A stretch of DNA of 64,000 nt from Mycobacterium sp. OAS707 (GTDB taxonomy: Bacteria > Actinomycetota > Actinomycetes > Mycobacteriales > Mycobacteriaceae): NCBI RefSeq assembly GCF_014873705.1, contig NZ_JADBDS010000001.1, forward strand, positions 1,736,001 through 1,800,000, written 5' to 3'. Position 1 is the stretch's first letter. Every line of letters starts with the position of its first letter. Both the position numbers and the translations under genes were made by a program. Shown here in pieces: positions 1-64,000 of this stretch. The notes under the pieces are model-generated. The model had not been told where the DNA came from. It did not search any database and saw nothing but the letters and a program-made list of their open reading frames with translations.

Positions 1-249
1 GCGGATGGTCTCTGCAATGCGCTGCAGAGCGGCGTGCAGCTTCGTCGACTCCGCGTTCCACCGCTCGACCACATCGCGGAAGCGAACGGCGGCGACACCT
101 CCCCACACCGACGGTGACACGCTGGTCATCCGCCCGATGAAGGATTGCAACATCGCCCGGATCTCTTCATTGCGACTATCCGTCTTGCCTGCGACCGCCG
201 ACATGAGCTCGAAGTCGGTCGCGAGCGGTCCGCCCCCGGGTGACGTCAT
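1..249 (-). CDS. esxU: ESX-4 WXG100 protein EsxU (3' end cut by window)
   Basis: Small secreted helical-hairpin protein of the WXG100 family, expected to pair with EsxT as the ESX-4 substrate dimer. The first 83 residues are visible. The Trp-x-Gly turn appears as VWGG in the middle, followed by an amphipathic helix. The ATG at 249 gives MTSPGGG..., and the motif spacing fits a protein of about 100 residues. It lies directly downstream of the Rv3446c-type gene in the order of the M. tuberculosis ESX-4 locus, so esxT is expected just outside the window. The C-terminus, including any secretion signal, cannot be seen. Confidence 0.9.
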
Positions 250-332
250 TTGGATCCTTCCGTGTCGTTCTGCGCGATATGAAGGTTGGACGTCGGCCCG
301 TCGCATTCGGTTCCATCGAGGCGATTGGTTTT

Positions 333-1469
333 TCAGAACACCGCATGCGCCGAGGCAATCGCCCGATCGCAAACCTGTTGCATGACCTCTTCTTGTCCTG
401 GCGCGCTCTGACACCCGATGGCGATCCTCAGTGACCGATCGATCAACACGAACCACGCGATCCGACGGTCCCGACGCACCTCGCGGTATGTCACCACAGC
501 GCGGTCGACCCGTCGTCCGGTCGGATTGAAGTCGGCGAAGACACCATCGGGCTCCTGCTCCAGCGCGTCGCGCAGTGAGTCCGCGACCTGCTCATGCGCT
601 TGCTGCGGTGCCAACGTCGACTGCGTGATGTGCAACGCGACGGTCGCATCATTGGGCGAAACAACCTCGACGCGTGCCGATCCGGGGCCCGAGGTGATGC
701 GCTCGACCACCCACTGCGCGGGCACCATGACGCCGACCCGCCCCTCGACCAACAGTGTCATCGGCAGATCCGCCGTGGCCGTCGCCAGGTGGTGGCGCGC
801 CGCAAATCCGCCGCACATCACGGCTGCCGACACCAGTGTTCCCGCCAGCACCGCCGCCGCACGTCCACTGCGCCTAACCGATGGGTGTGTCTCGCGGTGT
901 CCTGTATCTTCCGGCGAACACATCGACTCAACACTGCGGCCAACCCAGCCGCGATCCGCAACGGTGACGTTTATGTCGTTGGCCCGCAACACCTTTATGA
1001 GCGGACGATCGCCCTCGACTCCCTCCGGCGTATCCAGCACAGCCGACGTCGGAATTCTCGCCAGCAGTCGCTCGGTGTCGTCGGGTCGCACCACGTCGAC
1101 GATCGCTCCGCGCGACGCTATGACGACGAACTCGGGCGCCAACTCCACGAACGACATCTGTGGGTCGGACAGCAGTTCTGCCCGCCGCAGCACAACTACG
1201 TCGTTCGCCACTGTCTCGGCGGCGCCACACACCCGCTCCACCCGCGACGACGACCACCACGTCGGACAGACGAGCACAACCGTCTCGGCGGAACCACCGA
1301 CGACGTCCTGCATGATTCTTTGCCATACCTGAGTGGCTGGTACCGCACGGTCGTCGATCAGCACAAACTCGTCGTCGATGGCGTCGATACAAGCTGAAAC
1401 CCACTCCCGCTCAGCCTCATTCGGGCCGCGGATGGTGATCGGGCCTACCTCGACGACGACCTGTTTCAC
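333..1469 (-). CDS. Type VII secretion-associated protein (Rv3446c family)
   Basis: Conserved ESX-4 protein of unknown biochemical role, about 378 residues. The N-terminal half is soluble and resembles an actin/ATPase-like fold only loosely. One membrane segment ([18 protein letters not shown]) lies about residues 205-225. The C-terminal extracytoplasmic part carries the type VII secretion-associated domain typical of Rv3446c. The GTG at 1469 is chosen because it overlaps the eccC4 stop in a GTGA junction. Longer upstream in-frame starts would lie inside eccC4. Co-transcription between eccC4 and esxU suggests it supports ESX-4 assembly or substrate handling, which is inference. Confidence 0.85.
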
Positions 1470-4400
1470 GGCGGGTCTGTCCACGCCACCTGGACCAGGT
1501 GATCGGACTGGACGCGGGTGACAAGCGTTCCCCGCCCCGGCGGCTGCCGCGACGGCCGAACCGAACCCAGCAAGACGCCGTCGTCCGCGCTGGCGCTCAT
1601 CATCAGGCCCATGCATCCCAACTCGCGCAGCCGCGCCAGAACCGGATCGAACATCGCGCGCGCTGCTCCACCCGAGCGGCGGGCAGCGATCACGTGCAGG
1701 CCGACATCCTTGGCATGTGGGAGATAGTCAGCCAGTGGCGTTAACGGGTTGCCGGTGGCGGTAGCGACCAGATCGTAGTCGTCGACGACAAGGTAGATCT
1801 CAGGTCCGGACCACCACGACCTGTCGCGCAGTTGCTGTTGTGTCACCGTCTCACTGGGCAACCGGGCCTCCAACTGCTCGACAAGGCCAGAGACTCGCGT
1901 CGCAAGGGTCGTGGCCGACATCGAGTACCCACCTAGATGAGCCGATTCGACAACACCGAGCAGCGTTCGGCGGAAGTCGACGATCTCGATCTGCGCGGCG
2001 TCCGCACTAGTGGTGCGGACGATCTCCCGACACAGCAGGCGCAGTGTCGACGTCTTTCCGCACTCGGTTTCTCCGAGCACCAGCAGATGTGGCTGATCCG
2101 CGAAATCGAGTGTCACCGGTCGCAATTCAGCCTCCCCTACGCCGAGAACCACGTGGCCGCCGGTGGCATCGTGAGCAACGTGCAGCGGCAGAAGTTCGAT
2201 CGGCTGTGCGCAGCACCCGCCCCACCGCATGATCCTGTCCTCGCCGACGCGTGGCCACGCGATCAACATTTCCTTGCCGTCGCCCGTGATGCCGCGACCC
2301 GGCGGGATATGGCCCAGTTGCCGGGCACGCTTGCGGTCCATTTCGGAGTCGGCCGGATCGCCGAGTCGCAACTCGATGCGGGTGCCGAGCTGATCCTTCA
2401 GCGCGGGGCGGATGTCGGCCCAGCGGGATGCGGTCACCACCACATGCACGCCATACGAAAGGCCCTGGGCTGCCAGGGCGATCACCCGCGACTCGAGGGC
2501 TTCGAAGTCTTGCCGCAGGGTGGCCCAGCCGTCGATGACGAGAAAAACATCACCGGAGCGCGGGGCACCGGCCTCTCGGTTGCGCACGATCGACTCCATC
2601 TCGGCGACCACGCGCCTGCAGAGGTCGGCATCGGATCGTGCCGCGACCGATCCCACATGCGGTAGATCACGCAACGCCGCCAATTCACCTCCGCCGAAGT
2701 CGAGGCAATAGAACCGCGCCACGGTCGGGTTGTGCGTTGCGGCAAGTGCTGTCACCAAGGTGCGCACGGTTGTTGACTTACCAGTTTGTGGTGCACCGAC
2801 AATGGCGACATTTCCTGCGGCTCCGGATAAGTCGGCGATCAGCAAGTCACGACGTTGGTCGTAGGGGGAATCGATGACCCCGATCGGCACCGACAACGGG
2901 CGATCGCTCGAACCGCAGACGATGAGATCGTCGAGTACCGGTGACTGCGTCAACGGCGGCAGCCACACCCGGTGCGCCGGCGTTCCATGGCCCGCCAGTC
3001 GATTCAGCACAGTATCCATCAACGTCTGAGCGCCGGGTGGTTGTACCGGCTGGGTGATCCGGCCGACGGCCGCTGCGGTGAACAACCGGGGCGTGCTCGA
3101 CGGAACGGAACCTTCGGCCACGCGCAGATTTTCGTACGGTGCCGAGACAAACGCCGTTTGGAAACGCACCATCTCTGAGTCCGGCGTCTTCAGGTACGCG
3201 GCCCCGGGTGAAGTGGGTAAGTGATACGCGTCGGGCACACCGAGCACGGCTCGGGATTCACTGGCGGAGAACGTCTTCAAGCAGATGCGATATGACAGGT
3301 GCGTCTCCAATCCCCGCAGCCTGCCCTCATCGAGCCGTTGGCTGGCCAGCAGCAGATGCATGCCGAGCGAACGGCCCAGCCGTCCGATTGCGACAAACAG
3401 TTCGGCGAACTCGGGATGCTGACTGAGCAACTCGGAGAACTCGTCGACAACGATGAACAGGGCTGGTAACGGCGGCATGGCGCGACCTTGTCGCCGCGCT
3501 CGTTCGTAGTCGGCGACGTTCGCGAAAAGTCCCGCGGCACGCAGCAACTCTTGTCGACGGTTCATCTCGCCGGCAAGTGCGTCTTGCATACGAGCGACGA
3601 GGTGCGCTTCGTCGGACAGGTTCGTGATGATCGCCGAAACGTGGCAGACGCGGTCCAGGCCGAGGAACGTCGCACCGCCCTTGAAGTCGACGAGCACCAG
3701 ATTGACGACGTCGGGCGGATGAGCCGCGATCATGCCGAGGACCAAAGTGCGCAGGAACTCCGATTTTCCCGAGCCGGTGGCGCCAACGCAGAGGCCGTGC
3801 GGTCCCATCCCGCTCTGCGCGGCTTCCTTGATGTCGAGCATGACCTTGTCGCCGGCTTCGGTCACGCCGATCGGCACCCGAAGCCGTTGGCTGTCCGATC
3901 GTGGATGCCATTGCCGCGCGGGTTCGATGCTGTCCGGATCGGTCAGGCCCATCATTTCGAGCCAGCCGGTGATCGAGGCATGGCGGGCCGCACCGACGTC
4001 GCGATACGGCGCTAGACGTCTGGCGCAGACCAAGGCCTGCGACTGCGTCAAACCGTCGCTTCGCATATCGCCGTCCAGGGCCAGCCGCAGGCGCGGGCCT
4101 TCGATGAAGGGTTGCTCGAGTGCGGGTGCCCGTCCGTCGTCGACGACGACAACCACATGCGGCGCCGTCGCGTCGTTTCCGCACGCCGCGGTCGCATCGG
4201 CCAGACTGCGGTAGATCATCCTTGCCGGACCGGCTGCGTCGGCCAGCAGCGGATGCTGTTGGTGTGGAAGCCATTTGAGCCAGTCCCAGTCCTCGGACAT
4301 GGGTCCCGCCACGACGACAACTCGCAGATCGTCGGGGCTGTGCAGAACCGCAAGCTGACAGAGCATGGCGCGCAGTAGCGCCCTCACGACCGTCGGATCC

Positions 4401-5044
4401 CCGTCGAAGACAACGGCGGAGACGTCCCGCAACGACGCCACGACCGGCACATCGGCCACCACCGATCGGCGCCGGATCAATCGGGACACCGCCGACGCGG
4501 TGACCGGGTCGAGGCCGGGCTCCGGCGTCACGAGACGGGCGGACAGCGGCCGCTCGCCGAGGCCGATCCTGACCTGACAGAAGTCGGGATCGTCGAGCGC
4601 ACGCTCCCACATGCGCTGCCCGCCGATCAAGGTCCATAGCGTCGCCGGATCGGGATGGCTCCAATGCAGCGAGCGATGCTGATCGGCAGCGGCGCCGGCG
4701 ATTGTCCGATCCAGACCGTCGAGGTAGCCGAGGTAGTCGCGGCGGCCCTCGTTCAATTGCGCGTTCTGATTTGCGCCTCGTGTGCTGTATGCGAGCGAGC
4801 CAAGGACCGACGCGATCATCATGACCGGAAAGAACATGGACATCGGCCCACGGCTCGCCGACGCGCCGCCCGACGAGAAGTACAGCGCCATCATGCCGCC
4901 TGCCGCGACCAGCATGGCCACCGGCAGCAGGCGCGCAAGTAGATTGCCGGGCAAGGGTTTCGGGACTTCGGGCGGCGGGTCGACCGTGACGTCGCCCTGC
5001 ACCATGGTCGGGGCGGGCAGTCGCGGCTCACGGGAGAACTCCAT
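1466..5044 (-). CDS. eccC4: ESX-4 FtsK/SpoIIIE-type ATPase EccC4
   Basis: Motor ATPase of the ESX-4 membrane complex that recognises WXG100 substrates. The 1192-residue protein has two membrane segments near residues 35-57 and 67-85. Three nucleotide-binding domains follow, with Walker A motifs GATGSGKS (about 421), GAPQTGKS (about 750) and GETECGKT (about 991). The acidic Walker B-type strands are LVDFKGG, FIVVDEF and YLVVDDY. It is a single fused EccCa-EccCb chain, as in other ESX-4 loci. Its start is 119 bp from the divergent eccD4, so the intergenic stretch probably holds two promoters. Length is close to the family norm of about 1200. Confidence 0.97.
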   Translation of the reverse strand: MEFSREPRLPAPTMVQGDVTVDPPPEVPKPLPGNLLARLLPVAMLVAAGGMMALYFSSGGASASRGPMSMFFPVMMIASVLGSLAYSTRGANQNAQLNEGRRDYLGYLDGLDRTIAGAAADQHRSLHWSHPDPATLWTLIGGQRMWERALDDPDFCQVRIGLGERPLSARLVTPEPGLDPVTASAVSRLIRRRSVVADVPVVASLRDVSAVVFDGDPTVVRALLRAMLCQLAVLHSPDDLRVVVVAGPMSEDWDWLKWLPHQQHPLLADAAGPARMIYRSLADATAACGNDATAPHVVVVVDDGRAPALEQPFIEGPRLRLALDGDMRSDGLTQSQALVCARRLAPYRDVGAARHASITGWLEMMGLTDPDSIEPARQWHPRSDSQRLRVPIGVTEAGDKVMLDIKEAAQSGMGPHGLCVGATGSGKSEFLRTLVLGMIAAHPPDVVNLVLVDFKGGATFLGLDRVCHVSAIITNLSDEAHLVARMQDALAGEMNRRQELLRAAGLFANVADYERARRQGRAMPPLPALFIVVDEFSELLSQHPEFAELFVAIGRLGRSLGMHLLLASQRLDEGRLRGLETHLSYRICLKTFSASESRAVLGVPDAYHLPTSPGAAYLKTPDSEMVRFQTAFVSAPYENLRVAEGSVPSSTPRLFTAAAVGRITQPVQPPGAQTLMDTVLNRLAGHGTPAHRVWLPPLTQSPVLDDLIVCGSSDRPLSVPIGVIDSPYDQRRDLLIADLSGAAGNVAIVGAPQTGKSTTVRTLVTALAATHNPTVARFYCLDFGGGELAALRDLPHVGSVAARSDADLCRRVVAEMESIVRNREAGAPRSGDVFLVIDGWATLRQDFEALESRVIALAAQGLSYGVHVVVTASRWADIRPALKDQLGTRIELRLGDPADSEMDRKRARQLGHIPPGRGITGDGKEMLIAWPRVGEDRIMRWGGCCAQPIELLPLHVAHDATGGHVVLGVGEAELRPVTLDFADQPHLLVLGETECGKTSTLRLLCREIVRTTSADAAQIEIVDFRRTLLGVVESAHLGGYSMSATTLATRVSGLVEQLEARLPSETVTQQQLRDRSWWSGPEIYLVVDDYDLVATATGNPLTPLADYLPHAKDVGLHVIAARRSGGAARAMFDPVLARLRELGCMGLMMSASADDGVLLGSVRPSRQPPGRGTLVTRVQSDHLVQVAWTDPP

Positions 5045-5163
5045 CGTCTGAAGGACGATGCGTAGGTCCGTTTCGTTCCATCCACAGCTCCCGAAATTGT
5101 CGAGCCGGCGTGGGCTCGGGTCGCGTTACGGTGAATGCGCGGGCGTCAATGGGGGGTGATGCG

Positions 5164-6468
5164 ATGCCGGATTCGATGTGCCGGTTGGCAGTTCAGCACG
5201 GGCCGGACACTGTCGAGCTCGCACTGCCGAGGAGCACGCCGGTCGGACTACTGCTGCCGTCGGTCGTGGACCTCGTCAAGCCCGACACGCTCCCCGCCGA
5301 AGAGGGGTTGCGGTGGCACCTGTCCCGCGTCGGCCACGGCCCGCTGGACGAAGCGATCAGTCTGCACGACAACGCTGTTCACGACGGTGAGCTGTTGCTG
5401 CTCGCCACCGCGCCCTCTCCAACGCCCGTCCGTGTGCCAGACGACCCGTGGCAGGTGCTCGTCGAAACCCGTGACCGTCGGTCTGTGCCTCAGCGTGCCA
5501 TAGCGGCGGCATGCTTGAGTGCTTCGCTGTTCGGCGTCGCGGCGTTGGCCTGGGCAGGCGTGGTCACCCAGGCAATCGGCAACGTCATGGCGGCAACCGC
5601 CATTGCGGCCGCGGCCATGATCGCAACGGTGGCGGTGCGCCGCGCATACCCCGACCCGCTGGTCGTCGTCACCCTTGGCGTCATCGCCGTTGCGTTCGGC
5701 GGCGCGGCCGGATTTCTCGCGGTGCCCGCCGGACCCTCGACGGCCAACGCATTGCTCGCGGCCGCGGTGGCATTCGCGACATCGACGGTGTTGATTCGCA
5801 TAACTCATTGCGGTGCAATCTGTTTGACAGCTATCGCGACCTCATCCGCACTGACGACCGCTGCTGCCCTGTGTGGTGTCGCATGGGCAGTGCCGATCAC
5901 CACAACCGGCGCGGCGCTAGCCACGCTGGCCCTCGGAGCCCTCGCAGCGGCAGCCAGGTTGTCGATCGCAACTGCCGGGTTGGCCCACGCAGAAGACGAT
6001 TTCACTGAGCTGACGCCACAGGCGATCGCCGCTCACCAAACCTTCACAGGACTCGTCACCGGGTCGGCGGCCGCAGCTGCGATCGGTGCGGCACTCGTCG
6101 CATCCGGTATACCTACCAGACCGAATGCAGTCCTCTTCACGGCCGTGGTGGGTCTGGTGATGGTGCTGCGCGCCCGAACCCACGTCGACAGGCATCGCAC
6201 CGTCGCGTTGGTGGCGGCTGGGATCGCGGCCATCGCAGCCGGTGGTGTCACCGTCGTGATTTCGGCTCCAGAACACGCTGTCTGGGTGAGCCTCGTCGCG
6301 CTCGCAGTCGGCATCGGCATGCTGGTTCGTGGATTCGGCGCAACGCGAAACGTACTCGCGCGCCGCACCGTCGAGGTGTTGGAGTACGCGACACTGGCCG
6401 CTGTGCTGCCACTGGCATGCTGGGTCGGCGACCTCTACGGGCTGGTCCGCGGTGTGAGCCTGTCATGA
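5164..6468 (+). CDS. eccD4: ESX-4 membrane channel component EccD4
   Basis: Polytopic inner-membrane component forming the central dimer of type VII secretion channels. An N-terminal ubiquitin-like YukD domain (about residues 5-85) is followed by about eleven hydrophobic segments rich in Ala and Val up to the C-terminus. The ATG at 5164 is preferred because a GGGGGG ribosome-binding site ends seven bases upstream. In-frame GTG/ATG starts up to 5110 would add 18 residues. Its stop overlaps the mycP4 start (ATGA), so the two are translationally coupled. The 434-residue length is a little short of M. tuberculosis EccD4. Confidence 0.95.
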   Translation: MPDSMCRLAVQHGPDTVELALPRSTPVGLLLPSVVDLVKPDTLPAEEGLRWHLSRVGHGPLDEAISLHDNAVHDGELLLLATAPSPTPVRVPDDPWQVLVETRDRRSVPQRAIAAACLSASLFGVAALAWAGVVTQAIGNVMAATAIAAAAMIATVAVRRAYPDPLVVVTLGVIAVAFGGAAGFLAVPAGPSTANALLAAAVAFATSTVLIRITHCGAICLTAIATSSALTTAAALCGVAWAVPITTTGAALATLALGALAAAARLSIATAGLAHAEDDFTELTPQAIAAHQTFTGLVTGSAAAAAIGAALVASGIPTRPNAVLFTAVVGLVMVLRARTHVDRHRTVALVAAGIAAIAAGGVTVVISAPEHAVWVSLVALAVGIGMLVRGFGATRNVLARRTVEVLEYATLAAVLPLACWVGDLYGLVRGVSLS

Positions 6469-7832
6469 TTGCCGAGCGGATGACGAGGTTCTGTGTCGCA
6501 GGCCTTCTCGCGACATTGCCCACCTGTTTCGCGCCGCCCGCCGCCGCGGTCACACCGCCGATGGTCGACGATTCGATGCTGCCGAAGCCGGGTCCGCCTG
6601 CGCCACCGCGGCCGACGAAGCAACGGGACCCTTGCGTCGTGGCCGCACCCGCCGGCGACAAGGCTGAGGCTGGACAACTGGCAGGACTGAATCTGCAGCA
6701 GGTCTGGAAGTTCACCCGCGGAGCCGGGCAGACCGTCGCGGTCATCGACACCGGCGTCCAACGTCACCGCCTCCTCCCCCACCTGGTGCCCGGCGGGGAC
6801 TACGTGTCCTCCACCGACGGTACGACCGATTGCGACGGCCACGGCACCATCGTGGCCGGGATCATCGGTGCAGCACCGGATTCAGATGGATCGACATTCA
6901 GCGGCATCGCGCCCGACGCCACCATCGTCAGCATTCGCCAGTCCAGCAACAAGTTTCGGGCAACCGATGATCCATCGGGCTCCGGCTTCGGCGATGTCGA
7001 CACGCTTGCGAGCGCTGTGCGTACCGCTGCCGACATGGGCGCGACCGTGATCAACGTGTCCTCGGTGGCGTGCCTACCCGTGGACAGCGGTTTGGACGAC
7101 CGTCCCCTCGGCGCCGCGTTGGCCTACGCGGTCGACGTGAAGAACGTCGTTGTGGTCGCCGCCGCCGGAAACGTCGGCACCGCCGGTCAATGCCCCGAAC
7201 AGAATCCGGCAACCGATCCGGCCCGCCCGGGCCGACCAGATTGGGATCGGGTGAACGTCGTGGCGAGTCCTGCTTGGTATGACGACTATGTGTTGACGGT
7301 GGGTTCGGTCGATACGCACGGCGCGCCATCAGCGTTCAGCCTTGCCGGGCCCTGGGTGGACGTCGCGGCTCCGGGTGAAGGTGTCGTGTCGTTGGATCCC
7401 GATGGTGAGGGTCTGGTGAGCAGCCTTCCTGCAGCCGGCGATCCGATCCCGATCACGGGTACGAGTTATGCGGCACCAGTGGTGAGCGGCATCGCCGCGC
7501 TGGTGCGGTCGCGCTCGCCCGAACTGACTGCGCGGCAAGTCATGCAGCGCATCAAAGCGACAGCGCATCAGCCCGCCGCCGGTTGGGATCCTGTTGTCGG
7601 GCAAGGGGTTGTCGATGCGACGGCGGCGGTGACGGCCGGTACCACACCTGCCCTGGCAGATGCCCCGTCACGACCCGTCTCCTATCCGAGCCCCGCTCCC
7701 ACTGAGCATCGGGCATATCGGATTTCCGTCGGCGGCGCGGCGGTATGTCTGGCAGTATCCGTCGGCGCAGTCGTGATGACGACAGCGGCGGCACGGCTAC
7801 GACGGTCCGGCAACACTGTCCCGCACGATTGA
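6465..7832 (+). CDS. mycP4: ESX-4 mycosin serine protease MycP4
   Basis: Membrane-anchored subtilisin-like protease that caps the ESX complex on the periplasmic side. A signal peptide covers about residues 1-28 (end APPAAA). The catalytic triad is visible as Asp95 (AVIDTG), His126 (DGHGT) and Ser334 (GTSYAAP), with oxyanion Asn236 (AAGN). A single C-terminal membrane helix (about residues 420-442) ends in RLRRSG. The ATG at 6465 forms an ATGA overlap with eccD4. The last 36 bases overlap the convergent eccB4 3' end. All catalytic residues are intact. Confidence 0.96.
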   Translation: MIAERMTRFCVAGLLATLPTCFAPPAAAVTPPMVDDSMLPKPGPPAPPRPTKQRDPCVVAAPAGDKAEAGQLAGLNLQQVWKFTRGAGQTVAVIDTGVQRHRLLPHLVPGGDYVSSTDGTTDCDGHGTIVAGIIGAAPDSDGSTFSGIAPDATIVSIRQSSNKFRATDDPSGSGFGDVDTLASAVRTAADMGATVINVSSVACLPVDSGLDDRPLGAALAYAVDVKNVVVVAAAGNVGTAGQCPEQNPATDPARPGRPDWDRVNVVASPAWYDDYVLTVGSVDTHGAPSAFSLAGPWVDVAAPGEGVVSLDPDGEGLVSSLPAAGDPIPITGTSYAAPVVSGIAALVRSRSPELTARQVMQRIKATAHQPAAGWDPVVGQGVVDATAAVTAGTTPALADAPSRPVSYPSPAPTEHRAYRISVGGAAVCLAVSVGAVVMTTAAARLRRSGNTVPHD

Positions 7833-9173
7833 CGCCGCTTCCTTGCTCAGCTCCGGTCCGCGTGGCAACCGGGCCAGCACCGGCCAGGGCGCCGGAACGG
7901 GCGGTCCTGGCAGACCCAGCTGCTTCGCAGTGTGTTCGTCGCGAAGACCGAATACGACGCCGGCCTCGGTGACGAAGTAGAGCGAACCGGCGCTCGCGCC
8001 GTCGTCGGCGATGCCGACTGACCGAATGTAGGCGCCGCGACCCCGTGGAATCGAGAAGGCGTCGACGTTCGGACCGTCGCCGTCGGACTGCGCCAGTGTC
8101 AACGAGCTCGCGGGGGCTGGAAGTGAATCACCCACCAGCACAGCTATTTTGGTGTCCGTCACAGTCAGTTGCCATCGGGCACACACCATCGCAGCGGGTG
8201 AGACACCGGCGGTATCCGGATACGTCGAGACTCGAAGCGTGTCGACACCAGGCATGGCCGCGATGACGTCTGGTGTCACCACATCGATGTCACGGTCGTC
8301 CTGTGAGTCGGTGAAGCGGACGAGGTCCGCGGTGACCTGGCCGACCCGCTGCACCCCTGTGGCGAGTACGACATAGTACTCGTCGGCGCCCGCGCGGGCG
8401 ATTCGCACCACGCTGCCGACGGCAAACCCGCGCAGCGGACTCGGTGCGCCCGCACCGGGAATGTGGGGCGCGGCGATGGGCGGCGCTTCGGGTGTCGCGT
8501 CCAGAAGCGTCCGCGAAACCGAGCGAGGGGTGACGCCGTCCAGTTGCAACGCTCGAACGACCGCACGGTTGCGCAGGTCCACCTTGGCCCGCAACCCGGA
8601 ATAGAGCAGATACGTCGAAGCCGCGCTCTCCCCGCGAGCCGTGACGAGAACCGCGGGACCCGTCGCGAGGCCACCTTCGGGCAGCGCTCCGGCGATCACG
8701 GTCGTCTTGGCCGCGTCCTCGCAGACCGCCCAGCCGGATTCGTCCTCTCGCAGCGGCGGCGCGATCTCGGCGGGCGCGCCGGGAATGCCGAGAAGCGGAC
8801 CACGCGTGGAGTTGCTGATGGCCGCCGCGCTCACCGCTTCGGGATTCGCGGGCGTGTCAGCGATCAGGCGCGCGGACGCGAGATTCAGCACTGGATGAAC
8901 GACGTCACCGATGCGGACGTAGAGGGCACCCGATTCCCGCACCACCACTATCGGGGCGCTGCCAAGGTGGTCCGGTGGGCGTAAGAACGCCAGCACCACA
9001 CAGACCGCGACGACGATCGCGGTGATGACGGTGCCTGCGCTCAACGAAAGCGATTGCGCGCGAAGCGGATCGTCGAGCATTCGCACGTCGCCGCGCACCA
9101 GCGCGTGCTCCATCCGGCGCAGCAGGAACCGCTGGCCGCTGACCTGCAGCCGCATAGGTGATTGCCGAGTCAT
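7797..9173 (-). CDS. eccB4: ESX-4 component EccB4
   Basis: Bitopic membrane protein of the ESX-4 complex with a large periplasmic domain. Residues 1-45 are cytoplasmic and basic (MRLQVSGQRFLLRRMEHAL is typical of EccB). One transmembrane helix follows at about 47-66 (TVITAIVVAVCVVLAFL). The remaining roughly 390 residues form the repeat-containing periplasmic domain, ending Pro/Ser-rich. It is convergent with mycP4 and overlaps it by 36 bp. ATG at 9173; 458 residues, the family length. Together with eccC4, eccD4 and mycP4 it completes the ESX-4 core, which naturally lacks EccE, EspG and PE/PPE genes. Confidence 0.95.
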   Translation of the reverse strand: MTRQSPMRLQVSGQRFLLRRMEHALVRGDVRMLDDPLRAQSLSLSAGTVITAIVVAVCVVLAFLRPPDHLGSAPIVVVRESGALYVRIGDVVHPVLNLASARLIADTPANPEAVSAAAISNSTRGPLLGIPGAPAEIAPPLREDESGWAVCEDAAKTTVIAGALPEGGLATGPAVLVTARGESAASTYLLYSGLRAKVDLRNRAVVRALQLDGVTPRSVSRTLLDATPEAPPIAAPHIPGAGAPSPLRGFAVGSVVRIARAGADEYYVVLATGVQRVGQVTADLVRFTDSQDDRDIDVVTPDVIAAMPGVDTLRVSTYPDTAGVSPAAMVCARWQLTVTDTKIAVLVGDSLPAPASSLTLAQSDGDGPNVDAFSIPRGRGAYIRSVGIADDGASAGSLYFVTEAGVVFGLRDEHTAKQLGLPGPPVPAPWPVLARLPRGPELSKEAASIVRDSVAGPS

Positions 9174-9229
9174 ACTTCCCCCGCGGCCAGCCTAACCGCG
9201 GCCAAGGGAGGCCGATGTCACGGATTTCG

Positions 9230-9709
9230 TCAGAACGTGCGGAGCAGAGCGGTTCGACCCTTGATGTGAAGCTTCTCGATGCTCGAGCCGCGTAATTCCT
9301 CCATGCGCCGCCGCATTTCGTCACCGAGAGCGTCCAGCTCGTCGTCGCTCATCTCCACTGGCGGTGGACACAGGTCACGCTCTTCTTCGGCGGCGTGTGC
9401 GTCCAGCACCGTGACGAACGATTCCCACTCCTCTTGGTAGCCAGGCGCATCGGGCGCTGTCCTCAGTGCCACGGCAAGTTGGTCAAAGACCTGTCGATGC
9501 TCTGCGTGTGCGATGGCAACGAGCTTGCTGGCCGCCTGCACGGCAGGGTAGAAGAGTTCGTCTTCGATACGCATGTGGATGTCCAACTCGACCAAGAACT
9601 CGTCGAGGGTTTCCTGCCGTTCGTCCGAAACGGGCGGCATCGCGGTGATCTTCTTGCACAGCCCGCGCAACGTGTTGTGGTGCTCGAACAGCACGTCGAA
9701 GGCGTTCAT
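9230..9709 (-). CDS. Hemerythrin HHE cation-binding domain protein
   Basis: Four-helix-bundle protein of the bacterial hemerythrin family, which binds a di-iron centre and senses or stores O2 or responds to NO/peroxide. The 159 residues contain the expected ligands: His in FEHHNTLRGL (about residue 10), HMRIEDE (about 46-52), AEHRQVFDQL (about 70) and DAHAAEEERDL (about 107-113). The ATG at 9709 overlaps the stop of the upstream Rieske gene (ATGA), so the two are translationally coupled and probably form a redox unit. The physiological ligand cannot be deduced. Confidence 0.9.
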   Translation of the reverse strand: MNAFDVLFEHHNTLRGLCKKITAMPPVSDERQETLDEFLVELDIHMRIEDELFYPAVQAASKLVAIAHAEHRQVFDQLAVALRTAPDAPGYQEEWESFVTVLDAHAAEEERDLCPPPVEMSDDELDALGDEMRRRMEELRGSSIEKLHIKGRTALLRTF

Positions 9710-10614
9710 TGCGCGCGCACCTCCACCATTCCGTCGCGGACGCGGGCCGCGTAGCTGGGCAGCGGCGCGGTGGCCGGCCCCTTCAGTACGTTGCCGGATT
9801 CACATTCGAATCGTGAACCGTGCCAAGGGCATACGACACGGCCGCGGTCGACCCAACCGTCCGACATCGGAGCGCCGAGGTGAGGGCAATACTCGCCGAC
9901 CGCGAGCACATTGCCGCCGTCGCGGTGCAATACCACGCCGACGCCGTCGATCTCGACTCGCTGCGGTCGCCCATCCAACTCGTTCACCGGCAAGGCCGGC
10001 GTCCAGTCCGCGGTCTGCAAACGTGGACCCGACTGGTCAACACCCACACCCGACCCGTACACCAGCGAGGCACCCAGATAGCCGCTTCCGAGAGTGAGGC
10101 CGTAGCCCAGCGCCGTCCCGGCCATGCCGCGGAGATGACGGCCTCGTCGACGATCCCACCACGACACCGCATACAGCCCGGTCGCGACAACGTTCAACAG
10201 GCCGTGCACGATCCCGATTCGCCGGGACTCGTCGTGGGTGTGCTGCCAATCGGTCGCACCCGTTGCGGCGGCGCCGAGATTGCCGAGAATGCCAACGCCC
10301 AGCGCCACCGTCGACGCGTCGCGCATGGTCGTGCGGCCCGGGAGCACGCTCACTGCGTCCAACGTCACCGCCGTGGCGACTGCGCCCGTCGGCAGGCTGG
10401 TCAAGGCCGGGTGAAGCGGATGCCCCAGCCACGTCCCGTGCAGCGCGTTGCTCACACGCTCCCGATTGCGGCCGAGCGCTGCGAAGCTCACCGCAAGGAC
10501 GTGTTCGAGTCGATAGCTCGGACGATCCAGCCACCGTTGACGACCAAGCTTCTCGATTGCTCGGAATCCGATTTGTCGCGTGTGATCCGGTCTGGAACGC
10601 GGCTGATGTACCAC
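9706..10614 (-). CDS. DUF2231 membrane protein with C-terminal Rieske [2Fe-2S] domain
   Basis: Probable membrane-bound electron carrier. About residues 30-170 form a DUF2231-type domain with four hydrophobic helices (GHPLHPALTSLPTGA is characteristic). A Rieske domain follows at about 195-302, with cluster ligands CPHLG (Cys243, His245) and CPWHG (Cys262, His265), all intact. The GTG at 10614 is chosen because GGGGAGG lies six bases upstream. The frame stays open a further 37 codons but without a comparable ribosome-binding site. It is coupled to the hemerythrin gene by an ATGA overlap, suggesting electron delivery to or from that di-iron protein (inference). Confidence 0.85.
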   Translation of the reverse strand: MVHQPRSRPDHTRQIGFRAIEKLGRQRWLDRPSYRLEHVLAVSFAALGRNRERVSNALHGTWLGHPLHPALTSLPTGAVATAVTLDAVSVLPGRTTMRDASTVALGVGILGNLGAAATGATDWQHTHDESRRIGIVHGLLNVVATGLYAVSWWDRRRGRHLRGMAGTALGYGLTLGSGYLGASLVYGSGVGVDQSGPRLQTADWTPALPVNELDGRPQRVEIDGVGVVLHRDGGNVLAVGEYCPHLGAPMSDGWVDRGRVVCPWHGSRFECESGNVLKGPATAPLPSYAARVRDGMVEVRAQ

Positions 10615-10778
10615 GGCAGCCCTCCCCAGGTTCTGCGTGTTGAAACTTCGGCCGGCCGTCCCCGCACACCCTGACCCGTCACCAGAAACACGAAACGCCG
10701 CCGGCTTCGGTTCAATCGGAAGCACGGTGGCGGCAAGCCGGTAGACGTACCTGACGGTTACGTGAATTTTCCCTGATA

Positions 10779-10795
10779 TGTCGCGAGCCGCGACA
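10779..10795. promoter_or_regulatory. Palindromic operator candidate upstream of DUF4331 gene
   Basis: Perfect inverted repeat TGTCGCG-AGC-CGCGACA, 7-bp arms and 3-bp spacer, ending 22 bases before the DUF4331 ATG and in the divergent interval with the Rieske gene. The position suits a repressor or activator site. It is followed by AAAACA, so a hairpin role is also possible. Confidence 0.45.
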
Positions 10796-10817
10796 AAACA
10801 GATGTACGTTCCGCTGC

Positions 10818-11825
10818 ATGTCCAACCATTTCACCGGCCTGTCCCTTGGACCGCCGCTCGGCGATCAGCGTCTCGATCTGTGCGATCTCTACGCGTTCGT
10901 TTCGCCCGCCGACCCGGGCCGGACCGTGATCATCATGAATGCCAACCCGCTGGCCGACGCGCTGCACCCCGACGCGATCTACCGGGTCGCGATCGACAAC
11001 GACGGAGATCTGTTGAACGACATAGCTTTCAGCTACGTCTTCTCAGAACCCAAGGACGGCAAGCAGACCGTCGACGTCTACTTGGCGGCCAATGACGAAG
11101 CCGAAGAGGCCGAAGCCGTCGGCGAACGGATCTTCACGAACGTTCCGGTTTCGTTCGTCGGCGACGAGCCCTACATCGCCACCTCAGGCGACTTCACGTT
11201 CTTCGCAGGCGCCCGCAGTGACGCATTCTTCTTCGACTTCGACGGCGTCAAGCAGCTGTTCGACACCTCCGGTAAGCGCAACTTCACCGATCTGACGCTG
11301 CCCGGCGAATCCCCTTGGACCGGAGTCGATTCCAACACCAAGGCCAACGTGTTCTCCACCGCCATCGAGATGCCGACCAGCTTTTTGGGGGCCGACCCCG
11401 ACATCCGGATCTGGGGCCGTTGCAGCGTGCGGAAAAACGGCAGGCTGCTTCACGTCGACCGCGCAGGTCACCCGTCGGTCAGCAGCTTCTTCAATACCGA
11501 CGACACCAAAGAGGAGTACAACGCCAGCGAGCCGGTGCACGACCGGGAGCGGTGGATCGACATGTTCATCCACCAACTGGGCCACACCGGTGACTACTCG
11601 CGCGAGGAAGCCATCGCGGCCATCGACACCGAAGGCACGCTGCCCGACATGTTGACGTTCAACCCGTCGAAGCCGGCGAAGTACCCGAATGGCCGCGTCT
11701 TCACCGACGACGTCATCGACTACCGGCTGGCGTTCCTGACCAAGGGCGAGTGCCCGCCGTCGGGTCTGAGCCCGCACACCGACACCCTGGCGGAGTTCCC
11801 GTACCTCGGACCGCCGCACCAGTGA
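10818..11825 (+). CDS. DUF4331 family protein
   Basis: Protein of unknown function, 335 residues. The sequence begins MSNHFTGLSLGPPLGDQRLDLCDLYAF and continues with alternating beta-type segments, a phosphodiester-like Asp-rich stretch and a conserved DxLNDIAF element, as in the DUF4331 family. There is no signal peptide or membrane segment. The ATG is supported by the conserved N-terminus, although no strong ribosome-binding site is visible. It is divergent from the Rieske/hemerythrin pair, with a perfect palindrome between, so shared regulation is plausible. Its 3' end faces the prenyl synthase gene with a 3-bp gap. Confidence 0.75.
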   Translation: MSNHFTGLSLGPPLGDQRLDLCDLYAFVSPADPGRTVIIMNANPLADALHPDAIYRVAIDNDGDLLNDIAFSYVFSEPKDGKQTVDVYLAANDEAEEAEAVGERIFTNVPVSFVGDEPYIATSGDFTFFAGARSDAFFFDFDGVKQLFDTSGKRNFTDLTLPGESPWTGVDSNTKANVFSTAIEMPTSFLGADPDIRIWGRCSVRKNGRLLHVDRAGHPSVSSFFNTDDTKEEYNASEPVHDRERWIDMFIHQLGHTGDYSREEAIAAIDTEGTLPDMLTFNPSKPAKYPNGRVFTDDVIDYRLAFLTKGECPPSGLSPHTDTLAEFPYLGPPHQ

Positions 11826-11828
11826 CCG

Positions 11829-12881
11829 TCAGCGCCAGCGGGCCCACACATAAGGCACCAAGGCGCGCAGAAAATCGAGATCTGGACCCGGTTGGGCATC
11901 GACGAACGCCTGCTCGAAATACTCCTCGGCGACCAACAGAATGCCTTCGGCGTATTCGGAGGTGAACGCGATGCTGCCGTAGTCGTCCATCAGCGCGCGC
12001 ACCGCGTTCACCATGTCAGCTGATCGTTCGGAACGGTTGCGCCATAAATAGTCTCGAACAAACTCGAGGTCGACGCCCGACGCGTTGGCGAGCAGATGGA
12101 CGAGCGGAAGCGTGCGCTTACCCTCGTACAGATCGCCGAGGATCTCCTTACCGTAGGAACGCTCGTCCCCGACGAGGTTGAGTAGGTCGTCGCGAATCTG
12201 GAAGGCGGCGCCGAAGTGAAACCCGAAGCGCACCAACGGCGCCAGGTCGGCCTTACCGCCTGATCCCACCAATGCGCCGACACGTAGCGGGTGGATCGTG
12301 GTGTACCAGCACGTTTTGTGCATGATCAGCTCGAGGTAGTCGTCGGGCCCTAGATCCTCGACATTGTCGAGTTGCCAGCCGACTTCGATGGCCTGGCCCT
12401 CCAGCGTGCGCATGGCCATGGTGTCGAATTCATGCCACACCAGGTCGGCGAGATCGCCATCCAGTCGCCGGGTCGCCTTTCGCAGCACCTGCCCAGCAAT
12501 GATGGCAAGGCCGTCACCGGCGTTGAGCGCGGCGGCCATGCCGTGCGTTGCGGCAAGCGTCGGTCGGCCACGGCGCATCTCGCTGCCGTCGGCGACGTCG
12601 TCGTGAACCAGAAAAGCGTTGTGCAGCAGTTCAATTGCGACCGCTATACCCATGACAGCTTCGGGCTCTGCGCCGAACGCCCTGCTGGCGGACAGACACA
12701 GCGCGGGCCGCAGCGCCTTGCCCGGCCGCGACGGGTACTCGCGCATCGGCCCGTACAGCCATTGCGCCGGTTCACCGTCCGGCATGGCGTCGAGCATCGC
12801 GCGACGAACCACCTTGGCCACTCCGCGCAGGTGGGCGTCGACCTCAGCGACGAGCTCGGCACGGTCGGCGGTGCTCGTCAC
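11829..12881 (-). CDS. Isoprenyl diphosphate synthase (short-chain, GGPP-type)
   Basis: Condenses isopentenyl diphosphate with allylic diphosphates to make a C15-C20 prenyl diphosphate. The first Asp-rich motif is intact (HDDVADGSEMRRGRPT, about residue 93). The second is DDLLN (about 230), with Asn in place of the last Asp, a variation known in some GGPP synthases. A KR pair after it (YEGKRTLPLV) fits the family. Length 350. The ATG overlaps the stop of the upstream unknown gene (ATGA). No phytoene synthase, terpene cyclase or prenyltransferase lies beside it, so the product's fate is unknown; the FAD oxidase at 18968 is the obvious candidate consumer. Confidence 0.88.
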   Translation of the reverse strand: MTSTADRAELVAEVDAHLRGVAKVVRRAMLDAMPDGEPAQWLYGPMREYPSRPGKALRPALCLSASRAFGAEPEAVMGIAVAIELLHNAFLVHDDVADGSEMRRGRPTLAATHGMAAALNAGDGLAIIAGQVLRKATRRLDGDLADLVWHEFDTMAMRTLEGQAIEVGWQLDNVEDLGPDDYLELIMHKTCWYTTIHPLRVGALVGSGGKADLAPLVRFGFHFGAAFQIRDDLLNLVGDERSYGKEILGDLYEGKRTLPLVHLLANASGVDLEFVRDYLWRNRSERSADMVNAVRALMDDYGSIAFTSEYAEGILLVAEEYFEQAFVDAQPGPDLDFLRALVPYVWARWR

Positions 12882-13564
12882 GGCAGCAGCGATGTGACGG
12901 TCAGTACTACTGGAAGCCAGACGTCGGGATGACCGTCGGCCAGAAGGTTTCCCCGATACACGCCAGGCCGGACGTCCCCGGTCACGTCAACCCCGATCTC
13001 GACGCCTCGACTCGAACGTCGCGGCATAGGAACAGGATTCGGATCGCAGTGCACTGTGGCCGCCGGCACCATGTCGCCGTCGTGGGCCAGTAAATCGCTG
13101 CACCGCAGCCGAATCTCGCCGAGCTGATCGGGACCATTGTTGTGCAGCCACACCTCTGTGCTCGCTCGACCCGGCGCGTCGGCGTGAAGCTCAAGAGTCC
13201 CGTTGCCGCCGGTCCGGCCGAACTCAAGCGTCGCCGGGCCGGCAAATGGCAAATTCGAGAACTTCGCCGAACCCACGAGAAACTGACCCGCCATCGCCCA
13301 CCAGATATTCATCAGTCTCTCGATATCCGGATTGTTTCGCCGGCCGGCGCCATTCTCCTCGGCCAGATCTGCGGCAGAACCCGTGGACGTTTCTCCCGGA
13401 CCTTTGTCATTGATCGCCCCGACGAAGCGGTCGACCAGCTTGCTGGCAGCACGGAAACCCTGGGCCTGGATTGCGTTCAGCGCGCGCACATTGGCGGCCG
13501 GGTCGAAGACCGACGCCCACGGCACCTCCGTTATGTTGCCGTCATCGCCAAAACCCCGGCTCAC
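12878..13564 (-). CDS. Unrecognised protein with helical N-terminus and beta-rich C-terminus
   Basis: No confident family. The 228 residues divide into an amphipathic helical region with the phrase VFDPAANVRALNAIQAQGF (about 18-36), a Gly/Asn-rich linker, and a C-terminal beta-rich domain (about 115-228) ending GVYRGNLLADGHPDVWLPVV, which reads like an immunoglobulin or fibronectin-type fold. No signal peptide. The GTG start has GGGGGAGG eight bases upstream. It is the first gene of a two-gene unit with the prenyl synthase and divergent from the unknown gene at 13649. Its architecture mirrors the 186-residue protein encoded at 15211. Confidence 0.7.
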   Translation of the reverse strand: MSRGFGDDGNITEVPWASVFDPAANVRALNAIQAQGFRAASKLVDRFVGAINDKGPGETSTGSAADLAEENGAGRRNNPDIERLMNIWWAMAGQFLVGSAKFSNLPFAGPATLEFGRTGGNGTLELHADAPGRASTEVWLHNNGPDQLGEIRLRCSDLLAHDGDMVPAATVHCDPNPVPMPRRSSRGVEIGVDVTGDVRPGVYRGNLLADGHPDVWLPVVLTVTSLLP

Positions 13565-13579
13565 CTGCAGATCCTCCCC

Positions 13580-13600
13580 CGCAAATCAGACTGGTTTGCG
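13580..13600. promoter_or_regulatory. Inverted repeat in the divergent promoter of the six-gene locus
   Basis: CGCAAA, nine bases, TTTGCG: a short symmetric element in the 84-bp interval between the two divergent halves of the locus. It could be a shared operator. Arms are only six bases, so chance is not excluded. Confidence 0.3.
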
Positions 13601-13648
13601 TACGCTCCACGGTATGCTAAGCGCGCCAGCGGGGGGTAGGAGGAGCAA

Positions 13649-15214
13649 ATGGCTGTCGGCCATTCTCTGTTAGCGGTGTATGGCGCTTTCGACCAAGTCG
13701 TGATGGAAAACCCGGACAGCCAGGTGCGACAGCAGATCGAGCAGTTTCTGCCGGGCACGACAGGACCGGGCCAACGCGGCTGGTACGCCGAGATTCAGGA
13801 TTTCGTGCGTCGGCATGCGACTGACCCGGCGGCCGCAGAGTTCCCCACCCTCGACGAAGCGCTCGACGAACTCACTGGCGGCGGTGGAGGATTCGACGCC
13901 GCATCACAGGTGATGGGTCCGCGAGAGCGGGCTCGTCTCACTTATGCGACCGCCGCGATGCGAAGCCTGATCGGCACTGACTTGGTACCTCGTGAGCGCA
14001 TCCCCGTGCTCGAGACCGTCGATACGACCCGACTGGACGAGGCCCTCGGCCAGGCTGGCGACGACAACGCGCTGAGCAGTGCCGATTCCGCACCGATGCC
14101 TCGCCATGGTCGCGTGGATCGCCTCAACGAGATGACGCAAGCGTTTACCGGCCGCGGCGACTGGGCCGTCATGATGGCCCAAGCTGCGGACGAGGGCCTG
14201 GTGGCGCCGCAGGTCGCGGCGATCCCCGCGATCTCCGTACACGGCGAGAGCACCGGGCCCGTCGTCCGCATGGACAACGCGCCCGACGCCCTACGTGGGG
14301 AGTATCGGGGCAAGTGCACCGGTGAGGTGATCGAGTCTGATGGCGTCCTGGCCGCGTTGCTCACTACCGAATTCGAGCGGTCAGCTATCAGCATCGACCA
14401 GGTCAAGGCGATAGTCGATCCTCTGAATTGGGACAACTGCAACACCTTCTTCGTCGATATGCAGAAGCTGAAGCCGGCCGCAGGCCGCAGCCAGGTGCTG
14501 GAGTTGGTCAGCACCGACAAGGACCTTTACGTCATCAAGACAGCGCTGAAGTATTGGAAGCAGGAGCGGGGTGGCAGCGCGATTATCAATTACGACCTCG
14601 CTGATAAGCGCAAGGGCACCGGCGACACCGGTCAGGTGCGCGTCGACAGCGGATACATCGTTCTGATCCCAACAAACGACGGCCAGGGCACCCGGGTCCT
14701 CACCAGCAAGATGGTCGCGATCGATGGCCTCAGCCCGACGGCCGTCGCCATCTACGCCTCTGTGCTCGGATGGGTTTCGATCGGCGAAATGATGATGTTC
14801 GACTGTGCACTTAGGGGCGGCGCCCTCCAAGACGCCGATGACGCCCTGGTTCCATGGCAGCTCTCACCTGAGCCTGACCCCGCAGGCCAAGGCTCCAACC
14901 GCGCGTCTGCGACCACGGCATCCGATGATGGCGGAGCTGGCGTGCCTCCTGTCGCGGGAATCCTGATGGCCGAAGCGTCGACCCGGATGGCCGACTTCAT
15001 CGAAAGCACCACGAAGGACGCGGTTGTCATTGCTGACAAGTGGGTCAAGGGCGACCTCTCCGTCAAGGAAATGGTCGACTACACCAGCAAGGTCGGCGCG
15101 CAGCTGGCGAGCGAGCCATGGCGACTGTTGCAGGACATGCTCAACCGTGTTCCGACCCGGCCCGCTGCAGGCAGCCCACCAGCCAACGAACCGCAGGGGG
15201 ATGGTTCGCCATGA
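13649..15214 (+). CDS. Unrecognised protein with SRPBCC-like central region and helical C-terminal module
   Basis: No firm family assignment. Of 521 residues, about 1-120 are helical. About 230-390 read like an SRPBCC/START lipid-binding fold: a helix with IVDPLNWDNCNTFF, then strands ending in DSGYIVLIP, a strand with RVLTSKMV and a terminal helix. About 430-500 form a helical module (ADKWVKGDLSVKEMVDY), followed by a Pro-rich tail. No signal peptide or membrane helix. The ATG has AGGAGG six bases upstream and opens a four-gene operon whose members overlap by 4 bases. A role in binding a hydrophobic product is a reasonable guess given the prenyl synthase next door. Confidence 0.7.
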   Translation: MAVGHSLLAVYGAFDQVVMENPDSQVRQQIEQFLPGTTGPGQRGWYAEIQDFVRRHATDPAAAEFPTLDEALDELTGGGGGFDAASQVMGPRERARLTYATAAMRSLIGTDLVPRERIPVLETVDTTRLDEALGQAGDDNALSSADSAPMPRHGRVDRLNEMTQAFTGRGDWAVMMAQAADEGLVAPQVAAIPAISVHGESTGPVVRMDNAPDALRGEYRGKCTGEVIESDGVLAALLTTEFERSAISIDQVKAIVDPLNWDNCNTFFVDMQKLKPAAGRSQVLELVSTDKDLYVIKTALKYWKQERGGSAIINYDLADKRKGTGDTGQVRVDSGYIVLIPTNDGQGTRVLTSKMVAIDGLSPTAVAIYASVLGWVSIGEMMMFDCALRGGALQDADDALVPWQLSPEPDPAGQGSNRASATTASDDGGAGVPPVAGILMAEASTRMADFIESTTKDAVVIADKWVKGDLSVKEMVDYTSKVGAQLASEPWRLLQDMLNRVPTRPAAGSPPANEPQGDGSP

Positions 15215-15771
15215 CGAATCCGGCAACCAGCAAGCCTGTCGTGCTTGCCGAGTACATGGCAAAGATCTGGGTCAGGATGCTTCGGCGAAGCGGTGCGATC
15301 GCCGAAGATGCTTCCCAAAAGATGTCGGCCGGCAAGTACGGTTACGACGACTACGTACGATCTGTAAGGCAACTCGTCGACGGCAATCTGCTCGACGGCA
15401 TGGAGCTGGCCGAAACGCTTCTTGCCGGTCCCGGATTCAAGTCGGCGGCTAATGTGGCTCGGTCGGACCCGTATCCCGTTGGCCCCTACCAGAACTCCGA
15501 ATACGAAGTGACGGTTACGTCTCCGCTGAGTCGAGGGTTTGGCGACGCCATCCCCGGCGCTCGAATCGGTTTCGAAGCGGTGAAGAGCGGCGAGGACGAC
15601 AGACTGACATCAGGGATCCTTCCAACTGGAACCGAACACTTCCGGCTTGTCGTCGACCGAACCAATCTTCAAAGCGGTTTTTACTTCGGCCAGGTGACGA
15701 TGGTGGCGCGACCCGCGACCAAAGCGGATGCAGGCGACCAGCAAGTCGTGGACGTTGCCATCGGCCTGTGA
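15211..15771 (+). CDS. Unrecognised 186-residue protein with helical module and beta-rich domain
   Basis: Not recognised. About residues 10-65 form a helical module (QKMSAGKYGYDDYVRSVRQL) that resembles the C-terminal module of the preceding protein: a K-x-x-x-G turn followed by an acidic helix with Val. About residues 88-186 form a beta-rich domain (YEVTVTSP...FRLVVDRTNLQSGFYFGQVT), like the C-terminal domain of the 228-residue protein at 12878. The ATG at 15211 overlaps the previous stop (ATGA). A longer open frame upstream lacks this coupling and reads as out-of-frame coding. It is coupled to the cyclase gene by a GTGA overlap. Confidence 0.72.
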   Translation: MTNPATSKPVVLAEYMAKIWVRMLRRSGAIAEDASQKMSAGKYGYDDYVRSVRQLVDGNLLDGMELAETLLAGPGFKSAANVARSDPYPVGPYQNSEYEVTVTSPLSRGFGDAIPGARIGFEAVKSGEDDRLTSGILPTGTEHFRLVVDRTNLQSGFYFGQVTMVARPATKADAGDQQVVDVAIGL

Positions 15772-18700
15772 CTGATCACGTTAATCAGCCGAGTATCGAC
15801 GAGCTGCTGGACCGGGCCGTCGACGCGATCAACAGCGGAGATCGCGCAGCGGCGGACGCATTGGCCGGTCAGGTGCTCGACCTCGACCGAACCAACAGCG
15901 ACGCCGAAGAGCTGCTGGCGGCGCCGTCTGGACACGGCGAGATCCGGCGAATAACGATCCTGTTCGCGGATCTGGTCGGCTCGACGGCACTGTCGACCCG
16001 GGTCGAGCCCGAGATCTATCGCACCGTCGTTGGTCGCTACCGCGACGAAGTGCGCAGCATCGTCGAACAGTACGAGGGCTACATCGGTGCTACGAAGGGT
16101 GACGGACTCCTCGCTGTGTTCGGCCATCCCCAGGCGCACGAAAACGACGTGCAGCGCTCGGCATCGGCCGCGATCGACATCATCCGCTCCGTATCGGATC
16201 TGAGCGATCGTGTGCGGCAGCAATTCGGTTTCGGGATCGATGTGCGGGTGGGCATTCACCGTGGAGTCGTTTACCTGGATACCGCACAACTTGACGTCTA
16301 CGGATTCGCGGCCAATCTGGCGGAGCGGATGTGTGGTCTCGCCGACCCCGGAACCGTCGCCGTGTCGGACTCGATTGAGCCGCTGATTCGCGACAGCTTC
16401 GAACTAGAAGCGCAACTGCCCGAACGGGTCAAGGGAGTGGAGGGCTTGGTCCGGCACTTCCGCATCATCGGTGAGCGCGAAGTGTCCAAGGTGGTGCTCG
16501 GCCCGTTGATCGGCCGCCGCAGCCAGATCGCTTATCTGACGGACCGCTGGGACGAGGCGCAATCGGGTGGCCTTCGGACCCCGGGCGTGGTGCTTCAGGG
16601 AGAGGCGGGGATCGGGAAGAGCCGGCTTGCCTGGGCGGCAGTCGAGATGGCCGAGCGGTCGAATGCCATGGTGCTCCAACTGATTGGATCGCCTTTCCAT
16701 TCGGACGTGGGCCTGTGGCCGGTACGCCGACTGCTCGAGCGGCGATGCCGCATCAGCCGCACGTCAGATCCAACAGAGCGCCTTGAGCATCTCGAAGCCG
16801 AGATCCGGCGGCAGTCGCTGAATCCGGCGACGGTAGTCCCACTCCTGGCACCTGTACTTGGCATCGATGCGCGATACGGCTACGAACAGGTGCACGCGGA
16901 GGGCAGAGCGCTCTACGAGCAGATCGTCGCCGCGGTCTGCAACTATCTCGTCGCATGTATGCGCGATGGTCCCGTGTTGCTACTTGTGGAAGACATGCAC
17001 TGGTTCGATGAAGACAGTGCTGAACTGGTGAATTCCTTGCTGGACACCGACCTCGGCGGCCGCATGCTAATGGTCATGACCGGGCGGGATTTAGCATCGT
17101 TACCCGACAGTCCCAAAGCTCGGGTCTTTCATCTGAACCCGTTGACCGACGATGAGTCGGATGAGTTGATAGTCGCGCTTCATCCTGAGATGACTACGGA
17201 TACCCGCGGGGCGGTACGTCGGCGTTGTGACGGAATCCCGCTCTACATCGAGGAAGTCGTGGCGAAGCTGAAGGATCAGCAGACTGATGCGGCAGAAAGC
17301 GTCGGGGTGCCCGACACCCTTTATGAAGCGCTGATCGCGCGGCTGCGGTCCAGCGCGGATGCCGTGCTCGTTGGCGAGGCCGCCGCCGTCATCGGCGGCC
17401 GCATCGACCGAGGCCTTCTGTTATCTGTCGTCGACCTTGACCCGCAGCACGCAGACCGCGTCCTACGCGAACTCACCGACGGTCGGGTTCTCGAGCCGCT
17501 CGATGAGCACAGCTGGCGGTTCCGGCACGAACTGATACGCGAAGTCGCGGCCGAACTTTCGCCGCCGAGTCTCCGTCGGCGACTGCATAGCCGGGTCGCC
17601 GATGCCCTCGCCGCCGCCAGCGACACCAACCCCGACTGGCCATTGGTGGCACGGCATTACGAGCACGCAGAGCGGTACGCAGAAGCAGCGAAGGCCTTTC
17701 GGCAAGCGTCGACAGACGCGCGGCGCCGAGGCGCGCTCGGCGAGGCCCGCACGTATCTTGGCCACGCGGTCGAACAGGCCGAGCGCTCACCGGCCGGGCA
17801 GGACCGAGATCAGCTCGAGATCGCTCTCCGCCTCAGGCGCGGCTTTCTCGTCTCGGCAGCGGAAGGCGTGGCGAGCCCGAACGCCGCCGCCGACTTCGAA
17901 CGGTGTCTTCAGTTGTCCAGCAGTCATTTGGCTGACGACGAGTTCTTCTCCACGTTGGTCGCGCTGTACGGCTACTACGCGATGCGCGCCGATCTCGACC
18001 GAGTGGAACGACTGCTGCAATCCGTACGAGCGAGTTTGACCGGGCGGCGCAAGTGGTTTCTGCCCTATAACGACGCCGGATTCGGCATGCTGGCTTGGTA
18101 CCGCGGCGATTTCGACACTGCGCGCGAGAGGCTCGAAGGAGCCGCGTCATCACGAAACGAAGAAGGAGCAAAGGAACTCGAGGCGGTCTGGTTCATGCCC
18201 AATGAGGGGACGGCATCGATCTACACACATCTCGCGCTGGCCTACTACATCCAGGGTGACTTGGCCAGCGCCGAGGCTGAACTGGAGCGGACCGAACGCC
18301 GATGCGAGGCACTCGCGTTTCCCCAAGGCGCGTTCAGTTTGGCGTATGCCCGCCAGATGGAGGTGCTGATCCGGATGGAAGCCGGCCAACTGGATCGCGC
18401 GATGCAGGTCGCCACCGCACTGGCCAACGGCGGTATGCAACACGGCTTCGACTCATGGGCAATGGTCGGCGCCGCACAGCAATCGATGATCAGCGCACTG
18501 TCGTCGCTCGCCAGCGACGCGGTTGACCCGGCAGAGTTACAGATGCACATCGCGACCATCACCTCCTATGTCGACCTGTGGCGTGCGTTGGCCGTCAGGT
18601 CACTCATCACGATCTATGACGCGGCGCTGGCCCGCCTGCTGACCGCGGCCGGTCAGCGCGATGCCGCGCGCGATCGTTTGCAGATCGCGCTGCAACTCGC

Positions 18701-18971
18701 CGATGAGACAGGTATGCATTTCTATGACGCCGAGTTGTTGCGGTTGCGCGCCCACACGACCGACGACTTGGATTCGCGTCGAGCGGACTTGAGCGCCGCC
18801 GCAGACCTGGCGCGCCGTCAGGCCGCGACCATCTTCGAATTGCGCATTGCCGCAGACAGTTTCGAACTCCATGCCGACTCGGCGCATCAGATGCTGATCG
18901 ACGCGCTCGCACGCTTTCCGCAGGGCAGTACCTGGCCCGAACTGACCCGCGCCCGGGCACTTCTCGGGTGA
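15768..18971 (+). CDS. Class III nucleotidyl cyclase-AAA ATPase-TPR signalling protein
   Basis: Large 1067-residue signalling protein. About residues 60-225 form a class III cyclase domain with metal-binding Asp in FADLVGST and in KGDGLLAVFG, and transition-state Asn/Arg in NLAER. The usual purine-selecting Lys three residues before the GD is replaced (ATKGDG), so nucleotide output is uncertain. An AAA/STAND ATPase follows (Walker A GEAGIGKSR about 283, Walker B LLLVEDMHWFDE). The C-terminal 450 residues are TPR-like helices. No LuxR HTH is present at the end, unlike several mycobacterial relatives. GTG start in a GTGA overlap with the 186-residue gene. It probably regulates the co-translated oxidase or the unknown proteins. 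Confidence 0.88.
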   Translation: MTDHVNQPSIDELLDRAVDAINSGDRAAADALAGQVLDLDRTNSDAEELLAAPSGHGEIRRITILFADLVGSTALSTRVEPEIYRTVVGRYRDEVRSIVEQYEGYIGATKGDGLLAVFGHPQAHENDVQRSASAAIDIIRSVSDLSDRVRQQFGFGIDVRVGIHRGVVYLDTAQLDVYGFAANLAERMCGLADPGTVAVSDSIEPLIRDSFELEAQLPERVKGVEGLVRHFRIIGEREVSKVVLGPLIGRRSQIAYLTDRWDEAQSGGLRTPGVVLQGEAGIGKSRLAWAAVEMAERSNAMVLQLIGSPFHSDVGLWPVRRLLERRCRISRTSDPTERLEHLEAEIRRQSLNPATVVPLLAPVLGIDARYGYEQVHAEGRALYEQIVAAVCNYLVACMRDGPVLLLVEDMHWFDEDSAELVNSLLDTDLGGRMLMVMTGRDLASLPDSPKARVFHLNPLTDDESDELIVALHPEMTTDTRGAVRRRCDGIPLYIEEVVAKLKDQQTDAAESVGVPDTLYEALIARLRSSADAVLVGEAAAVIGGRIDRGLLLSVVDLDPQHADRVLRELTDGRVLEPLDEHSWRFRHELIREVAAELSPPSLRRRLHSRVADALAAASDTNPDWPLVARHYEHAERYAEAAKAFRQASTDARRRGALGEARTYLGHAVEQAERSPAGQDRDQLEIALRLRRGFLVSAAEGVASPNAAADFERCLQLSSSHLADDEFFSTLVALYGYYAMRADLDRVERLLQSVRASLTGRRKWFLPYNDAGFGMLAWYRGDFDTARERLEGAASSRNEEGAKELEAVWFMPNEGTASIYTHLALAYYIQGDLASAEAELERTERRCEALAFPQGAFSLAYARQMEVLIRMEAGQLDRAMQVATALANGGMQHGFDSWAMVGAAQQSMISALSSLASDAVDPAELQMHIATITSYVDLWRALAVRSLITIYDAALARLLTAAGQRDAARDRLQIALQLADETGMHFYDAELLRLRAHTTDDLDSRRADLSAAADLARRQAATIFELRIAADSFELHADSAHQMLIDALARFPQGSTWPELTRARALLG

Positions 18972-21025
18972 AGCGGCCGAGAGAAAAGGTCGTCGTCTTC
19001 GGCGGCGGGATGGCCGCGTTGAGCGCTGCATGGCGCCTCAGCGAAGCCGGATGGCGCGACCGCTTCGAATCGATCACCGTGTACCAACGAGGATGGCGCC
19101 TTGGCGGCAAGGGCGCATCCAGCCGCGGTGCCAACGGCCGCATCGAGGAGCACGGTTTACACATTTGGCTCGGATCCTACGAGAACGCTTTCGCGCTTCT
19201 GCGTGACTGCTATGCCGAACTCGACAGGGCAACAACCGATCCCGGCGCGCCGATCCACACCTGGGATCAAGCGATGCTTCCTGCCGACAATTTGGGCCTT
19301 GCTGACCAGTGGGGCGACGATTGGTTGACCTGGCTGGGCACGTTCAGCAGAAACAGCCGGCTGCCAGGCGATCAGGACGGCAACGGTCGCGAGATGACCG
19401 TGGTGGGATTCGTGCAACGCGCGGTGCAGCTCGTGCTCGACTTCGCGGACTCGCAACGAGACGCGACGCCCGTCGGCCTCGCAATGACAACAGCGCCATA
19501 CGCTCCGGGCAGTTGGATCGCAACGGTGCAACGCGCGCTGATCGCGGCCATGCTGACGCTTCCCAATCCACACACCCTCGAAACCACCCCCGTCAAGCTC
19601 TTCGAGCATGCGATGGACGCCATCCGCTGCGCCATCGACTATGACCACCGCCCCGACCACAAACGGTCCTGGTTGTTGATATCGCTCGTCACCTCGGTGG
19701 TCCGCGGCATCATCGTCGACAACCTGGTCACGGATCCGCGCGGCTTCCGCGCCATCAACGACGAGGATTTCGGGCAGTGGATCCTTCGCCATGGCGGACA
19801 CCCTGACGTACTCGAGTTTCCGTTGGTGCGTGGTGTTTACGATCTGGTGTTCGGTTACGAAGAAGCCGATCCCGAACGACCAGCCGTCGCAGCGGGTTTG
19901 ATGATCTTCCTCATCGGTCTGGTGTTGTTCGAGTACAAGGGCGCGATCTTCTGGAAGATGTCTGCGGGAATGGGCGACGTCGTAATCGCACCGCTCTATC
20001 AGGCCTTGCGCCGGCGCGGAGTGGAGTTCGAGTTCTTTCATCGGCTCGACGCGTTGCATCTTGACGCCAACCACCACGCCATCGGAGCGATAACCATTGG
20101 TCGGCAGGTGCGCCTGGCCGGCGGCCGCCGCCATTACGAACCGCTGTCGACCGTTCGTGGGCTTCCCGTATTCCCCGACGCGCCGATCGCCGAACAAATC
20201 GAGCCTCGGCCGGGCATCAAGGACCTCGAATCGCACTTCGGCGACCGCAACGACATCGAGACACGGGTCCTTAAGCGCGGCAAGGATTTCGATCAGGTGG
20301 TGCTCGCCGTGTCGCTCGGCATGATCCCCGTCGTCGCCGATGAACTCATCCGCGATCGACCCGAATGGCGGGAAATGATCAGCCACGTCCGTACTGTCGC
20401 GACGCAGGCATTTCAGATGTGGCTTCAGCCATCCGAACCCGCTCTCGGGTGGCAGGAGCCAGGCGTCACGATCAGCGCCTACCTGAGGCCGTTCGAAACC
20501 TGGGCCTCAATGCCGCAAACGCTGTGGGCAGAGGATTGGCCAGACGACACTCGGCCGGGCACGGTGGCCTACTTCTGCGGCAGCCTCAACGCACCTTGGC
20601 CCGTCACCGAGGAGCCCGACGCATACGTAGAGAGGCATGTGCGCTCAGTGCTCGCACAGGCAACTGCATACGTCGACGCCAACCTCGGCCTCTACTTCCC
20701 CAACGCCGTCGGCGATACAGGGTTCGCGTGGCACCTGCTCTGCGGCGCGGACGGTCAACGCGGTCGCTCGGCGATGGCTACCCAGCACGTCAGCGTGAAC
20801 ATCGATCCGTCAGATCGGTATGTGCAGTCGGTGCCCGGTTCCGATCGGTACCGTCTGCGGCCCGACGAAAGCGGTTACGACAATCTGGTGCTGGCGGGCG
20901 ACTGGACCGATTGCGGTATGAATGCCGGCTGCATCGAGGCCGCCGTCATGTCTGGCCTGCAGGCTGCCAACGCGCTGCTCGCCCGCGGCCGGTATCACCG
21001 CATCCGCGGTTTCTACCTACCTTGA
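18968..21025 (+). CDS. FAD-dependent amine oxidase/desaturase-like protein
   Basis: Flavoprotein of the phytoene desaturase/amine oxidase/hydroxysqualene dehydroxylase superfamily, 685 residues. The N-terminal dinucleotide-binding fold has FGGGMAALSAAWRL (about 12-25), followed by YQRGWRLGGKGAS, the usual FAD-contacting turn. The C-terminal FAD motif is LVLAGDWTDCGMNAGCIEAA (about 638-657). The central substrate domain is long and includes hydrophobic helices (LMIFLIGLVLFEYKG), suggesting a lipid substrate. The GTG start overlaps the cyclase stop (GTGA). With the prenyl synthase this suggests oxidation of an isoprenoid, but the substrate is unproven and crtI or hpnE should not be assigned. 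Confidence 0.85.
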   Translation: MKRPREKVVVFGGGMAALSAAWRLSEAGWRDRFESITVYQRGWRLGGKGASSRGANGRIEEHGLHIWLGSYENAFALLRDCYAELDRATTDPGAPIHTWDQAMLPADNLGLADQWGDDWLTWLGTFSRNSRLPGDQDGNGREMTVVGFVQRAVQLVLDFADSQRDATPVGLAMTTAPYAPGSWIATVQRALIAAMLTLPNPHTLETTPVKLFEHAMDAIRCAIDYDHRPDHKRSWLLISLVTSVVRGIIVDNLVTDPRGFRAINDEDFGQWILRHGGHPDVLEFPLVRGVYDLVFGYEEADPERPAVAAGLMIFLIGLVLFEYKGAIFWKMSAGMGDVVIAPLYQALRRRGVEFEFFHRLDALHLDANHHAIGAITIGRQVRLAGGRRHYEPLSTVRGLPVFPDAPIAEQIEPRPGIKDLESHFGDRNDIETRVLKRGKDFDQVVLAVSLGMIPVVADELIRDRPEWREMISHVRTVATQAFQMWLQPSEPALGWQEPGVTISAYLRPFETWASMPQTLWAEDWPDDTRPGTVAYFCGSLNAPWPVTEEPDAYVERHVRSVLAQATAYVDANLGLYFPNAVGDTGFAWHLLCGADGQRGRSAMATQHVSVNIDPSDRYVQSVPGSDRYRLRPDESGYDNLVLAGDWTDCGMNAGCIEAAVMSGLQAANALLARGRYHRIRGFYLP

Positions 21026-21031
21026 ATTCGC

Positions 21032-21595
21032 TCACTCGCCTTTAGACCGGCGCTCGCGATACGCCGCCACATGCTGGCGGTTGCCGCAGTTGCCGGTGTC
21101 GCAGAACTTGCCCGACCGGTTGCGCGACAGGTCGATCAGCACCGCTTCGCAGTCCGGCGCCGCGCAGACCTTCAGCCGTCGCAGTTCCCCGATGCGGATC
21201 AGGTCGGCAAGCGCCATCGCGAACTCGGCCCCCATCCGCTGCCAGAGCGGATCGTGCTGTGACGCCAGGTGCAGATGCCACTCCGGCATCTCGGGGTGAC
21301 GGGTCAGCCACGGCGACGCCTTGGTGTCGCTCAGCAGCCCGTTGACCTGCTCGACGGTCCGGACCTCGTCGTCGGCGGTCGCCCAGATCAGGCCCAGCCG
21401 CTCGCGCAGCCGATGAATGGACGTCAGCTCGGCGCTGTCGTGGTCACGCCGACCGGTATAGCCCCAGCCATCCAGAAACGCCTCGAGAGCGGCGGCGTCA
21501 TGGAGATGCTCACCATCCACCCGATCGCTGTTGATCAGGGCACATGCCGCGCGCAGGGTGATCTCGGTGTCATGACTGAAAAGCATTTGACCCAT
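21032..21595 (-). CDS. CGNR zinc-finger transcriptional regulator (ABATE domain)
   Basis: Putative stress-responsive DNA-binding protein of 187 residues. The N-terminal ABATE domain covers about 1-125. The C-terminal CGNR zinc finger has Cys ligands in CAAPDC and KFCDTGNCGNRQH, followed by a basic tail (RERRSKGE). The ATG at 21595 is chosen because GGGAAGGGG lies just upstream; a start ten codons earlier has none. It is divergent from the EamA exporter with a 66-bp interval, so it probably regulates that transporter. Confidence 0.88.
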   Translation of the reverse strand: MGQMLFSHDTEITLRAACALINSDRVDGEHLHDAAALEAFLDGWGYTGRRDHDSAELTSIHRLRERLGLIWATADDEVRTVEQVNGLLSDTKASPWLTRHPEMPEWHLHLASQHDPLWQRMGAEFAMALADLIRIGELRRLKVCAAPDCEAVLIDLSRNRSGKFCDTGNCGNRQHVAAYRERRSKGE

Positions 21596-21661
21596 GACCC
21601 CTTCCCGGCGTAGCGTCACGACCAAAGCAGATTTTACTCATTACATCCCGGAGGTGCACCC

Positions 21662-22657
21662 ATGGCGACCACACAGCCAACGGTTGACCACTTCCGAGTC
21701 GGTCTGTTGCTCGCGGTCGGGTCCGCCTTCGCCTTCGGCTGCTCCGGGCCGTTTGCCAAGTCGTTGATGGAGGCGGGCTGGAGCCCGACGGCCGCTGTCA
21801 CCGCACGCCTCGCCGGCGGCGCCCTGCTGATGATCATCTTCGCCACAGTCCTGAAACCCGGTTGGGTCTGCGAGGCACTGCAGCACAGCAAGACCGTAGT
21901 CGCCTACGGACTGATCCCCATTGCGGGCGCGCAGCTCTGCTATTTCAATGCCGTGGCGCACATGTCCGTCGGCGTCGCACTGCTATTGGAGTACACCGCC
22001 CCGATCCTGGTGGTCGGGTGGGTCTGGGCCACCAGTCGACGCAGGCCAAGCGCACTGACGCTGACCGGAGTCGCCCTGGCAATCGTCGGAATCATGTTGG
22101 TACTCAACGTTTTTGCGGGCGCCCACATCAATTTGGTCGGCGTCGGCTGGGCGCTGGCCGCCGCCGTGTGCGCCGCCTGCTACTTCTTGATGTCCTCCTC
22201 GGTGGCCGCCGACGGAGACGGCCTGAACTCGATCACGCTTGCGACCGCAGGCCTGATTGTCGGCGCTGCGGCCGTCGCGACCCTGGGTGTCACCGGGCTG
22301 ATGCCGTTGACGTTCACCACCACCGAGGCCGTGGTCGCGGGGTGGACGATGTCGTGGCTGGTGCCCGTCATCGCGCTGGCCCTGATTCCCACCGCCATCG
22401 CTTACACGCTCGGCATCATGGGCATCGCCCGGTTGCAGCCGCGATTCGCGTCTCTGGTCGGCCTCTCCGAGGTCATGTTCGCCGTGCTGGCCGCCTGGGT
22501 TTTGCTGGGCGAGGCCGTGACGCCGACACAGGCGATCGGCGGTGTCGTCGTTTTGGTCGGGCTGACGCTCGCTCGGCAGGGCGATCGGACCGAGAAGCTG
22601 GCCGAATTGACGCTGGCGGAAAGCCTGCCCTCTGACCAAACGGTTGGCCGGAGCTGA
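21662..22657 (+). CDS. EamA/DMT family transporter (RhtA-like)
   Basis: Ten-helix drug/metabolite transporter superfamily exporter, 331 residues, with two internally repeated EamA domains (about 12-150 and 160-300). Strongly hydrophobic helices alternate with short loops, and GGVVVLVGLTLARQG at the end is typical of the RhtA group. The ribosome-binding site CGGAGGTG precedes the ATG. The substrate may be an amino acid, purine or related metabolite; it cannot be told from sequence. Probably under control of the divergent CGNR protein. Confidence 0.88.
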   Translation: MATTQPTVDHFRVGLLLAVGSAFAFGCSGPFAKSLMEAGWSPTAAVTARLAGGALLMIIFATVLKPGWVCEALQHSKTVVAYGLIPIAGAQLCYFNAVAHMSVGVALLLEYTAPILVVGWVWATSRRRPSALTLTGVALAIVGIMLVLNVFAGAHINLVGVGWALAAAVCAACYFLMSSSVAADGDGLNSITLATAGLIVGAAAVATLGVTGLMPLTFTTTEAVVAGWTMSWLVPVIALALIPTAIAYTLGIMGIARLQPRFASLVGLSEVMFAVLAAWVLLGEAVTPTQAIGGVVVLVGLTLARQGDRTEKLAELTLAESLPSDQTVGRS

Positions 22658-22666
22658 TCTCGATAT

Positions 22667-23341
22667 GTGAAGATGACCGGCGTGACTTTGCTCAAGATGT
22701 CAGGCCGGCTCGCCGCGATCACCGCGGCCGTGGTTTGCGCGGCCACCCCCCTGGCCGTCGCACCGTCGGCGACCGCAGACCCATGCCCCGACATCGAGGT
22801 CATCTTCGCGCGCGGCACCAACGATGCGCCCGGCCTCGGCAACCCCGGCCAGGCCTTCGCTGACACGCTGCGAGGGCTCGTCGGTGGCCGCACCATGACC
22901 ACCTACGCGGTGAACTACCCCGCCAGCTACGACTTCCTCGCCGCAGCAGACGGCGCCAATGACGCCGCCGCTCGCATCGCGACGATGGCCGCCTCATGCC
23001 CGTCCACGAAGCTCGTACTCGGCGGATATTCGCAGGGCGCGGCGGTCGTCGACATGCTGGCCGGCATTCCGCCGCTTGGCAACAAGATCGGCGAGATCGG
23101 TTCGGCGCCCCCGCTCGCGAACAACCTCGTCCCCAACGTCGCCGCGGTCGCGGTGTTCGGCAACCCGGCGACGAAGTTCAGCAATCCGATCACTGGATCG
23201 GTGTTCGGCGGGCGCGCGATCGACCTGTGCAAGGACGGCGACCCGATCTGCTCACGGGGCCGCAACCCGTTCGCTCACAGCGATTATGTGAGCGCAGGCC
23301 TGACGGATCAGGCCGCGCGCTATGTCGCGGGCATAATTTAG
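22667..23341 (+). CDS. Secreted cutinase-family serine esterase 1
   Basis: Secreted alpha/beta hydrolase of the cutinase-like family (carboxylester or lipid ester hydrolysis in the cell envelope or outside). A signal peptide is visible (about 1-37, ending SATA). Catalytic Ser lies in GGYSQGAAV, Asp in CKDGDPIC and His in FAHSDY. The paired Cys (near residues 40 and 108; DLC...PIC) form the usual disulfides. Start is the GTG at 22667; ATG at 22673 is an alternative. The first of three tandem paralogues occupying the position of cut3/cut4 beside ESX-4 and truA in M. tuberculosis. Confidence 0.92.
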   Translation: MKMTGVTLLKMSGRLAAITAAVVCAATPLAVAPSATADPCPDIEVIFARGTNDAPGLGNPGQAFADTLRGLVGGRTMTTYAVNYPASYDFLAAADGANDAAARIATMAASCPSTKLVLGGYSQGAAVVDMLAGIPPLGNKIGEIGSAPPLANNLVPNVAAVAVFGNPATKFSNPITGSVFGGRAIDLCKDGDPICSRGRNPFAHSDYVSAGLTDQAARYVAGII

Positions 23342-23365
23342 CCTGTCTACGCGCTAAAATTCCTT

Positions 23366-24010
23366 GTGCATTCGAGACGACTTCGCCGCTTCGCCATCGC
23401 TTCAGCCGCTGTGCTCGCATCAGTGGTGTCGCCCATGCCAACTGGGATCGCGTCGGCCGACGACTGCCCTGACATCGAGGTGGTCTTCGCCCGCGGTACC
23501 AATGACGCCCCGGGCCTTGGGAATGTCGGCGGCGCGTTCGTCGACTCGTTGCGAAGCAAGGTCGGCGGCAGGTCCGTCGGCGCGTACGCGGTGAACTACC
23601 CCGCCAGTTTCGACTTCCTCGCCGCGGCCGACGGGGCCAACGACATGAGCTCCCATATCCAGTTCATGGTCGACAACTGCCCGAACACCAGGCTGGTGCT
23701 GGGCGGCTACTCGCAGGGCGCGGCGGTGGTCGACGTCATCGCCGCAGTGCCGCTGCCCGTTCTCGGCTTCAACAACCCGCTGCCACCCAACGCGCCCGAT
23801 CATGTTGCGGCCGTCGCGGCGTTCGGAAATCCGTCGGCCAAACTGGGGCTGCCGCTCACGGTCAGTCCGGTGTGGGGCGGCCGGGCGATCGATCTGTGCA
23901 ACGGCGGTGACCCGATCTGCCAGACCGACGGGGAAAGCCTGGCTTCACACCGCTCCTATGTGGGTGGGCCGACCAGCCAAGCCGCGGGCTTTGCCGCGGG
24001 CCTGCTCTAG
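23366..24010 (+). CDS. Secreted cutinase-family serine esterase 2
   Basis: Close paralogue of the preceding gene, 214 residues. Basic N-terminus and signal peptide (about 1-31, ending GIASA). The mature protein begins DDCPDIEVVFARGTNDAPG, nearly identical to copy 1. Triad Ser in GGYSQGAAV, Asp in CNGGDPIC, His in LASHRSY. The start is taken as the GTG at 23366; no clear ribosome-binding site. The 24-bp gap from copy 1 suggests one transcript. Sequence similarity is concentrated around the catalytic core, consistent with local tandem duplication. Confidence 0.92.
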   Translation: MHSRRLRRFAIASAAVLASVVSPMPTGIASADDCPDIEVVFARGTNDAPGLGNVGGAFVDSLRSKVGGRSVGAYAVNYPASFDFLAAADGANDMSSHIQFMVDNCPNTRLVLGGYSQGAAVVDVIAAVPLPVLGFNNPLPPNAPDHVAAVAAFGNPSAKLGLPLTVSPVWGGRAIDLCNGGDPICQTDGESLASHRSYVGGPTSQAAGFAAGLL

Positions 24011-24063
24011 CCGCGACGATAAATTGACGGTTACGTTCACAGCATTCCGTTAGGATCGCGGGA

Positions 24064-24759
24064 GTGGGGATTGATCTTGACTCTCGTCGTTGGACCCGTC
24101 GGTGCGCATTCGTAGCCATTGCGGTGGTTGTTGCCGTTGCCGGGCTGATCGCACCTGCCACAGTTCCGGCGCCGGGGGTGATCCCGTCAGCGTCTGCGGC
24201 CTGCCCCGCCGTCGAGGTCATCTTCGCCCGAGGCCGGTTGGAGTCTCCGGGCGTCGGCGCCCTGGGTAACGCGTTCATCAGCGCGCTGCGGGCGAAGACG
24301 AACAAGAACGTCGGTGTGTACGCGGTGCAGTATCCCGCCGACAATCAGATCGACGTCGGCGCCAACGACATGAGCGCGCATATCCAGTCGATGATGAACA
24401 ACTGCCCCGACACCAGGCTGGTGCTGGGCGGTTACTCGCTCGGTGCAGCGGTCACCGACGTCGTCCTCGCCCTGCCGTTCAACTTCTTCGGATTCAAGAA
24501 CCCGCTGCCGGCGGGCGCCGACACCCACATCGCCGCCGTCGCACTGTTCGGCAACGGGTCGGCATGGGTGGGACCGATCACGAACTTCAACCCGCTCTAC
24601 AGCGAGCGGACCATCGAGTTGTGCCACGGCGCGGATCCGATCTGCAACCCGGCCGATCCCGACACCTGGCAAGACAACTGGCCCGCCCATCTCGCCAGCG
24701 CCTACATCAGCGCCGGCATGGCGAACCAGGCCGCCGACTTCGTCGCCGCCCGGGTCTAG
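24064..24759 (+). CDS. Secreted cutinase-family serine esterase 3 (divergent copy)
   Basis: Third cutinase-like paralogue, 231 residues. It has a longer hydrophobic signal segment (about 13-45) and the nucleophile motif GGYSLGAAV, with Leu where copies 1 and 2 have Gln. Asp (CHGADPIC) and His (WPAHLASAY) are retained. The insert after the first strand is shorter ([11 protein letters not shown]), so the substrate pocket probably differs. GTG at 24064. The 3' end overlaps the convergent truA by 4 bases. Confidence 0.9.
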
Positions 24760-25625
24760 TCGACCACCCGCAGTTCGCGCGTGACTTTCGTGCGCGCCTC
24801 GAGTTCGTCGTCGGGCGGGTAGTCGACGCCGACAAGGGTCAGGCCGCGGGGCGGCGCCGCGGCGAAATCGCTCGACCGCTGCGTCGACGTCAAAAGCCCC
24901 GCGCACCAATCCGGTTCGCGCCGATGCTCGCCGACCGCAAGCAGCGCGCCGACCAATGACCGCACCATCGACCAGCAGAAGGCGTCGGCGCTGACATATG
25001 CGGTGACGCGGTCGCCTTCGCGGGACCAGTCCAGGCGCTGCAGATCACGGATCGTGGTGGCACCTTCACGCTGACGGCAGAACGCGGCGAAGTCGTGCAG
25101 CCCCAACAGATGTCGTGATGCCGCCGACATCGCATCGACATCGAGCGCCCTCGGCCATGCCGTGACAAAGCGCGCCTCCCGCGGCTCGACTCCGTACGGC
25201 GCGGTCGAGAGCCGATAGACGTAGTGGCGACGCAGCGCCGAGAACCGGGCGTCGAAACCCGCTGCGGCACGGCCGATATCGAGCACACGTACATCGGCGG
25301 GCAAGAACCGTCCTAAGCGTCGGACGAGCGGCAGGAACTCACTGTCGTCTGGGCGGGTGGCACGGGGATATGCGTGCGTCAGCGCATCGGCAGGCACGTC
25401 GACGTGAGCGACCTGCCCGGTCGCATGCACCCCGGCATCGGTGCGGCCGGCCGCGCGCAGCACTACCGGTACCCGGAACACCGTCGACAGCGCCGCGTCG
25501 AGAACCCCCGCGACGGTCCGTTGCCCCGCCTGAACCGCCCAGCCCGCGAATTCGGTTCCGTCGTAAGCGATATCGAGCCGAAGACGAACAAACCCGCCAC
25601 CGGAATCGATGGCGGGTTTGTTCAC
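24756..25625 (-). CDS. truA: tRNA pseudouridine(38-40) synthase TruA
   Basis: Isomerises uridines 38-40 in the anticodon stem of several tRNAs. Catalytic Asp63 is in GRTDAGVHA. The N-terminal strand [14 protein letters not shown] and the C-terminal [11 protein letters not shown] helix are family hallmarks. 289 residues. The start is GTG at 25625, ten bases after the rplQ stop, the usual mycobacterial order. A perfect 14-bp hairpin spans the start codon and first 13 codons (see separate entry), which may attenuate expression from the rplQ transcript or block initiation. Confidence 0.95.
25586..25623 (-). terminator. Perfect hairpin over the truA start (terminator or attenuator)
   Basis: Arms GAACAAACCCGCCA (25586-25599) and TGGCGGGTTTGTTC (25610-25623) are exactly complementary over 14 bp with a 10-base loop. 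On the minus strand the second arm ends in TTTGTTC, a U-rich end, 13 bases after the rplQ stop. It fits a rho-independent terminator for the alpha operon, yet includes the truA start codon. Confidence 0.6.
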
Positions 25626-25635
25626 AGCTGCGTCA

Positions 25636-26247
25636 CTACTTGGCGTCGTCGGCCTCGTCCTCGGCCTTGTCCTCGGCGGCCTCGGCGACCTCTTCGGCGG
25701 CCTCAGCGGTCTGAGCGTCCTCGATGGCCGCGTCTTCCACCTTGGCGTCCTCGACTGACTCCACCTCGGTCGGGCCCTCGGCAGCCTCGGGCTCGACCGC
25801 AGCCTGCGGTGCGGCCGCAGCCGCGACGGGCTGCTCGGTCTTCTTCGAGCCAGCGGAGCGACGGGCCCGGTTGGCCTCCGAGGTCACCGTCTTCTCCCGC
25901 ACCAGCTCGATGACGGCCATCGGGGCGTTGTCGCCCTTGCGTGCCTCCACCTTGATGATGCGGGTGTAGCCGCCCTCACGGTCGGCGTAAAACGGTGCGA
26001 TCTCGGCGAACAACGCGTGCACCACGTCCTTGTCGCGGATCTTCTTCATCACCTCGCGCCGATTGTGCAGCGCGCCCTTCTTGGCGTGGGTGATCAGCTT
26101 CTCCGCGTAGGGGCGCAACGCCCGAGCCTTGGGCTCGGTCGTCTTGATCCGGCCGTGCTCGAAGAGCGAGGTGGCCAGGTTGGCCAACAGCGCCTTCTGG
26201 TGCGAGGACGACCCGCCGAGGCGAGGACCCTTGGTGGGCTTGGGCAT
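25636..26247 (-). CDS. rplQ: 50S ribosomal protein L17
   Basis: Large-subunit protein lining the exit tunnel region. The L17 core (about residues 1-120) begins [20 protein letters not shown] with the conserved [10 protein letters not shown] segment. A C-terminal extension of about 75 residues is rich in Ala, Glu and Asp, as in mycobacterial L17, and is longer here (203 residues in all) than my recollection of M. tuberculosis L17 (180). AGGAG precedes the ATG. Last of the alpha operon genes. Confidence 0.98.
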
Positions 26248-26302
26248 TGCTACTCCTAATTGGGGCCGGTCCCCGTATCAGGTAGGACCGGGACGGGTTT
26301 TC

Positions 26303-27370
<1,068 letters not shown>

Positions 27371-27401
27371 TCACGACACCCGCTATTTGATGCCGTGTTT
27401 C

Positions 27402-27424
27402 CCGGCCGCTATCCGAGCGGCCGG
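27402..27424 (-). other. Strong hairpin between rpsD and rpoA
   Basis: Perfect 9-bp stem CCGGCCGCT/AGCGGCCGG with a 5-base loop in the 76-bp rpsD-rpoA gap. No U-tract follows, so it is more likely an mRNA-processing, stabilising or attenuation element than a full terminator. It could set rpoA levels relative to upstream ribosomal proteins. Confidence 0.5.
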
Positions 27425-27431
27425 AAAGTCT

Positions 27432-28037
27432 TTACTTCGAGTAGAACTCGACGATCAGCTGCTCGGCGAGCGGCACCTGAATCTGCGCACGCTCGGGCAG
27501 CTGGTGCACCAGCACGCGCTGACGTTCGCCGACCACCTGCAGCCAACCCGGGATCGGACGGTCGCCCGCGGTCTCACGCGCCACCTCGAAAGGCAGTGTG
27601 TTGAGCGACTTGTCCTTGATGTCGATGATGTCGTACTGCGACACCCGGTAGCTCGGGATGTTCACCTTCACGCCGTTGACGGTGAAGTGACCGTGGCTGA
27701 CCAGCTGCCGCGCCATCCGGCGGGTGCGCGCCAGGCCGGCACGGTAGATCACGTTGTCCAACCGGCTCTCGAGGATCTGCAGCAGTTCCTCACCGGTCTT
27801 GCCGGGACGGCGCACGGCCTCTTCGTAGTACTTGCGGAACTGCTTCTCCATCACGCCGTAGGTGAAGCGGGCCTTCTGCTTCTCCTGCAGCTGCTGACGG
27901 TATTCACTTTCCTTGACCCGGGCGCGGCCGTGCTGGCCGGGCGGGTAGGGACGCTTCTCGAACGACTGATCGCCGCCGACCAGGTCGACGCCGAGGCGAC
28001 GCGACTTGCGCGTGGCGGGTCCGGTGTAACGAGCCAT
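27432..28037 (-). CDS. rpsD: 30S ribosomal protein S4
   Basis: Primary 16S rRNA-binding protein that starts 30S assembly. 201 residues, the family length. It begins MARYTGPATRKSRRLGVDL and has the S4 RNA-binding domain in about 92-155 (SRLDNVIYRAGLARTRRMARQLVSHGH region). No zinc-binding Cys cluster, so this is the Cys-free form. GGAGGAG precedes the ATG. In other bacteria S4 represses its own operon through a leader RNA. Confidence 0.98.
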   Translation of the reverse strand: MARYTGPATRKSRRLGVDLVGGDQSFEKRPYPPGQHGRARVKESEYRQQLQEKQKARFTYGVMEKQFRKYYEEAVRRPGKTGEELLQILESRLDNVIYRAGLARTRRMARQLVSHGHFTVNGVKVNIPSYRVSQYDIIDIKDKSLNTLPFEVARETAGDRPIPGWLQVVGERQRVLVHQLPERAQIQVPLAEQLIVEFYSK

Positions 28038-28051
28038 AAGTCTTTCTCCTC

Positions 28052-28468
28052 CTAGACCCGGCGACGCTTGGGCGGACGGCAGCCGTTGTGCGGCTGCGGG
28101 GTGACGTCGGAAATGGCGCCGACCTCGAGGCCGGCGGCCTGCAACGACCGGATGGCGGTCTCACGGCCCGAACCCGGGCCCTTCACGAACACGTCGACCT
28201 TCTTCACACCGTGCTCCTGCGCCTTGCGCGCGGCGTTCTCGGCGGCCAACTGCGCGGCGAACGGGGTCGACTTACGCGAGCCCTTGAAGCCGACGTGACC
28301 CGAAGACGCCCAGGCGATGACGTTGCCCTGCGGATCGGTGATCGAAACGATCGTGTTGTTGAACGTGCTCTTGATGTGCGCGGCGCCGTGCGGGACGTTC
28401 TTCTTTTCCCTGCGGCGGGTCTTCTGCCCCTTCTTAGGAGCAGCGGCACCCTTTTTTGCTGGTGGCAT
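28052..28468 (-). CDS. rpsK: 30S ribosomal protein S11
   Basis: Component of the 30S platform near the Shine-Dalgarno region. 138 residues with a basic Lys-rich N-terminal tail, then [19 protein letters not shown] and the C-terminal [13 protein letters not shown] characteristic of S11. Separated from rpsM by only 4 bases and from rpsD by 14, so translationally linked within the alpha operon. Confidence 0.98.
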
Positions 28469-28472
28469 CTAC

Positions 28473-28847
28473 TTACCTGGCCTTCTTCTTGCCGGCGATG
28501 GTGCGCTTCGGGCCCTTGCGGGTGCGCGCATTGGTCTTGGTCCGCTGGCCGCGCACCGGCAGGCCGCGGCGGTGCCGCAGGCCCTGGTAGCAGCCGATCT
28601 CGATCTTGCGGCGAATGTCGGCCTGGACCTCGCGGCGCAGGTCGCCCTCCACCTTGAGGTTGCCTTCGATGTAGTCACGCAACTGGGTCACCTGATCGTC
28701 GGTCAGGTCCTTGGTGCGCAGGTTCCGGTCGATGCCGGTGGCTTCCAGGATCTCCTGGGAGCGGGTACGGCCGATGCCGTAGATATAGGTCAGGGCAATC
28801 TCCATGCGCTTATCGCGCGGAAGATCGACGCCCACGAGACGTGCCAT
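28473..28847 (-). CDS. rpsM: 30S ribosomal protein S13
   Basis: Head protein of the 30S subunit contacting tRNA and L5. 124 residues: [20 protein letters not shown] at the start, [15 protein letters not shown] helix-turn region and a basic tail [17 protein letters not shown]. Ribosome-binding sequence GAAGGAAC upstream. The 158-bp interval to rpmJ holds a possible leader hairpin. Confidence 0.98.
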
Positions 28848-28908
28848 CAGGCGGTGTTCCTTCTTCTATGCGGAGGTCTGGTCCCAGTCCGTTCCCTCAT
28901 CTAGTGGG

Positions 28909-28928
28909 GTCCGGCCTCCGTGCCGGAC
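28909..28928 (-). other. Hairpin in the rpmJ-rpsM interval
   Basis: GTCCGGC and GCCGGAC form a perfect 7-bp stem with a 6-base loop, about 60 bases upstream of rpsM. A second, weaker stem (TGAGTGG/CCGCTCA, one G-U pair) lies at 28934-28951. No U-tract. Could be a leader element of the alpha operon or a U-less terminator after rpmJ. Confidence 0.4.
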
Positions 28929-29005
28929 GTAATTGAGTGGCGTATCCGCTCAGTGGTACTGGGATTTCGTCATTAAGTTGTCGGCAAAACAAGCGGAAGC
29001 TCTGA

Positions 29006-29119
29006 CTAACCTTGCCTCTGCTTGTGGCGCGGATCTGAGCAGATCACCATGACCCGCCCATGCCGACGGATCACCCTGCATTTATCGCAAATGGGCTTGA
29101 CGCTCGGGTTCACCTTCAC
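29006..29119 (-). CDS. rpmJ: 50S ribosomal protein L36
   Basis: The smallest ribosomal protein, 37 residues: [20 protein letters not shown] then [15 protein letters not shown]. The zinc ligands CDKC, Cys in VICS and His in PRH are present, so this is the zinc-binding form. Start is GTG at 29119 from family alignment. Lies 31 bases downstream of infA and probably shares its transcript. Confidence 0.96.
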
Positions 29120-29150
29120 GGCTGTCGTCGATCCTGTTCTGTGTGTCGTC

Positions 29151-29372
29151 TTACTTGTACCGGTAAACGATGCGGCCCCGGGACAGGTCGTAGGGAGACA
29201 GCTCCACCACGACACGGTCCTCGGGCAGAATGCGGATGTAGTGCTGCCGCATCTTGCCGCTGATGTGGGCGAGCACCTTGTGTCCGTTCTCCAGCTCAAT
29301 GCGGAACATCGCATTGGGCAGGGGTTCGACCACGCGGCCCTCGACCTCGATGGCACCGTCTTTCTTGGCCAT
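29151..29372 (-). CDS. infA: Translation initiation factor IF-1
   Basis: OB-fold factor that occupies the 30S A-site during initiation. 73 residues starting [20 protein letters not shown] and ending [10 protein letters not shown], the standard IF-1. GGAGGAC just upstream fixes the ATG at 29372. First gene of the infA-rpmJ group. A 236-bp interval separates it from a divergent signalling gene. In most bacteria map lies just upstream, whereas here map is about 29 kb away. Confidence 0.98.
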
Positions 29373-29608
29373 GTCCTCCGTTGTCCCTGATCGTTGGCGC
29401 CTTTGGGCGGCGCAGTTCACTCCGAGCTACAAAACGTGGACCAGCGATCGGAAATTCCGGAAACAGGGCACGCAAGAGCCGGCGCGTAAGCCGCACCGTT
29501 GGTCCATACTACCTGCTCGGCGGCCTGCCCCAAAATCGCCGAAGTGCCAGGCCAGCGGGAACATCCTGGGCGGATATCCGCTAGACGACGGGAGCATACT
29601 TATAACCG

Positions 29609-31309
29609 ATGACTGCACCGGTCTCTGCTCCCCGAAAACCCGTAATACTGACCGTCGACGACGACCCCGCGGTGTCCCGCGCGGTCGCCCGCGACCTTCG
29701 TCGCCACTACGGCGACCGCTACCGCATCGTGCGGGCCGAGTCGGGCCCGGACGCCCTGGAAACCCTCAACGAACTCAAGCTGCGCGGCGACACCGTCGCC
29801 GTGTTCGTCGCCGACTACCGGATGCCGCAGATGAGCGGCATCGAGTTCCTCGAAGAGGCGATGGACATCTATCCCCTCGCCCGTCGGGTGCTGTTGACCG
29901 CGTACGCGGACACCCACGCCGCGATCGACGCGATCAACGTCGTCGACCTGGACCACTACCTGCTCAAGCCGTGGGACCCGCCGGAGGAGAAGCTCTACCC
30001 GGTGGTCGACGGGCTGCTCGAGGCGTGGCACGCCACCGGCGACCGCGCGATTCCGCACACCAAGGTGATCGGGCACCGCTGGAACGAGCGGTCATGGCAG
30101 GTGCGCCAGTTCCTGGCCCGCAACCAGCACTCGTTCCGCTCGTTCACAGCCGACGAACCCAAGGGCAAGCAACTTCTGGACGCGGCCGGACTCGACGGCT
30201 TCCAGCTCCCTGTCGTCATCACTGAACAGGGCGAAACGCTCGTCGAGCCCACCGACGCCGAACTGGCCGGCATGCTCGGCCTGTCCACCACCCCGTCGCT
30301 GGAGATGTACGAGCTCGCTGTCATCGGCGGCGGACCCGCCGGCCTTGCCGCCGCGGTGTACGGCGCCTCCGAAGGCCTGAAGACCGTGCTGATCGAAGAG
30401 ACCACCACGGGTGGCCAAGCCGGTCGCAGCTCCAGAATCGAGAACTATCTCGGGTTCGAAATGGGAATCTCGGGAGCCGAGCTGACCACGGCCGCGCGCC
30501 GCCAGGCCGAGCGCTTCGGCGCCGAGGTCATCACCACCCGCAAGGCCGTCCGGCTGCACGCCGGCGACAGCGGCACCGCGCGCACGATCGAGTTCGCCGA
30601 CGGCAGCACGATCGCTGCGCAGGCCGTCATCCTCGCCACCGGAGTGTCCTACCGTCAGCTGCAGAATGTTCCAGGCTGTTGGGACGACCCCGACGAAAAC
30701 GCCTGCAACTACATCGGCCGCGGCGTGTTCTACGGCGCATCGGTGTCCGACGCCAGTGAGTGCGCGGGCGAGGACGTCTTCATCGTCGGCGGCGCGAACT
30801 CGGCCGGACAGGCCGCGATGTTCATGTCCAAGTCGGCGAAATCGGTGACGCTGCTCGTGCGCGGGCCGTCACTGGAGGCGTCGATGTCCTACTACTTGAT
30901 CCAGCAGATCGAGAAGAACGAGAACATCAACGTCCGGGTGTGTACCGAGGTCATCAACACCCTCGGCGAGGACAACCACCTGACCGGCCTAGTGCTCCGC
31001 AACAAGCAGAGCGGCGAGGAGGAAACGGTGAAGGCCGATCGGCTGTGCTGCTTCATCGGCGCCGAGCCGCGCACCGACTGGCTCGACGTGGTGGCCAAGG
31101 ACGACCACGGTTTCATCCTGTCCGGCCCCGACCTAAAGGACGTCTCGGGATGGACGCTGGACCGTCCCCCACACCACTTGGAAACAAGTGTGCCGGGTGT
31201 GTTTGTTGCAGGAGATGTGCGTGCCGAATCCGCCAAGCGGGTCGCAGCAGCCGTCGGCGAAGGGTCGATGGCGGTGATGTTGGTCCACCGCTACTTGGCG
31301 GACGCGTAG
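29609..31309 (+). CDS. Response regulator receiver fused to thioredoxin reductase-like flavoprotein
   Basis: 566-residue fusion. The receiver domain (about 10-140) has the acidic pocket TVDDDPAVSR, phospho-acceptor Asp in VADYRMPQMSG, Thr in LLTAYAD and Lys in LLKPWD. A linker with a thioredoxin-like flavour is followed by a TrxB-type flavoprotein (about 232-566): FAD motif VIGGGPAGLAAAVYGA, NAD motif VFIVGGANSAGQAA and final FVAGDVRAESAKRVAAAVGEG. The redox-active CxxC expected between these is absent (YIGRGVFYGASVSDASEC), so disulfide reduction is doubtful. A CATACT box 8 bases before the ATG hints at a leaderless transcript. Paired with the kinase at 31325. Confidence 0.9.
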   Translation: MTAPVSAPRKPVILTVDDDPAVSRAVARDLRRHYGDRYRIVRAESGPDALETLNELKLRGDTVAVFVADYRMPQMSGIEFLEEAMDIYPLARRVLLTAYADTHAAIDAINVVDLDHYLLKPWDPPEEKLYPVVDGLLEAWHATGDRAIPHTKVIGHRWNERSWQVRQFLARNQHSFRSFTADEPKGKQLLDAAGLDGFQLPVVITEQGETLVEPTDAELAGMLGLSTTPSLEMYELAVIGGGPAGLAAAVYGASEGLKTVLIEETTTGGQAGRSSRIENYLGFEMGISGAELTTAARRQAERFGAEVITTRKAVRLHAGDSGTARTIEFADGSTIAAQAVILATGVSYRQLQNVPGCWDDPDENACNYIGRGVFYGASVSDASECAGEDVFIVGGANSAGQAAMFMSKSAKSVTLLVRGPSLEASMSYYLIQQIEKNENINVRVCTEVINTLGEDNHLTGLVLRNKQSGEEETVKADRLCCFIGAEPRTDWLDVVAKDDHGFILSGPDLKDVSGWTLDRPPHHLETSVPGVFVAGDVRAESAKRVAAAVGEGSMAVMLVHRYLADA

Positions 31310-31324
31310 AAAAGAGAGCCTGAC

Positions 31325-32806
31325 ATGGGCGAGAAATGCCTGCCTACCGAACTGCGGTCGCTGTTCCTGTTCGAGGCTTTGAACGACGAACAGCTACAGA
31401 TGCTGTGCGACAACGGGCACATCCAGTCGTTCGAGCCGGGGCCGGTTGTGGTCGAAGGCGAGCCCGCGACGTGTTTTTACGTCCTGCTCGACGGCGAAGT
31501 GGTGATGTCGAAGCGCTCGGCAGGCATGGACATCGTGACGGGCCGGACGTCGCAGCGGGGCGTCTACTTCGGTGCGTGGTCGGCCTACGTTCCCGCCGAG
31601 GAGCACCTCTACGAGGCGTCGGTGCGAGTCACGAAGCCGTCCCGGTTGTTCGTGCTCGACGCCGAGGCGTTCGCGACCTTCATGAAGACCCAGTTCCCGA
31701 TGGCTGTGCATCTGCTCGAGGGGCACATGGTCGGCGGGCTGCGACAGCGCCAGATCATCGGCCAGCGCGAAAAGCTGCTCGCATTGGGCACCATCACCGC
31801 TGGCCTGACGCATCAGCTCAACAACCCGGCCGCGGCGATCTCACGAGACGTATCGAACCTGCGCGAGAACGTGGGCAAGATGCGCCACAAGCTGTCGATG
31901 CTCTCCAGCGGAAAGTTCACTCCTGAAGCGCTGCGGGTCTTGGTGTCCATCCAGGATGAGGTGGCCGAGCAGGTGGCGAAGGTCAAGACGCACGAACTCA
32001 GCCCGCTCGAGACCTCGGACCGCGAAGACGAGATCGGCGACTGGCTGGAGGACCACGGCATCGCCAGCGGGTGGGATTACGCGCCCACGTTCGTCGAGGC
32101 CGGACTCGACATCGACTGGCTGGAACGAGTGGAAGCGTCGATCGGCGACGTCGACTGCTCCGCGACGCTGCAGAGCGCCATCGGGTGGCTGAAATACACC
32201 ATCGACACCGAACTCTCGGTGAATCGGATCGCTGAGGCTTCCAAGCGCATCTCGGCGCTGCTCGCCGGCACCAAGCAGTACTCGCAGATGGACCGGGCGC
32301 CCTACCAGTCCGCCAACGTGCACGAGTTGTTGTGGAGCACGGTGATGATGTTCGGCGAGAAGGTCGGCAAGGACGGCCCGGTCAAGATCGTCAAGGACAT
32401 GGACAAGTCCCTGCCCGAATTGCTTTGTTACCCAGGCGATCTCAACCAAGTCTGGACCAACATCATCGACAACGCGATTCAGGCGATGGACGGCCACGGC
32501 ACGCTCACATTACGGACCAGGCGCGAAACCGACGACATGATTCGGATCGAGATCTGCGACGACGGCCCCGGCATCCCCGAAGAGATCATCGACCGGATCT
32601 TCACCCCGTTCTTCACCACGAAGCCGTTCGGCGAGGGCACCGGCCTTGGCCTCGATCTGGCCTGGCGGATCGTCGTCGAAAAGCATCACGGCAACCTGCG
32701 GGTGGAGTCGCGGCCTGGGGAGACGAAGTTCATCGTGGTGCTGCCACTGCAGGCCCCCGCGCCGGAACTGCCGACGCCGACGGAGCTTCCGGCCGGGCTG
32801 GAATAG
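31325..32806 (+). CDS. Cyclic nucleotide-binding sensor histidine kinase
   Basis: 493 residues. An N-terminal cNMP-binding/CRP-like beta-barrel (about 10-125; [19 protein letters not shown]) is followed by a dimerisation/His-acceptor helix with [12 protein letters not shown] (His about 164). A C-terminal HATPase domain has N-box [16 protein letters not shown]1 DDGPGIP and G2 [12 protein letters not shown]. No membrane helices, so it senses a cytoplasmic ligand, possibly cAMP. It lies 15 bases downstream of the receiver-flavoprotein gene, its likely phosphotransfer partner. Confidence 0.9.
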
Positions 32807-32835
32807 GCACCGGCCGCGCCGGGGTTGACCGAACC

Positions 32836-33672
32836 ATGACTGACGCGAAGCCCAACCTTGGCCGATTCGGATCATTCGGCCGCGGAGTGACCCCGGAACA
32901 AGCCAAAGACATCGAGGCCCTGGGCTACGGCGCCGTATGGGTTGGCGGTTCGCCGCCCGCCGAACTCGACTGGGTCGAACCGATCCTCGAGAAGACCACG
33001 ACGCTGCAAGTTGCGACGGGCATCGTCAACATCTGGACCGCCGACGCCGGACCCGTCGCCGAGTCCTACCACCGCATCGACAAGGCATACCCCGGCCGCT
33101 TCCTGCTGGGCATCGGCGTCGGCCATCCCGAGGCGAATCAGGAGTTCCGCAAGCCGATCGATGCCCTCACCGAGTACCTCGACAAGCTCGACGAATACGG
33201 CGTTCCGAAGAACCGTCGAGTGGTCGCCGCGCTGGGTCCCAAGGTGTTGAAGCTGTCCGCGGATCGCGCCGCCGGTCCGCATCCGTATCTGACGACGCCC
33301 GAACACACCGCCGAGGCGCGCGAACTGCTCGGGCCCGACGCGTTCATCGCCCCCGAGCACAAGGTGGTGTTGACCACCGACGCCGAGAAGGCCCGCGAGA
33401 CCGGCCGCAAGGCTCTCGAGATTTACCTCAACCTGAAGAATTACCTCAACAGCTGGAAACGTCTCGGGTTCAGTGATGAAGAGATCGCCAAACCGGGTAG
33501 TGACCGTCTGGTGGACGCCGTCGTCGCCTACGGCACGGTCGACGCCATCGCTGCGCGACTGAAGGAGCACCTCGACGCCGGCGCCGATCACGTGCCCGTG
33601 CAGGTGCTGACGTCGCCCGACAAATTGGTGCCAGCACTTGCCGAACTCGCCGGGCCGCTCGGCCTGCAGTAG
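32836..33672 (+). CDS. LLM class F420-dependent oxidoreductase (Rv3463-like), copy 1
   Basis: TIM-barrel enzyme of the luciferase-like monooxygenase family of about 278 residues. The N-terminal strand has GYGAVWVGGSPPAEL, the next VATGIVNIW, and the barrel bulge GIGVGHPEANQE fits F420-dependent members. The ATG at 32836 gives MTDAKPNLGRFGS, matching the paralogue's start. It occupies the place of Rv3463 between infA and rmlB in M. tuberculosis. Substrate unknown. Confidence 0.87.
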   Translation: MTDAKPNLGRFGSFGRGVTPEQAKDIEALGYGAVWVGGSPPAELDWVEPILEKTTTLQVATGIVNIWTADAGPVAESYHRIDKAYPGRFLLGIGVGHPEANQEFRKPIDALTEYLDKLDEYGVPKNRRVVAALGPKVLKLSADRAAGPHPYLTTPEHTAEARELLGPDAFIAPEHKVVLTTDAEKARETGRKALEIYLNLKNYLNSWKRLGFSDEEIAKPGSDRLVDAVVAYGTVDAIAARLKEHLDAGADHVPVQVLTSPDKLVPALAELAGPLGLQ

Positions 33673-33686
33673 ACGAAGGGACGAAC

Positions 33687-34529
33687 ATGACTGAACTCAA
33701 GCCCGACCTCGGCCGCGTAGGGGTCTGGACCTTCGGGTCGCCGGGACCCGAAGCAGCCGTCGAAATCGAGAAGCTCGGATATGGCTCACTGTGGGTCGGC
33801 GGGTCGCCGGCGGCCGACCTGTCGTTCGTCGAACCGATTCTCGAACAGACGCAGACGCTTTCGGTGGCCACGGGCATCGTCAACATCTGGACGGCAGACG
33901 CCAACGAGGTCGCGGACTCCTATCACCGCATCGAGAAGGCGTACCCGGGCCGCTTCCTGCTCGGTGTCGGCGTCGGGCATCCGGAGCACACCCAGGAGTA
34001 CCGCAAGCCGTACGACGCACTGGTCGACTACCTCGACGTGCTCGACGCCAAGCAGGTGCCGACCAGCCGGCGGGTGATCGCCGCGCTGGGCAAGAAGGTG
34101 CACGAGCTGGCAGCGAAGCGCAGCGCGGGCGCACACCCATATCTGACGACGCCGGAGCACACCGCGCAGGCACGCGAATGGATCGGCTCCTCGGTGTATT
34201 TGGCGCCCGAGCACAAGGTGGTGCTGACAACGGACGCCGACGAAGCCCGCGCGATCGGCCGCAAGACCGTCGACTTCTACCTGAATCTGAGCAACTACCT
34301 GAACAACTGGAAGCGGCTCGGTTTCACCGACGAGGACATCGCGAAGCCCGGCAGCGACAAGCTGATCGACGCGGTAGTTGCCCATGGCAGCGCCGACGAC
34401 ATCGCCAAGCGGCTGGGCGAGCACCTGGCCGCAGGCGCTGATTCGGTGTTGATTCAGGTGCTCGGCGGCGACGACAAGCTGTTGCCGACCCTGACCGAAC
34501 TGGCGGGGCCACTCGGGCTGAAGGGCTGA
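33687..34529 (+). CDS. LLM class F420-dependent oxidoreductase (Rv3463-like), copy 2
   Basis: Tandem paralogue of the preceding gene, 280 residues, colinear over its full length (WVGGSPAADLSFVEPILEQT, VGVGHPEHTQEYRKP, KRLGFTDEDIAKPGSDKLID). GAAGGGACG precedes the ATG after a 14-bp gap. The two copies differ mostly at barrel loops, so they may accept different substrates. Its TGA is followed at once by the methyltransferase ATG. Confidence 0.87.
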   Translation: MTELKPDLGRVGVWTFGSPGPEAAVEIEKLGYGSLWVGGSPAADLSFVEPILEQTQTLSVATGIVNIWTADANEVADSYHRIEKAYPGRFLLGVGVGHPEHTQEYRKPYDALVDYLDVLDAKQVPTSRRVIAALGKKVHELAAKRSAGAHPYLTTPEHTAQAREWIGSSVYLAPEHKVVLTTDADEARAIGRKTVDFYLNLSNYLNNWKRLGFTDEDIAKPGSDKLIDAVVAHGSADDIAKRLGEHLAAGADSVLIQVLGGDDKLLPTLTELAGPLGLKG

Positions 34530-35279
34530 ATGCCGGACCGTCCGCCGGCCCACACCGACCGGCGTCGGGCTGAGTCGTTCGGTGTGGCTGCCGAGCAGTA
34601 CGACCAACACCGTCCGCGGTATCCACAGCCACTGATTGCCGGTCTCGTCACGTCTGCCGGCATGCGCGTGCTGGACGTCGGCGCCGGAACTGGTATTGCG
34701 GCAACGCAATTGGCGCAAGCCGGCGCGGACGTCCTTGCCGTCGAGCCGGACGAACGGATGGGGCGCGTAGCGGCGGCGAAAGGCACTCGGGTCGAACGGT
34801 CGACCTTCGAGGCATGGCAGCCGGCGGGCAGGGATTTCGATCTTGTCGTGTTCGCCCAGTCCTTCCACTGGGTCGACACGCGTCCCGCGCTGCACAAGGT
34901 GGCCACGATCCTGCGTCCAGGCGGACGGCTGGCGATACTCGCGAACCGTATCCTTCCGACCTCCCCGACTCAGCACGAGCTCGACGAGATCAACGTGGAC
35001 TACCTCGATGTGACGGCGAGGGCGACAGTCAACGACGAGGAAGAGGTGATCGGGCTGATCGAGACGTGCGGGTTCTCCGTCGAACGCCGCCGCTGCGAGG
35101 AAGTCCTGCATTACGCCACCGAGGACTACCTGAACCTGGTGTTCACCTACTCCAATCACTTGATGCTCGACGCGGCAGCACAAGATCAGTTGCGATCACG
35201 GCTCGCAGAACGGATCGGCCCCGCCGGCGTCGATGCGCAAAACGCCGCGCTGGCCGTGGTTTGCACGCCAACCCGCTAG
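34530..35279 (+). CDS. Class I SAM-dependent methyltransferase
   Basis: Rossmann-fold methyltransferase of 249 residues, methyltransf_11/25-like. Motif I VLDVGAGTGIAATQLA (about 50-65), motif II VEPDERM, then VVFAQSFHWVDT, typical of the YcgJ/UbiE-like group with an FHW motif. Starts directly at the stop of the oxidoreductase. The methyl acceptor is not deducible. Confidence 0.82.
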   Translation: MPDRPPAHTDRRRAESFGVAAEQYDQHRPRYPQPLIAGLVTSAGMRVLDVGAGTGIAATQLAQAGADVLAVEPDERMGRVAAAKGTRVERSTFEAWQPAGRDFDLVVFAQSFHWVDTRPALHKVATILRPGGRLAILANRILPTSPTQHELDEINVDYLDVTARATVNDEEEVIGLIETCGFSVERRRCEEVLHYATEDYLNLVFTYSNHLMLDAAAQDQLRSRLAERIGPAGVDAQNAALAVVCTPTR

Positions 35280-36879
<1,600 letters not shown>

Positions 36880-36883
<4 letters not shown>

Positions 36884-37683
36884 TCGAAGTCGGTTATGAC
36901 GTTCGAGACAGAATCGCTTACGTCACGCTCAATCGGCCGGCCTCGAAGAACGCGGTTACGCCGGACATGCACGACGAGCTTTGCCGCGTGTGGGCCGACT
37001 TCCGTGACAACGATGAGGCCGATGTCGCGATCCTGACGGGTACCGGTGACGCCTTTTGCGCAGGCGCCGATCTCGCGACCTATGTGCCGCTCAATTACGT
37101 GGACGCCTCGCCGAGTCGGGTTCGGGACATCGTCGACCTCGGATTCGGCGGCATCACCCGCGGGCTGCATCGAATCACCAAGCCGACCATCGCCGCCGTC
37201 AACGGGTGGGCACTGGCCGGAGGGCTCGAACTGGCGATGGCCTGCGATCTGCGAGTGGCTTCCGATCGCGCGATGTTCGGATCGTTCGAAGCGCGGCGCG
37301 GGTTTCATCACGGTGACGGCGGAATCACCCGGCTGGTCAACACATGCGGCGTCGGCGTGGCAATGCAGATGGTCCTCACCGCCGAGCCGATCGACGCCCA
37401 ACGCGCTTTGCAATGCAACATGGTGGCGAAAGTCGTTCCCCACGAACAGCTTATGGACGCGGCTGAGCTGCTGGCCCATCAGATCCTGCGCAACTCTCAA
37501 CGAGCGGTCCGCTCCGCCAAGGAGACCGTCCTAGAAGTCGTCGGTAAGCCGCTGGACGATCAGCTACGGATCGAGGGCTGGAACTCCTACACCTGCGTCG
37601 ACAAGAACGAGGCTCGTACCTTGTTGAGTCAGTTCTTCGACAAAACAGATGTTGGCCGGGCCGGTACCCACCCCGAAACGTGA
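36880..37683 (+). CDS. Enoyl-CoA hydratase/isomerase family protein
   Basis: Crotonase-fold enzyme of 267 residues. Oxyanion-hole segments are GDAFCAGADLATYV (about 50-63) and NGWALAGGLELAMACDLRVA (about 108-127). The Glu of the second catalytic position appears in GSFEARRGFH, where echA-type proteins vary, so hydratase versus isomerase activity is unclear. Coupled to rmlC by an ATGA overlap although its chemistry is unrelated. Its 3' end faces the cyclodeaminase-like gene 4 bp away. Confidence 0.85.
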
Positions 37684-37687
37684 TTCG

Positions 37688-38650
37688 TCACGCGCCGATA
37701 CCCAATTTCGCCAACGTGACCTCCGCAGCGACGAGGTCTTGCGCGCCGATCCCGACGAATTTCGCGATGGTGACGTCGTTTTCCGACGTGCGGCCCGCAG
37801 TCTTGCCGGAGATCACCTCGCCCAGCTCGCCTGACAACTCTTCCAATGCGTACCGGCCACTGCACATCGCTCGGTGAACATCGCCGTTGGCTGCGGCGCT
37901 TTCTCGCGTGTCGACGAAGACGCGAGCACGTCGAAGCGCCGTTGAATCGAGTTCGCATTTGGTGGCATCGTCGGCGCCGACTGCGGTGATGTGCATACCC
38001 GGATGCAACCACGCGCCCTGCACCAGCGGTTCGCGCGCCTGCGTCGCGGTGATCAAGACGTCCGCGCTGCGAACGGTTTCTTCGATATCGGACTCACAAC
38101 GGATGTCGACACCCGGCAGTCTTCCACTCAGCCGCGCCTTGAGCTGCTGCGCTTTCTGCGGATTGCGGGCCCAGATCAACAAATTCGAGAAGGGGCGTTC
38201 GCCGTAGAGCGCCAAGGGCTGCCAATAAGCCTGTACGCCGGCGCCGAGCACAGCGACGGTCTGCACGTCGGACGGCGCGAGCAGGCGTGCAGCGAGCGCG
38301 CCTGCCGCGGCGGTCCGGACGTCTGAGAGGTAATGCTCATCGTTCAACAGTGCGATCGTTCGCCCCGTCTTGCTGTCGAAGACACCGACGAAACCGCCTT
38401 GCGGTGCCCCGCTTTCGACGTTCGCGTTGAACCATGGCGATACCTTGACGATGTATACGCCGTGGCCGCGCAGGGTGCCGGTCTTGACATAGACATCACC
38501 CAGTTCGCGGGTCTCGGCGGGAAACATGACGACCAGACCGTTGTCGGCAAGACCCGCGCTCGACTCCTCAAACGCCCGTGACACTGGTTCGATCAGATCC
38601 TCGAAACCGACACAGGCCCGGATGTCGCTTGCAGAGATTGCCGTTGTCAC
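37688..38650 (-). CDS. Ornithine cyclodeaminase/mu-crystallin family protein
   Basis: NAD(P)-dependent enzyme fold, 320 residues. The N-terminal substrate domain has VYVKTGTLRGHGVYIVKVSP. The dinucleotide-binding turn is VAVLGAGVQAYWQPLAL (about 130-146), followed by TAVGADDATKCELD, which contains the Asp typical of the active site. Family members act as ornithine/alanine/lysine cyclodeaminases, ketimine reductases or dehydrogenases. The ATG overlaps the stop of the upstream PhzF-like gene, so the two may act on one amino-acid-derived metabolite. Confidence 0.85.
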   Translation of the reverse strand: MTTAISASDIRACVGFEDLIEPVSRAFEESSAGLADNGLVVMFPAETRELGDVYVKTGTLRGHGVYIVKVSPWFNANVESGAPQGGFVGVFDSKTGRTIALLNDEHYLSDVRTAAAGALAARLLAPSDVQTVAVLGAGVQAYWQPLALYGERPFSNLLIWARNPQKAQQLKARLSGRLPGVDIRCESDIEETVRSADVLITATQAREPLVQGAWLHPGMHITAVGADDATKCELDSTALRRARVFVDTRESAAANGDVHRAMCSGRYALEELSGELGEVISGKTAGRTSENDVTIAKFVGIGAQDLVAAEVTLAKLGIGA

Positions 38651-39510
38651 GGAAGTACCTCGATCATGCCGTGGCCTACGAATGAGACATCACCGCCTAC
38701 TTTTACTGTTTCGATATGCTCTGCGCTGCCTTCCGGCAACACGCGCAATTGACTTGGGCGGCCGGTGAATCGGCCCTGATTCAGGGTGAAGCTGTCACCG
38801 CCGCGGACCAGTCCGTGGCGTAGTCGGTACGCGCCTATCGTGCCCGCGGCGCTACCGGTGGCAACATCCTCGATGATTCCGTCGTTGTTCCAGTGCCGCA
38901 CTTCGACAGCGGATTCGTCGAACACCACCGCGAACTGGGCGTTGACTTCCGTCAGTAATTCCGTGATGTCGCTTCTGATTCGAGCCCGCGGCAATACGCC
39001 CGGCCGGACCGGCACGATCAGGTAGCGAAGTCCGGTGCTGACCACTTCGACGGGTAGGTCTGCGGCGAGATCCGCCGGCGCGAGGTTCAGGGCACGGGCG
39101 ATGTCACCCGCGTCATCGAGCGAACCCAGAAAGTCCGGCGGGCCCTGGTCGAGCCAACCCGAATAGCCGCCTGCCGTAGCTTCGGTCACGACTTCGACAG
39201 TCCTACTTGGCAGTTCGAAACGCCAGGTTTGCCTCCCTGCTGCCTGGGAGCGCTCATGGATGACGGCCGCCGCCCCGATGATCGGGTGTCCTGCAAAGGG
39301 CAATTCGTCGAACAGATCGAAGATGCGGGCCCGGACGGTGCATGCCTGTTCTGACGGTTGGAGAAAGATCGCTTCGAAATGGCGCAACTCCTGGGTGATG
39401 CGCAGCATCTGGTCCGCAGTCAACTCCGGAGCGTCGTAGAACACCGGTAAGCTGTTGCCGCCGAAGGGAATCTCACTGAAGACGTCGACATGGCGGTAGG
39501 CGAGATTCAC
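38647..39510 (-). CDS. PhzF family isomerase/epimerase
   Basis: 287-residue diaminopimelate-epimerase-like fold typical of PhzF. N-terminal YRHVDVFSEIPFGGNSLPVF (catalytic Glu/Asn-Ser turn differs slightly between subfamilies), RIFDLFDELPFAGHPIIGAA and EDVATGSAAGTIGAY are diagnostic. Overlaps the cyclodeaminase-like gene by 4 bases. No phenazine genes are present, so a phenazine role is unlikely; an isomerase on an amino-acid-derived compound fits better. Confidence 0.87.
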   Translation of the reverse strand: MNLAYRHVDVFSEIPFGGNSLPVFYDAPELTADQMLRITQELRHFEAIFLQPSEQACTVRARIFDLFDELPFAGHPIIGAAAVIHERSQAAGRQTWRFELPSRTVEVVTEATAGGYSGWLDQGPPDFLGSLDDAGDIARALNLAPADLAADLPVEVVSTGLRYLIVPVRPGVLPRARIRSDITELLTEVNAQFAVVFDESAVEVRHWNNDGIIEDVATGSAAGTIGAYRLRHGLVRGGDSFTLNQGRFTGRPSQLRVLPEGSAEHIETVKVGGDVSFVGHGMIEVLP

Positions 39511-39520
39511 CGCATTCTCG

Positions 39521-39853
39521 TCACAGCTCGGACTTCAGAATGTCGGCGAACCGTGTGATGGCCGACTCGTCACGGCGATAAAAGGTCCAGCCTTTCTTGC
39601 GCGTCGCCGTCAAGAGTCCAGCCTCGGTCAACAAGGTGAGGTGACGCGATGCGGTTGCAGCCGCGATCCCCAGCTTGTCCCGGATGAAGTCGGCGCAGAC
39701 ACCATCCCTGATGAGATCACCGTCGGTCTGCGGCGGGAAGTTCGCAATCGGATCTTTGAGCAAGGACAGGACTTCCAGTCGCACGGGACTCGAAACGGCC
39801 TTGATCGTCTTGAGTAGCGCACCGGGTGCATCCACCGATTCGCTATTTCGCAT
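39521..39853 (-). CDS. ArsR-type winged-helix regulator
   Basis: 110-residue DNA-binding protein. KAVSSPVRLEVLSLLKDP opens the winged helix, and the recognition helix is IAAATASRHLTLLTEAGLL, followed by the wing KKGWTFYRRDE. There are no clear Cys metal-site motifs, so it probably senses a small organic ligand. It is the first gene of a minus-strand unit with the PhzF-like and cyclodeaminase-like genes (10-bp gap) and probably regulates them. Confidence 0.85.
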   Translation of the reverse strand: MRNSESVDAPGALLKTIKAVSSPVRLEVLSLLKDPIANFPPQTDGDLIRDGVCADFIRDKLGIAAATASRHLTLLTEAGLLTATRKKGWTFYRRDESAITRFADILKSEL

Positions 39854-39924
39854 AAATGCAAACTAGCCTCCGCGGTTCCCTGTGTCAACGCCCGTCTCGG
39901 GTCACTTGCCACACCGAGCGCTCC

Positions 39925-39946
39925 AATACTAGGATGTCCTAGTATT
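39925..39946. promoter_or_regulatory. Palindromic operator upstream of mmsA
   Basis: Perfect inverted repeat with 10-bp arms AATACTAGGA and TCCTAGTATT separated by TG, 26 bases before the mmsA ATG and in the divergent interval with the ArsR-type gene. Symmetry and position are typical of a homodimeric repressor site covering the promoter of the valine-degradation operon. Confidence 0.7.
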
Positions 39947-39972
39947 CAGCCATTCGGGCGAGGGACAGACTC

Positions 39973-41490
39973 ATGACCACACAGATTTCGCATTTCATCG
40001 ACGGCAAGCGCACCGCCGGACAGTCGACGCGCACCGCAGACGTGATGAATCCCAGCACTGGCGAGGTGCAGGCCAAGGTGCCGATGGCATCACGGGCCGA
40101 TGTCGACGCCGCGGTCGCAGGTGCTGCCGAGGCGCAGAAGGAGTGGGCGGCGTGGAACCCCCAGCGCAGGGCCCGCGTGATGATGAAGTTCATCGACCTG
40201 GTCAACCAGCACCTAGAAGAGTTGGCGGAACTCCTCAGTTTGGAGCATGGCAAGACGGTCGCCGACTCCAAGGGCGACATCCAGCGCGGCATCGAGGTCA
40301 TCGAGTTCGCGATCGGCATCCCACACCTCAGCAAGGGTGAGTACACCGAAGGGGCAGGCCCCGGCATCGATGTGTACTCACTGCGCCAGCCACTCGGCGT
40401 CGTCGCGGGTATCACGCCGTTCAACTTCCCCGCGATGATCCCGCTGTGGAAGGCGGGCCCCGCGCTCGCATGCGGCAACGCGTTCATCCTCAAGCCCAGT
40501 GAACGCGACCCGTCGGTGCCCGTCCGGCTGGCCGAACTGTTCCTGCAGGCCGGCTTGCCGCCCGGCGTCTTCCAGGTGGTGCACGGCGACAAGGAAGCCG
40601 TCGACGCGATCCTCGAGCACCCGGTCATCCAGGCCGTCGGCTTCGTCGGCAGCTCCGACATCGCGCAGTACATCTACTCCGGCGCGGCGGCACACGGCAA
40701 GCGTGCGCAGTGCTTCGGCGGCGCGAAGAACCACATGATCGTGATGCCCGACGCGGACATGGACAACGCGGTCGACGCGTTGATCGGCGCGGGTTACGGC
40801 AGTGCCGGCGAGCGCTGCATGGCCATCAGCGTGGCCGTGCCCGTCGGCGAGCAGACCGCAGACCGGCTGCGCGCCAGGCTGATTGAACGCGTCAACAACC
40901 TGCGCGTCGGTCACAGCCTCGACCCGAAGGCCGACTACGGCCCGCTGGTCACCGAAGCGGCACTGGCCAGGGTGAAGGACTACATCGGCCAGGGCGTGGC
41001 CGCGGGAGCAGAGGCGGTGGTCGACGGCCGCGAACGCACCAGCGACGACCTGCAGTTCGGCGACGCCAATCTCGAGGGTGGCTACTTCATCGGCCCCACC
41101 TTGTTCGACCACGTCACCCCCGACATGTCGATTTACACCGACGAGATCTTCGGCCCGGTGCTGTGCATCGTGCGCGCCAAGGATTACGAGGAGGCGCTCG
41201 CGCTGCCGTCCGAACACGAATACGGCAACGGCGTGGCGATCTTCACCCGTGACGGCGACACCGCGCGCGACTTCGTGTCCCGCGTTCAGGTCGGCATGGT
41301 GGGCGTCAATGTGCCGATCCCGGTGCCGGTGGCCTACCACACCTTCGGCGGCTGGAAGCGGTCCGGTTTCGGCGATCTCAATCAGCATGGCCCGTCGTCG
41401 ATCATGTTCTACACCAAGACCAAGACGGTGACGCAGCGTTGGCCGGCGGGTAGCCATGGCGCCGAGTTCGTCATCCCGACCATGAAGTAA
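39973..41490 (+). CDS. mmsA: Methylmalonate-semialdehyde dehydrogenase (CoA-acylating)
   Basis: Converts methylmalonate semialdehyde to propionyl-CoA in valine and thymine breakdown. 505 residues of the aldehyde dehydrogenase fold. Catalytic Cys282 lies in GSAGERCMA. PLGVVAGITPFNFPAMIPLW and GFVGSSDIAQYI form the cofactor region. The absence of the general-base Glu before the Cys (FGGAKNHMIV) is typical of the CoA-acylating MMSDH group. First gene of the operon with the acyl-CoA dehydrogenase and mmsB, the order of Rv0753c-Rv0751c in M. tuberculosis. Confidence 0.95.
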   Translation: MTTQISHFIDGKRTAGQSTRTADVMNPSTGEVQAKVPMASRADVDAAVAGAAEAQKEWAAWNPQRRARVMMKFIDLVNQHLEELAELLSLEHGKTVADSKGDIQRGIEVIEFAIGIPHLSKGEYTEGAGPGIDVYSLRQPLGVVAGITPFNFPAMIPLWKAGPALACGNAFILKPSERDPSVPVRLAELFLQAGLPPGVFQVVHGDKEAVDAILEHPVIQAVGFVGSSDIAQYIYSGAAAHGKRAQCFGGAKNHMIVMPDADMDNAVDALIGAGYGSAGERCMAISVAVPVGEQTADRLRARLIERVNNLRVGHSLDPKADYGPLVTEAALARVKDYIGQGVAAGAEAVVDGRERTSDDLQFGDANLEGGYFIGPTLFDHVTPDMSIYTDEIFGPVLCIVRAKDYEEALALPSEHEYGNGVAIFTRDGDTARDFVSRVQVGMVGVNVPIPVPVAYHTFGGWKRSGFGDLNQHGPSSIMFYTKTKTVTQRWPAGSHGAEFVIPTMK

Positions 41491-42657
41491 ATGGACTACT
41501 TCGGGTTGGACGACGACGAACGCGTGATCGCCGAGACGGCGGCCGCGTTCGCCGAAAAGCGCCTTGCGCCATTCGCATTGGAGTGGGATGCCGAGCACCA
41601 CTTCCCCACCGACGTATTGCGCGAGGCGGCCGAGCTCGGGATGGCGGCCATCTACTGCCGCGACGACGCGGGCGGCAGCGAGCTGCGTCGGCTCGATGCG
41701 GTGCGCATCTTCGAGGAGCTCGCGAAAGCGTGCCCGGCCATCGCGGCGTTCCTGTCGATACACAACATGTGCGCATGGATGATCGACAGCTTCGGTACCG
41801 ATCAGCAACGCAAGTCGCTGGTGCCGCGGCTGGCGTCAATGGAGGCCATCGCCTCCTACTGCCTGACCGAACCGGGCGCGGGTTCGGACGCCAGTGCGTT
41901 GCGTACGAAGGCCGTCCGCGAGGGTGGTGATTACGTCATCGACGGTGTCAAGCAGTTCATCTCCGGTGCAGGCACCTCCGATGTCTATGTCGTGATGGCC
42001 CGCACGGGTGCGGATGGCCCCCGCGGCATCTCCGCGTTCGTCGTCGAAAAGGACACGCCGGGGCTGAGTTTCGGCGCCGAGGAGCAGAAGATGGGTTGGA
42101 ACGCGCAGCCCACCGCGCAGGTCGTCTTCGAGGGCGTCCGCGTGCCCGCCGACGCGATGCTGGGGGGCGCCGACGGCGAAGGCACCGGGTTCGGTGTCGC
42201 GATGAACGGGCTGAACGGCGGCCGGATCAACATCGCCGCCTGCTCGCTGGGCGGGGCGCAGGCCGCCTTCGACAAGGCGTCGAGTTATCTCGCCGACCGC
42301 CAGGCGTTCGGCGGCTCGCTGCTCGATGAACCCACCGTGCGGTTCACGCTCGCCGACATGGCCACCGCGTTGCAGACGTCGCGAACCTTGTTGTGGCGCG
42401 CGGCAACTGCGCTCGACGAGAATCATCCCGACAAGGTCGAGCTGTGCGCGATGGCCAAGCGCTACGTCACCGACGCCTGCTATGACGTCGCCGATCAAGC
42501 ACTGCAATTGCACGGCGGCTACGGCTATCTGCGCGAGTACGGGCTGGAGAAGATCGTCCGCGATCTGCGGGTGCACCGCATCCTCGAGGGAACCAATGAA
42601 ATCATGCGTGTGGTCATCGGTCGGGCAGCGGCTGCCCGGGCCCGCGCGTCCGCGTAA
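41491..42657 (+). CDS. fadE9: Acyl-CoA dehydrogenase, probable isobutyryl-CoA dehydrogenase
   Basis: Oxidises isobutyryl-CoA to methacrylyl-CoA. 388 residues with the acyl-CoA dehydrogenase signatures CLTEPGAGSDASAL (flavin/substrate loop) and QLHGGYGYLREYGLEKIVRD, and Glu about 366 in LEGTNEIMRVV as catalytic base. The ATG follows the mmsA stop with no gap. Position between mmsA and mmsB supports the valine-pathway assignment. The symbol is by synteny with M. tuberculosis and is less certain than the family. Confidence 0.9.
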   Translation: MDYFGLDDDERVIAETAAAFAEKRLAPFALEWDAEHHFPTDVLREAAELGMAAIYCRDDAGGSELRRLDAVRIFEELAKACPAIAAFLSIHNMCAWMIDSFGTDQQRKSLVPRLASMEAIASYCLTEPGAGSDASALRTKAVREGGDYVIDGVKQFISGAGTSDVYVVMARTGADGPRGISAFVVEKDTPGLSFGAEEQKMGWNAQPTAQVVFEGVRVPADAMLGGADGEGTGFGVAMNGLNGGRINIAACSLGGAQAAFDKASSYLADRQAFGGSLLDEPTVRFTLADMATALQTSRTLLWRAATALDENHPDKVELCAMAKRYVTDACYDVADQALQLHGGYGYLREYGLEKIVRDLRVHRILEGTNEIMRVVIGRAAAARARASA

Positions 42658-42666
42658 GGAGAGCAG

Positions 42667-43542
42667 ATGACCACGATCGCGTTCTTGGGCTTGGGCCACA
42701 TGGGCGGCCCAATGGCTGCGAACCTCGTCGCGGCCGGGCACACTGTGCGTGCCTTCGATCCCGTCGCTGCCCTCAAGGAAGCCGCCGCCGAAAAGGGCGC
42801 AGAGGCCTTCGACAGCGGAGCCGAGGCGGTGGCCGAAGCCGATGTGGTGATCACGTCGCTGCCCAACGGCGCTGTGGTGAAGGCGGTATACGCCGAGGCG
42901 CTGCCCGCCGCCCGAGAGGGCGCGTTGTTCATCGACACCTCCACGATCTCGGTCGACGACGCGCGCGAGATCCATACGCAGGCGGCCGAACGCGGCATCG
43001 CCCAACTCGACGCGCCGGTCTCAGGCGGAGTCAAAGGTGCGACCGCGGGGACTCTCGCGTTCATGGTCGGCGGTGAAGACGACGCCGTCGAACGTGCGCG
43101 GCCCGTGCTGGAGCCGTTGGCGGGCAAGATCATTCACTGCGGCGCTTCAGGTACCGGCCAGGCCGCCAAACTGTGCAACAACATGGTGCTGGCGGTCCAG
43201 CAGATCGTCGCGGGCGAAGCCTTCGTCCTCGCCGAGAAGTTGGGACTCTCCGCGCAGGCGCTGTTCGACGTGATCACCGGCGCGACCGGCAACTGTTGGG
43301 CCATCCACACGAATTGCCCAGTGCCAGGACCGGTTCCGACATCACCCGCCAACAACGATTTTCAGCCGGGGTTCGCGACCGCGTTGATGAACAAGGACAT
43401 CGGCCTCGCGATGGACGCGGTCAACTCGACCGGCTCGTCGGCTCCACTGGGCAGCCACGCAGCCGAGATCTACGCGAAGTTCGCGGCCGACAACGCCGAC
43501 AAGGACTTCAGCGCGGTCATCGAGATGATCCGCAACGGCTAG
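42667..43542 (+). CDS. mmsB: 3-hydroxyisobutyrate dehydrogenase
   Basis: NAD-dependent oxidation of 3-hydroxyisobutyrate to methylmalonate semialdehyde. 291 residues: N-terminal [20 protein letters not shown], substrate loop [16 protein letters not shown], catalytic Lys in [12 protein letters not shown] and C-terminal [17 protein letters not shown] precedes the ATG. Ends the valine operon and overlaps the REP13E12 C-terminal remnant on the other strand by 4 bases. Confidence 0.95.
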
Positions 43543-43833
43543 AACGGTGCGGGCAATTCGTTGCGCGCGCGTTCGGCCTTGATCCAGGCGGCGTATTCGG
43601 CAGCACGGGTACGCCGTCGCCTTGGCATCATCAGGCCGCGGTCGCCGGTGCTCGGCACCACGATCGACGGGGGCGGAAGGTCGGCGGTCGTGGTGTCCCA
43701 TGTCTCGAAGAACAGCCGACTGCCAGGTTTGGTCACGTATTTCCTGCCGGTCGGTGAGATCCAAATGACTGTGCCATCCGACAACTGAATATCCTGCCAT
43801 CCGCCAAACGTCTTCATCAGATGGTTGGTTCGA
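43539..43833 (-). pseudogene. REP13E12 (DUF222/HNH) protein, C-terminal fragment
   Basis: Encodes the tail of a 13E12-repeat protein: [34 protein letters not shown] and [16 protein letters not shown] are its hallmarks. About 92 residues could be read from the ATG at 43817, but family alignment shows the frame is continuous upstream to the 11-bp repeat at 43823-43833, where homology stops. The matching N-terminal part lies 0.9 kb away at 44724-45419. A small gene beside mmsB in M. tuberculosis (Rv0750) may be the same remnant, from memory. Confidence 0.8.
43823..43833 (+). repeat. Left copy of 11-bp direct repeat (GGTTGGTTCGA)
   Basis: Identical to 44747-44757. The two copies bracket the segment that splits the REP13E12 gene. 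In the gene's frame the repeat encodes the Arg-Thr-Asn of the LCRTN element, so it marks the insertion or recombination point. Confidence 0.75.
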
Positions 43834-43919
43834 ACGCGCGAAAGACACTCTGCCTTCCGGGTGACTCACGGAATCGGATCATCCACGCCCCGGAGGGGGC
43901 TTATGCAAGACTTTCCCGC

Positions 43920-44699
43920 ATGCCTTCGGACGGTTCGGCCGTTGTTCTACTGCACGGCCTCAATGCGTCTGCAAACGCATGGCGAGACGTCATCCCATTT
44001 CTTCGTAGCTATCACGAGGTTTACACACCGACCGCGATAGGGCACCGCGGCGGACCACCAGCACCGCGACGACCGGCCACGATTCACGACGTTGTCGACT
44101 GGGCCGAACGCTACTTAGACGAACAAGATCTACATCAACCCCATCTCGTCGGCCACTCGATGGGTGGTTTTGTCGCCATTGAATTAGCACGGCGCGGCCG
44201 AGCGAAAACGGTTTGCGCGTTATCGCCGGGCGGCTTCTGGTCGTCTGGTGACGGACTGCGAGCGCGGATGATGGCAAGGGTCACGAGCGGCGCAGGGATG
44301 GCGCGTCTTGCTCGACCTATTACGCCATTTGTAATGAGGTCTGCGACGATGCGACGGCTCTGGTTCCGAGGGTCAGCCGCCGAGCACGGGGACCGGATCA
44401 CTGCGCAGCGAGGTGTTGAGATCGCCGACGACTACCTGGCGTGCACACTCCGCAGCGAGGTCTTCTCGACCGACGAAGAGCAGGTTGCGCCACTCGATCC
44501 TCTACCGTGCCCGATCACCCTGGCATGGTCGGAGAAAGACGCCATGTTGCCGGTCGCCTCCTACGGCCCTAATGCCCGTGAGCGCCTCCCGCAGGCGACG
44601 TTCATTATCCTCGAGAACGTTGGGCACGACCCGATGATGGACGACCCCGCTCTCGTGGCACGCACCATCCTTGCGTGCACAGGCGCAGCCACGAATTGA
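43920..44699 (+). CDS. Alpha/beta hydrolase
   Basis: Complete alpha/beta-hydrolase fold of about 259 residues. Oxyanion region VVLLHGLNASANAW, nucleophile GHSMGGFVA, catalytic Asp in WSEKDAMLP and His in NVGHDPMMD. The ATG at 43920 is preferred because the frame upstream to 43821 would read through the direct repeat into REP13E12 DNA. No ribosome-binding site is clear at either start. It is the only gene in the inserted segment, and its codon use looks less GC-biased than its neighbours. Substrate unknown. Confidence 0.78.
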   Translation: MPSDGSAVVLLHGLNASANAWRDVIPFLRSYHEVYTPTAIGHRGGPPAPRRPATIHDVVDWAERYLDEQDLHQPHLVGHSMGGFVAIELARRGRAKTVCALSPGGFWSSGDGLRARMMARVTSGAGMARLARPITPFVMRSATMRRLWFRGSAAEHGDRITAQRGVEIADDYLACTLRSEVFSTDEEQVAPLDPLPCPITLAWSEKDAMLPVASYGPNARERLPQATFIILENVGHDPMMDDPALVARTILACTGAATN

Positions 44700-44723
44700 A
44701 GTCGGCCCGTAGGTCAGGTCGGC

Positions 44724-45419
44724 TCAGACGAACATCTTCTTACGACGGTTGGTTCGACACAGACACTTGATGTTTGACGCGTGGGTGGGCCCGCCCGGAT
44801 ACGGGATGGTGTGGTCGAGGTCGCAACGATCGGCCGGCACGTCGCAGCCGAGCCGCGCGACAGTACAGATCTCGCATCCGCACGAACTCAGCCAGCTCTG
44901 CCGACGGTCGATAGTGTGGTTCCGGCTCATCGGCGGGCGTGGTAATCGGGCGGACCTTGGCGCCGCCGCGAATCAGCTGCGATAAAAACGGTGTCGGCAC
45001 GATGCCCTCTCCGACGATCAGCGCTGCGGGCGGCGTGACAGCGGCCTGCTCGGCAGAGCCAGTTGCGGCGTCGACCGCCGATTGTTCGGCCAGCACCTGG
45101 ATCACCACGTTGGACGAGATCGGTGCATCCCCCGCCGGGCATGTCTGCGAACCGCGTTGGCACGCCAGACGGAAGCTGCCCGCGGCGATGGCGCCGACCG
45201 CGTCCGAGCGGCGCTCGCCGATGGGGCGAGGATCGTCGTCACAGACTCCCTGCACCATCTGTGCGATGCGACGCTTGAGCACCGCCGCGTCGGTGGCCAG
45301 CAGAGCTCGGCGATGGCAGCCAACCGGCGGGCCCCGGCAGCAGCTTCTGCTCGCGTGCCCTCCTCGATGGCGGCGACGACCGTCGCGTCATCCGCCGCCG
45401 AGAACTCCGTATCGAACAC
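44724..45419 (-). pseudogene. REP13E12 (DUF222/HNH) protein, decayed N-terminal part
   Basis: A GTG at 45419 opens VFDTEFSAADDATVVAAI, the N-terminus of a 13E12 subfamily. Near 45300 the frame jumps from AIAEL to LATDAAVLKRR, indicating deletion of the DUF222 middle. A second frameshift near 44860 separates [15 protein letters not shown] from the HNH region [12 protein letters not shown]...[10 protein letters not shown]. Homology ends at the 11-bp repeat at 44747-44757. Clearly non-functional; the rest of the gene is at 43539-43833. Confidence 0.85.
44747..44757 (+). repeat. Right copy of 11-bp direct repeat (GGTTGGTTCGA)
   Basis: Partner of 43823-43833, in the LCRTN codons of the N-terminal REP13E12 fragment. 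Beyond the repeat the downstream codons (RRKKMF against HLMKTF) are still loosely similar, which also allows an origin by recombination between two REP13E12 copies. Confidence 0.75.
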
Positions 45420-45512
45420 ACTTGCGACTCTGCCACCGCGCACCGACGTTTCGAAAAAGTTATCCACAGCCGCAAACTGATCCACAGATTCTGGCCCTCA
45501 ACGCATTTGGAC

Positions 45513-45539
45513 TTGACAGCAGGCTCTACGGAATAAATG
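45513..45539 (+). promoter_or_regulatory. Promoter candidate for the downstream oxidoreductase
   Basis: TTGACA at 45513 and a TAAATG/ATAAAT box near 45534, with 15-16 bases between, 38 bases before the chosen GTG. The -35 is perfect and the -10 weak. Confidence 0.35.
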
Positions 45540-45576
45540 GCGACCTGCATTGCTTGTCGCGTTAGTGACCTTTCCC

Positions 45577-46380
45577 GTGCGCGTTGCCGTTCAGATTCAG
45601 CCCGCCGACACTCCTAACTACGCCACGTGGCGGCAGGCCGTCCTGCAAGCCGAGGAGATCGGGGTCGACGTCATCTTCGGCTATGACCACTTCCATGCGC
45701 CGTTCATCGAGTCGATCGCCGATGCGAAACCGGTGCTGGCTTCAGTGCAACCCGATGTGAACAACTTCGAGGGCTGGACCGCGCTGGCGTCCTGGGGCGA
45801 GATCACCACCCGCGCCGAAATCGGCCTGCTGGTAGCGGGAATCGGGTACCGCAACCCCGATCTGCTCGCGGACATGGCGCGCACCGTCGACCACATCAGC
45901 GGTGGCCGGGCCATCCTGGGCGTCGGCGCCGGTTGGTACGAGAAGGATTACACCACTTACGGTTTCGATTTCGGAACGGTCAAATCGCGGGCGGACCTCT
46001 TCGATGAGGGCTTGCTGCGCATCGAGCGCCGGTTCGAGCTGCTGCAGCCGCCACCGCTGCGCAAAATACCGATCCTGATCGGCGGATCCGGTCCCAAGCG
46101 CACCTTGCCCGCCGTCGCACGCCACGCCGACATCTGGCATACGTTCCTGCCCATCGACTCCTACCGCGAGGCCAGCGCCCGTGTCGCCGAACTCGCGGCC
46201 GGGTTCGGGCGCGCCGACAGCGATATCGAGCGCTCGACGTTGTGGACCGATCCGCAGTCGGCGGACGACTACCTGGCCGCCGGAGCCACGTTGTTCCACA
46301 CCGAGGTCCGCGCGTCGGAAGGCAAGTACGACCTCAGCACAGTGGAGAAGCTGGTCGACTGGCGCGACACGAAGCGCTGA
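45577..46380 (+). CDS. LLM class F420-dependent oxidoreductase
   Basis: TIM-barrel luciferase-like protein, about 267 residues. VAVQIQPADTPNYATWRQAV opens the barrel. ILGVGAGWYEKDYTTYGFDF is the hallmark of F420-dependent members, followed by PILIGGSGPKRTLPAVARHAD, the cofactor phosphate-binding strand. The GTG at 45577 best matches the usual N-terminus; GTG 45565 and TTG 45550 are alternatives and none has a clear ribosome-binding site. Not closely related to the 32.8-34.5 kb pair. Convergent with the serine hydrolase gene at 0 bp. Confidence 0.85.
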   Translation: MRVAVQIQPADTPNYATWRQAVLQAEEIGVDVIFGYDHFHAPFIESIADAKPVLASVQPDVNNFEGWTALASWGEITTRAEIGLLVAGIGYRNPDLLADMARTVDHISGGRAILGVGAGWYEKDYTTYGFDFGTVKSRADLFDEGLLRIERRFELLQPPPLRKIPILIGGSGPKRTLPAVARHADIWHTFLPIDSYREASARVAELAAGFGRADSDIERSTLWTDPQSADDYLAAGATLFHTEVRASEGKYDLSTVEKLVDWRDTKR

Positions 46381-47607
46381 TCAGCGCTGCTCGCGCACCC
46401 CGAGCACATCGCGGAACAGCGCCTGCCGAAGCGCCAGTTCCCGCGGATCGCTGAACGGGTACAGGCCCATCCGGTTCATCACATAGGCAAACCCCACCCC
46501 GGTGTCCGGGTCGGCGAACGCGAAAGACCCTCCGGCACCAGGGGTTCCGAACGCTGTGCTCGACGAGCCGAACACCCACGCGGATGTCGGCTTGTTGAAA
46601 CCAAGCGAGTACGACGTGTCCGCCTGACCCACGAAATCCCGAACGCCCTTGGTTGGGGCCACGGCGGGCGCCTTCAACGCGTCGAGGACAGCCGGTTTGA
46701 GACCCAGTTCCGCACCGCCGGCCGCCGCGACGCCGTACAGCTTGGCAAGCGATCGCGCGGTTCCGGTGCCGTTGCCCGCCGGTATCTCGAGCGCGCGGAT
46801 CTCGTCGCTGTTGATGTCGACGTCCTTCTTGCCGTCGGCCAGTGCAATGGCTTTAGCCGACAGACCGAACGGATTGACCAAGGCGAGCAATTGGCGCAGC
46901 GGCATCGAGAACGCTTGCCGCGCCGCGGTGGCCTTCGACGGGGTGCGCAAATCAGCGACGCGGGCGCGCCCGATGTCGGATGGCAGGCCGATGTAAAAGT
47001 CCAACTCAAGTGGTTGTGCAATTTCGTCGGCGAAGAAACGAGCGACCGTCCGGCCCTGCGCATCGATTTGCCGAATCAGTTCCGACGCATACCAACCCAG
47101 CGTCAGCGCGTGGTAACCATGCCGGGTCCCTGGTGACCACAGCGGAGGCTGGGCCGCGAGCTTGGCCGACATCGCTGCGGGATCGGTGAGGTCGGAATAC
47201 GTCAACGGCGGATCGATGACCACCAGCCCGGCCTGATGCGAAAGCAGTTGCCGCACAGTGATGGCGCCCTTGCCTGCCTGCGCGAACTCCGGCCAGTAGT
47301 CGGCGACCTTGGCGTCGTATTCGATCAGCCCACGCGACACCGCGAGCGCAACTGCCAGCGCCGTAACGCCTTTCGTGGCCGAGAACACCGTGATGATCGT
47401 GTCGCGCTCCCACGGCTCCAGCGTGGCCTCGTTGCGGTAACCGCCCCAGAGGTCGACGACCTTGCGGCCGTCGTGGTAAACCGCAGCTGCGGCACCGGCC
47501 TCCCGACCGCTTTCCAGGTTGCGACGAAACGCGTCGGCGACTTTTCCGTAACCCTCTTCGACGTCGCCGCCGACGAGGTCTGGCGAGATCTTCAATTTCG
47601 CAGGCAT
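46381..47607 (-). CDS. Beta-lactamase-fold serine hydrolase (esterase)
   Basis: 408 residues of the class C beta-lactamase/EstB-type esterase fold. Nucleophile and base are in SATKG (Ser-x-x-Lys, about 83-86), the Tyr of the second motif in HGYHAL (about 170) and LLSHQAGLV is the conserved helix. No signal peptide, so cytoplasmic. Similar to mycobacterial Lip esterases rather than true beta-lactamases. Convergent with the oxidoreductase. Confidence 0.87.
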   Translation of the reverse strand: MPAKLKISPDLVGGDVEEGYGKVADAFRRNLESGREAGAAAAVYHDGRKVVDLWGGYRNEATLEPWERDTIITVFSATKGVTALAVALAVSRGLIEYDAKVADYWPEFAQAGKGAITVRQLLSHQAGLVVIDPPLTYSDLTDPAAMSAKLAAQPPLWSPGTRHGYHALTLGWYASELIRQIDAQGRTVARFFADEIAQPLELDFYIGLPSDIGRARVADLRTPSKATAARQAFSMPLRQLLALVNPFGLSAKAIALADGKKDVDINSDEIRALEIPAGNGTGTARSLAKLYGVAAAGGAELGLKPAVLDALKAPAVAPTKGVRDFVGQADTSYSLGFNKPTSAWVFGSSSTAFGTPGAGGSFAFADPDTGVGFAYVMNRMGLYPFSDPRELALRQALFRDVLGVREQR

Positions 47608-47655
47608 GTCAGCGCGATAGTAATCGCGCTTCCTGCGAGACCGCTTGACGAGGCG

Positions 47656-48462
47656 TTAGGCGGCAGACCTCTTGTGCGCGGCCCACCAGCTGCCGTGCAG
47701 ACGTTGGCAATCCGCGATGGTCAGCGATTCGCCGGTGCAGTAGTCGGAGCGAACCGCCACAGCAGCAGGGATGTCGGGTGTTCCGTCGCCGGTGACGACA
47801 ACCGTCGCGAGACCCGCGGTGGTCGCCGAGCGCAGCCCCGATGCGGACCCAGTGATCGCCAGCGCGTTCTCAGCGGATATGCCGAGTTCCCACAGCGCGT
47901 TCTGAATGGCTTCGCGATCGGGCATCGGCTTCTTCACGTCGTCATTGGTGACAACCGTTTCAACCAGACCGTCGCCGACGAGCTGGCGGATCAGCGGCTC
48001 GGCCCAGCTTCGCGGACCGTTCGCGACTACACCCACCCAAACGCCTGCGGCGAACGCATCCATGACGAGGTCAACGAGACCCGGACGCGGCGTCAAATCC
48101 GCGTCGTGAACCAACTCGTCGAACATCACGGTCTTGGTCGAGTAAATCTCGTCAGCAAGCAACTGGGTCAGCACATCGGACTCCGTGGAGATCCCCCGCT
48201 TGCGCAACTCGGCCGAGACACGCTGCCGCTCGTCGGGGAGCGCCAGCAGCTGCCGATAACGGCCGACCGTCCACTCGATATCGAGGCCGTGCGCCGCGAA
48301 GGCTGCGTTGTACGCCACGCGGTGGCCGTCGCATTCGATGTCCGTCAGGGCGTCGAGATCAAAGATCACGGCGCGCAGCGGATAGACAACGCTTTGAGTT
48401 GTCGCGGTGGCATCCCACCAGAAGCGACCGGCGCGCCACGATTTCTCCTGCGTTGTAGGCAT
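47656..48462 (-). CDS. HAD superfamily hydrolase (CbbY/beta-PGM-like)
   Basis: About 268 residues. The nucleophile motif is VIFDLDALTDIE, retaining both Asp residues but with Ala-Leu where most members have Gly-Thr. A cap domain follows, then KKPMPDREAIQNAL (Lys of motif III) and ITGSASGLRSATTAG, where the usual acidic pair of motif IV (often EDS) is TGS. Two weakened motifs make catalytic competence uncertain. The ATG at 48462 is chosen over the GTG at 48480; neither has a good ribosome-binding site. Confidence 0.75.
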   Translation of the reverse strand: MPTTQEKSWRAGRFWWDATATTQSVVYPLRAVIFDLDALTDIECDGHRVAYNAAFAAHGLDIEWTVGRYRQLLALPDERQRVSAELRKRGISTESDVLTQLLADEIYSTKTVMFDELVHDADLTPRPGLVDLVMDAFAAGVWVGVVANGPRSWAEPLIRQLVGDGLVETVVTNDDVKKPMPDREAIQNALWELGISAENALAITGSASGLRSATTAGLATVVVTGDGTPDIPAAVAVRSDYCTGESLTIADCQRLHGSWWAAHKRSAA

Positions 48463-48567
48463 GCAGATAGGGTGTCCCACATCACAGGCGTCGGTCCTCC
48501 CCCAATTGGGGGATCGGGCAGGCCAAGTTGTTCTACCTCAGAAAAATCCCAGCTCTAAGGTGGTGCC

Positions 48568-49233
48568 ATGACGTCCAACGGGGCTCCGGTACGCCTTGTG
48601 CTCGTCGACGACCACGAAATGGTCATCGAGGGCCTCAAAGCGATGCTTGCCGCCTTCTCGGACCGCGTCGAGGTCGTCGGTCAGGCCGTCGGCGCTGAGC
48701 GCGCGCTCAGCGTAATCCGTGAGCTCGACCCGGACATCGTGCTGTGCGACGTCCGAATGCAGGGGGCCAGCGGCCTGGACCTGTGCCTGGAGCTGCGCGA
48801 GAGTGACCCGAAGCGCAAGGTCGTGATGCTGTCGGTCTACGACGACGAGCAGTACCTGTTTCAGGCCTTGCGCGTGGGGGCGTCGGGATATCTGCTCAAG
48901 AGCATCAGCAGCGACGAACTCGTCCGTCAGCTCGAGTTCGTGCACAAGGGTGAGACCGCCATCGACCCGGGCATGGCCGCCCGCGCCGTCGACACCGCGG
49001 CCCGACTGCAGCGCGATGAGTTCTGGCCGGGTGCGCGCCAAGGCCTGACGCAGCGGGAGAGCGAGATCCTCTCGTTCGTCGTCAACGGGCTGTCCAACCG
49101 CGCGATCGCCACCAAGCTGGTGATCGGCGACGAAACCGTGAAGTCGCACCTGCGGTCGATCTATCGCAAGCTCGGCGTCAGCGACCGCACCGGCGCCGTC
49201 GCCACCGCGTTGCGGGAGGGGATCTACCAATGA
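48568..49233 (+). CDS. NarL/LuxR-family response regulator
   Basis: 221 residues. Receiver domain (about 8-125) with LVDDHEMV acidic pocket, phospho-acceptor in VLCDVRMQG, Ser/Thr in MLSVYDD and Lys in LLKSISS. LuxR HTH (about 152-215) LTQRESEILSFVVNGLSNRAI...TVKSHLRSIYRKL. Overlaps the sensor kinase gene by ATGA, so the two form a classical two-component pair, probably transcribed from just upstream. Confidence 0.94.
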   Translation: MTSNGAPVRLVLVDDHEMVIEGLKAMLAAFSDRVEVVGQAVGAERALSVIRELDPDIVLCDVRMQGASGLDLCLELRESDPKRKVVMLSVYDDEQYLFQALRVGASGYLLKSISSDELVRQLEFVHKGETAIDPGMAARAVDTAARLQRDEFWPGARQGLTQRESEILSFVVNGLSNRAIATKLVIGDETVKSHLRSIYRKLGVSDRTGAVATALREGIYQ

Positions 49234-50456
49234 AGCCAACAGCTTCGAACGTCGGCGCCAATGTTCGAGATCTCGTCGACGCCGACCGTGAACTCGCACT
49301 GCTGCGTGAGCTGATCCAGGCCGCGTCGAAGGGCCCCGGCGTCGAACCTCTGGCCGCGGCCGCGGCCCGGATGATCACCGCCGCGACGGCAAGCGATGTG
49401 TGCTTTGTGCACGTGCTCGACGACACCGAGCGGTCGCTGACGCTGGCGGGCGCGACGCCGCCGTTCGACGCCGCAGTCGGCGAGGTCAGACTGCCGCTGG
49501 GCCAAGGCATCTCCGGCTGGGTGGCCAGCCACCGCGAACCTGTGGTGATCAGTCACGACAAAGAGGCCGATCCGCGCTACATGCCGTTTGAATCGTTGCG
49601 CGGCAAGGACTTCACGTCGATGGTGTCGGTGCCGATGGAAACCGATCCCGGCGGGTTGGTCGGCGTTTTGAATGTGCACACCGTCGAGCGCCGCGAGTTC
49701 ACCGAACGCGACGTGGAACTGCTGCTCGTCATCGGCCGGCTGATCGCGGGTGCGTTGCATCAGGCTCGGCTGCATCGACAGCTGGTCGCTCGCGAACGCG
49801 CACACGAGAACTTCGTCGAACAGGTCATCGAGGCACAGGAGATCGAACGACGAAGGCTCGCAGGCGATATCCACGACGGCATCTCCCAGCGGCTCGTCAC
49901 GCTGTCCTACCGGCTCGACGCGGCGACGCGGGCCGTCGGCGATCCGGTGATGATGAGCGAGCAGCTGAGCAAGGCGCGCGAGCTCGTCGACCTGACGCTG
50001 CAGGAGGCCCGCGCCGCGATCAGCGGGCTGCGGCCGCCGGTGCTCGACGACCTCGGGCTGTCGGGCGGGTTGGCCAGCCTGGCCCGGTCGATCCCGCAGA
50101 TCATCATGGAGATCGACCTCGACGACACCCGACTGCCCGACCACATCGAACTCGCGCTCTATCGCATCGCCCAGGAGTGTCTGCAGAACGTCGTCAAGCA
50201 CGCCAAGGCCAGCCGGGCGCGCCTGACGTTCTTCGTCACCAGTGAGGCTGCGCGCCTCGAAATCGTCGACGACGGAGTGGGTTTCGACACGTTCGAGCAT
50301 CCACTCGGCGGCGACGAGATGGGTGGCTACGGCCTGCTGTCGATGGCCGAGCGCGCCGAGATCGTCGGCGGCAGGCTCAACATCCGCTCGCGCCCAGGCG
50401 CGGGAACCGCAGTGACCGCAACGATCCCGCTACCGTCTGCGGTCGCCGACTGCTGA
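49230..50456 (+). CDS. GAF-domain sensor histidine kinase (NarX/DevS type)
   Basis: 408 residues, no membrane helix. A GAF domain covers about 30-175 (GEVRLPLGQGISGWVASHREPV). The dimerisation/phosphoacceptor element is RRRLAGDIHDGISQRL (His about 215) of HisKA_3 type. The HATPase domain has CLQNVVKHAKAS, VDDGVGF and GGYGLLSMAERAEIVGG. It lacks the Cys/His heme signature I would look for, so ligand is unknown. Its last 27 bases overlap the convergent hydrolase. Confidence 0.93.
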   Translation: MKPTASNVGANVRDLVDADRELALLRELIQAASKGPGVEPLAAAAARMITAATASDVCFVHVLDDTERSLTLAGATPPFDAAVGEVRLPLGQGISGWVASHREPVVISHDKEADPRYMPFESLRGKDFTSMVSVPMETDPGGLVGVLNVHTVERREFTERDVELLLVIGRLIAGALHQARLHRQLVARERAHENFVEQVIEAQEIERRRLAGDIHDGISQRLVTLSYRLDAATRAVGDPVMMSEQLSKARELVDLTLQEARAAISGLRPPVLDDLGLSGGLASLARSIPQIIMEIDLDDTRLPDHIELALYRIAQECLQNVVKHAKASRARLTFFVTSEAARLEIVDDGVGFDTFEHPLGGDEMGGYGLLSMAERAEIVGGRLNIRSRPGAGTAVTATIPLPSAVADC

Positions 50457-51275
50457 CTGGATCTCGTCGGCCACCCGATTCGGCTCGTCGAGCGGGAAAA
50501 ACAGCCGCCCGCCGGGGATTTCGACAAGACGTGCATTCGGGAAGGCGTCACGCAACCGTTGTGCGAGGTCCATTGGGAAGAACGGATCCGCATCACCCCA
50601 CAACAGCACGACGGGCTTGGTGAACCGCTGCAGCCGTCTCGAGACCTCGACCAGTTCGGCCGGATCGATACCCCGCATGACTTTGGCGGTGTCGCGCCGC
50701 ACCCCTGGATCGGTCAACGCAGGCGTGATCCAACGACGAGTCAACGCGGGATCCAGCGGCGTGGAGACGTTTTGGTTCTGGATGCGCTGCCGGATCCACG
50801 TCGGCCGCATGACCGACATCAGTGCGTAGACCCCTGCGGGCCTGCGTCCGATTTTCAGTACCGGCGTGAACGACGGTGGTGGGAAATGCTCGAAGGCATC
50901 GCCGTTGGTGAGCACCAACCGACCGATACGGCTCTCATCGGTGTCGATGGCGAACTGACACAACGCACTTCCGGTGTCACTGCCGACCAGGGTGACATCG
51001 GTCAGATCCAGCGCATCGAGGAACGCGGTGATCAGTCGCGCGATCCCGCGCGGCGTCAGATCCGCATCTGGCTGCATGGCGATCGAATGCGCGCCCAGAG
51101 GCAGATCGACGGCGTACGAGCGTATGCCGCGCGCTGCGAGTTCATCTGCCACAGGAGTCCACAATTCGCTGTTGACCAATAGTCCGTGCACGAACACGAC
51201 CGGTGGCTTGGCGCTGTTCGCGGGTCCTGCGAGTCGATACTGAACGCGACCATGGGGCAAATCGATGATGGGCAT
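50430..51275 (-). CDS. Alpha/beta hydrolase-fold protein with altered catalytic triad
   Basis: 281 residues, haloalkane dehalogenase/epoxide hydrolase-like. Oxyanion segment VVFVHGLLVNSELW, nucleophile elbow LVGSDTGSA with Asp100 where esterases have Ser, acid region LLWGDADPFFP. The usual His after the last strand appears as Arg (IPGGRLFFPLDEP). With Asp but no His, ordinary dehalogenase turnover is doubtful. Upstream lies a TetR gene with a palindromic operator between, so it is the probable TetR target. Confidence 0.82.
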   Translation of the reverse strand: MPIIDLPHGRVQYRLAGPANSAKPPVVFVHGLLVNSELWTPVADELAARGIRSYAVDLPLGAHSIAMQPDADLTPRGIARLITAFLDALDLTDVTLVGSDTGSALCQFAIDTDESRIGRLVLTNGDAFEHFPPPSFTPVLKIGRRPAGVYALMSVMRPTWIRQRIQNQNVSTPLDPALTRRWITPALTDPGVRRDTAKVMRGIDPAELVEVSRRLQRFTKPVVLLWGDADPFFPMDLAQRLRDAFPNARLVEIPGGRLFFPLDEPNRVADEIQSAVGDRRR

Positions 51276-51325
51276 CGGTACTCCGAACTACGATTGGTGA
51301 CCACTTACATACCGCATGCATGAGG

Positions 51326-51342
51326 ATACATACGGTATGTAT
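51326..51342. promoter_or_regulatory. TetR operator candidate
   Basis: Perfect 8-bp inverted repeat ATACATAC-G-GTATGTAT in the 84-bp interval between the hydrolase and tetR, part of a larger symmetric region with ACATACCG at 51307 and CGGTATGT at 51333. Position and symmetry fit autoregulation by the TetR-family protein. Confidence 0.7.
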
Positions 51343-51359
51343 GAGCAGACAAGGACGTT

Positions 51360-51965
51360 ATGGCAGACACCCGCCGGACCCAGGCTGAGCGCGCCGCGGA
51401 TACCCGTGAGGCCCTGATCGCGGCGGCCCGGCCGTTGTTCGCCCAGCACGGTTTCGCCGACGTGGCACTGGAGACGATCGTGCGCGCAGCGGGTGTGACA
51501 CGCGGCGCGCTGTACCACCACTTCGCGGACAAGACGGAGTTGTTCGCCGCGGTCTTCGAGCGCGTCGAGGGTGAGGTGGCCGCCCGGCTGACCGAGGCGA
51601 TGGTGTCGGCCAACGAGGCGGACCCGGTCGAGGTGATGCGACTTGGCGCGAACTTCTGGCTCGACGCCTGCTCTGATCCCGAAATTCAGCGCATCACGTT
51701 GGTCGATGCGCCTGCCGTCCTCGGGCTGGCCCGATGGACCGAGATCGGGGAACGCTACAACACAGGTCTGGTCCGCGACCTACTCACCAATGCCATTGAG
51801 ACCGGGCGCATCCCGGCTCAGCCGGTCGAGGCGACCGCGTTGACGATGTTAGGGGCGATGCGCGAAATGACGCTCTACGTCGCGCGCGCCGATGATTACG
51901 ACAGGGCACGAGAAGAAGCCGGAGCGGTCATGGACCGGCTGATCCGGGCGATCACCTCGGTCTGA
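51360..51965 (+). CDS. TetR/AcrR-family transcriptional regulator
   Basis: 201 residues. N-terminal HTH (about 14-55) ALIAAARPLFAQHGFADVAL, recognition helix VTRGALYHHFADKTELF. The C-terminal ligand domain is all helical and typical of the TetR_C-type with ALTMLGAMREMTLYVA. Divergent from the hydrolase with a perfect palindrome between, so likely represses itself and that gene. Stop abuts the convergent MarR gene. Confidence 0.92.
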   Translation: MADTRRTQAERAADTREALIAAARPLFAQHGFADVALETIVRAAGVTRGALYHHFADKTELFAAVFERVEGEVAARLTEAMVSANEADPVEVMRLGANFWLDACSDPEIQRITLVDAPAVLGLARWTEIGERYNTGLVRDLLTNAIETGRIPAQPVEATALTMLGAMREMTLYVARADDYDRAREEAGAVMDRLIRAITSV

Positions 51966-52469
51966 CTAGAAGTCGCCGGAGGTGCGGCGCAGGGTCTCGA
52001 TGGAATCCGCGAGCGCGCGCGACTGGCTTTCGGACATCCCGATGTCGGCGAACACTTCATTGTTCAGCGTGACGGTGGCGTCCTCGACCGTTGAGCGGCC
52101 GAGTTCGGTGATCTGCACCAATGTGGTGCGGCCATCGGTGGGATGCGGCAACCGCTCGACCAGTCCGTCGGCTTCCAGTCGCCGGATCGCGTGGGTGACG
52201 CTGGTGACGTGCACCTGCAACCGGTCGGAGGCCTTGGTGATCGGCAGCGCACCGGTGCGGCTGAACGCCAGCAGCCGGAGCAACTCGTACCGGGAAAAGC
52301 TCAGGTCATACGGGCGCAACGCTGTCTCCACCCTGGCAAGCAGGATTTGGTGAGCCCGCATCACCGACGTCACCGCGACCATGCCGTCGGCCACATCGCC
52401 CCAACCGGCCCGCTGCCAATTCTCGCGCGCGAGCGCGATCGGATCACGCTCGTCGGGTTGCGAAGCCAC
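51966..52469 (-). CDS. MarR-family transcriptional regulator
   Basis: 167 residues. Winged helix (about 65-130): LSFSRYELLRLLAFSRTGALP, recognition helix QVHVTSVTHAIRRLEADGLV and the wing PTDGRTTLVQITELG. Dimer helices are at both ends. It lies 42 bases downstream of the aminotransferase of the four-gene operon in the same direction, so it may be co-transcribed with it and regulate it. Confidence 0.9.
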   Translation of the reverse strand: MASQPDERDPIALARENWQRAGWGDVADGMVAVTSVMRAHQILLARVETALRPYDLSFSRYELLRLLAFSRTGALPITKASDRLQVHVTSVTHAIRRLEADGLVERLPHPTDGRTTLVQITELGRSTVEDATVTLNNEVFADIGMSESQSRALADSIETLRRTSGDF

Positions 52470-52511
52470 GCCTCTTCATACCGCATCCACCGGCCGTCGC
52501 CTGGCAGATTC

Positions 52512-53549
52512 TCAGCGCAACGCGACCGACGCCACCGCGGCCAGCACGGCGCGAGTGGACTGCCGGTTGCCGACGGTGATGCGCACACCGCCGTCGGCGT
52601 AATGGCGAACCTGCAGTTCGGTGCTGTCGAACAGCGCCCGCCACGGCTCACGCCACGGAGGTAGATAGACGAAGTTGGCATGTGCGTCGGTGCTGTAGAC
52701 GCCCATCGACCGCAGTCGCATACGCAGGTAGCGCCGCTCGGCGGCGATCATCCGAATACGTTGCCGCAGCTGGCTTTCCGCGTCATAGGAGGCGGCGACC
52801 GCGACCAGGCTGGTGATGCCCATTCCGAACGGCGGCTGCATGGTCCACAGGCGTCGGGCCAGGCCGGGGGCACAGAACCCGTATCCGATCCGCAGGCCGG
52901 CCAGCCCATATGCCTTCGAGAAGGTGCGTAGCACAACGACATTCGGATAGCGGTCGACGAGCGCGGGCGCGTCGATCCGATACTCCGGCGACAGGAACTC
53001 CACGTAGGCCTCGTCCAGCAATACCACCGTGTCCGAGGGAACCCGCTGCAGGAAGTGCTCGATGTCGGCCGCTGGTTCGACGGTGCCCGTCGGGTTGTGC
53101 GGCCGACACACCACGACGACGCGCGCGTCTGCGGCCGCCTCTGCCATCGCGTCCAGGTCGTGACGACCGTGCACATCCAGCGCTACAGTAACCGATTCCA
53201 GTCGCGCCATCTGCGCGAAGATCGGGTAGCCGTCGAACGTCGGGTAGCTCATCACCATCTTCTCGCCAGGACTGGTGACGGCATGCAGCACCTGCAGGAT
53301 CACCCCCGTCGCACCGGCGCCGATCACCACCTGTTCGTCGCGCACGCCGACCCGGCCAGCGATCAACGCACGCAGCCGCTCCGGCAGGAACTCCGGGTAC
53401 CGGTTCGCCGCGTCAATCGACTCGATCAACGCCGCCCGCACAGCAGGCAGTGGCGGGAACGGATTTTCGTTGAGCGACAACGCCATCGGGTTCAGCGCGC
53501 TGGGCAGCGCACCAACCGCATCGCTCAATTCGCGCTTGAGTGTGGCCAT
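52512..53549 (-). CDS. PLP-dependent aminotransferase (HisC/Pat-like)
   Basis: Fold-type I aminotransferase of about 345 residues. LNENPFPPLPAVRAAL binding loop, PHNPTGTVEPA, LLDEAYVEF (Asp/Tyr) and the PLP-Lys in TFSKAYGLAGLRIGYG. Resembles histidinol-phosphate/phenylalanine aminotransferases, but its operon has no histidine genes. The ATG at 53549 shares a base with the upstream KAS III-like stop (TGATG). A start 5 codons earlier is possible. Likely aminates a ketone or keto acid made by the operon. Confidence 0.87.
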   Translation of the reverse strand: MATLKRELSDAVGALPSALNPMALSLNENPFPPLPAVRAALIESIDAANRYPEFLPERLRALIAGRVGVRDEQVVIGAGATGVILQVLHAVTSPGEKMVMSYPTFDGYPIFAQMARLESVTVALDVHGRHDLDAMAEAAADARVVVVCRPHNPTGTVEPAADIEHFLQRVPSDTVVLLDEAYVEFLSPEYRIDAPALVDRYPNVVVLRTFSKAYGLAGLRIGYGFCAPGLARRLWTMQPPFGMGITSLVAVAASYDAESQLRQRIRMIAAERRYLRMRLRSMGVYSTDAHANFVYLPPWREPWRALFDSTELQVRHYADGGVRITVGNRQSTRAVLAAVASVALR

Positions 53550-54568
53550 CAGCGGCCGCCCCACTTGACCGCGGCGGCGCCTGCGAAATCTCCTGCGTGC
53601 GCGAACGCTGCCATCATCACCACATCACCCTTCTTCACCGTGCCTTCGGAGATGGCGCGGGCAAGGTTGACCGGGATTCCAGCGGCGAACAAGTTGCCAC
53701 AGTCGTCGAACGTGTCGACGTGGCGCTCCTTCGGCAGTTCCAGCGCCTCACGCCAGTTACGCAGGAACACCCGGTTCGGCTGGTTCGTCACGAGCAGGTC
53801 AAGGTCCTTGGGCTGCATACCGATTCGGTCACACACCGCATATGCAACCTCCGGCACCTGACGGTTGCCTCGGGCAAGCACCTTGGTGATCTTGCTTTCG
53901 GTGAACCCGATGTAGGGCTCACCGGATCCAGGCTGCCACCACTTGCGCGGCGGATCCATCACGATAGTCATCTCGCCGGCGTACTCACCGTAGGTACGGC
54001 ATTCCACATCGAGAATCGGCGACTCGTCCGACAGCGTCACCAACCCGACCGCCGCGCCGTCGCCCGGCACCGACGCCTGCGCCTTCCGACGCACTCCGGG
54101 TTGGTCGAACACCTGCCCGGCGGCGTTCTGCGCGATCGCGATCAACGCCGTCTCCCCTGCGCCCGACGACAGCAACTGCCGCGCCATCTGCAGCCCGAGG
54201 ACGAACGCCGCACATCCACCGTTGTGCAGATCGAGTACCCAATTCGGTTTCATACCAAGGCGATGCGCCATGCCGCCGCCGCCGCCATAGAACGGCATAT
54301 CGGGCACTTGGGTGTGGGTGATCAGGATGTCGACGTTGGCGATGGTGTCGGCACCGTGGCGCTCGATCAGCCCTGCCGCCGCGCGCTGCACCATGTCGAT
54401 GGCGGTCTCGTCCTCGGCGACGTGGTGGCGAAACTTCGGCGCCCGGAACATCACGTTGTCACGCAGGTCGTCGGAGTCGGCGAACTGCGCGTAATACTCG
54501 GCGCTGATCGGCTCCCCCGGCAGATACGTCGAAAGGTCGACAAGACTGACTGGCCTCTGCTCGTTCAC
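53549..54568 (-). CDS. KAS III-like ketosynthase with His to Asn substitution
   Basis: 339 residues, thiolase fold of the 3-oxoacyl-ACP synthase III group. Nucleophile Cys119 in LHNGGCAAFVLGL and Asn292 in DDCGNLFAAGIP are conserved. The catalytic His of HQAN is replaced: VTNQPNRVF has Asn262. A Gly-rich loop GGGGGMAHRLG is unusual. The enzyme may transfer or condense acyl groups without decarboxylation, or have lost ketosynthase activity. GTG start at 54568, seven bases after the SRPBCC stop. Confidence 0.82.
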   Translation of the reverse strand: MNEQRPVSLVDLSTYLPGEPISAEYYAQFADSDDLRDNVMFRAPKFRHHVAEDETAIDMVQRAAAGLIERHGADTIANVDILITHTQVPDMPFYGGGGGMAHRLGMKPNWVLDLHNGGCAAFVLGLQMARQLLSSGAGETALIAIAQNAAGQVFDQPGVRRKAQASVPGDGAAVGLVTLSDESPILDVECRTYGEYAGEMTIVMDPPRKWWQPGSGEPYIGFTESKITKVLARGNRQVPEVAYAVCDRIGMQPKDLDLLVTNQPNRVFLRNWREALELPKERHVDTFDDCGNLFAAGIPVNLARAISEGTVKKGDVVMMAAFAHAGDFAGAAAVKWGGR

Positions 54569-54575
54569 GCGGGGC

Positions 54576-55241
54576 TCATCTCATCCAGGCCGGCGTGACC
54601 GGCAGGCCGTTGTGGTGTCGGTATTCGGCGATTGCCTTGAGGTTCTTCAACTCCAGCAGATGGCCTGCGCCGAACATGTCCCAGAAATCCCCCACCCACA
54701 CCGGCCGCTCCTGCGGTGCGGCTTCCGGATAGGGGTTGCGGTCGTAGAACGGGTGGTGGCAGTTGGTCCACAGCACCACCGAACCCGGCTTGTCGAACAC
54801 GATCTCGGCATCGACGATCCGCATCAGGTAGACCATCCAGAGATGCTTGCCCTGATCCCATGCGCAGTGGTAGTCGACGGTCATGGCGTCCCGGTTGGCA
54901 TGAGTCCGGGTGAATATCTTTGTCTCCGAACCCAATCGGTCGTAGGCCAGCCACAGGCCTGGTTCTTCGGTCGGCGTGAACCCTCGCAGGCTGTACGTCC
55001 ACTCCTCGAGGCAGCGGGTGTCGGACATGTAGTCGAACAGTTCGTCGGGCGGACATTCGATATAGCTGTTGACGGTGCAGAACTCGCCGAACACCTGATC
55101 GTGCGGGTACACCGACCGCATCATTTCCATGATGACGGGCGTGGCCGTTTCCCGGGGTGAGGTCTCTATGCGGACCAGATCGTCGATCGGATCCGAGGTA
55201 CCCCGGTGGGCGGTGATGTCATCAAGCGCGGGCAACGACAT
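54576..55241 (-). CDS. SRPBCC-family (START-like) protein
   Basis: 221 residues. VNSYIECPPDELFDYMSDTRCLEEWTY is the diagnostic N-terminal strand-helix of the SRPBCC lipid/polyketide-binding fold, followed by strands and the long terminal helix HLLELKNLKAIAEYRHH. Such proteins act as cyclase/aromatases, lyases or ligand carriers. ATG at 55241 has AAGGAGA upstream and overlaps the end of the ThDP enzyme by 20 bases. In the operon it could hold or cyclise the intermediate. Confidence 0.84.
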   Translation of the reverse strand: MSLPALDDITAHRGTSDPIDDLVRIETSPRETATPVIMEMMRSVYPHDQVFGEFCTVNSYIECPPDELFDYMSDTRCLEEWTYSLRGFTPTEEPGLWLAYDRLGSETKIFTRTHANRDAMTVDYHCAWDQGKHLWMVYLMRIVDAEIVFDKPGSVVLWTNCHHPFYDRNPYPEAAPQERPVWVGDFWDMFGAGHLLELKNLKAIAEYRHHNGLPVTPAWMR

Positions 55242-56919
55242 GGGGGCGGTTCTCCTTTGGGGTGGGCGGTGGTGAGGCGGTAGTGCTGAGAAATGCTGCG
55301 AACGGCGGTATTTCGTCGGCCGAGCACTCGACGCTGACGACTGACGGGCCATCGGTCTCCAATGCGGCGCGCAGCGCGCCTGGCAACTGATCGAGGTCCT
55401 CGACGTCCACGGAGTTCACGCCGGGGAACATCGCGGCCAGCCCTGCGCCGAATCGGCTCGGCCCAAATCGGTTGTAGCTGTAGAGGTCGTCGTAGAACAG
55501 CTGTTCGCGCGTCACGCACATCGCATGGGCATGGTTGTCGAAGAGCAGGAACGTCACCGGCAAGCGATACTGCAGCGCCGTGTGGATCTCCATGCCGTGC
55601 ATCAGGAAGGAGCCGTCGCCTGCGATGACGACGGTGCGACGACGGCGCCCGAACGCCACGCCGACGCCGGCTCCAAAGCTATATCCCATGCCGCCCATAC
55701 CGAGCGCGACGATGAATCGGCCGTCACGCCGCACGGGCAGATAGTGAATCGCCGACGCGCCGATGTTTCCCGCGTCGACGATGACGTCCGCACCGTCGGG
55801 CAGCATCTCGTCAAGCGCCCTCATCGCGTCGCGATAGCGAATACCGGGACCGTCCACGTGCGGAGGTTGCAGTTCGGTGTGCGGCACCGCGTCAGGTACC
55901 CGCACACCGAGCGTCCCGACCGACAGGGCGGCCGTCAGCAGCGACAACGAGGAGCGCAGGTCGTCGGTGTGCACGTGTTGACCCGCTACATACGGCGCAG
56001 CCGAACCGATCGAAACGACCGGAACCGACGACAGCACGTCGTCCAGACCGGCACGCGACGTCACGCCCATCCGCGTGCCCACCAGGAGGCACAATGCGCT
56101 GTCGGCGATCGCGGTTGCGACCCCCGGATGGCCCATCACACCGGTGACACCCAGTGCCGATGACGACCCCATGCCCGGTGTCCCCGCGACGTCCTTCGCG
56201 TCAGGCACCGTCGCGATCCTCGCGCGCAGCACGGCACGCAGCCGCTCGAGTTCCACGCGCGCGTCGTCACGAGCCACCTGCTCGCCCGCGATGATCGTGA
56301 TCGGCCCGCCTGCGCCCCGCAGCGCTTCTGCGATGGCCTCGGGATCGCCCGGCTGCGTCGCCGCGGTTTCGGTGACGACTCCGTTGGCACCGACCTCGGA
56401 TTGCTGAATATCCTTGGGCAGCAACAACACAGCCGGGCCGCCAGTCGCAGCGGCCGCGATCGCTTCGGGGAGCGCGGTGAAGATGTCGTCGGCCCGCATC
56501 ACCCGCTGGCAGTACACCGACACCTCGGCGAACAACGCCTCGGCATTCAAAGCGCCGTTGCGGCCGCTGGTGTCCTGGAAGGAGCCTCTGCCGTCAAGGG
56601 TGGTCGGCGGTTGTCCGATCAACGCCAGTACCGGAACCCGGCTCGCATACGCCTCGCCGAGCCCGGGAACCGTGTTCAGGCAGCCGCCGCCCGAGGTCGC
56701 GACCACCACGCCAAGCCCGGCGCCGCTGCGGCTGTAGCCGTCGGCCATGGTCGCGGCGGAGAACTCGTGCTTGGCGAGGACGGCGGTGATGTCATCGCGG
56801 AAATGCGCGGCGTCGTAGAGATCCTCGATGTTGGCCCCGTCGACACCGAAGAGATAGTCGATCCCGTTCGTCGCCAGGTACGCGACGATGTGGTCGACAA
56901 CCCGGTGCCTTCTGGCCAT
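55222..56919 (-). CDS. Thiamine diphosphate-dependent enzyme (acetolactate synthase-like)
   Basis: 565 residues with the three-domain ThDP layout. The Pyr domain has catalytic Glu52 in KHEFSAATMADGYSR. The middle domain is of the TPP_enzyme_M type (about 190-320). The PP domain has GDGSFLMHGMEIHTAL ending in a FDNH element, the Mg/ThDP motif. The family includes acetolactate synthase, benzoylformate and oxalyl-CoA decarboxylases and carboligases. No regulatory subunit gene lies nearby. First gene of the operon with SRPBCC, KAS III-like and aminotransferase. It probably forms a C-C bond or decarboxylates a keto acid. Confidence 0.85.
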   Translation of the reverse strand: MARRHRVVDHIVAYLATNGIDYLFGVDGANIEDLYDAAHFRDDITAVLAKHEFSAATMADGYSRSGAGLGVVVATSGGGCLNTVPGLGEAYASRVPVLALIGQPPTTLDGRGSFQDTSGRNGALNAEALFAEVSVYCQRVMRADDIFTALPEAIAAAATGGPAVLLLPKDIQQSEVGANGVVTETAATQPGDPEAIAEALRGAGGPITIIAGEQVARDDARVELERLRAVLRARIATVPDAKDVAGTPGMGSSSALGVTGVMGHPGVATAIADSALCLLVGTRMGVTSRAGLDDVLSSVPVVSIGSAAPYVAGQHVHTDDLRSSLSLLTAALSVGTLGVRVPDAVPHTELQPPHVDGPGIRYRDAMRALDEMLPDGADVIVDAGNIGASAIHYLPVRRDGRFIVALGMGGMGYSFGAGVGVAFGRRRRTVVIAGDGSFLMHGMEIHTALQYRLPVTFLLFDNHAHAMCVTREQLFYDDLYSYNRFGPSRFGAGLAAMFPGVNSVDVEDLDQLPGALRAALETDGPSVVSVECSADEIPPFAAFLSTTASPPPTPKENRPHVVARA

Positions 56920-56992
56920 TTCTCACTCGCTTCTCCCCGCCCCTACCAGTGACACGACTGGCAACCGAGTTGGGTTCACCAAGTGGCCCGGA

Positions 56993-57733
56993 TCACAAGT
57001 GTCGTTCGAGCAAGACCTTCCCGTCGGCAGACGAAACCAGTTGCACCGCAGCGATTTCGTCCTTCTGCATCGGGGTGGTGGCGCTCGGCAGCGCAGTGGC
57101 GCCGGACAACCCGAGCCAGGTAGCTACCTCGGTGTGGCTGCCGTCGCGGCCCACGACGACCATGCCCAGGTTCTGCGGAGGGATGGTGCCTGCCTGGCCC
57201 CATTCGCCATACGAGCACGCCATGTCGATGCGGGTGCCCCAACCGAATCCGGTCAGCGTGATCGACGCGTTGATCGGGGTATCCGACACCTTCGCCATGT
57301 CCATCGCCTGGGTGGTTTCCTGCGGGGTGTAGTCCTCCAGGCCCACGATCTCCGGACGAATGGCGATCACCACACCGACCGCCAGCAGCGCGGCGGCGAC
57401 CCCGACCGCGGCCGACGTCAGCCACCGCGACCGTCTGCGGCGCCACCGCACCTTGTCGAGGATCGAGTCGAGCACCTCGGGCCGCAGCGGCGGAGTTTCG
57501 GGCGTCTCCTCATCGAGCGCACGAACGTCTTCGAGGTCCATCATCGCCAGTAGTGCAGGCACGCCGCTGATCTCGGCAACCGCCGATCGGCACCGCTCAC
57601 ACGTCTCCAGGTGGGCCTCGTACTCCCGCCGTTCGCTGCTCGTCAGTGAACCCAGGACATAGGCCGCATCCCAGGTCACGTAGCGATCGCCGTCCATCAG
57701 ATCACCGCCTAGGGGAAAACCGAATTGTGTCAT
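56993..57733 (-). CDS. rslA: Anti-sigma factor RslA (zinc-binding)
   Basis: Membrane anti-sigma factor, 246 residues. The N-terminal zinc-associated anti-sigma domain carries YEAHLETCERCRSAV (His-x3-Cys-x2-Cys), a redox-sensitive motif in this family. One membrane helix is at about 127-145 (LTSAAVGVAAALLAVGVVI), followed by an extracytoplasmic domain. The ATG at 57733 overlaps the sigL stop (ATGA). In M. tuberculosis the same pair is Rv0735-Rv0736, and RslA releases SigL on oxidation. Confidence 0.92.
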   Translation of the reverse strand: MTQFGFPLGGDLMDGDRYVTWDAAYVLGSLTSSERREYEAHLETCERCRSAVAEISGVPALLAMMDLEDVRALDEETPETPPLRPEVLDSILDKVRWRRRRSRWLTSAAVGVAAALLAVGVVIAIRPEIVGLEDYTPQETTQAMDMAKVSDTPINASITLTGFGWGTRIDMACSYGEWGQAGTIPPQNLGMVVVGRDGSHTEVATWLGLSGATALPSATTPMQKDEIAAVQLVSSADGKVLLERHL

Positions 57734-58245
57734 CGTGTCACCCCCATTTCCTGAAGATTGAGTCGCAACGCCCGAACGGCGTAATGAAGCCGGGATTTCA
57801 CCGTGCCTTCCGCGATCGAGAGATCCTTGGCGATCTGTGCGGTGGTCCAACCCTGGTAGTAGGACCGTCGAATCACTGCGCGATGTTCCTCGGAGAGCTG
57901 GCTCAGGGCCGTGCCTAGCAGCAACCTGTCCAATGCCGAGTCCACCTCGTCGGGGGCGGCACGGTCAGCGACCTGCTCGAGGTCGGGTGTGCCGGCTTCG
58001 TTGCGGTACCGCGCGCTGCGGCGCTCATCGATGATGAGGTTACGCGCCACGGTGAACAGCCAGGCCCTTGCCGACCGCTCGACCTCGTCGGTCACCTCGG
58101 GATGGCGCCAAGCACGAAGCAGCGTCTCCTGCACCACGTCCTCCGCACGCGCTTGATCCCCAGTAAGCCGCAGCGCATAGCGCCACAACGCCGCGGCATG
58201 CTCGTCATAAAGCACCCGCATCATGGCGGCTTCTGGATCGTCCAC
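57730..58245 (-). CDS. sigL: ECF sigma factor SigL
   Basis: ECF sigma factor of about 171 residues. Region 2 (about 10-80) has LYDEHAAALWRYALRLTGD, DVVQETLLRAWRHPEV and LFTVARNLIIDERR. Region 4 (about 112-165) has LSEEHRAVIRRSYYQGWTTAQIA and AEGTVKSRLHYAVRALRLNL. The C-terminal LQEMGVTR is as in SigL. The GTG at 58245 is preferred over TTG 58251 because GGAGG lies six bases upstream. Cotranslated with rslA. A SigL-type promoter lies 18 bases before it. Confidence 0.94.
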   Translation of the reverse strand: MDDPEAAMMRVLYDEHAAALWRYALRLTGDQARAEDVVQETLLRAWRHPEVTDEVERSARAWLFTVARNLIIDERRSARYRNEAGTPDLEQVADRAAPDEVDSALDRLLLGTALSQLSEEHRAVIRRSYYQGWTTAQIAKDLSIAEGTVKSRLHYAVRALRLNLQEMGVTR

Positions 58246-58262
58246 TACCAACCTCCGTCTTA

Positions 58263-58290
58263 GATACGACGTTGGTGGTGCTCGAGTTCA
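58263..58290 (-). promoter_or_regulatory. SigL-type autoregulatory promoter
   Basis: On the minus strand TGAACT (58290-58285) and CGTATC (58268-58263) are separated by 16 bases. This matches the known SigL -35/-10 pattern (TGAAC...CGT) and sits about 18 bases upstream of sigL, as expected for autoregulation. Confidence 0.65.
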
Positions 58291-58327
58291 TTACACGCGC
58301 TATGTGACCACTGCGCGGCCGAACGAA

Positions 58328-59125
58328 TTAGACGGTGAGGATGCGCGGGCCGTCGTCTGTGACGGCCACGGTGTGCTCCCAGTGTGCGGCGCGCGAACCG
58401 TCGGCCGTGACGACGGTCCACTCGTCCTCCAACACGACGGTCTTTGTGGTGCCGAGCGTGAGCATCGGTTCGATGGCCAGCACGGACCCCGGCGCAAGGT
58501 ACGGTCCGCGCCCCGGCGAGCCCTCGTTGGGCAGGAACGGGTCCATGTGCATCTGCCGGCCGATGCCGTGGCCGCCATAGCCCGCGACGATGCCGAACTT
58601 TCGGTCGTAGCGGGCCTCCGCGGCGTGCGTACCCGCCTCGATGGCATGGGAGACGTCGGTGAGCCGGTTGCCGGGCACCATGGCAGCGATGCCTGCTTCC
58701 ATCGACTCACGAGTGGCCGCTGACAGCGCTTCGTCGACGGGGATCAACGCACCGATGCCGAAGGTGACGGCAGAGTCGCCGTGCCAACCGTCGAGGATCG
58801 CGCCGCAGTCGATGGACACCAGATCACCGGCGGCCAGTATCTCGCTTGCCGACGGAATGCCATGGACCACACGGTCATTCACCGATGCGCAGATGCTTGC
58901 CGGAAAGCCGTGATAGCCGAGAAACGACGGGACACCGCCGCCGTCGCGGATGATGGATTCGGCGATCTCGTCGAGAGCCAGCGTCGACACGCCCGGCGCC
59001 GCGGCCTGGCGGACGGCCAGCAGCGCGGAGGCGACCAGCGACCCGGCCGCCGCCATTGCATCGAGTTCGCCTGCACTGCGCTGCGCGACGACCTTGCGGT
59101 TGCGCAGCCCCGGAAGGCCGATCAT
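58328..59125 (-). CDS. map: Methionine aminopeptidase type I
   Basis: Removes the initiator Met. 265 residues with the pita-bread fold. Metal ligands are in [19 protein letters not shown] (two Asp), [12 protein letters not shown] (His), AIEPML (Glu) and HWEHTVAV (Glu). The N-terminal extension of about 12 residues ([12 protein letters not shown]) lacks the SH3-binding PTP motif seen in one M. tuberculosis paralogue. ATG follows the adk stop by 3 bases, the usual secY-adk-map order. Confidence 0.95.
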
Positions 59126-59128
59126 CTA

Positions 59129-59677
59129 CTACCGACCGAGCGCCCGCAGGGCCCGCGCGAACACCTCGTCGAGCGCGCCGACGGCGTCGACCCGCTGCAG
59201 GTTGTTGTGGCTGTAGTACTCCAGCAGCGGCTCGGTCTCGTCGCGGTAGACCTGCATCCGGTTGTGGATGACCTCTTCGGTGTCGTCGGCGCGACCACGG
59301 CCCTTGAGGCGCGCGAACAGCTCCTCTTCAGAGACGGAGAACTCCAGCACCGCGTCGAGCTTGGTGTTGTGGTTCTTCAGCATCTCGTCGAGCGCCTTGG
59401 CCTGCTCCACCGAACGGGGGTAGCCGTCGAGAATGAAGCCGTCAGCGGCGTCGGCCTGCTCGATGCGGTCCTCGACCAGCTTGTTCGTCAACTCCGACGG
59501 CACCAGATCACCGGCGTCGAGGTAGCGCTTCGCTTCGACACCCAGCGGGGTGCCCTCGCTGATGTTCTTGCGGAACAGGTCCCCGGTCGAGATCTGCGGG
59601 ATGCCGAGCTTCTCGGAGAGCTTCTGCGCCTGCGTGCCTTTGCCCGCGCCGGGCGGTCCCAGTAGAACGACTCTCAC
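59129..59677 (-). CDS. adk: Adenylate kinase
   Basis: Interconverts AMP, ADP and ATP. About 182 residues, the short actinobacterial form with no zinc-binding lid Cys. P-loop [12 protein letters not shown] (about 7-18), NMP-binding [21 protein letters not shown] and lid R-rich segment [19 protein letters not shown] start overlaps the secY stop (GTGA). Confidence 0.97.
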
Positions 59678-61011
59678 TTCAGGAACCCTTCGTAGTTGCG
59701 TTGCATCAGCTGGCTCTCGATCTGTTTCACGGTATCCAGTGCGACGCCGATCATGATCAGAACTGCGGTTCCGCCGAACGGAATGTTCTGCACACCGCCG
59801 CCGCCGCTGATGTCGAGGAACATGTTGGGCAGCACGGCGATCACGCCCAGGTAGATCGAGCCCGGCAGGGTAATGCGACTCAGCACGTAGCGCAGGTAGT
59901 CGGCGGTGGGTTTGCCGGGGCGGATGCCGGGAATGAAGCCGCCGAACTTCTTCATCTCGTCCGCACGTTCGTCCGGGTTGAACGTGATCGACACGTAGAA
60001 GTAGGTGAAGAAGATGATCAGCCCGAAGTAGATCGCGATGTACGCCGGATCGGATGGGTTGGTCAGGTGTTGGGCGATGAAGCGGGACCACCAGCTGTTG
60101 CCGGAATTGGCATTTCCGCCCTGGATCAGCTGGGTGATCAGATGCGGGATGTAGATCAGCGAGGACGCGAAGATCACCGGGATGACGCCGGCCTGGTTGA
60201 CCTTGAGCGGCAGATACGTCGACGTGCCGCCGTACATGCGTCGGCCGACCATGCGCTTGGCGTACTGCACCGGGATGCGTCGTTGGCCCTGCTCGACGAA
60301 CACCACGCCGACGATGATCGCCAGCGTCGCCAGGCAGACAACGCCGAATGCCAGGCCGCCGCGGCTGTCGAAGATCGTCTTGTACTCGACCGGGATACGC
60401 GCCGCGATGCCGGCGAAGATCAGCAGCGACATGCCGTTGCCGATACCGCGCTCGGTGACCAGCTCGCCCATCCACATCAGCAACGACGCGGCTGCCGTCA
60501 TCACGAGCACCATGACGACCATCGTGAAGATGTTCAGGCCCTCGCTCTGGCCCTGGATGATGTCCAGGGTGCAGCTCGGGAAGAGCCCACCGTTGGCGGC
60601 CAGCGCCACCACACTGGTGGCCTGAAGGATCGCAAGCGCAACCGCGAGATAACGCGTGTACTGCGTCATCTTGGTCTGGCCCGCCTGGCCCTCCTTGCGC
60701 AGCTGCTCGAAGCGCGGAATGACCACGGTCAGCAGCTGCACGATGATGCTCGCGGTGATGTACGGCATGATGCCGACCGCGAACACGGTTAGGTGCAACA
60801 GTGCACCGCCGGAGAACAGGTTGATCAGCGAGTAGATCTGCGCCGAGTCACCGCCGCTGACCTGCTCGACGCACTTCTGTACGTTCGGGTAGTTGACGCC
60901 CGGCGAGGGGATCGAGGCACCGATCCGGTACAGAATCACGATGCCAATCGTGAATAGGATCTTTCGCCTCAGGTCGACTGTCCTGAGCGAAGAGATGAAA
61001 GCCGAGAGCAC
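59674..61011 (-). CDS. secY: Preprotein translocase subunit SecY
   Basis: Pore-forming subunit of the SecYEG channel. About 445 residues with ten membrane helices and the signature [23 protein letters not shown] loop. The GTG at 61011 has AGGAGG seven bases upstream and gives [17 protein letters not shown], the standard actinobacterial N-terminus; the frame continues 19 codons further upstream without support. The 281-bp interval to the divergent methyltransferase gene probably holds its promoter. Confidence 0.97.
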
Positions 61012-61292
61012 TCTTCCTCCTGCGCAGCCGACCCGTAGTTCCCGGCGTGCGAATGGGGCTGGTTTCACCAGCGTCTTGGTTTAAGTCCTGCGCGCACCCC
61101 TGTCAGGCTCGTAGCCTGCGAAGTCACGCGTCAAACAGTCTACGAGACTAACAGTTGAGGTTGTTCCGCCCCGCATCCATCGTGGGCAACCGCGGCACGG
61201 ACTGCATTCAGAATCCGAGCGTACAGTCGGCGACGGGTCATTACATCACCTAAGTAACGGCCTTCTACTACGTCGATAAGGGGTTTTGCGGC

Positions 61293-62228
61293 ATGGCACG
61301 CACGGACAACGACTCGTGGGATCTGGCATCCAGCGTTGGGGCGACGGCCACCATGGTGGCGGCGGCCCGCGCGATGGCCACCACAGCCGAGCATCCGTTG
61401 ATCGACGATCCTTACGCCGAACCGCTCGTCCGTGCAGTGGGCGTGGACTTCTTCACCCGCCTCGTCACCGGTGAGTTGCGCCCCGAGGACCTCGACATCG
61501 ACAGCCAGTCGGTCGGCATGCAACGGATGGCCGACAACATGGCGGTGCGGACCAAGTTCTTCGACGACTTCTTTCTTGGCGCGGGGGCGGCCGGCGTCCG
61601 TCAAGCCGTGATTCTCGCTTCGGGGCTGGATTCCCGCGCATACCGGCTCGCGTGGCCGGCAGGGACCACGGTCTATGAGATCGACCAGCCCGAGGTGATC
61701 GAGTTCAAGACCCGCGTGCTCGCCGACCTTGGTGCCGAACCGACCGCGAAGCGGCGCACCGTCGCGATGGACCTGCGTTACGACTGGCCCTCCGCGCTCA
61801 TCGAGGAGGGTTTCGACCCGAACCAGCCGACGGCATGGAGTGCAGAAGGACTGCTCGGATACCTACCGCCTGATGCACAGGACCGACTGCTGGACACCAT
61901 CACCGAACTCAGCGCGCCCGGCAGCTGGGTGGCGGTGGAAAGCGTGCCGAACATCAATCCCGACGATCACGAGAGGGCGATCCAGCGCATGCAGGCCGCT
62001 TCGGCGCGGTGGCGCGACCACGGCTTCGACCTCGATTTCGCCGAACTCGTCTACCTCGGTGATCGCAACGAGGCAGCCGCCTATCTCGGTGAGCACGGCT
62101 GGCAGTTGAGCCGAAACAGCGTCACGGAGCTGTTCGCCGCCTACGGGATGCCGCCTCTCGAAGTCGACGACGAGGGAAACTTCGGCGATCTGCAGTACGT
62201 CAGGGGCGTGCTGAAAGGAGCGCACTGA
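61293..62228 (+). CDS. Putative SAM-dependent methyltransferase (TIGR00027 family), copy 1
   Basis: 311 residues of the leucine carboxyl methyltransferase-like family common in mycobacteria. The N-terminal [20 protein letters not shown] is diagnostic. The SAM-binding region is [15 protein letters not shown], then [17 protein letters not shown] and [27 protein letters not shown] upstream. Syntenic with Rv0731c beside secY. Substrate unknown. First of three tandem copies. Confidence 0.9.
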
Positions 62229-63124
62229 TGACCCGATCCGATGCCGACAGTTGGGATCTGGCGTCGAGCGTGGGGGCGACGGCCACCATGGTCGCCGCGG
62301 CGCGGGCGCTGGCCAGCCTCGAGCAAGAGCCGCTGATCAATGACCCGTTCGCCGCGGATCTGGTGCGGGCGGTCGGCGTCGACTTCTTCACCCGGCTGGT
62401 GAACGGCGAGATCCCGCTACCGGAGGGGGACGGTCCTCGGCTGATGGGCAGCGTGATCGCGGTGCGCACCCGCTTCTTCGATGATTTCTTCACCGAAGCA
62501 GGCGCGGCGGGCATCGCGCAGGCGGTGATTCTGGCCAGTGGATTGGACTCGCGGCCGTACCGGTTGGCGTGGGCGCCTGGCACGGTCGTCTACGAGATCG
62601 ACCAGCCGCAGGTGATCGAATTCAAGACCACGACGATGACCGCGATCGGCGCGACACCGACCGCGCAGCGCCGCACCGTCGCCATCGACCTGCGCGAGGA
62701 CTGGCCGGCCGCGTTGCGCGCCTGTGGTTTTGATGAAGCTCAGCCCACCGCGTGGAGCGCAGAAGGCTTGCTGCCGTATCTGCCGCCGGATGCCCAGGAC
62801 CGGCTGTTCGACAACATCACCGCGCTCAGCGCGCCTGGCAGTCGACTCGCCACCGAATATCACCCCGATGCGGGTGCTGCGGTCGCGGAGCGGACGAAAC
62901 GCTTGGGCGGACAGTGGCGCGAACATGGGTTTGACGTCGACTTGTCGCAGCTGTTCATTCCCGGCGAGCGCAGCCACGTGGGCGAATACCTGACCGGACA
63001 CGGCTGGCAGGTGTCGACGCGAACGCGGCGCGAGGTGTTCGCCGGCTACGGCAGGGAATTTCCCGTTACCGACGACGTTGCGCCGCTCAGTACCTCACTG
63101 GCGGTCATCGCGACACGAAAGTAG
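62228..63124 (+). CDS. Putative SAM-dependent methyltransferase (TIGR00027 family), copy 2
   Basis: 298 residues, close paralogue of copy 1, differing by a shorter loop after the first domain. Motifs [47 protein letters not shown] and [18 protein letters not shown]. Its ATG shares a base with the copy-1 stop (TGATG), so the two are translationally coupled. Probably acts on a lipid or small acid, but the acceptor is not known. Confidence 0.9.
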
Positions 63125-63131
63125 GAGACTC

Positions 63132-64000
63132 ATGGCCCGAACCGAGGGTGACACCTGGGATCTGGCGTCCAGCGTGGGTGCGACCGCAACCGGCGTGGCC
63201 GCCTCCCGCGCGTTGGCGTCCAAACAGCCCAATCCGCTTATCAACGACCCCTACGCCGACGCGCTCGTCAAGGCGGTCGGTCTCGAACATCTCAACAAGT
63301 TCGCCGACGGCGAACTGGAGTACGGCGACGATCCGCTGTTCAACCGCCAGCAGATATGTGAGCAGATCGCCGTGCGCACAAGGTTTTTCGATGACTTTTT
63401 CATCGGGGCCGTATCCGCAGGTATTCGCCAGGCGGTGATTCTGGCATCAGGTTTGGACACCCGCGCCTATCGGCTTCCCTGGCCGCGGGAAGCGGTGGTG
63501 TTCGAAGTCGACCAGCCACAAGTGATCGAGTTCAAGACCCGCGTGCTCGAAGGTTTGGGCGCACAACCCGCGGCCACCCGGCGGACGGTTTCCGTCGATC
63601 TGCGCGATGACTGGCCGGCGGCGTTGCGGGACAGCGGATTTGACCCACGGCTCCCCACTGCGTGGATTGCCGAGGGCCTGCTGATCTACTTGCCGCCCGA
63701 CGCTCAGGACCGGTTGTTCGACAACGTCACCGCGCTCAGCGCGCCGGGCAGCAGGCTGGCGACCGAGCACATGGATTTTCAGGGGTCGCCTGACGAGTGG
63801 GTCGAGAGGCTCTCCGAGAGGTCACGCCGCATGGGCTCCGACCTCAACCTCGCCGAGCTGTTCTACACGGCCGATCGCAACCGGGCCGACCAGTACCTGA
63901 TCTCCAAGGGCTGGGACGTCACCATCCGGCCGAACCGAAAAGCCTATGCAATCAATGGTTTCCAGTATCCCGAGGATGAGCTGACCGCCTTCGCCGGCGA
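63132..64000 (+). CDS. Putative SAM-dependent methyltransferase (TIGR00027 family), copy 3 (3' end cut)
   Basis: Third paralogue. 289 residues are readable before the window ends without a stop. [47 protein letters not shown] and [13 protein letters not shown] conserve the family motifs. It differs in the N-terminal loop ([15 protein letters not shown]). AGGAG lies upstream of the ATG after a 7-bp gap, so one transcript probably covers all three copies. Confidence 0.88.

Follow-up and report, generated by a model that had tools for sequence, protein, structure and literature searches.

Described systems resemble the present locus protein by protein. HpnE and the plant-type phytoene desaturases share with its oxidase (FAD) the flavoprotein type, a GxGxxG-like motif at the N-terminus and a GDW motif at the C-terminus. 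The limonene dehydrogenase CtmAB and the steroid delta-24 desaturase are flavoenzymes acting beside isoprenoid double bonds, and PMC11061730 gives their covalent-flavin motif as G-F-L/R-x-N/S-T/L-H-A. The Family 2 encapsulin cargo polyprenyl transferases (NF041169) are the best-scoring curated relatives of its prenyl diphosphate synthase (IDS). In the kinase/cyclase fusions of TOMM systems (TIGR03903), as in its cyclase (CYC), a cyclase is followed by an AAA domain and repeats, and START proteins such as STARD4/6 and the Xanthomonas protein 3qsz are like its protein U3 in predicted fold over residues 197-395. The complete gene set was not described among the matches listed in a search of the open-licence literature, which covered titles and abstract openings.

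A six-gene locus inherited together

The window, a stretch of 64,000 nucleotides from Mycobacterium sp. OAS707, contains all six open reading frames of the preliminary description where that description had placed them, with IDS and U2 on the minus strand and U3, U4, CYC and FAD on the plus strand. Each of the four junctions within these units is a 4-base overlap, as had been claimed: GTGA between U2 and IDS (12878-12881, minus strand), between U4 and CYC (15768-15771) and between CYC and FAD (18968-18971), and ATGA between U3 and U4 (15211-15214). The reported gap of 84 bp between the divergent units is likewise present (13565-13648). Within it, TATGCTAA (13613-13620, plus strand) is the likely -10 element of the U3-U4-CYC-FAD unit, judged by recurrence of the octamer, which precedes U3 in 16 of 39 relatives (some near-identical to one another) and occurs 17 times in the relatives' loci (711,872 bases, both strands counted). 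AGGAGGAG (13638-13645, plus strand), read in the sequence, is likely to serve U3 as its ribosome-binding site. Scans for sigma-70 promoters and for terminators found no more than shuffled sequences gave, and no Crp-type palindrome was seen in the gap. A 19-bp palindrome with 8 of 9 arm pairs matched was rejected as a conserved element; it does not recur as such in relatives, and equally good arms lie elsewhere in four of them.

To the left lie type VII secretion genes (EccB, EccD, an FtsK/SpoIIIE ATPase and a subtilase) and to the right two cutinases. The DUF4331 gene at 10818-11825, a candidate for a seventh member, was excluded because tblastn found no match to it in 44 loci. Pfam agrees with the synthase, cyclase-AAA-TPR and amine-oxidase-type flavoprotein families first proposed, the TPR part being sub-threshold. 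Of the three proteins originally listed as unknown, U3 and U4 have no Pfam family and U2 has sub-threshold families only.

Across the genus, FAD and U2 are each found in 43 of 198 genomes and occur together in 42, so that U2 is not scattered apart from the oxidase, and a close IDS (at least 76% identity) is present in 42 of 198. The order IDS< U2< U3> U4> CYC> FAD> is kept in 33 of 41 loci. These mycobacterial counts leave out two loci with distant oxidases because they hold neither synthase nor U2. One of the 41 loci has no adjoining cyclase and another has only a distant cyclase on the other strand; the module is not rigidly six genes. In one genome only the ends of IDS, U2 and CYC remain at the module site, a loss in place. 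Because this grouping is maintained from genome to genome within the genus, the arrangement is beyond chance, and the proposal of a co-inherited unit is borne out as far as sequence can tell.

The module is not special to this genome. A profile scan with the oxidase alignment gave 161 relatives, of which the best 80 were used, so that all counts outside the genus refer to this kept part. Beyond the genus, relatives belong to other Actinomycetota or come from records with Myxococcota or Proteobacteria-type taxa in their titles. The locus of Novosphingobium sediminis NBRC 106119 has the oxidase, a U2-family protein and the synthase, with no START relative found, and that of Pedococcus cremeus has genes of all the kinds. 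Among the 40 kept loci outside Mycobacteriaceae-titled records, IDS is present in 20 and none was seen in the other 20, CYC covers at least 60% of its profile in 21, and a START relative occurs in 10, an eleventh match being weak and missing the START part. All 20 of the outside loci with IDS hold a U2-family protein, 13 detected by the mycobacterium-seeded profile and the remainder by a second one built through iteration (five non-actinobacterial seeds, three iterations), which may have drifted; the hhalign match of this second profile to U2 is circular because U2 rows had entered it. Three Rhizobium loci hold oxidase and cyclase with no synthase in the stretch covered, and the oxidase may therefore not always serve this synthase.

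The synthase and the flavoprotein oxidase

IDS (11829-12881, minus strand; 350 aa, GTG start) is a member of the polyprenyl diphosphate synthase family, of all-trans type, by its match to PF00348 (189 bits, cut-off 27) and by both Asp-rich motifs. The first, DDxxD, is found in 93 of 93 rows (75 of them distinct); the second reads DDLLN, with DD in 93 of 93 rows and DDxxN in 91 of 93. Its best NCBIfam match is NF041169, which might suggest that the proteins build a Family 2 encapsulin-like compartment and that the synthase is its cargo. However, the 186 bits lie far under the cut-off of 450, and IDS was rejected as a member of that cargo family; no capsid or other encapsulin family matches any of the six proteins, and the partner of IDS here is U2. 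The Family 2A encapsulin profile, which covers 2A only, found nothing in the host genome and was equally silent in control genomes. We consider such a compartment highly improbable.

FAD (18968-21025, plus strand; 685 aa) is a flavoprotein of the phytoene-desaturase/HpnE type by Pfam (PF01593, 7.6e-14; PF13450, 2.9e-10). A hydrophobic stretch at residues 305-323 has a hydropathy of 2.02; of 126 relatives, only 54 exceed 1.6 there. Searching PDB sequences with a profile of the oxidase gave no match at 1e-05. Against the HpnE model TIGR03467 the protein scores 80.8 bits under a cut-off of 283, and its identification as the hydroxysqualene dehydroxylase HpnE was rejected.

The preliminary description had noted that the locus has no phytoene synthase, and indeed neither this enzyme nor a squalene synthase is found in the six genes, three neighbours and ten further flanking ORFs, in which the module differs from the HpnE and phytoene desaturase systems. 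There is no association in the genus either: PF00494 (phytoene/squalene synthase) occurs in 30 of 43 genomes with the module versus 111 of 155 without it, the same rate, and 13 of the 43 have no match at E 1e-10. A pathway locus for carotenoids, hopanoids or squalene was rejected on these grounds, and the module is unlikely to use phytoene, squalene or any other head-to-head isoprenoid as its substrate. The oxidase might nevertheless be an accessory to a carotenoid, hopanoid or squalene pathway encoded elsewhere in the genome and act on its intermediates; it resembles HpnE and the phytoene desaturases, and in the host, on contig C6, a phytoene/squalene synthase lies some 2 kb away from a further prenyl synthase. 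Against this stand the 13 module-bearing genomes without such a synthase and the equal rates, which leave the accessory role improbable.

Breakdown or detoxification of environmental isoprenoids, rather than synthesis, would fit the action of CtmAB and the delta-24 desaturase on allylic positions, as given in PMC11061730 and PMC4109377, and tandem oxidase copies are found in three distant relatives. However, both of those enzymes consist of two subunits (63 and 57 kDa in the desaturase) and carry a covalent-flavin His motif to which FAD of the window has no match, the module includes a prenyl synthase whose metal-binding residues are present, and there is no CoA ligase or beta-oxidation enzyme among the six proteins. 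We regard a degradative locus as quite improbable.

The predicted START and Ig-like proteins and the cyclase

U3 (13649-15214, plus strand; 521 aa) has a helical N-terminus, a predicted START lipid-binding domain at about residues 197-395 and a C-terminal helical hairpin (435-499) modelled at low confidence. The top rows of a structural comparison are long START proteins covering 197-395, and the model predicts a helix-grip fold with long START topology, which would place U3 in the START superfamily. Identity to STARD4/6 and 3qsz in the structural rows is 5-11%, START families were absent from a Pfam scan of 27 U3 members at E up to 10, and U3 differs from these proteins in its extra helical ends and Ig-like partner. 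A search of genome contigs with U3 alone found nothing. The START fold is common to carriers, sensors and polyketide cyclases. U3 could accordingly be an aromatase/cyclase-type enzyme in a small secondary-metabolite cluster that exports a prenylated natural product under the control of the cyclase-AAA-TPR protein. The six proteins, however, match no polyketide, peptide-synthetase or export family and the closest structures are the long START proteins; we find this cluster rather unlikely.

U2 (12878-13564, minus strand; 228 aa) is predicted by AlphaFold to form a helical hairpin (residues 22-52 and 79-103) and an Ig-like sandwich (111-225), with PDB matches in support; the sandwich has pLDDT of at least 95 in most 10-residue blocks. 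The Ig-like GH123 N-terminal family is matched by 40 of 50 U2 members at E up to 1, the best at 8.9e-07 and the window's own U2 at 0.059. U4 (15211-15771, plus strand; 186 aa), for which the window's protein has no Pfam family, likely comprises helices and an Ig-like domain by similarity to U2: with the larger alignments, hhalign finds C-terminal similarity at E 7e-05 and probability 63. The same comparison from small alignments was uninformative. U2 is fused to IDS in one MAG (L033), U4 is joined to the START protein in L033 and in L017, and START proteins with a U2/U4-like tail occur in five loci (L033, L069, L070, L075 and L076). Another locus holds two copies of the U3-U4 pair. A phasin (granule-coat) identity was rejected, with no Pfam phasin match in 11 U4, 27 U3 and 50 U2 members. 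We gave no weight to the amphipathic-helix scores of the three proteins: the best windows in U2, U3 and U4, at 0.58-0.67, come to roughly the 99th percentile of windows from CYC, but each is the highest value out of dozens.

CYC (15768-18971, plus strand; 1067 aa) combines a class III nucleotide cyclase (PF00211, 3.3e-20), an AAA domain (PF13191, AAA_16, 3.1e-19) and weak TPR. The catalytic residues D, D, N and R, which we take to be the two metal Asp, the transition-state Asn and the Arg, are present in the window and in 94, 95, 89 and 94 of 100 rows (82 distinct), and CYC is predicted to make a cyclic-nucleotide signal. Its match to TIGR03903 begins at profile position 283 and reaches 286 bits, under the cut-off of 706; in contrast to the TOMM-system fusions, CYC is co-inherited with an isoprenoid-type gene set. 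The cyclase domain also matches PycC models (best 1.8e-12), as would a Pycsar-kind anti-phage signalling system. But the match is limited to that domain, the synthase and oxidase look metabolic, and at E 0.01 no defence model matches the other five proteins and no effector model any of the six. Membership, as PycC with an effector, was rejected, and we give an anti-phage role very little credence. Crp genes lie directly after CYC in two loci (L138 and L141), after IDS in a third (L118) and before the START gene in L033; none was found in the mycobacterial loci.

A proposed isoprenoid lipid module

We favour, at about even confidence, a reading in which the six genes form one co-inherited module that makes, oxidises and carries an isoprenoid lipid, with the cyclase reporting its state. 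IDS would likely make a short all-trans prenyl diphosphate, and FAD, likely membrane-associated, is predicted to be the oxidase for an isoprenoid built from this product, which it would desaturate or otherwise oxidise at an allylic position. The greasy product would be handed to the predicted START-domain carrier U3, while U2 and U4 may serve as a scaffold at a lipid surface, keeping IDS and U3 in one place. CYC is predicted to signal how the pathway stands by means of a cyclic nucleotide, which may act through Crp-type regulators, found near the module in a few other lineages. The preliminary description had proposed an isoprenoid pathway with the unknown proteins as carrier, scaffold or sensor. 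Its co-inherited unit stands, and its guess at these roles fits the predicted START domain of U3, the U2-IDS fusion in one lineage and the kept catalytic residues of the cyclase, as far as such comparisons reach; the isoprenoid chemistry is what we continue to infer.

More speculatively, and on a reading that we hold to be doubtful, the module could build an isoprenoid assembly body that regulates itself. U2 and U4 would coat a lipid surface, onto which a protein with helical hairpin and Ig-like domain would dock the synthase; a membrane-associated desaturase would oxidise the chain, a START protein would store or move the product, and a dedicated cyclase would convert the state of the body into a second messenger. 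The isoprenoid class so made would be an undescribed one, common to several phyla.

The module gives three unannotated protein families, one of them with 921 homologues at E 0.001, a common context and points to a class of isoprenoid products that would be made without phytoene/squalene synthase, in mycobacteria and in distant bacteria. It also ties one mycobacterial nucleotide cyclase to a definite gene set, and what such a cyclase reports therefore becomes testable.

Layout and co-occurrence of the six-gene module

All six open reading frames claimed in the preliminary description were found at the locus, together with its divergent gap of 84 bp and all four 4-base overlaps. Pfam named the polyprenyl diphosphate synthase IDS (11829-12881), the cyclase-AAA protein CYC (15768-18971) and the flavoprotein oxidase FAD (18968-21025), while the small protein U2 (12878-13564) matched sub-threshold families only, and neither the predicted START protein U3 (13649-15214) nor the small protein U4 (15211-15771) gave a match. 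The module lies between type VII secretion genes and cutinases. A DUF4331 gene (10818-11825), on the strand opposite to the synthase and ending 3 bases short of its stop codon, was rejected as a further member because tblastn found no copy in 44 loci, placing it outside the conserved module.

Within the genus, a tool-drawn sample of 198 genomes contained FAD in 43 (E 1e-30) and U2 in 43 (E 1e-06), with 42 genomes common to both, so that the expected co-occurrence was borne out and U2 is not scattered. A synthase at least 76% identical to IDS was present in 42 of the 198, and the ten U3 carriers from a separate search coincided with the FAD carriers numbered up to G036. FAD without U2 was seen in G094, on a contig of 8 kb in a genome 73% complete. 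In G196, U2 is reduced to a 37-position piece; the ends of IDS (19 residues), U2 (35) and CYC (92) remain at about 7459-8007 of its locus (L148), adjoining ABATE and EamA, the right-hand neighbours in the window, and the module has therefore been deleted in place. Another 22 genus genomes (G158, G017, G160 and 19 more), which do not carry the module, have as their sole synthase match a second kind at most 46% identical to IDS, possibly of the encapsulin-cargo type.

Order and divergence in mycobacterial loci, and gene fusions

FAD loci were fetched from 41 of the 42 FAD-bearing genomes besides the host; the exception is G065, where a contig ends at FAD and a separate contig on the synthase side (L149) carries IDS, U2 and U3. 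Profile searches of the 41 loci found U3 and U4 in all, FAD in 40, IDS and U2 in 39 and CYC in 38, and with tblastn all 41 showed FAD and 40 some relative of CYC; contig ends cut into L042, L043 and L062. The exact gene order of the window occurs in 33/41. FAD lies ahead of CYC in L020, L046 and L059, CYC is missing from L056, and the only CYC relative in L065 is distant and on the opposite strand. ABATE falls inside the fetched stretch in 20/41 loci, so a fixed chromosomal place is demonstrated for only about half of them. The synthase of L021 (G009, contig C1, 4730383-4731425) is split over two frames, through either sequencing error or damage to the gene.

Measured against the window, median identity across these loci was 80% for IDS, 66% for FAD, 54% for CYC, 48% for U2, 28% for U3 and 27% for U4, the last from short, partly weak alignments. 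The enzymes are conserved and the START and small proteins quick to diverge, and we read the latter as structural or ligand-adapting parts.

Several genes are fused. In L033, an actinobacterial MAG (L068 is the same contig), a single 548-aa ORF comprises U2 and IDS, and the START protein bears a U4-like tail; in L017 a single 676-aa ORF comprises U3 and U4. The tails of the START proteins in L069, L070, L075 and L076 match the wider U2-family profile, and L046 (G190) contains two U3-U4 pairs flanking U2 on both sides. These fusions, U2-like tails and the pair duplication tie U2 to the synthase and U4 to the START protein, with U4 likely a distant relative of U2.

Relatives outside the genus, and candidate control elements

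A scan with the oxidase alignment, taking one genome per species, gave 40 loci outside Mycobacteriaceae-titled records among the best 80 of 161 relatives, some of the fetched stretches ending at contig ends. They include Actinomycetota (Pedococcus, Ornithinibacter, Ornithinimicrobium, Blastococcus, Solirubrobacter, Acidimicrobiia and a Pseudonocardia MAG) as well as Myxococcota, Novosphingobium, Rhizobium and others. Among these fetched stretches from the best 80, IDS was found in 20/40, CYC with a profile coverage of 60% or more in 21/40 and START relatives in 11/40, including one weak match to the helical tail only (L134). All 20 loci with IDS also encode a U2-family protein, 13 detected with the mycobacterium-seeded profile (two weakly) and seven with the iterated wider profile only. 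In the Rhizobium and Rhodobacterales loci the oxidase occurs together with CYC, and no synthase was found in the fetched stretches. In a phylum sample of 396 genomes, FAD was detected in six (E 1e-20), of which three belong to other genera; in two of these three (L034, L035) neither a synthase nor U2 was seen around the oxidase.

Outside Actinomycetota, the oxidase has near it saccharopine-dehydrogenase-like genes (L125, L107, L121), acetoacetate-decarboxylase-like genes (L125, weak; L115; L132) and a methyltransferase gene (L115). The oxidase family occurs in two or three tandem copies in L132, L135 and L145.

By raw count, 6/40 outside loci contain a Crp-type gene. L138 and L141 have it directly 3' of CYC, L118 after IDS (Pfam-confirmed) and L033/L068 ahead of the START gene; that of L119 is adjacent to FAD, at a contig end, and that of L073 is some 1 kb beyond IDS on the opposite strand. 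The mycobacterial loci yielded no such gene. In the window, the octamer TATGCTAA lies at 13613-13620; it recurs upstream of U3 in 16/39 relatives, some of these near-identical, and occurs 17 times in total in 712 kb. The divergent gap also holds a near-perfect 19-bp palindrome (13581-13599; 8/9 arm pairs), which as such did not recur in the relatives scanned.

Enzyme motifs and predicted product

The first Asp motif of IDS is kept in 93/93 rows and the second almost always, and position -4 is Phe in 85/93 (75 of the 93 rows are distinct, some loci having been fetched twice). The residue type at this position hints at chain length in the polyprenyl synthase family, so the Phe suggests a short-chain product, C15-C20. 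In CYC, most rows retain the metal, transition-state and Walker residues (82 of 100 rows distinct). FAD (106 of 126 distinct) conserves the dinucleotide motif, EEHG and, near its end, GDW...NAGC...E; it resembles HpnE in type but scores far under the HpnE cut-off. FAD 305-323 forms a hydrophobic stretch, but only 54/126 relatives reach the same mark.

Six polyprenyl synthase matches were counted in the host genome, which also encodes one phytoene/squalene synthase elsewhere. Across the 198 genus genomes the latter occurs in 30/43 with the module versus 111/155 without, and the module is thus independent of phytoene or squalene. No description of the gene set was found in the open-licence literature searched, and we judge the module to be a kind of isoprenoid locus not described before, although its enzyme families are themselves known.
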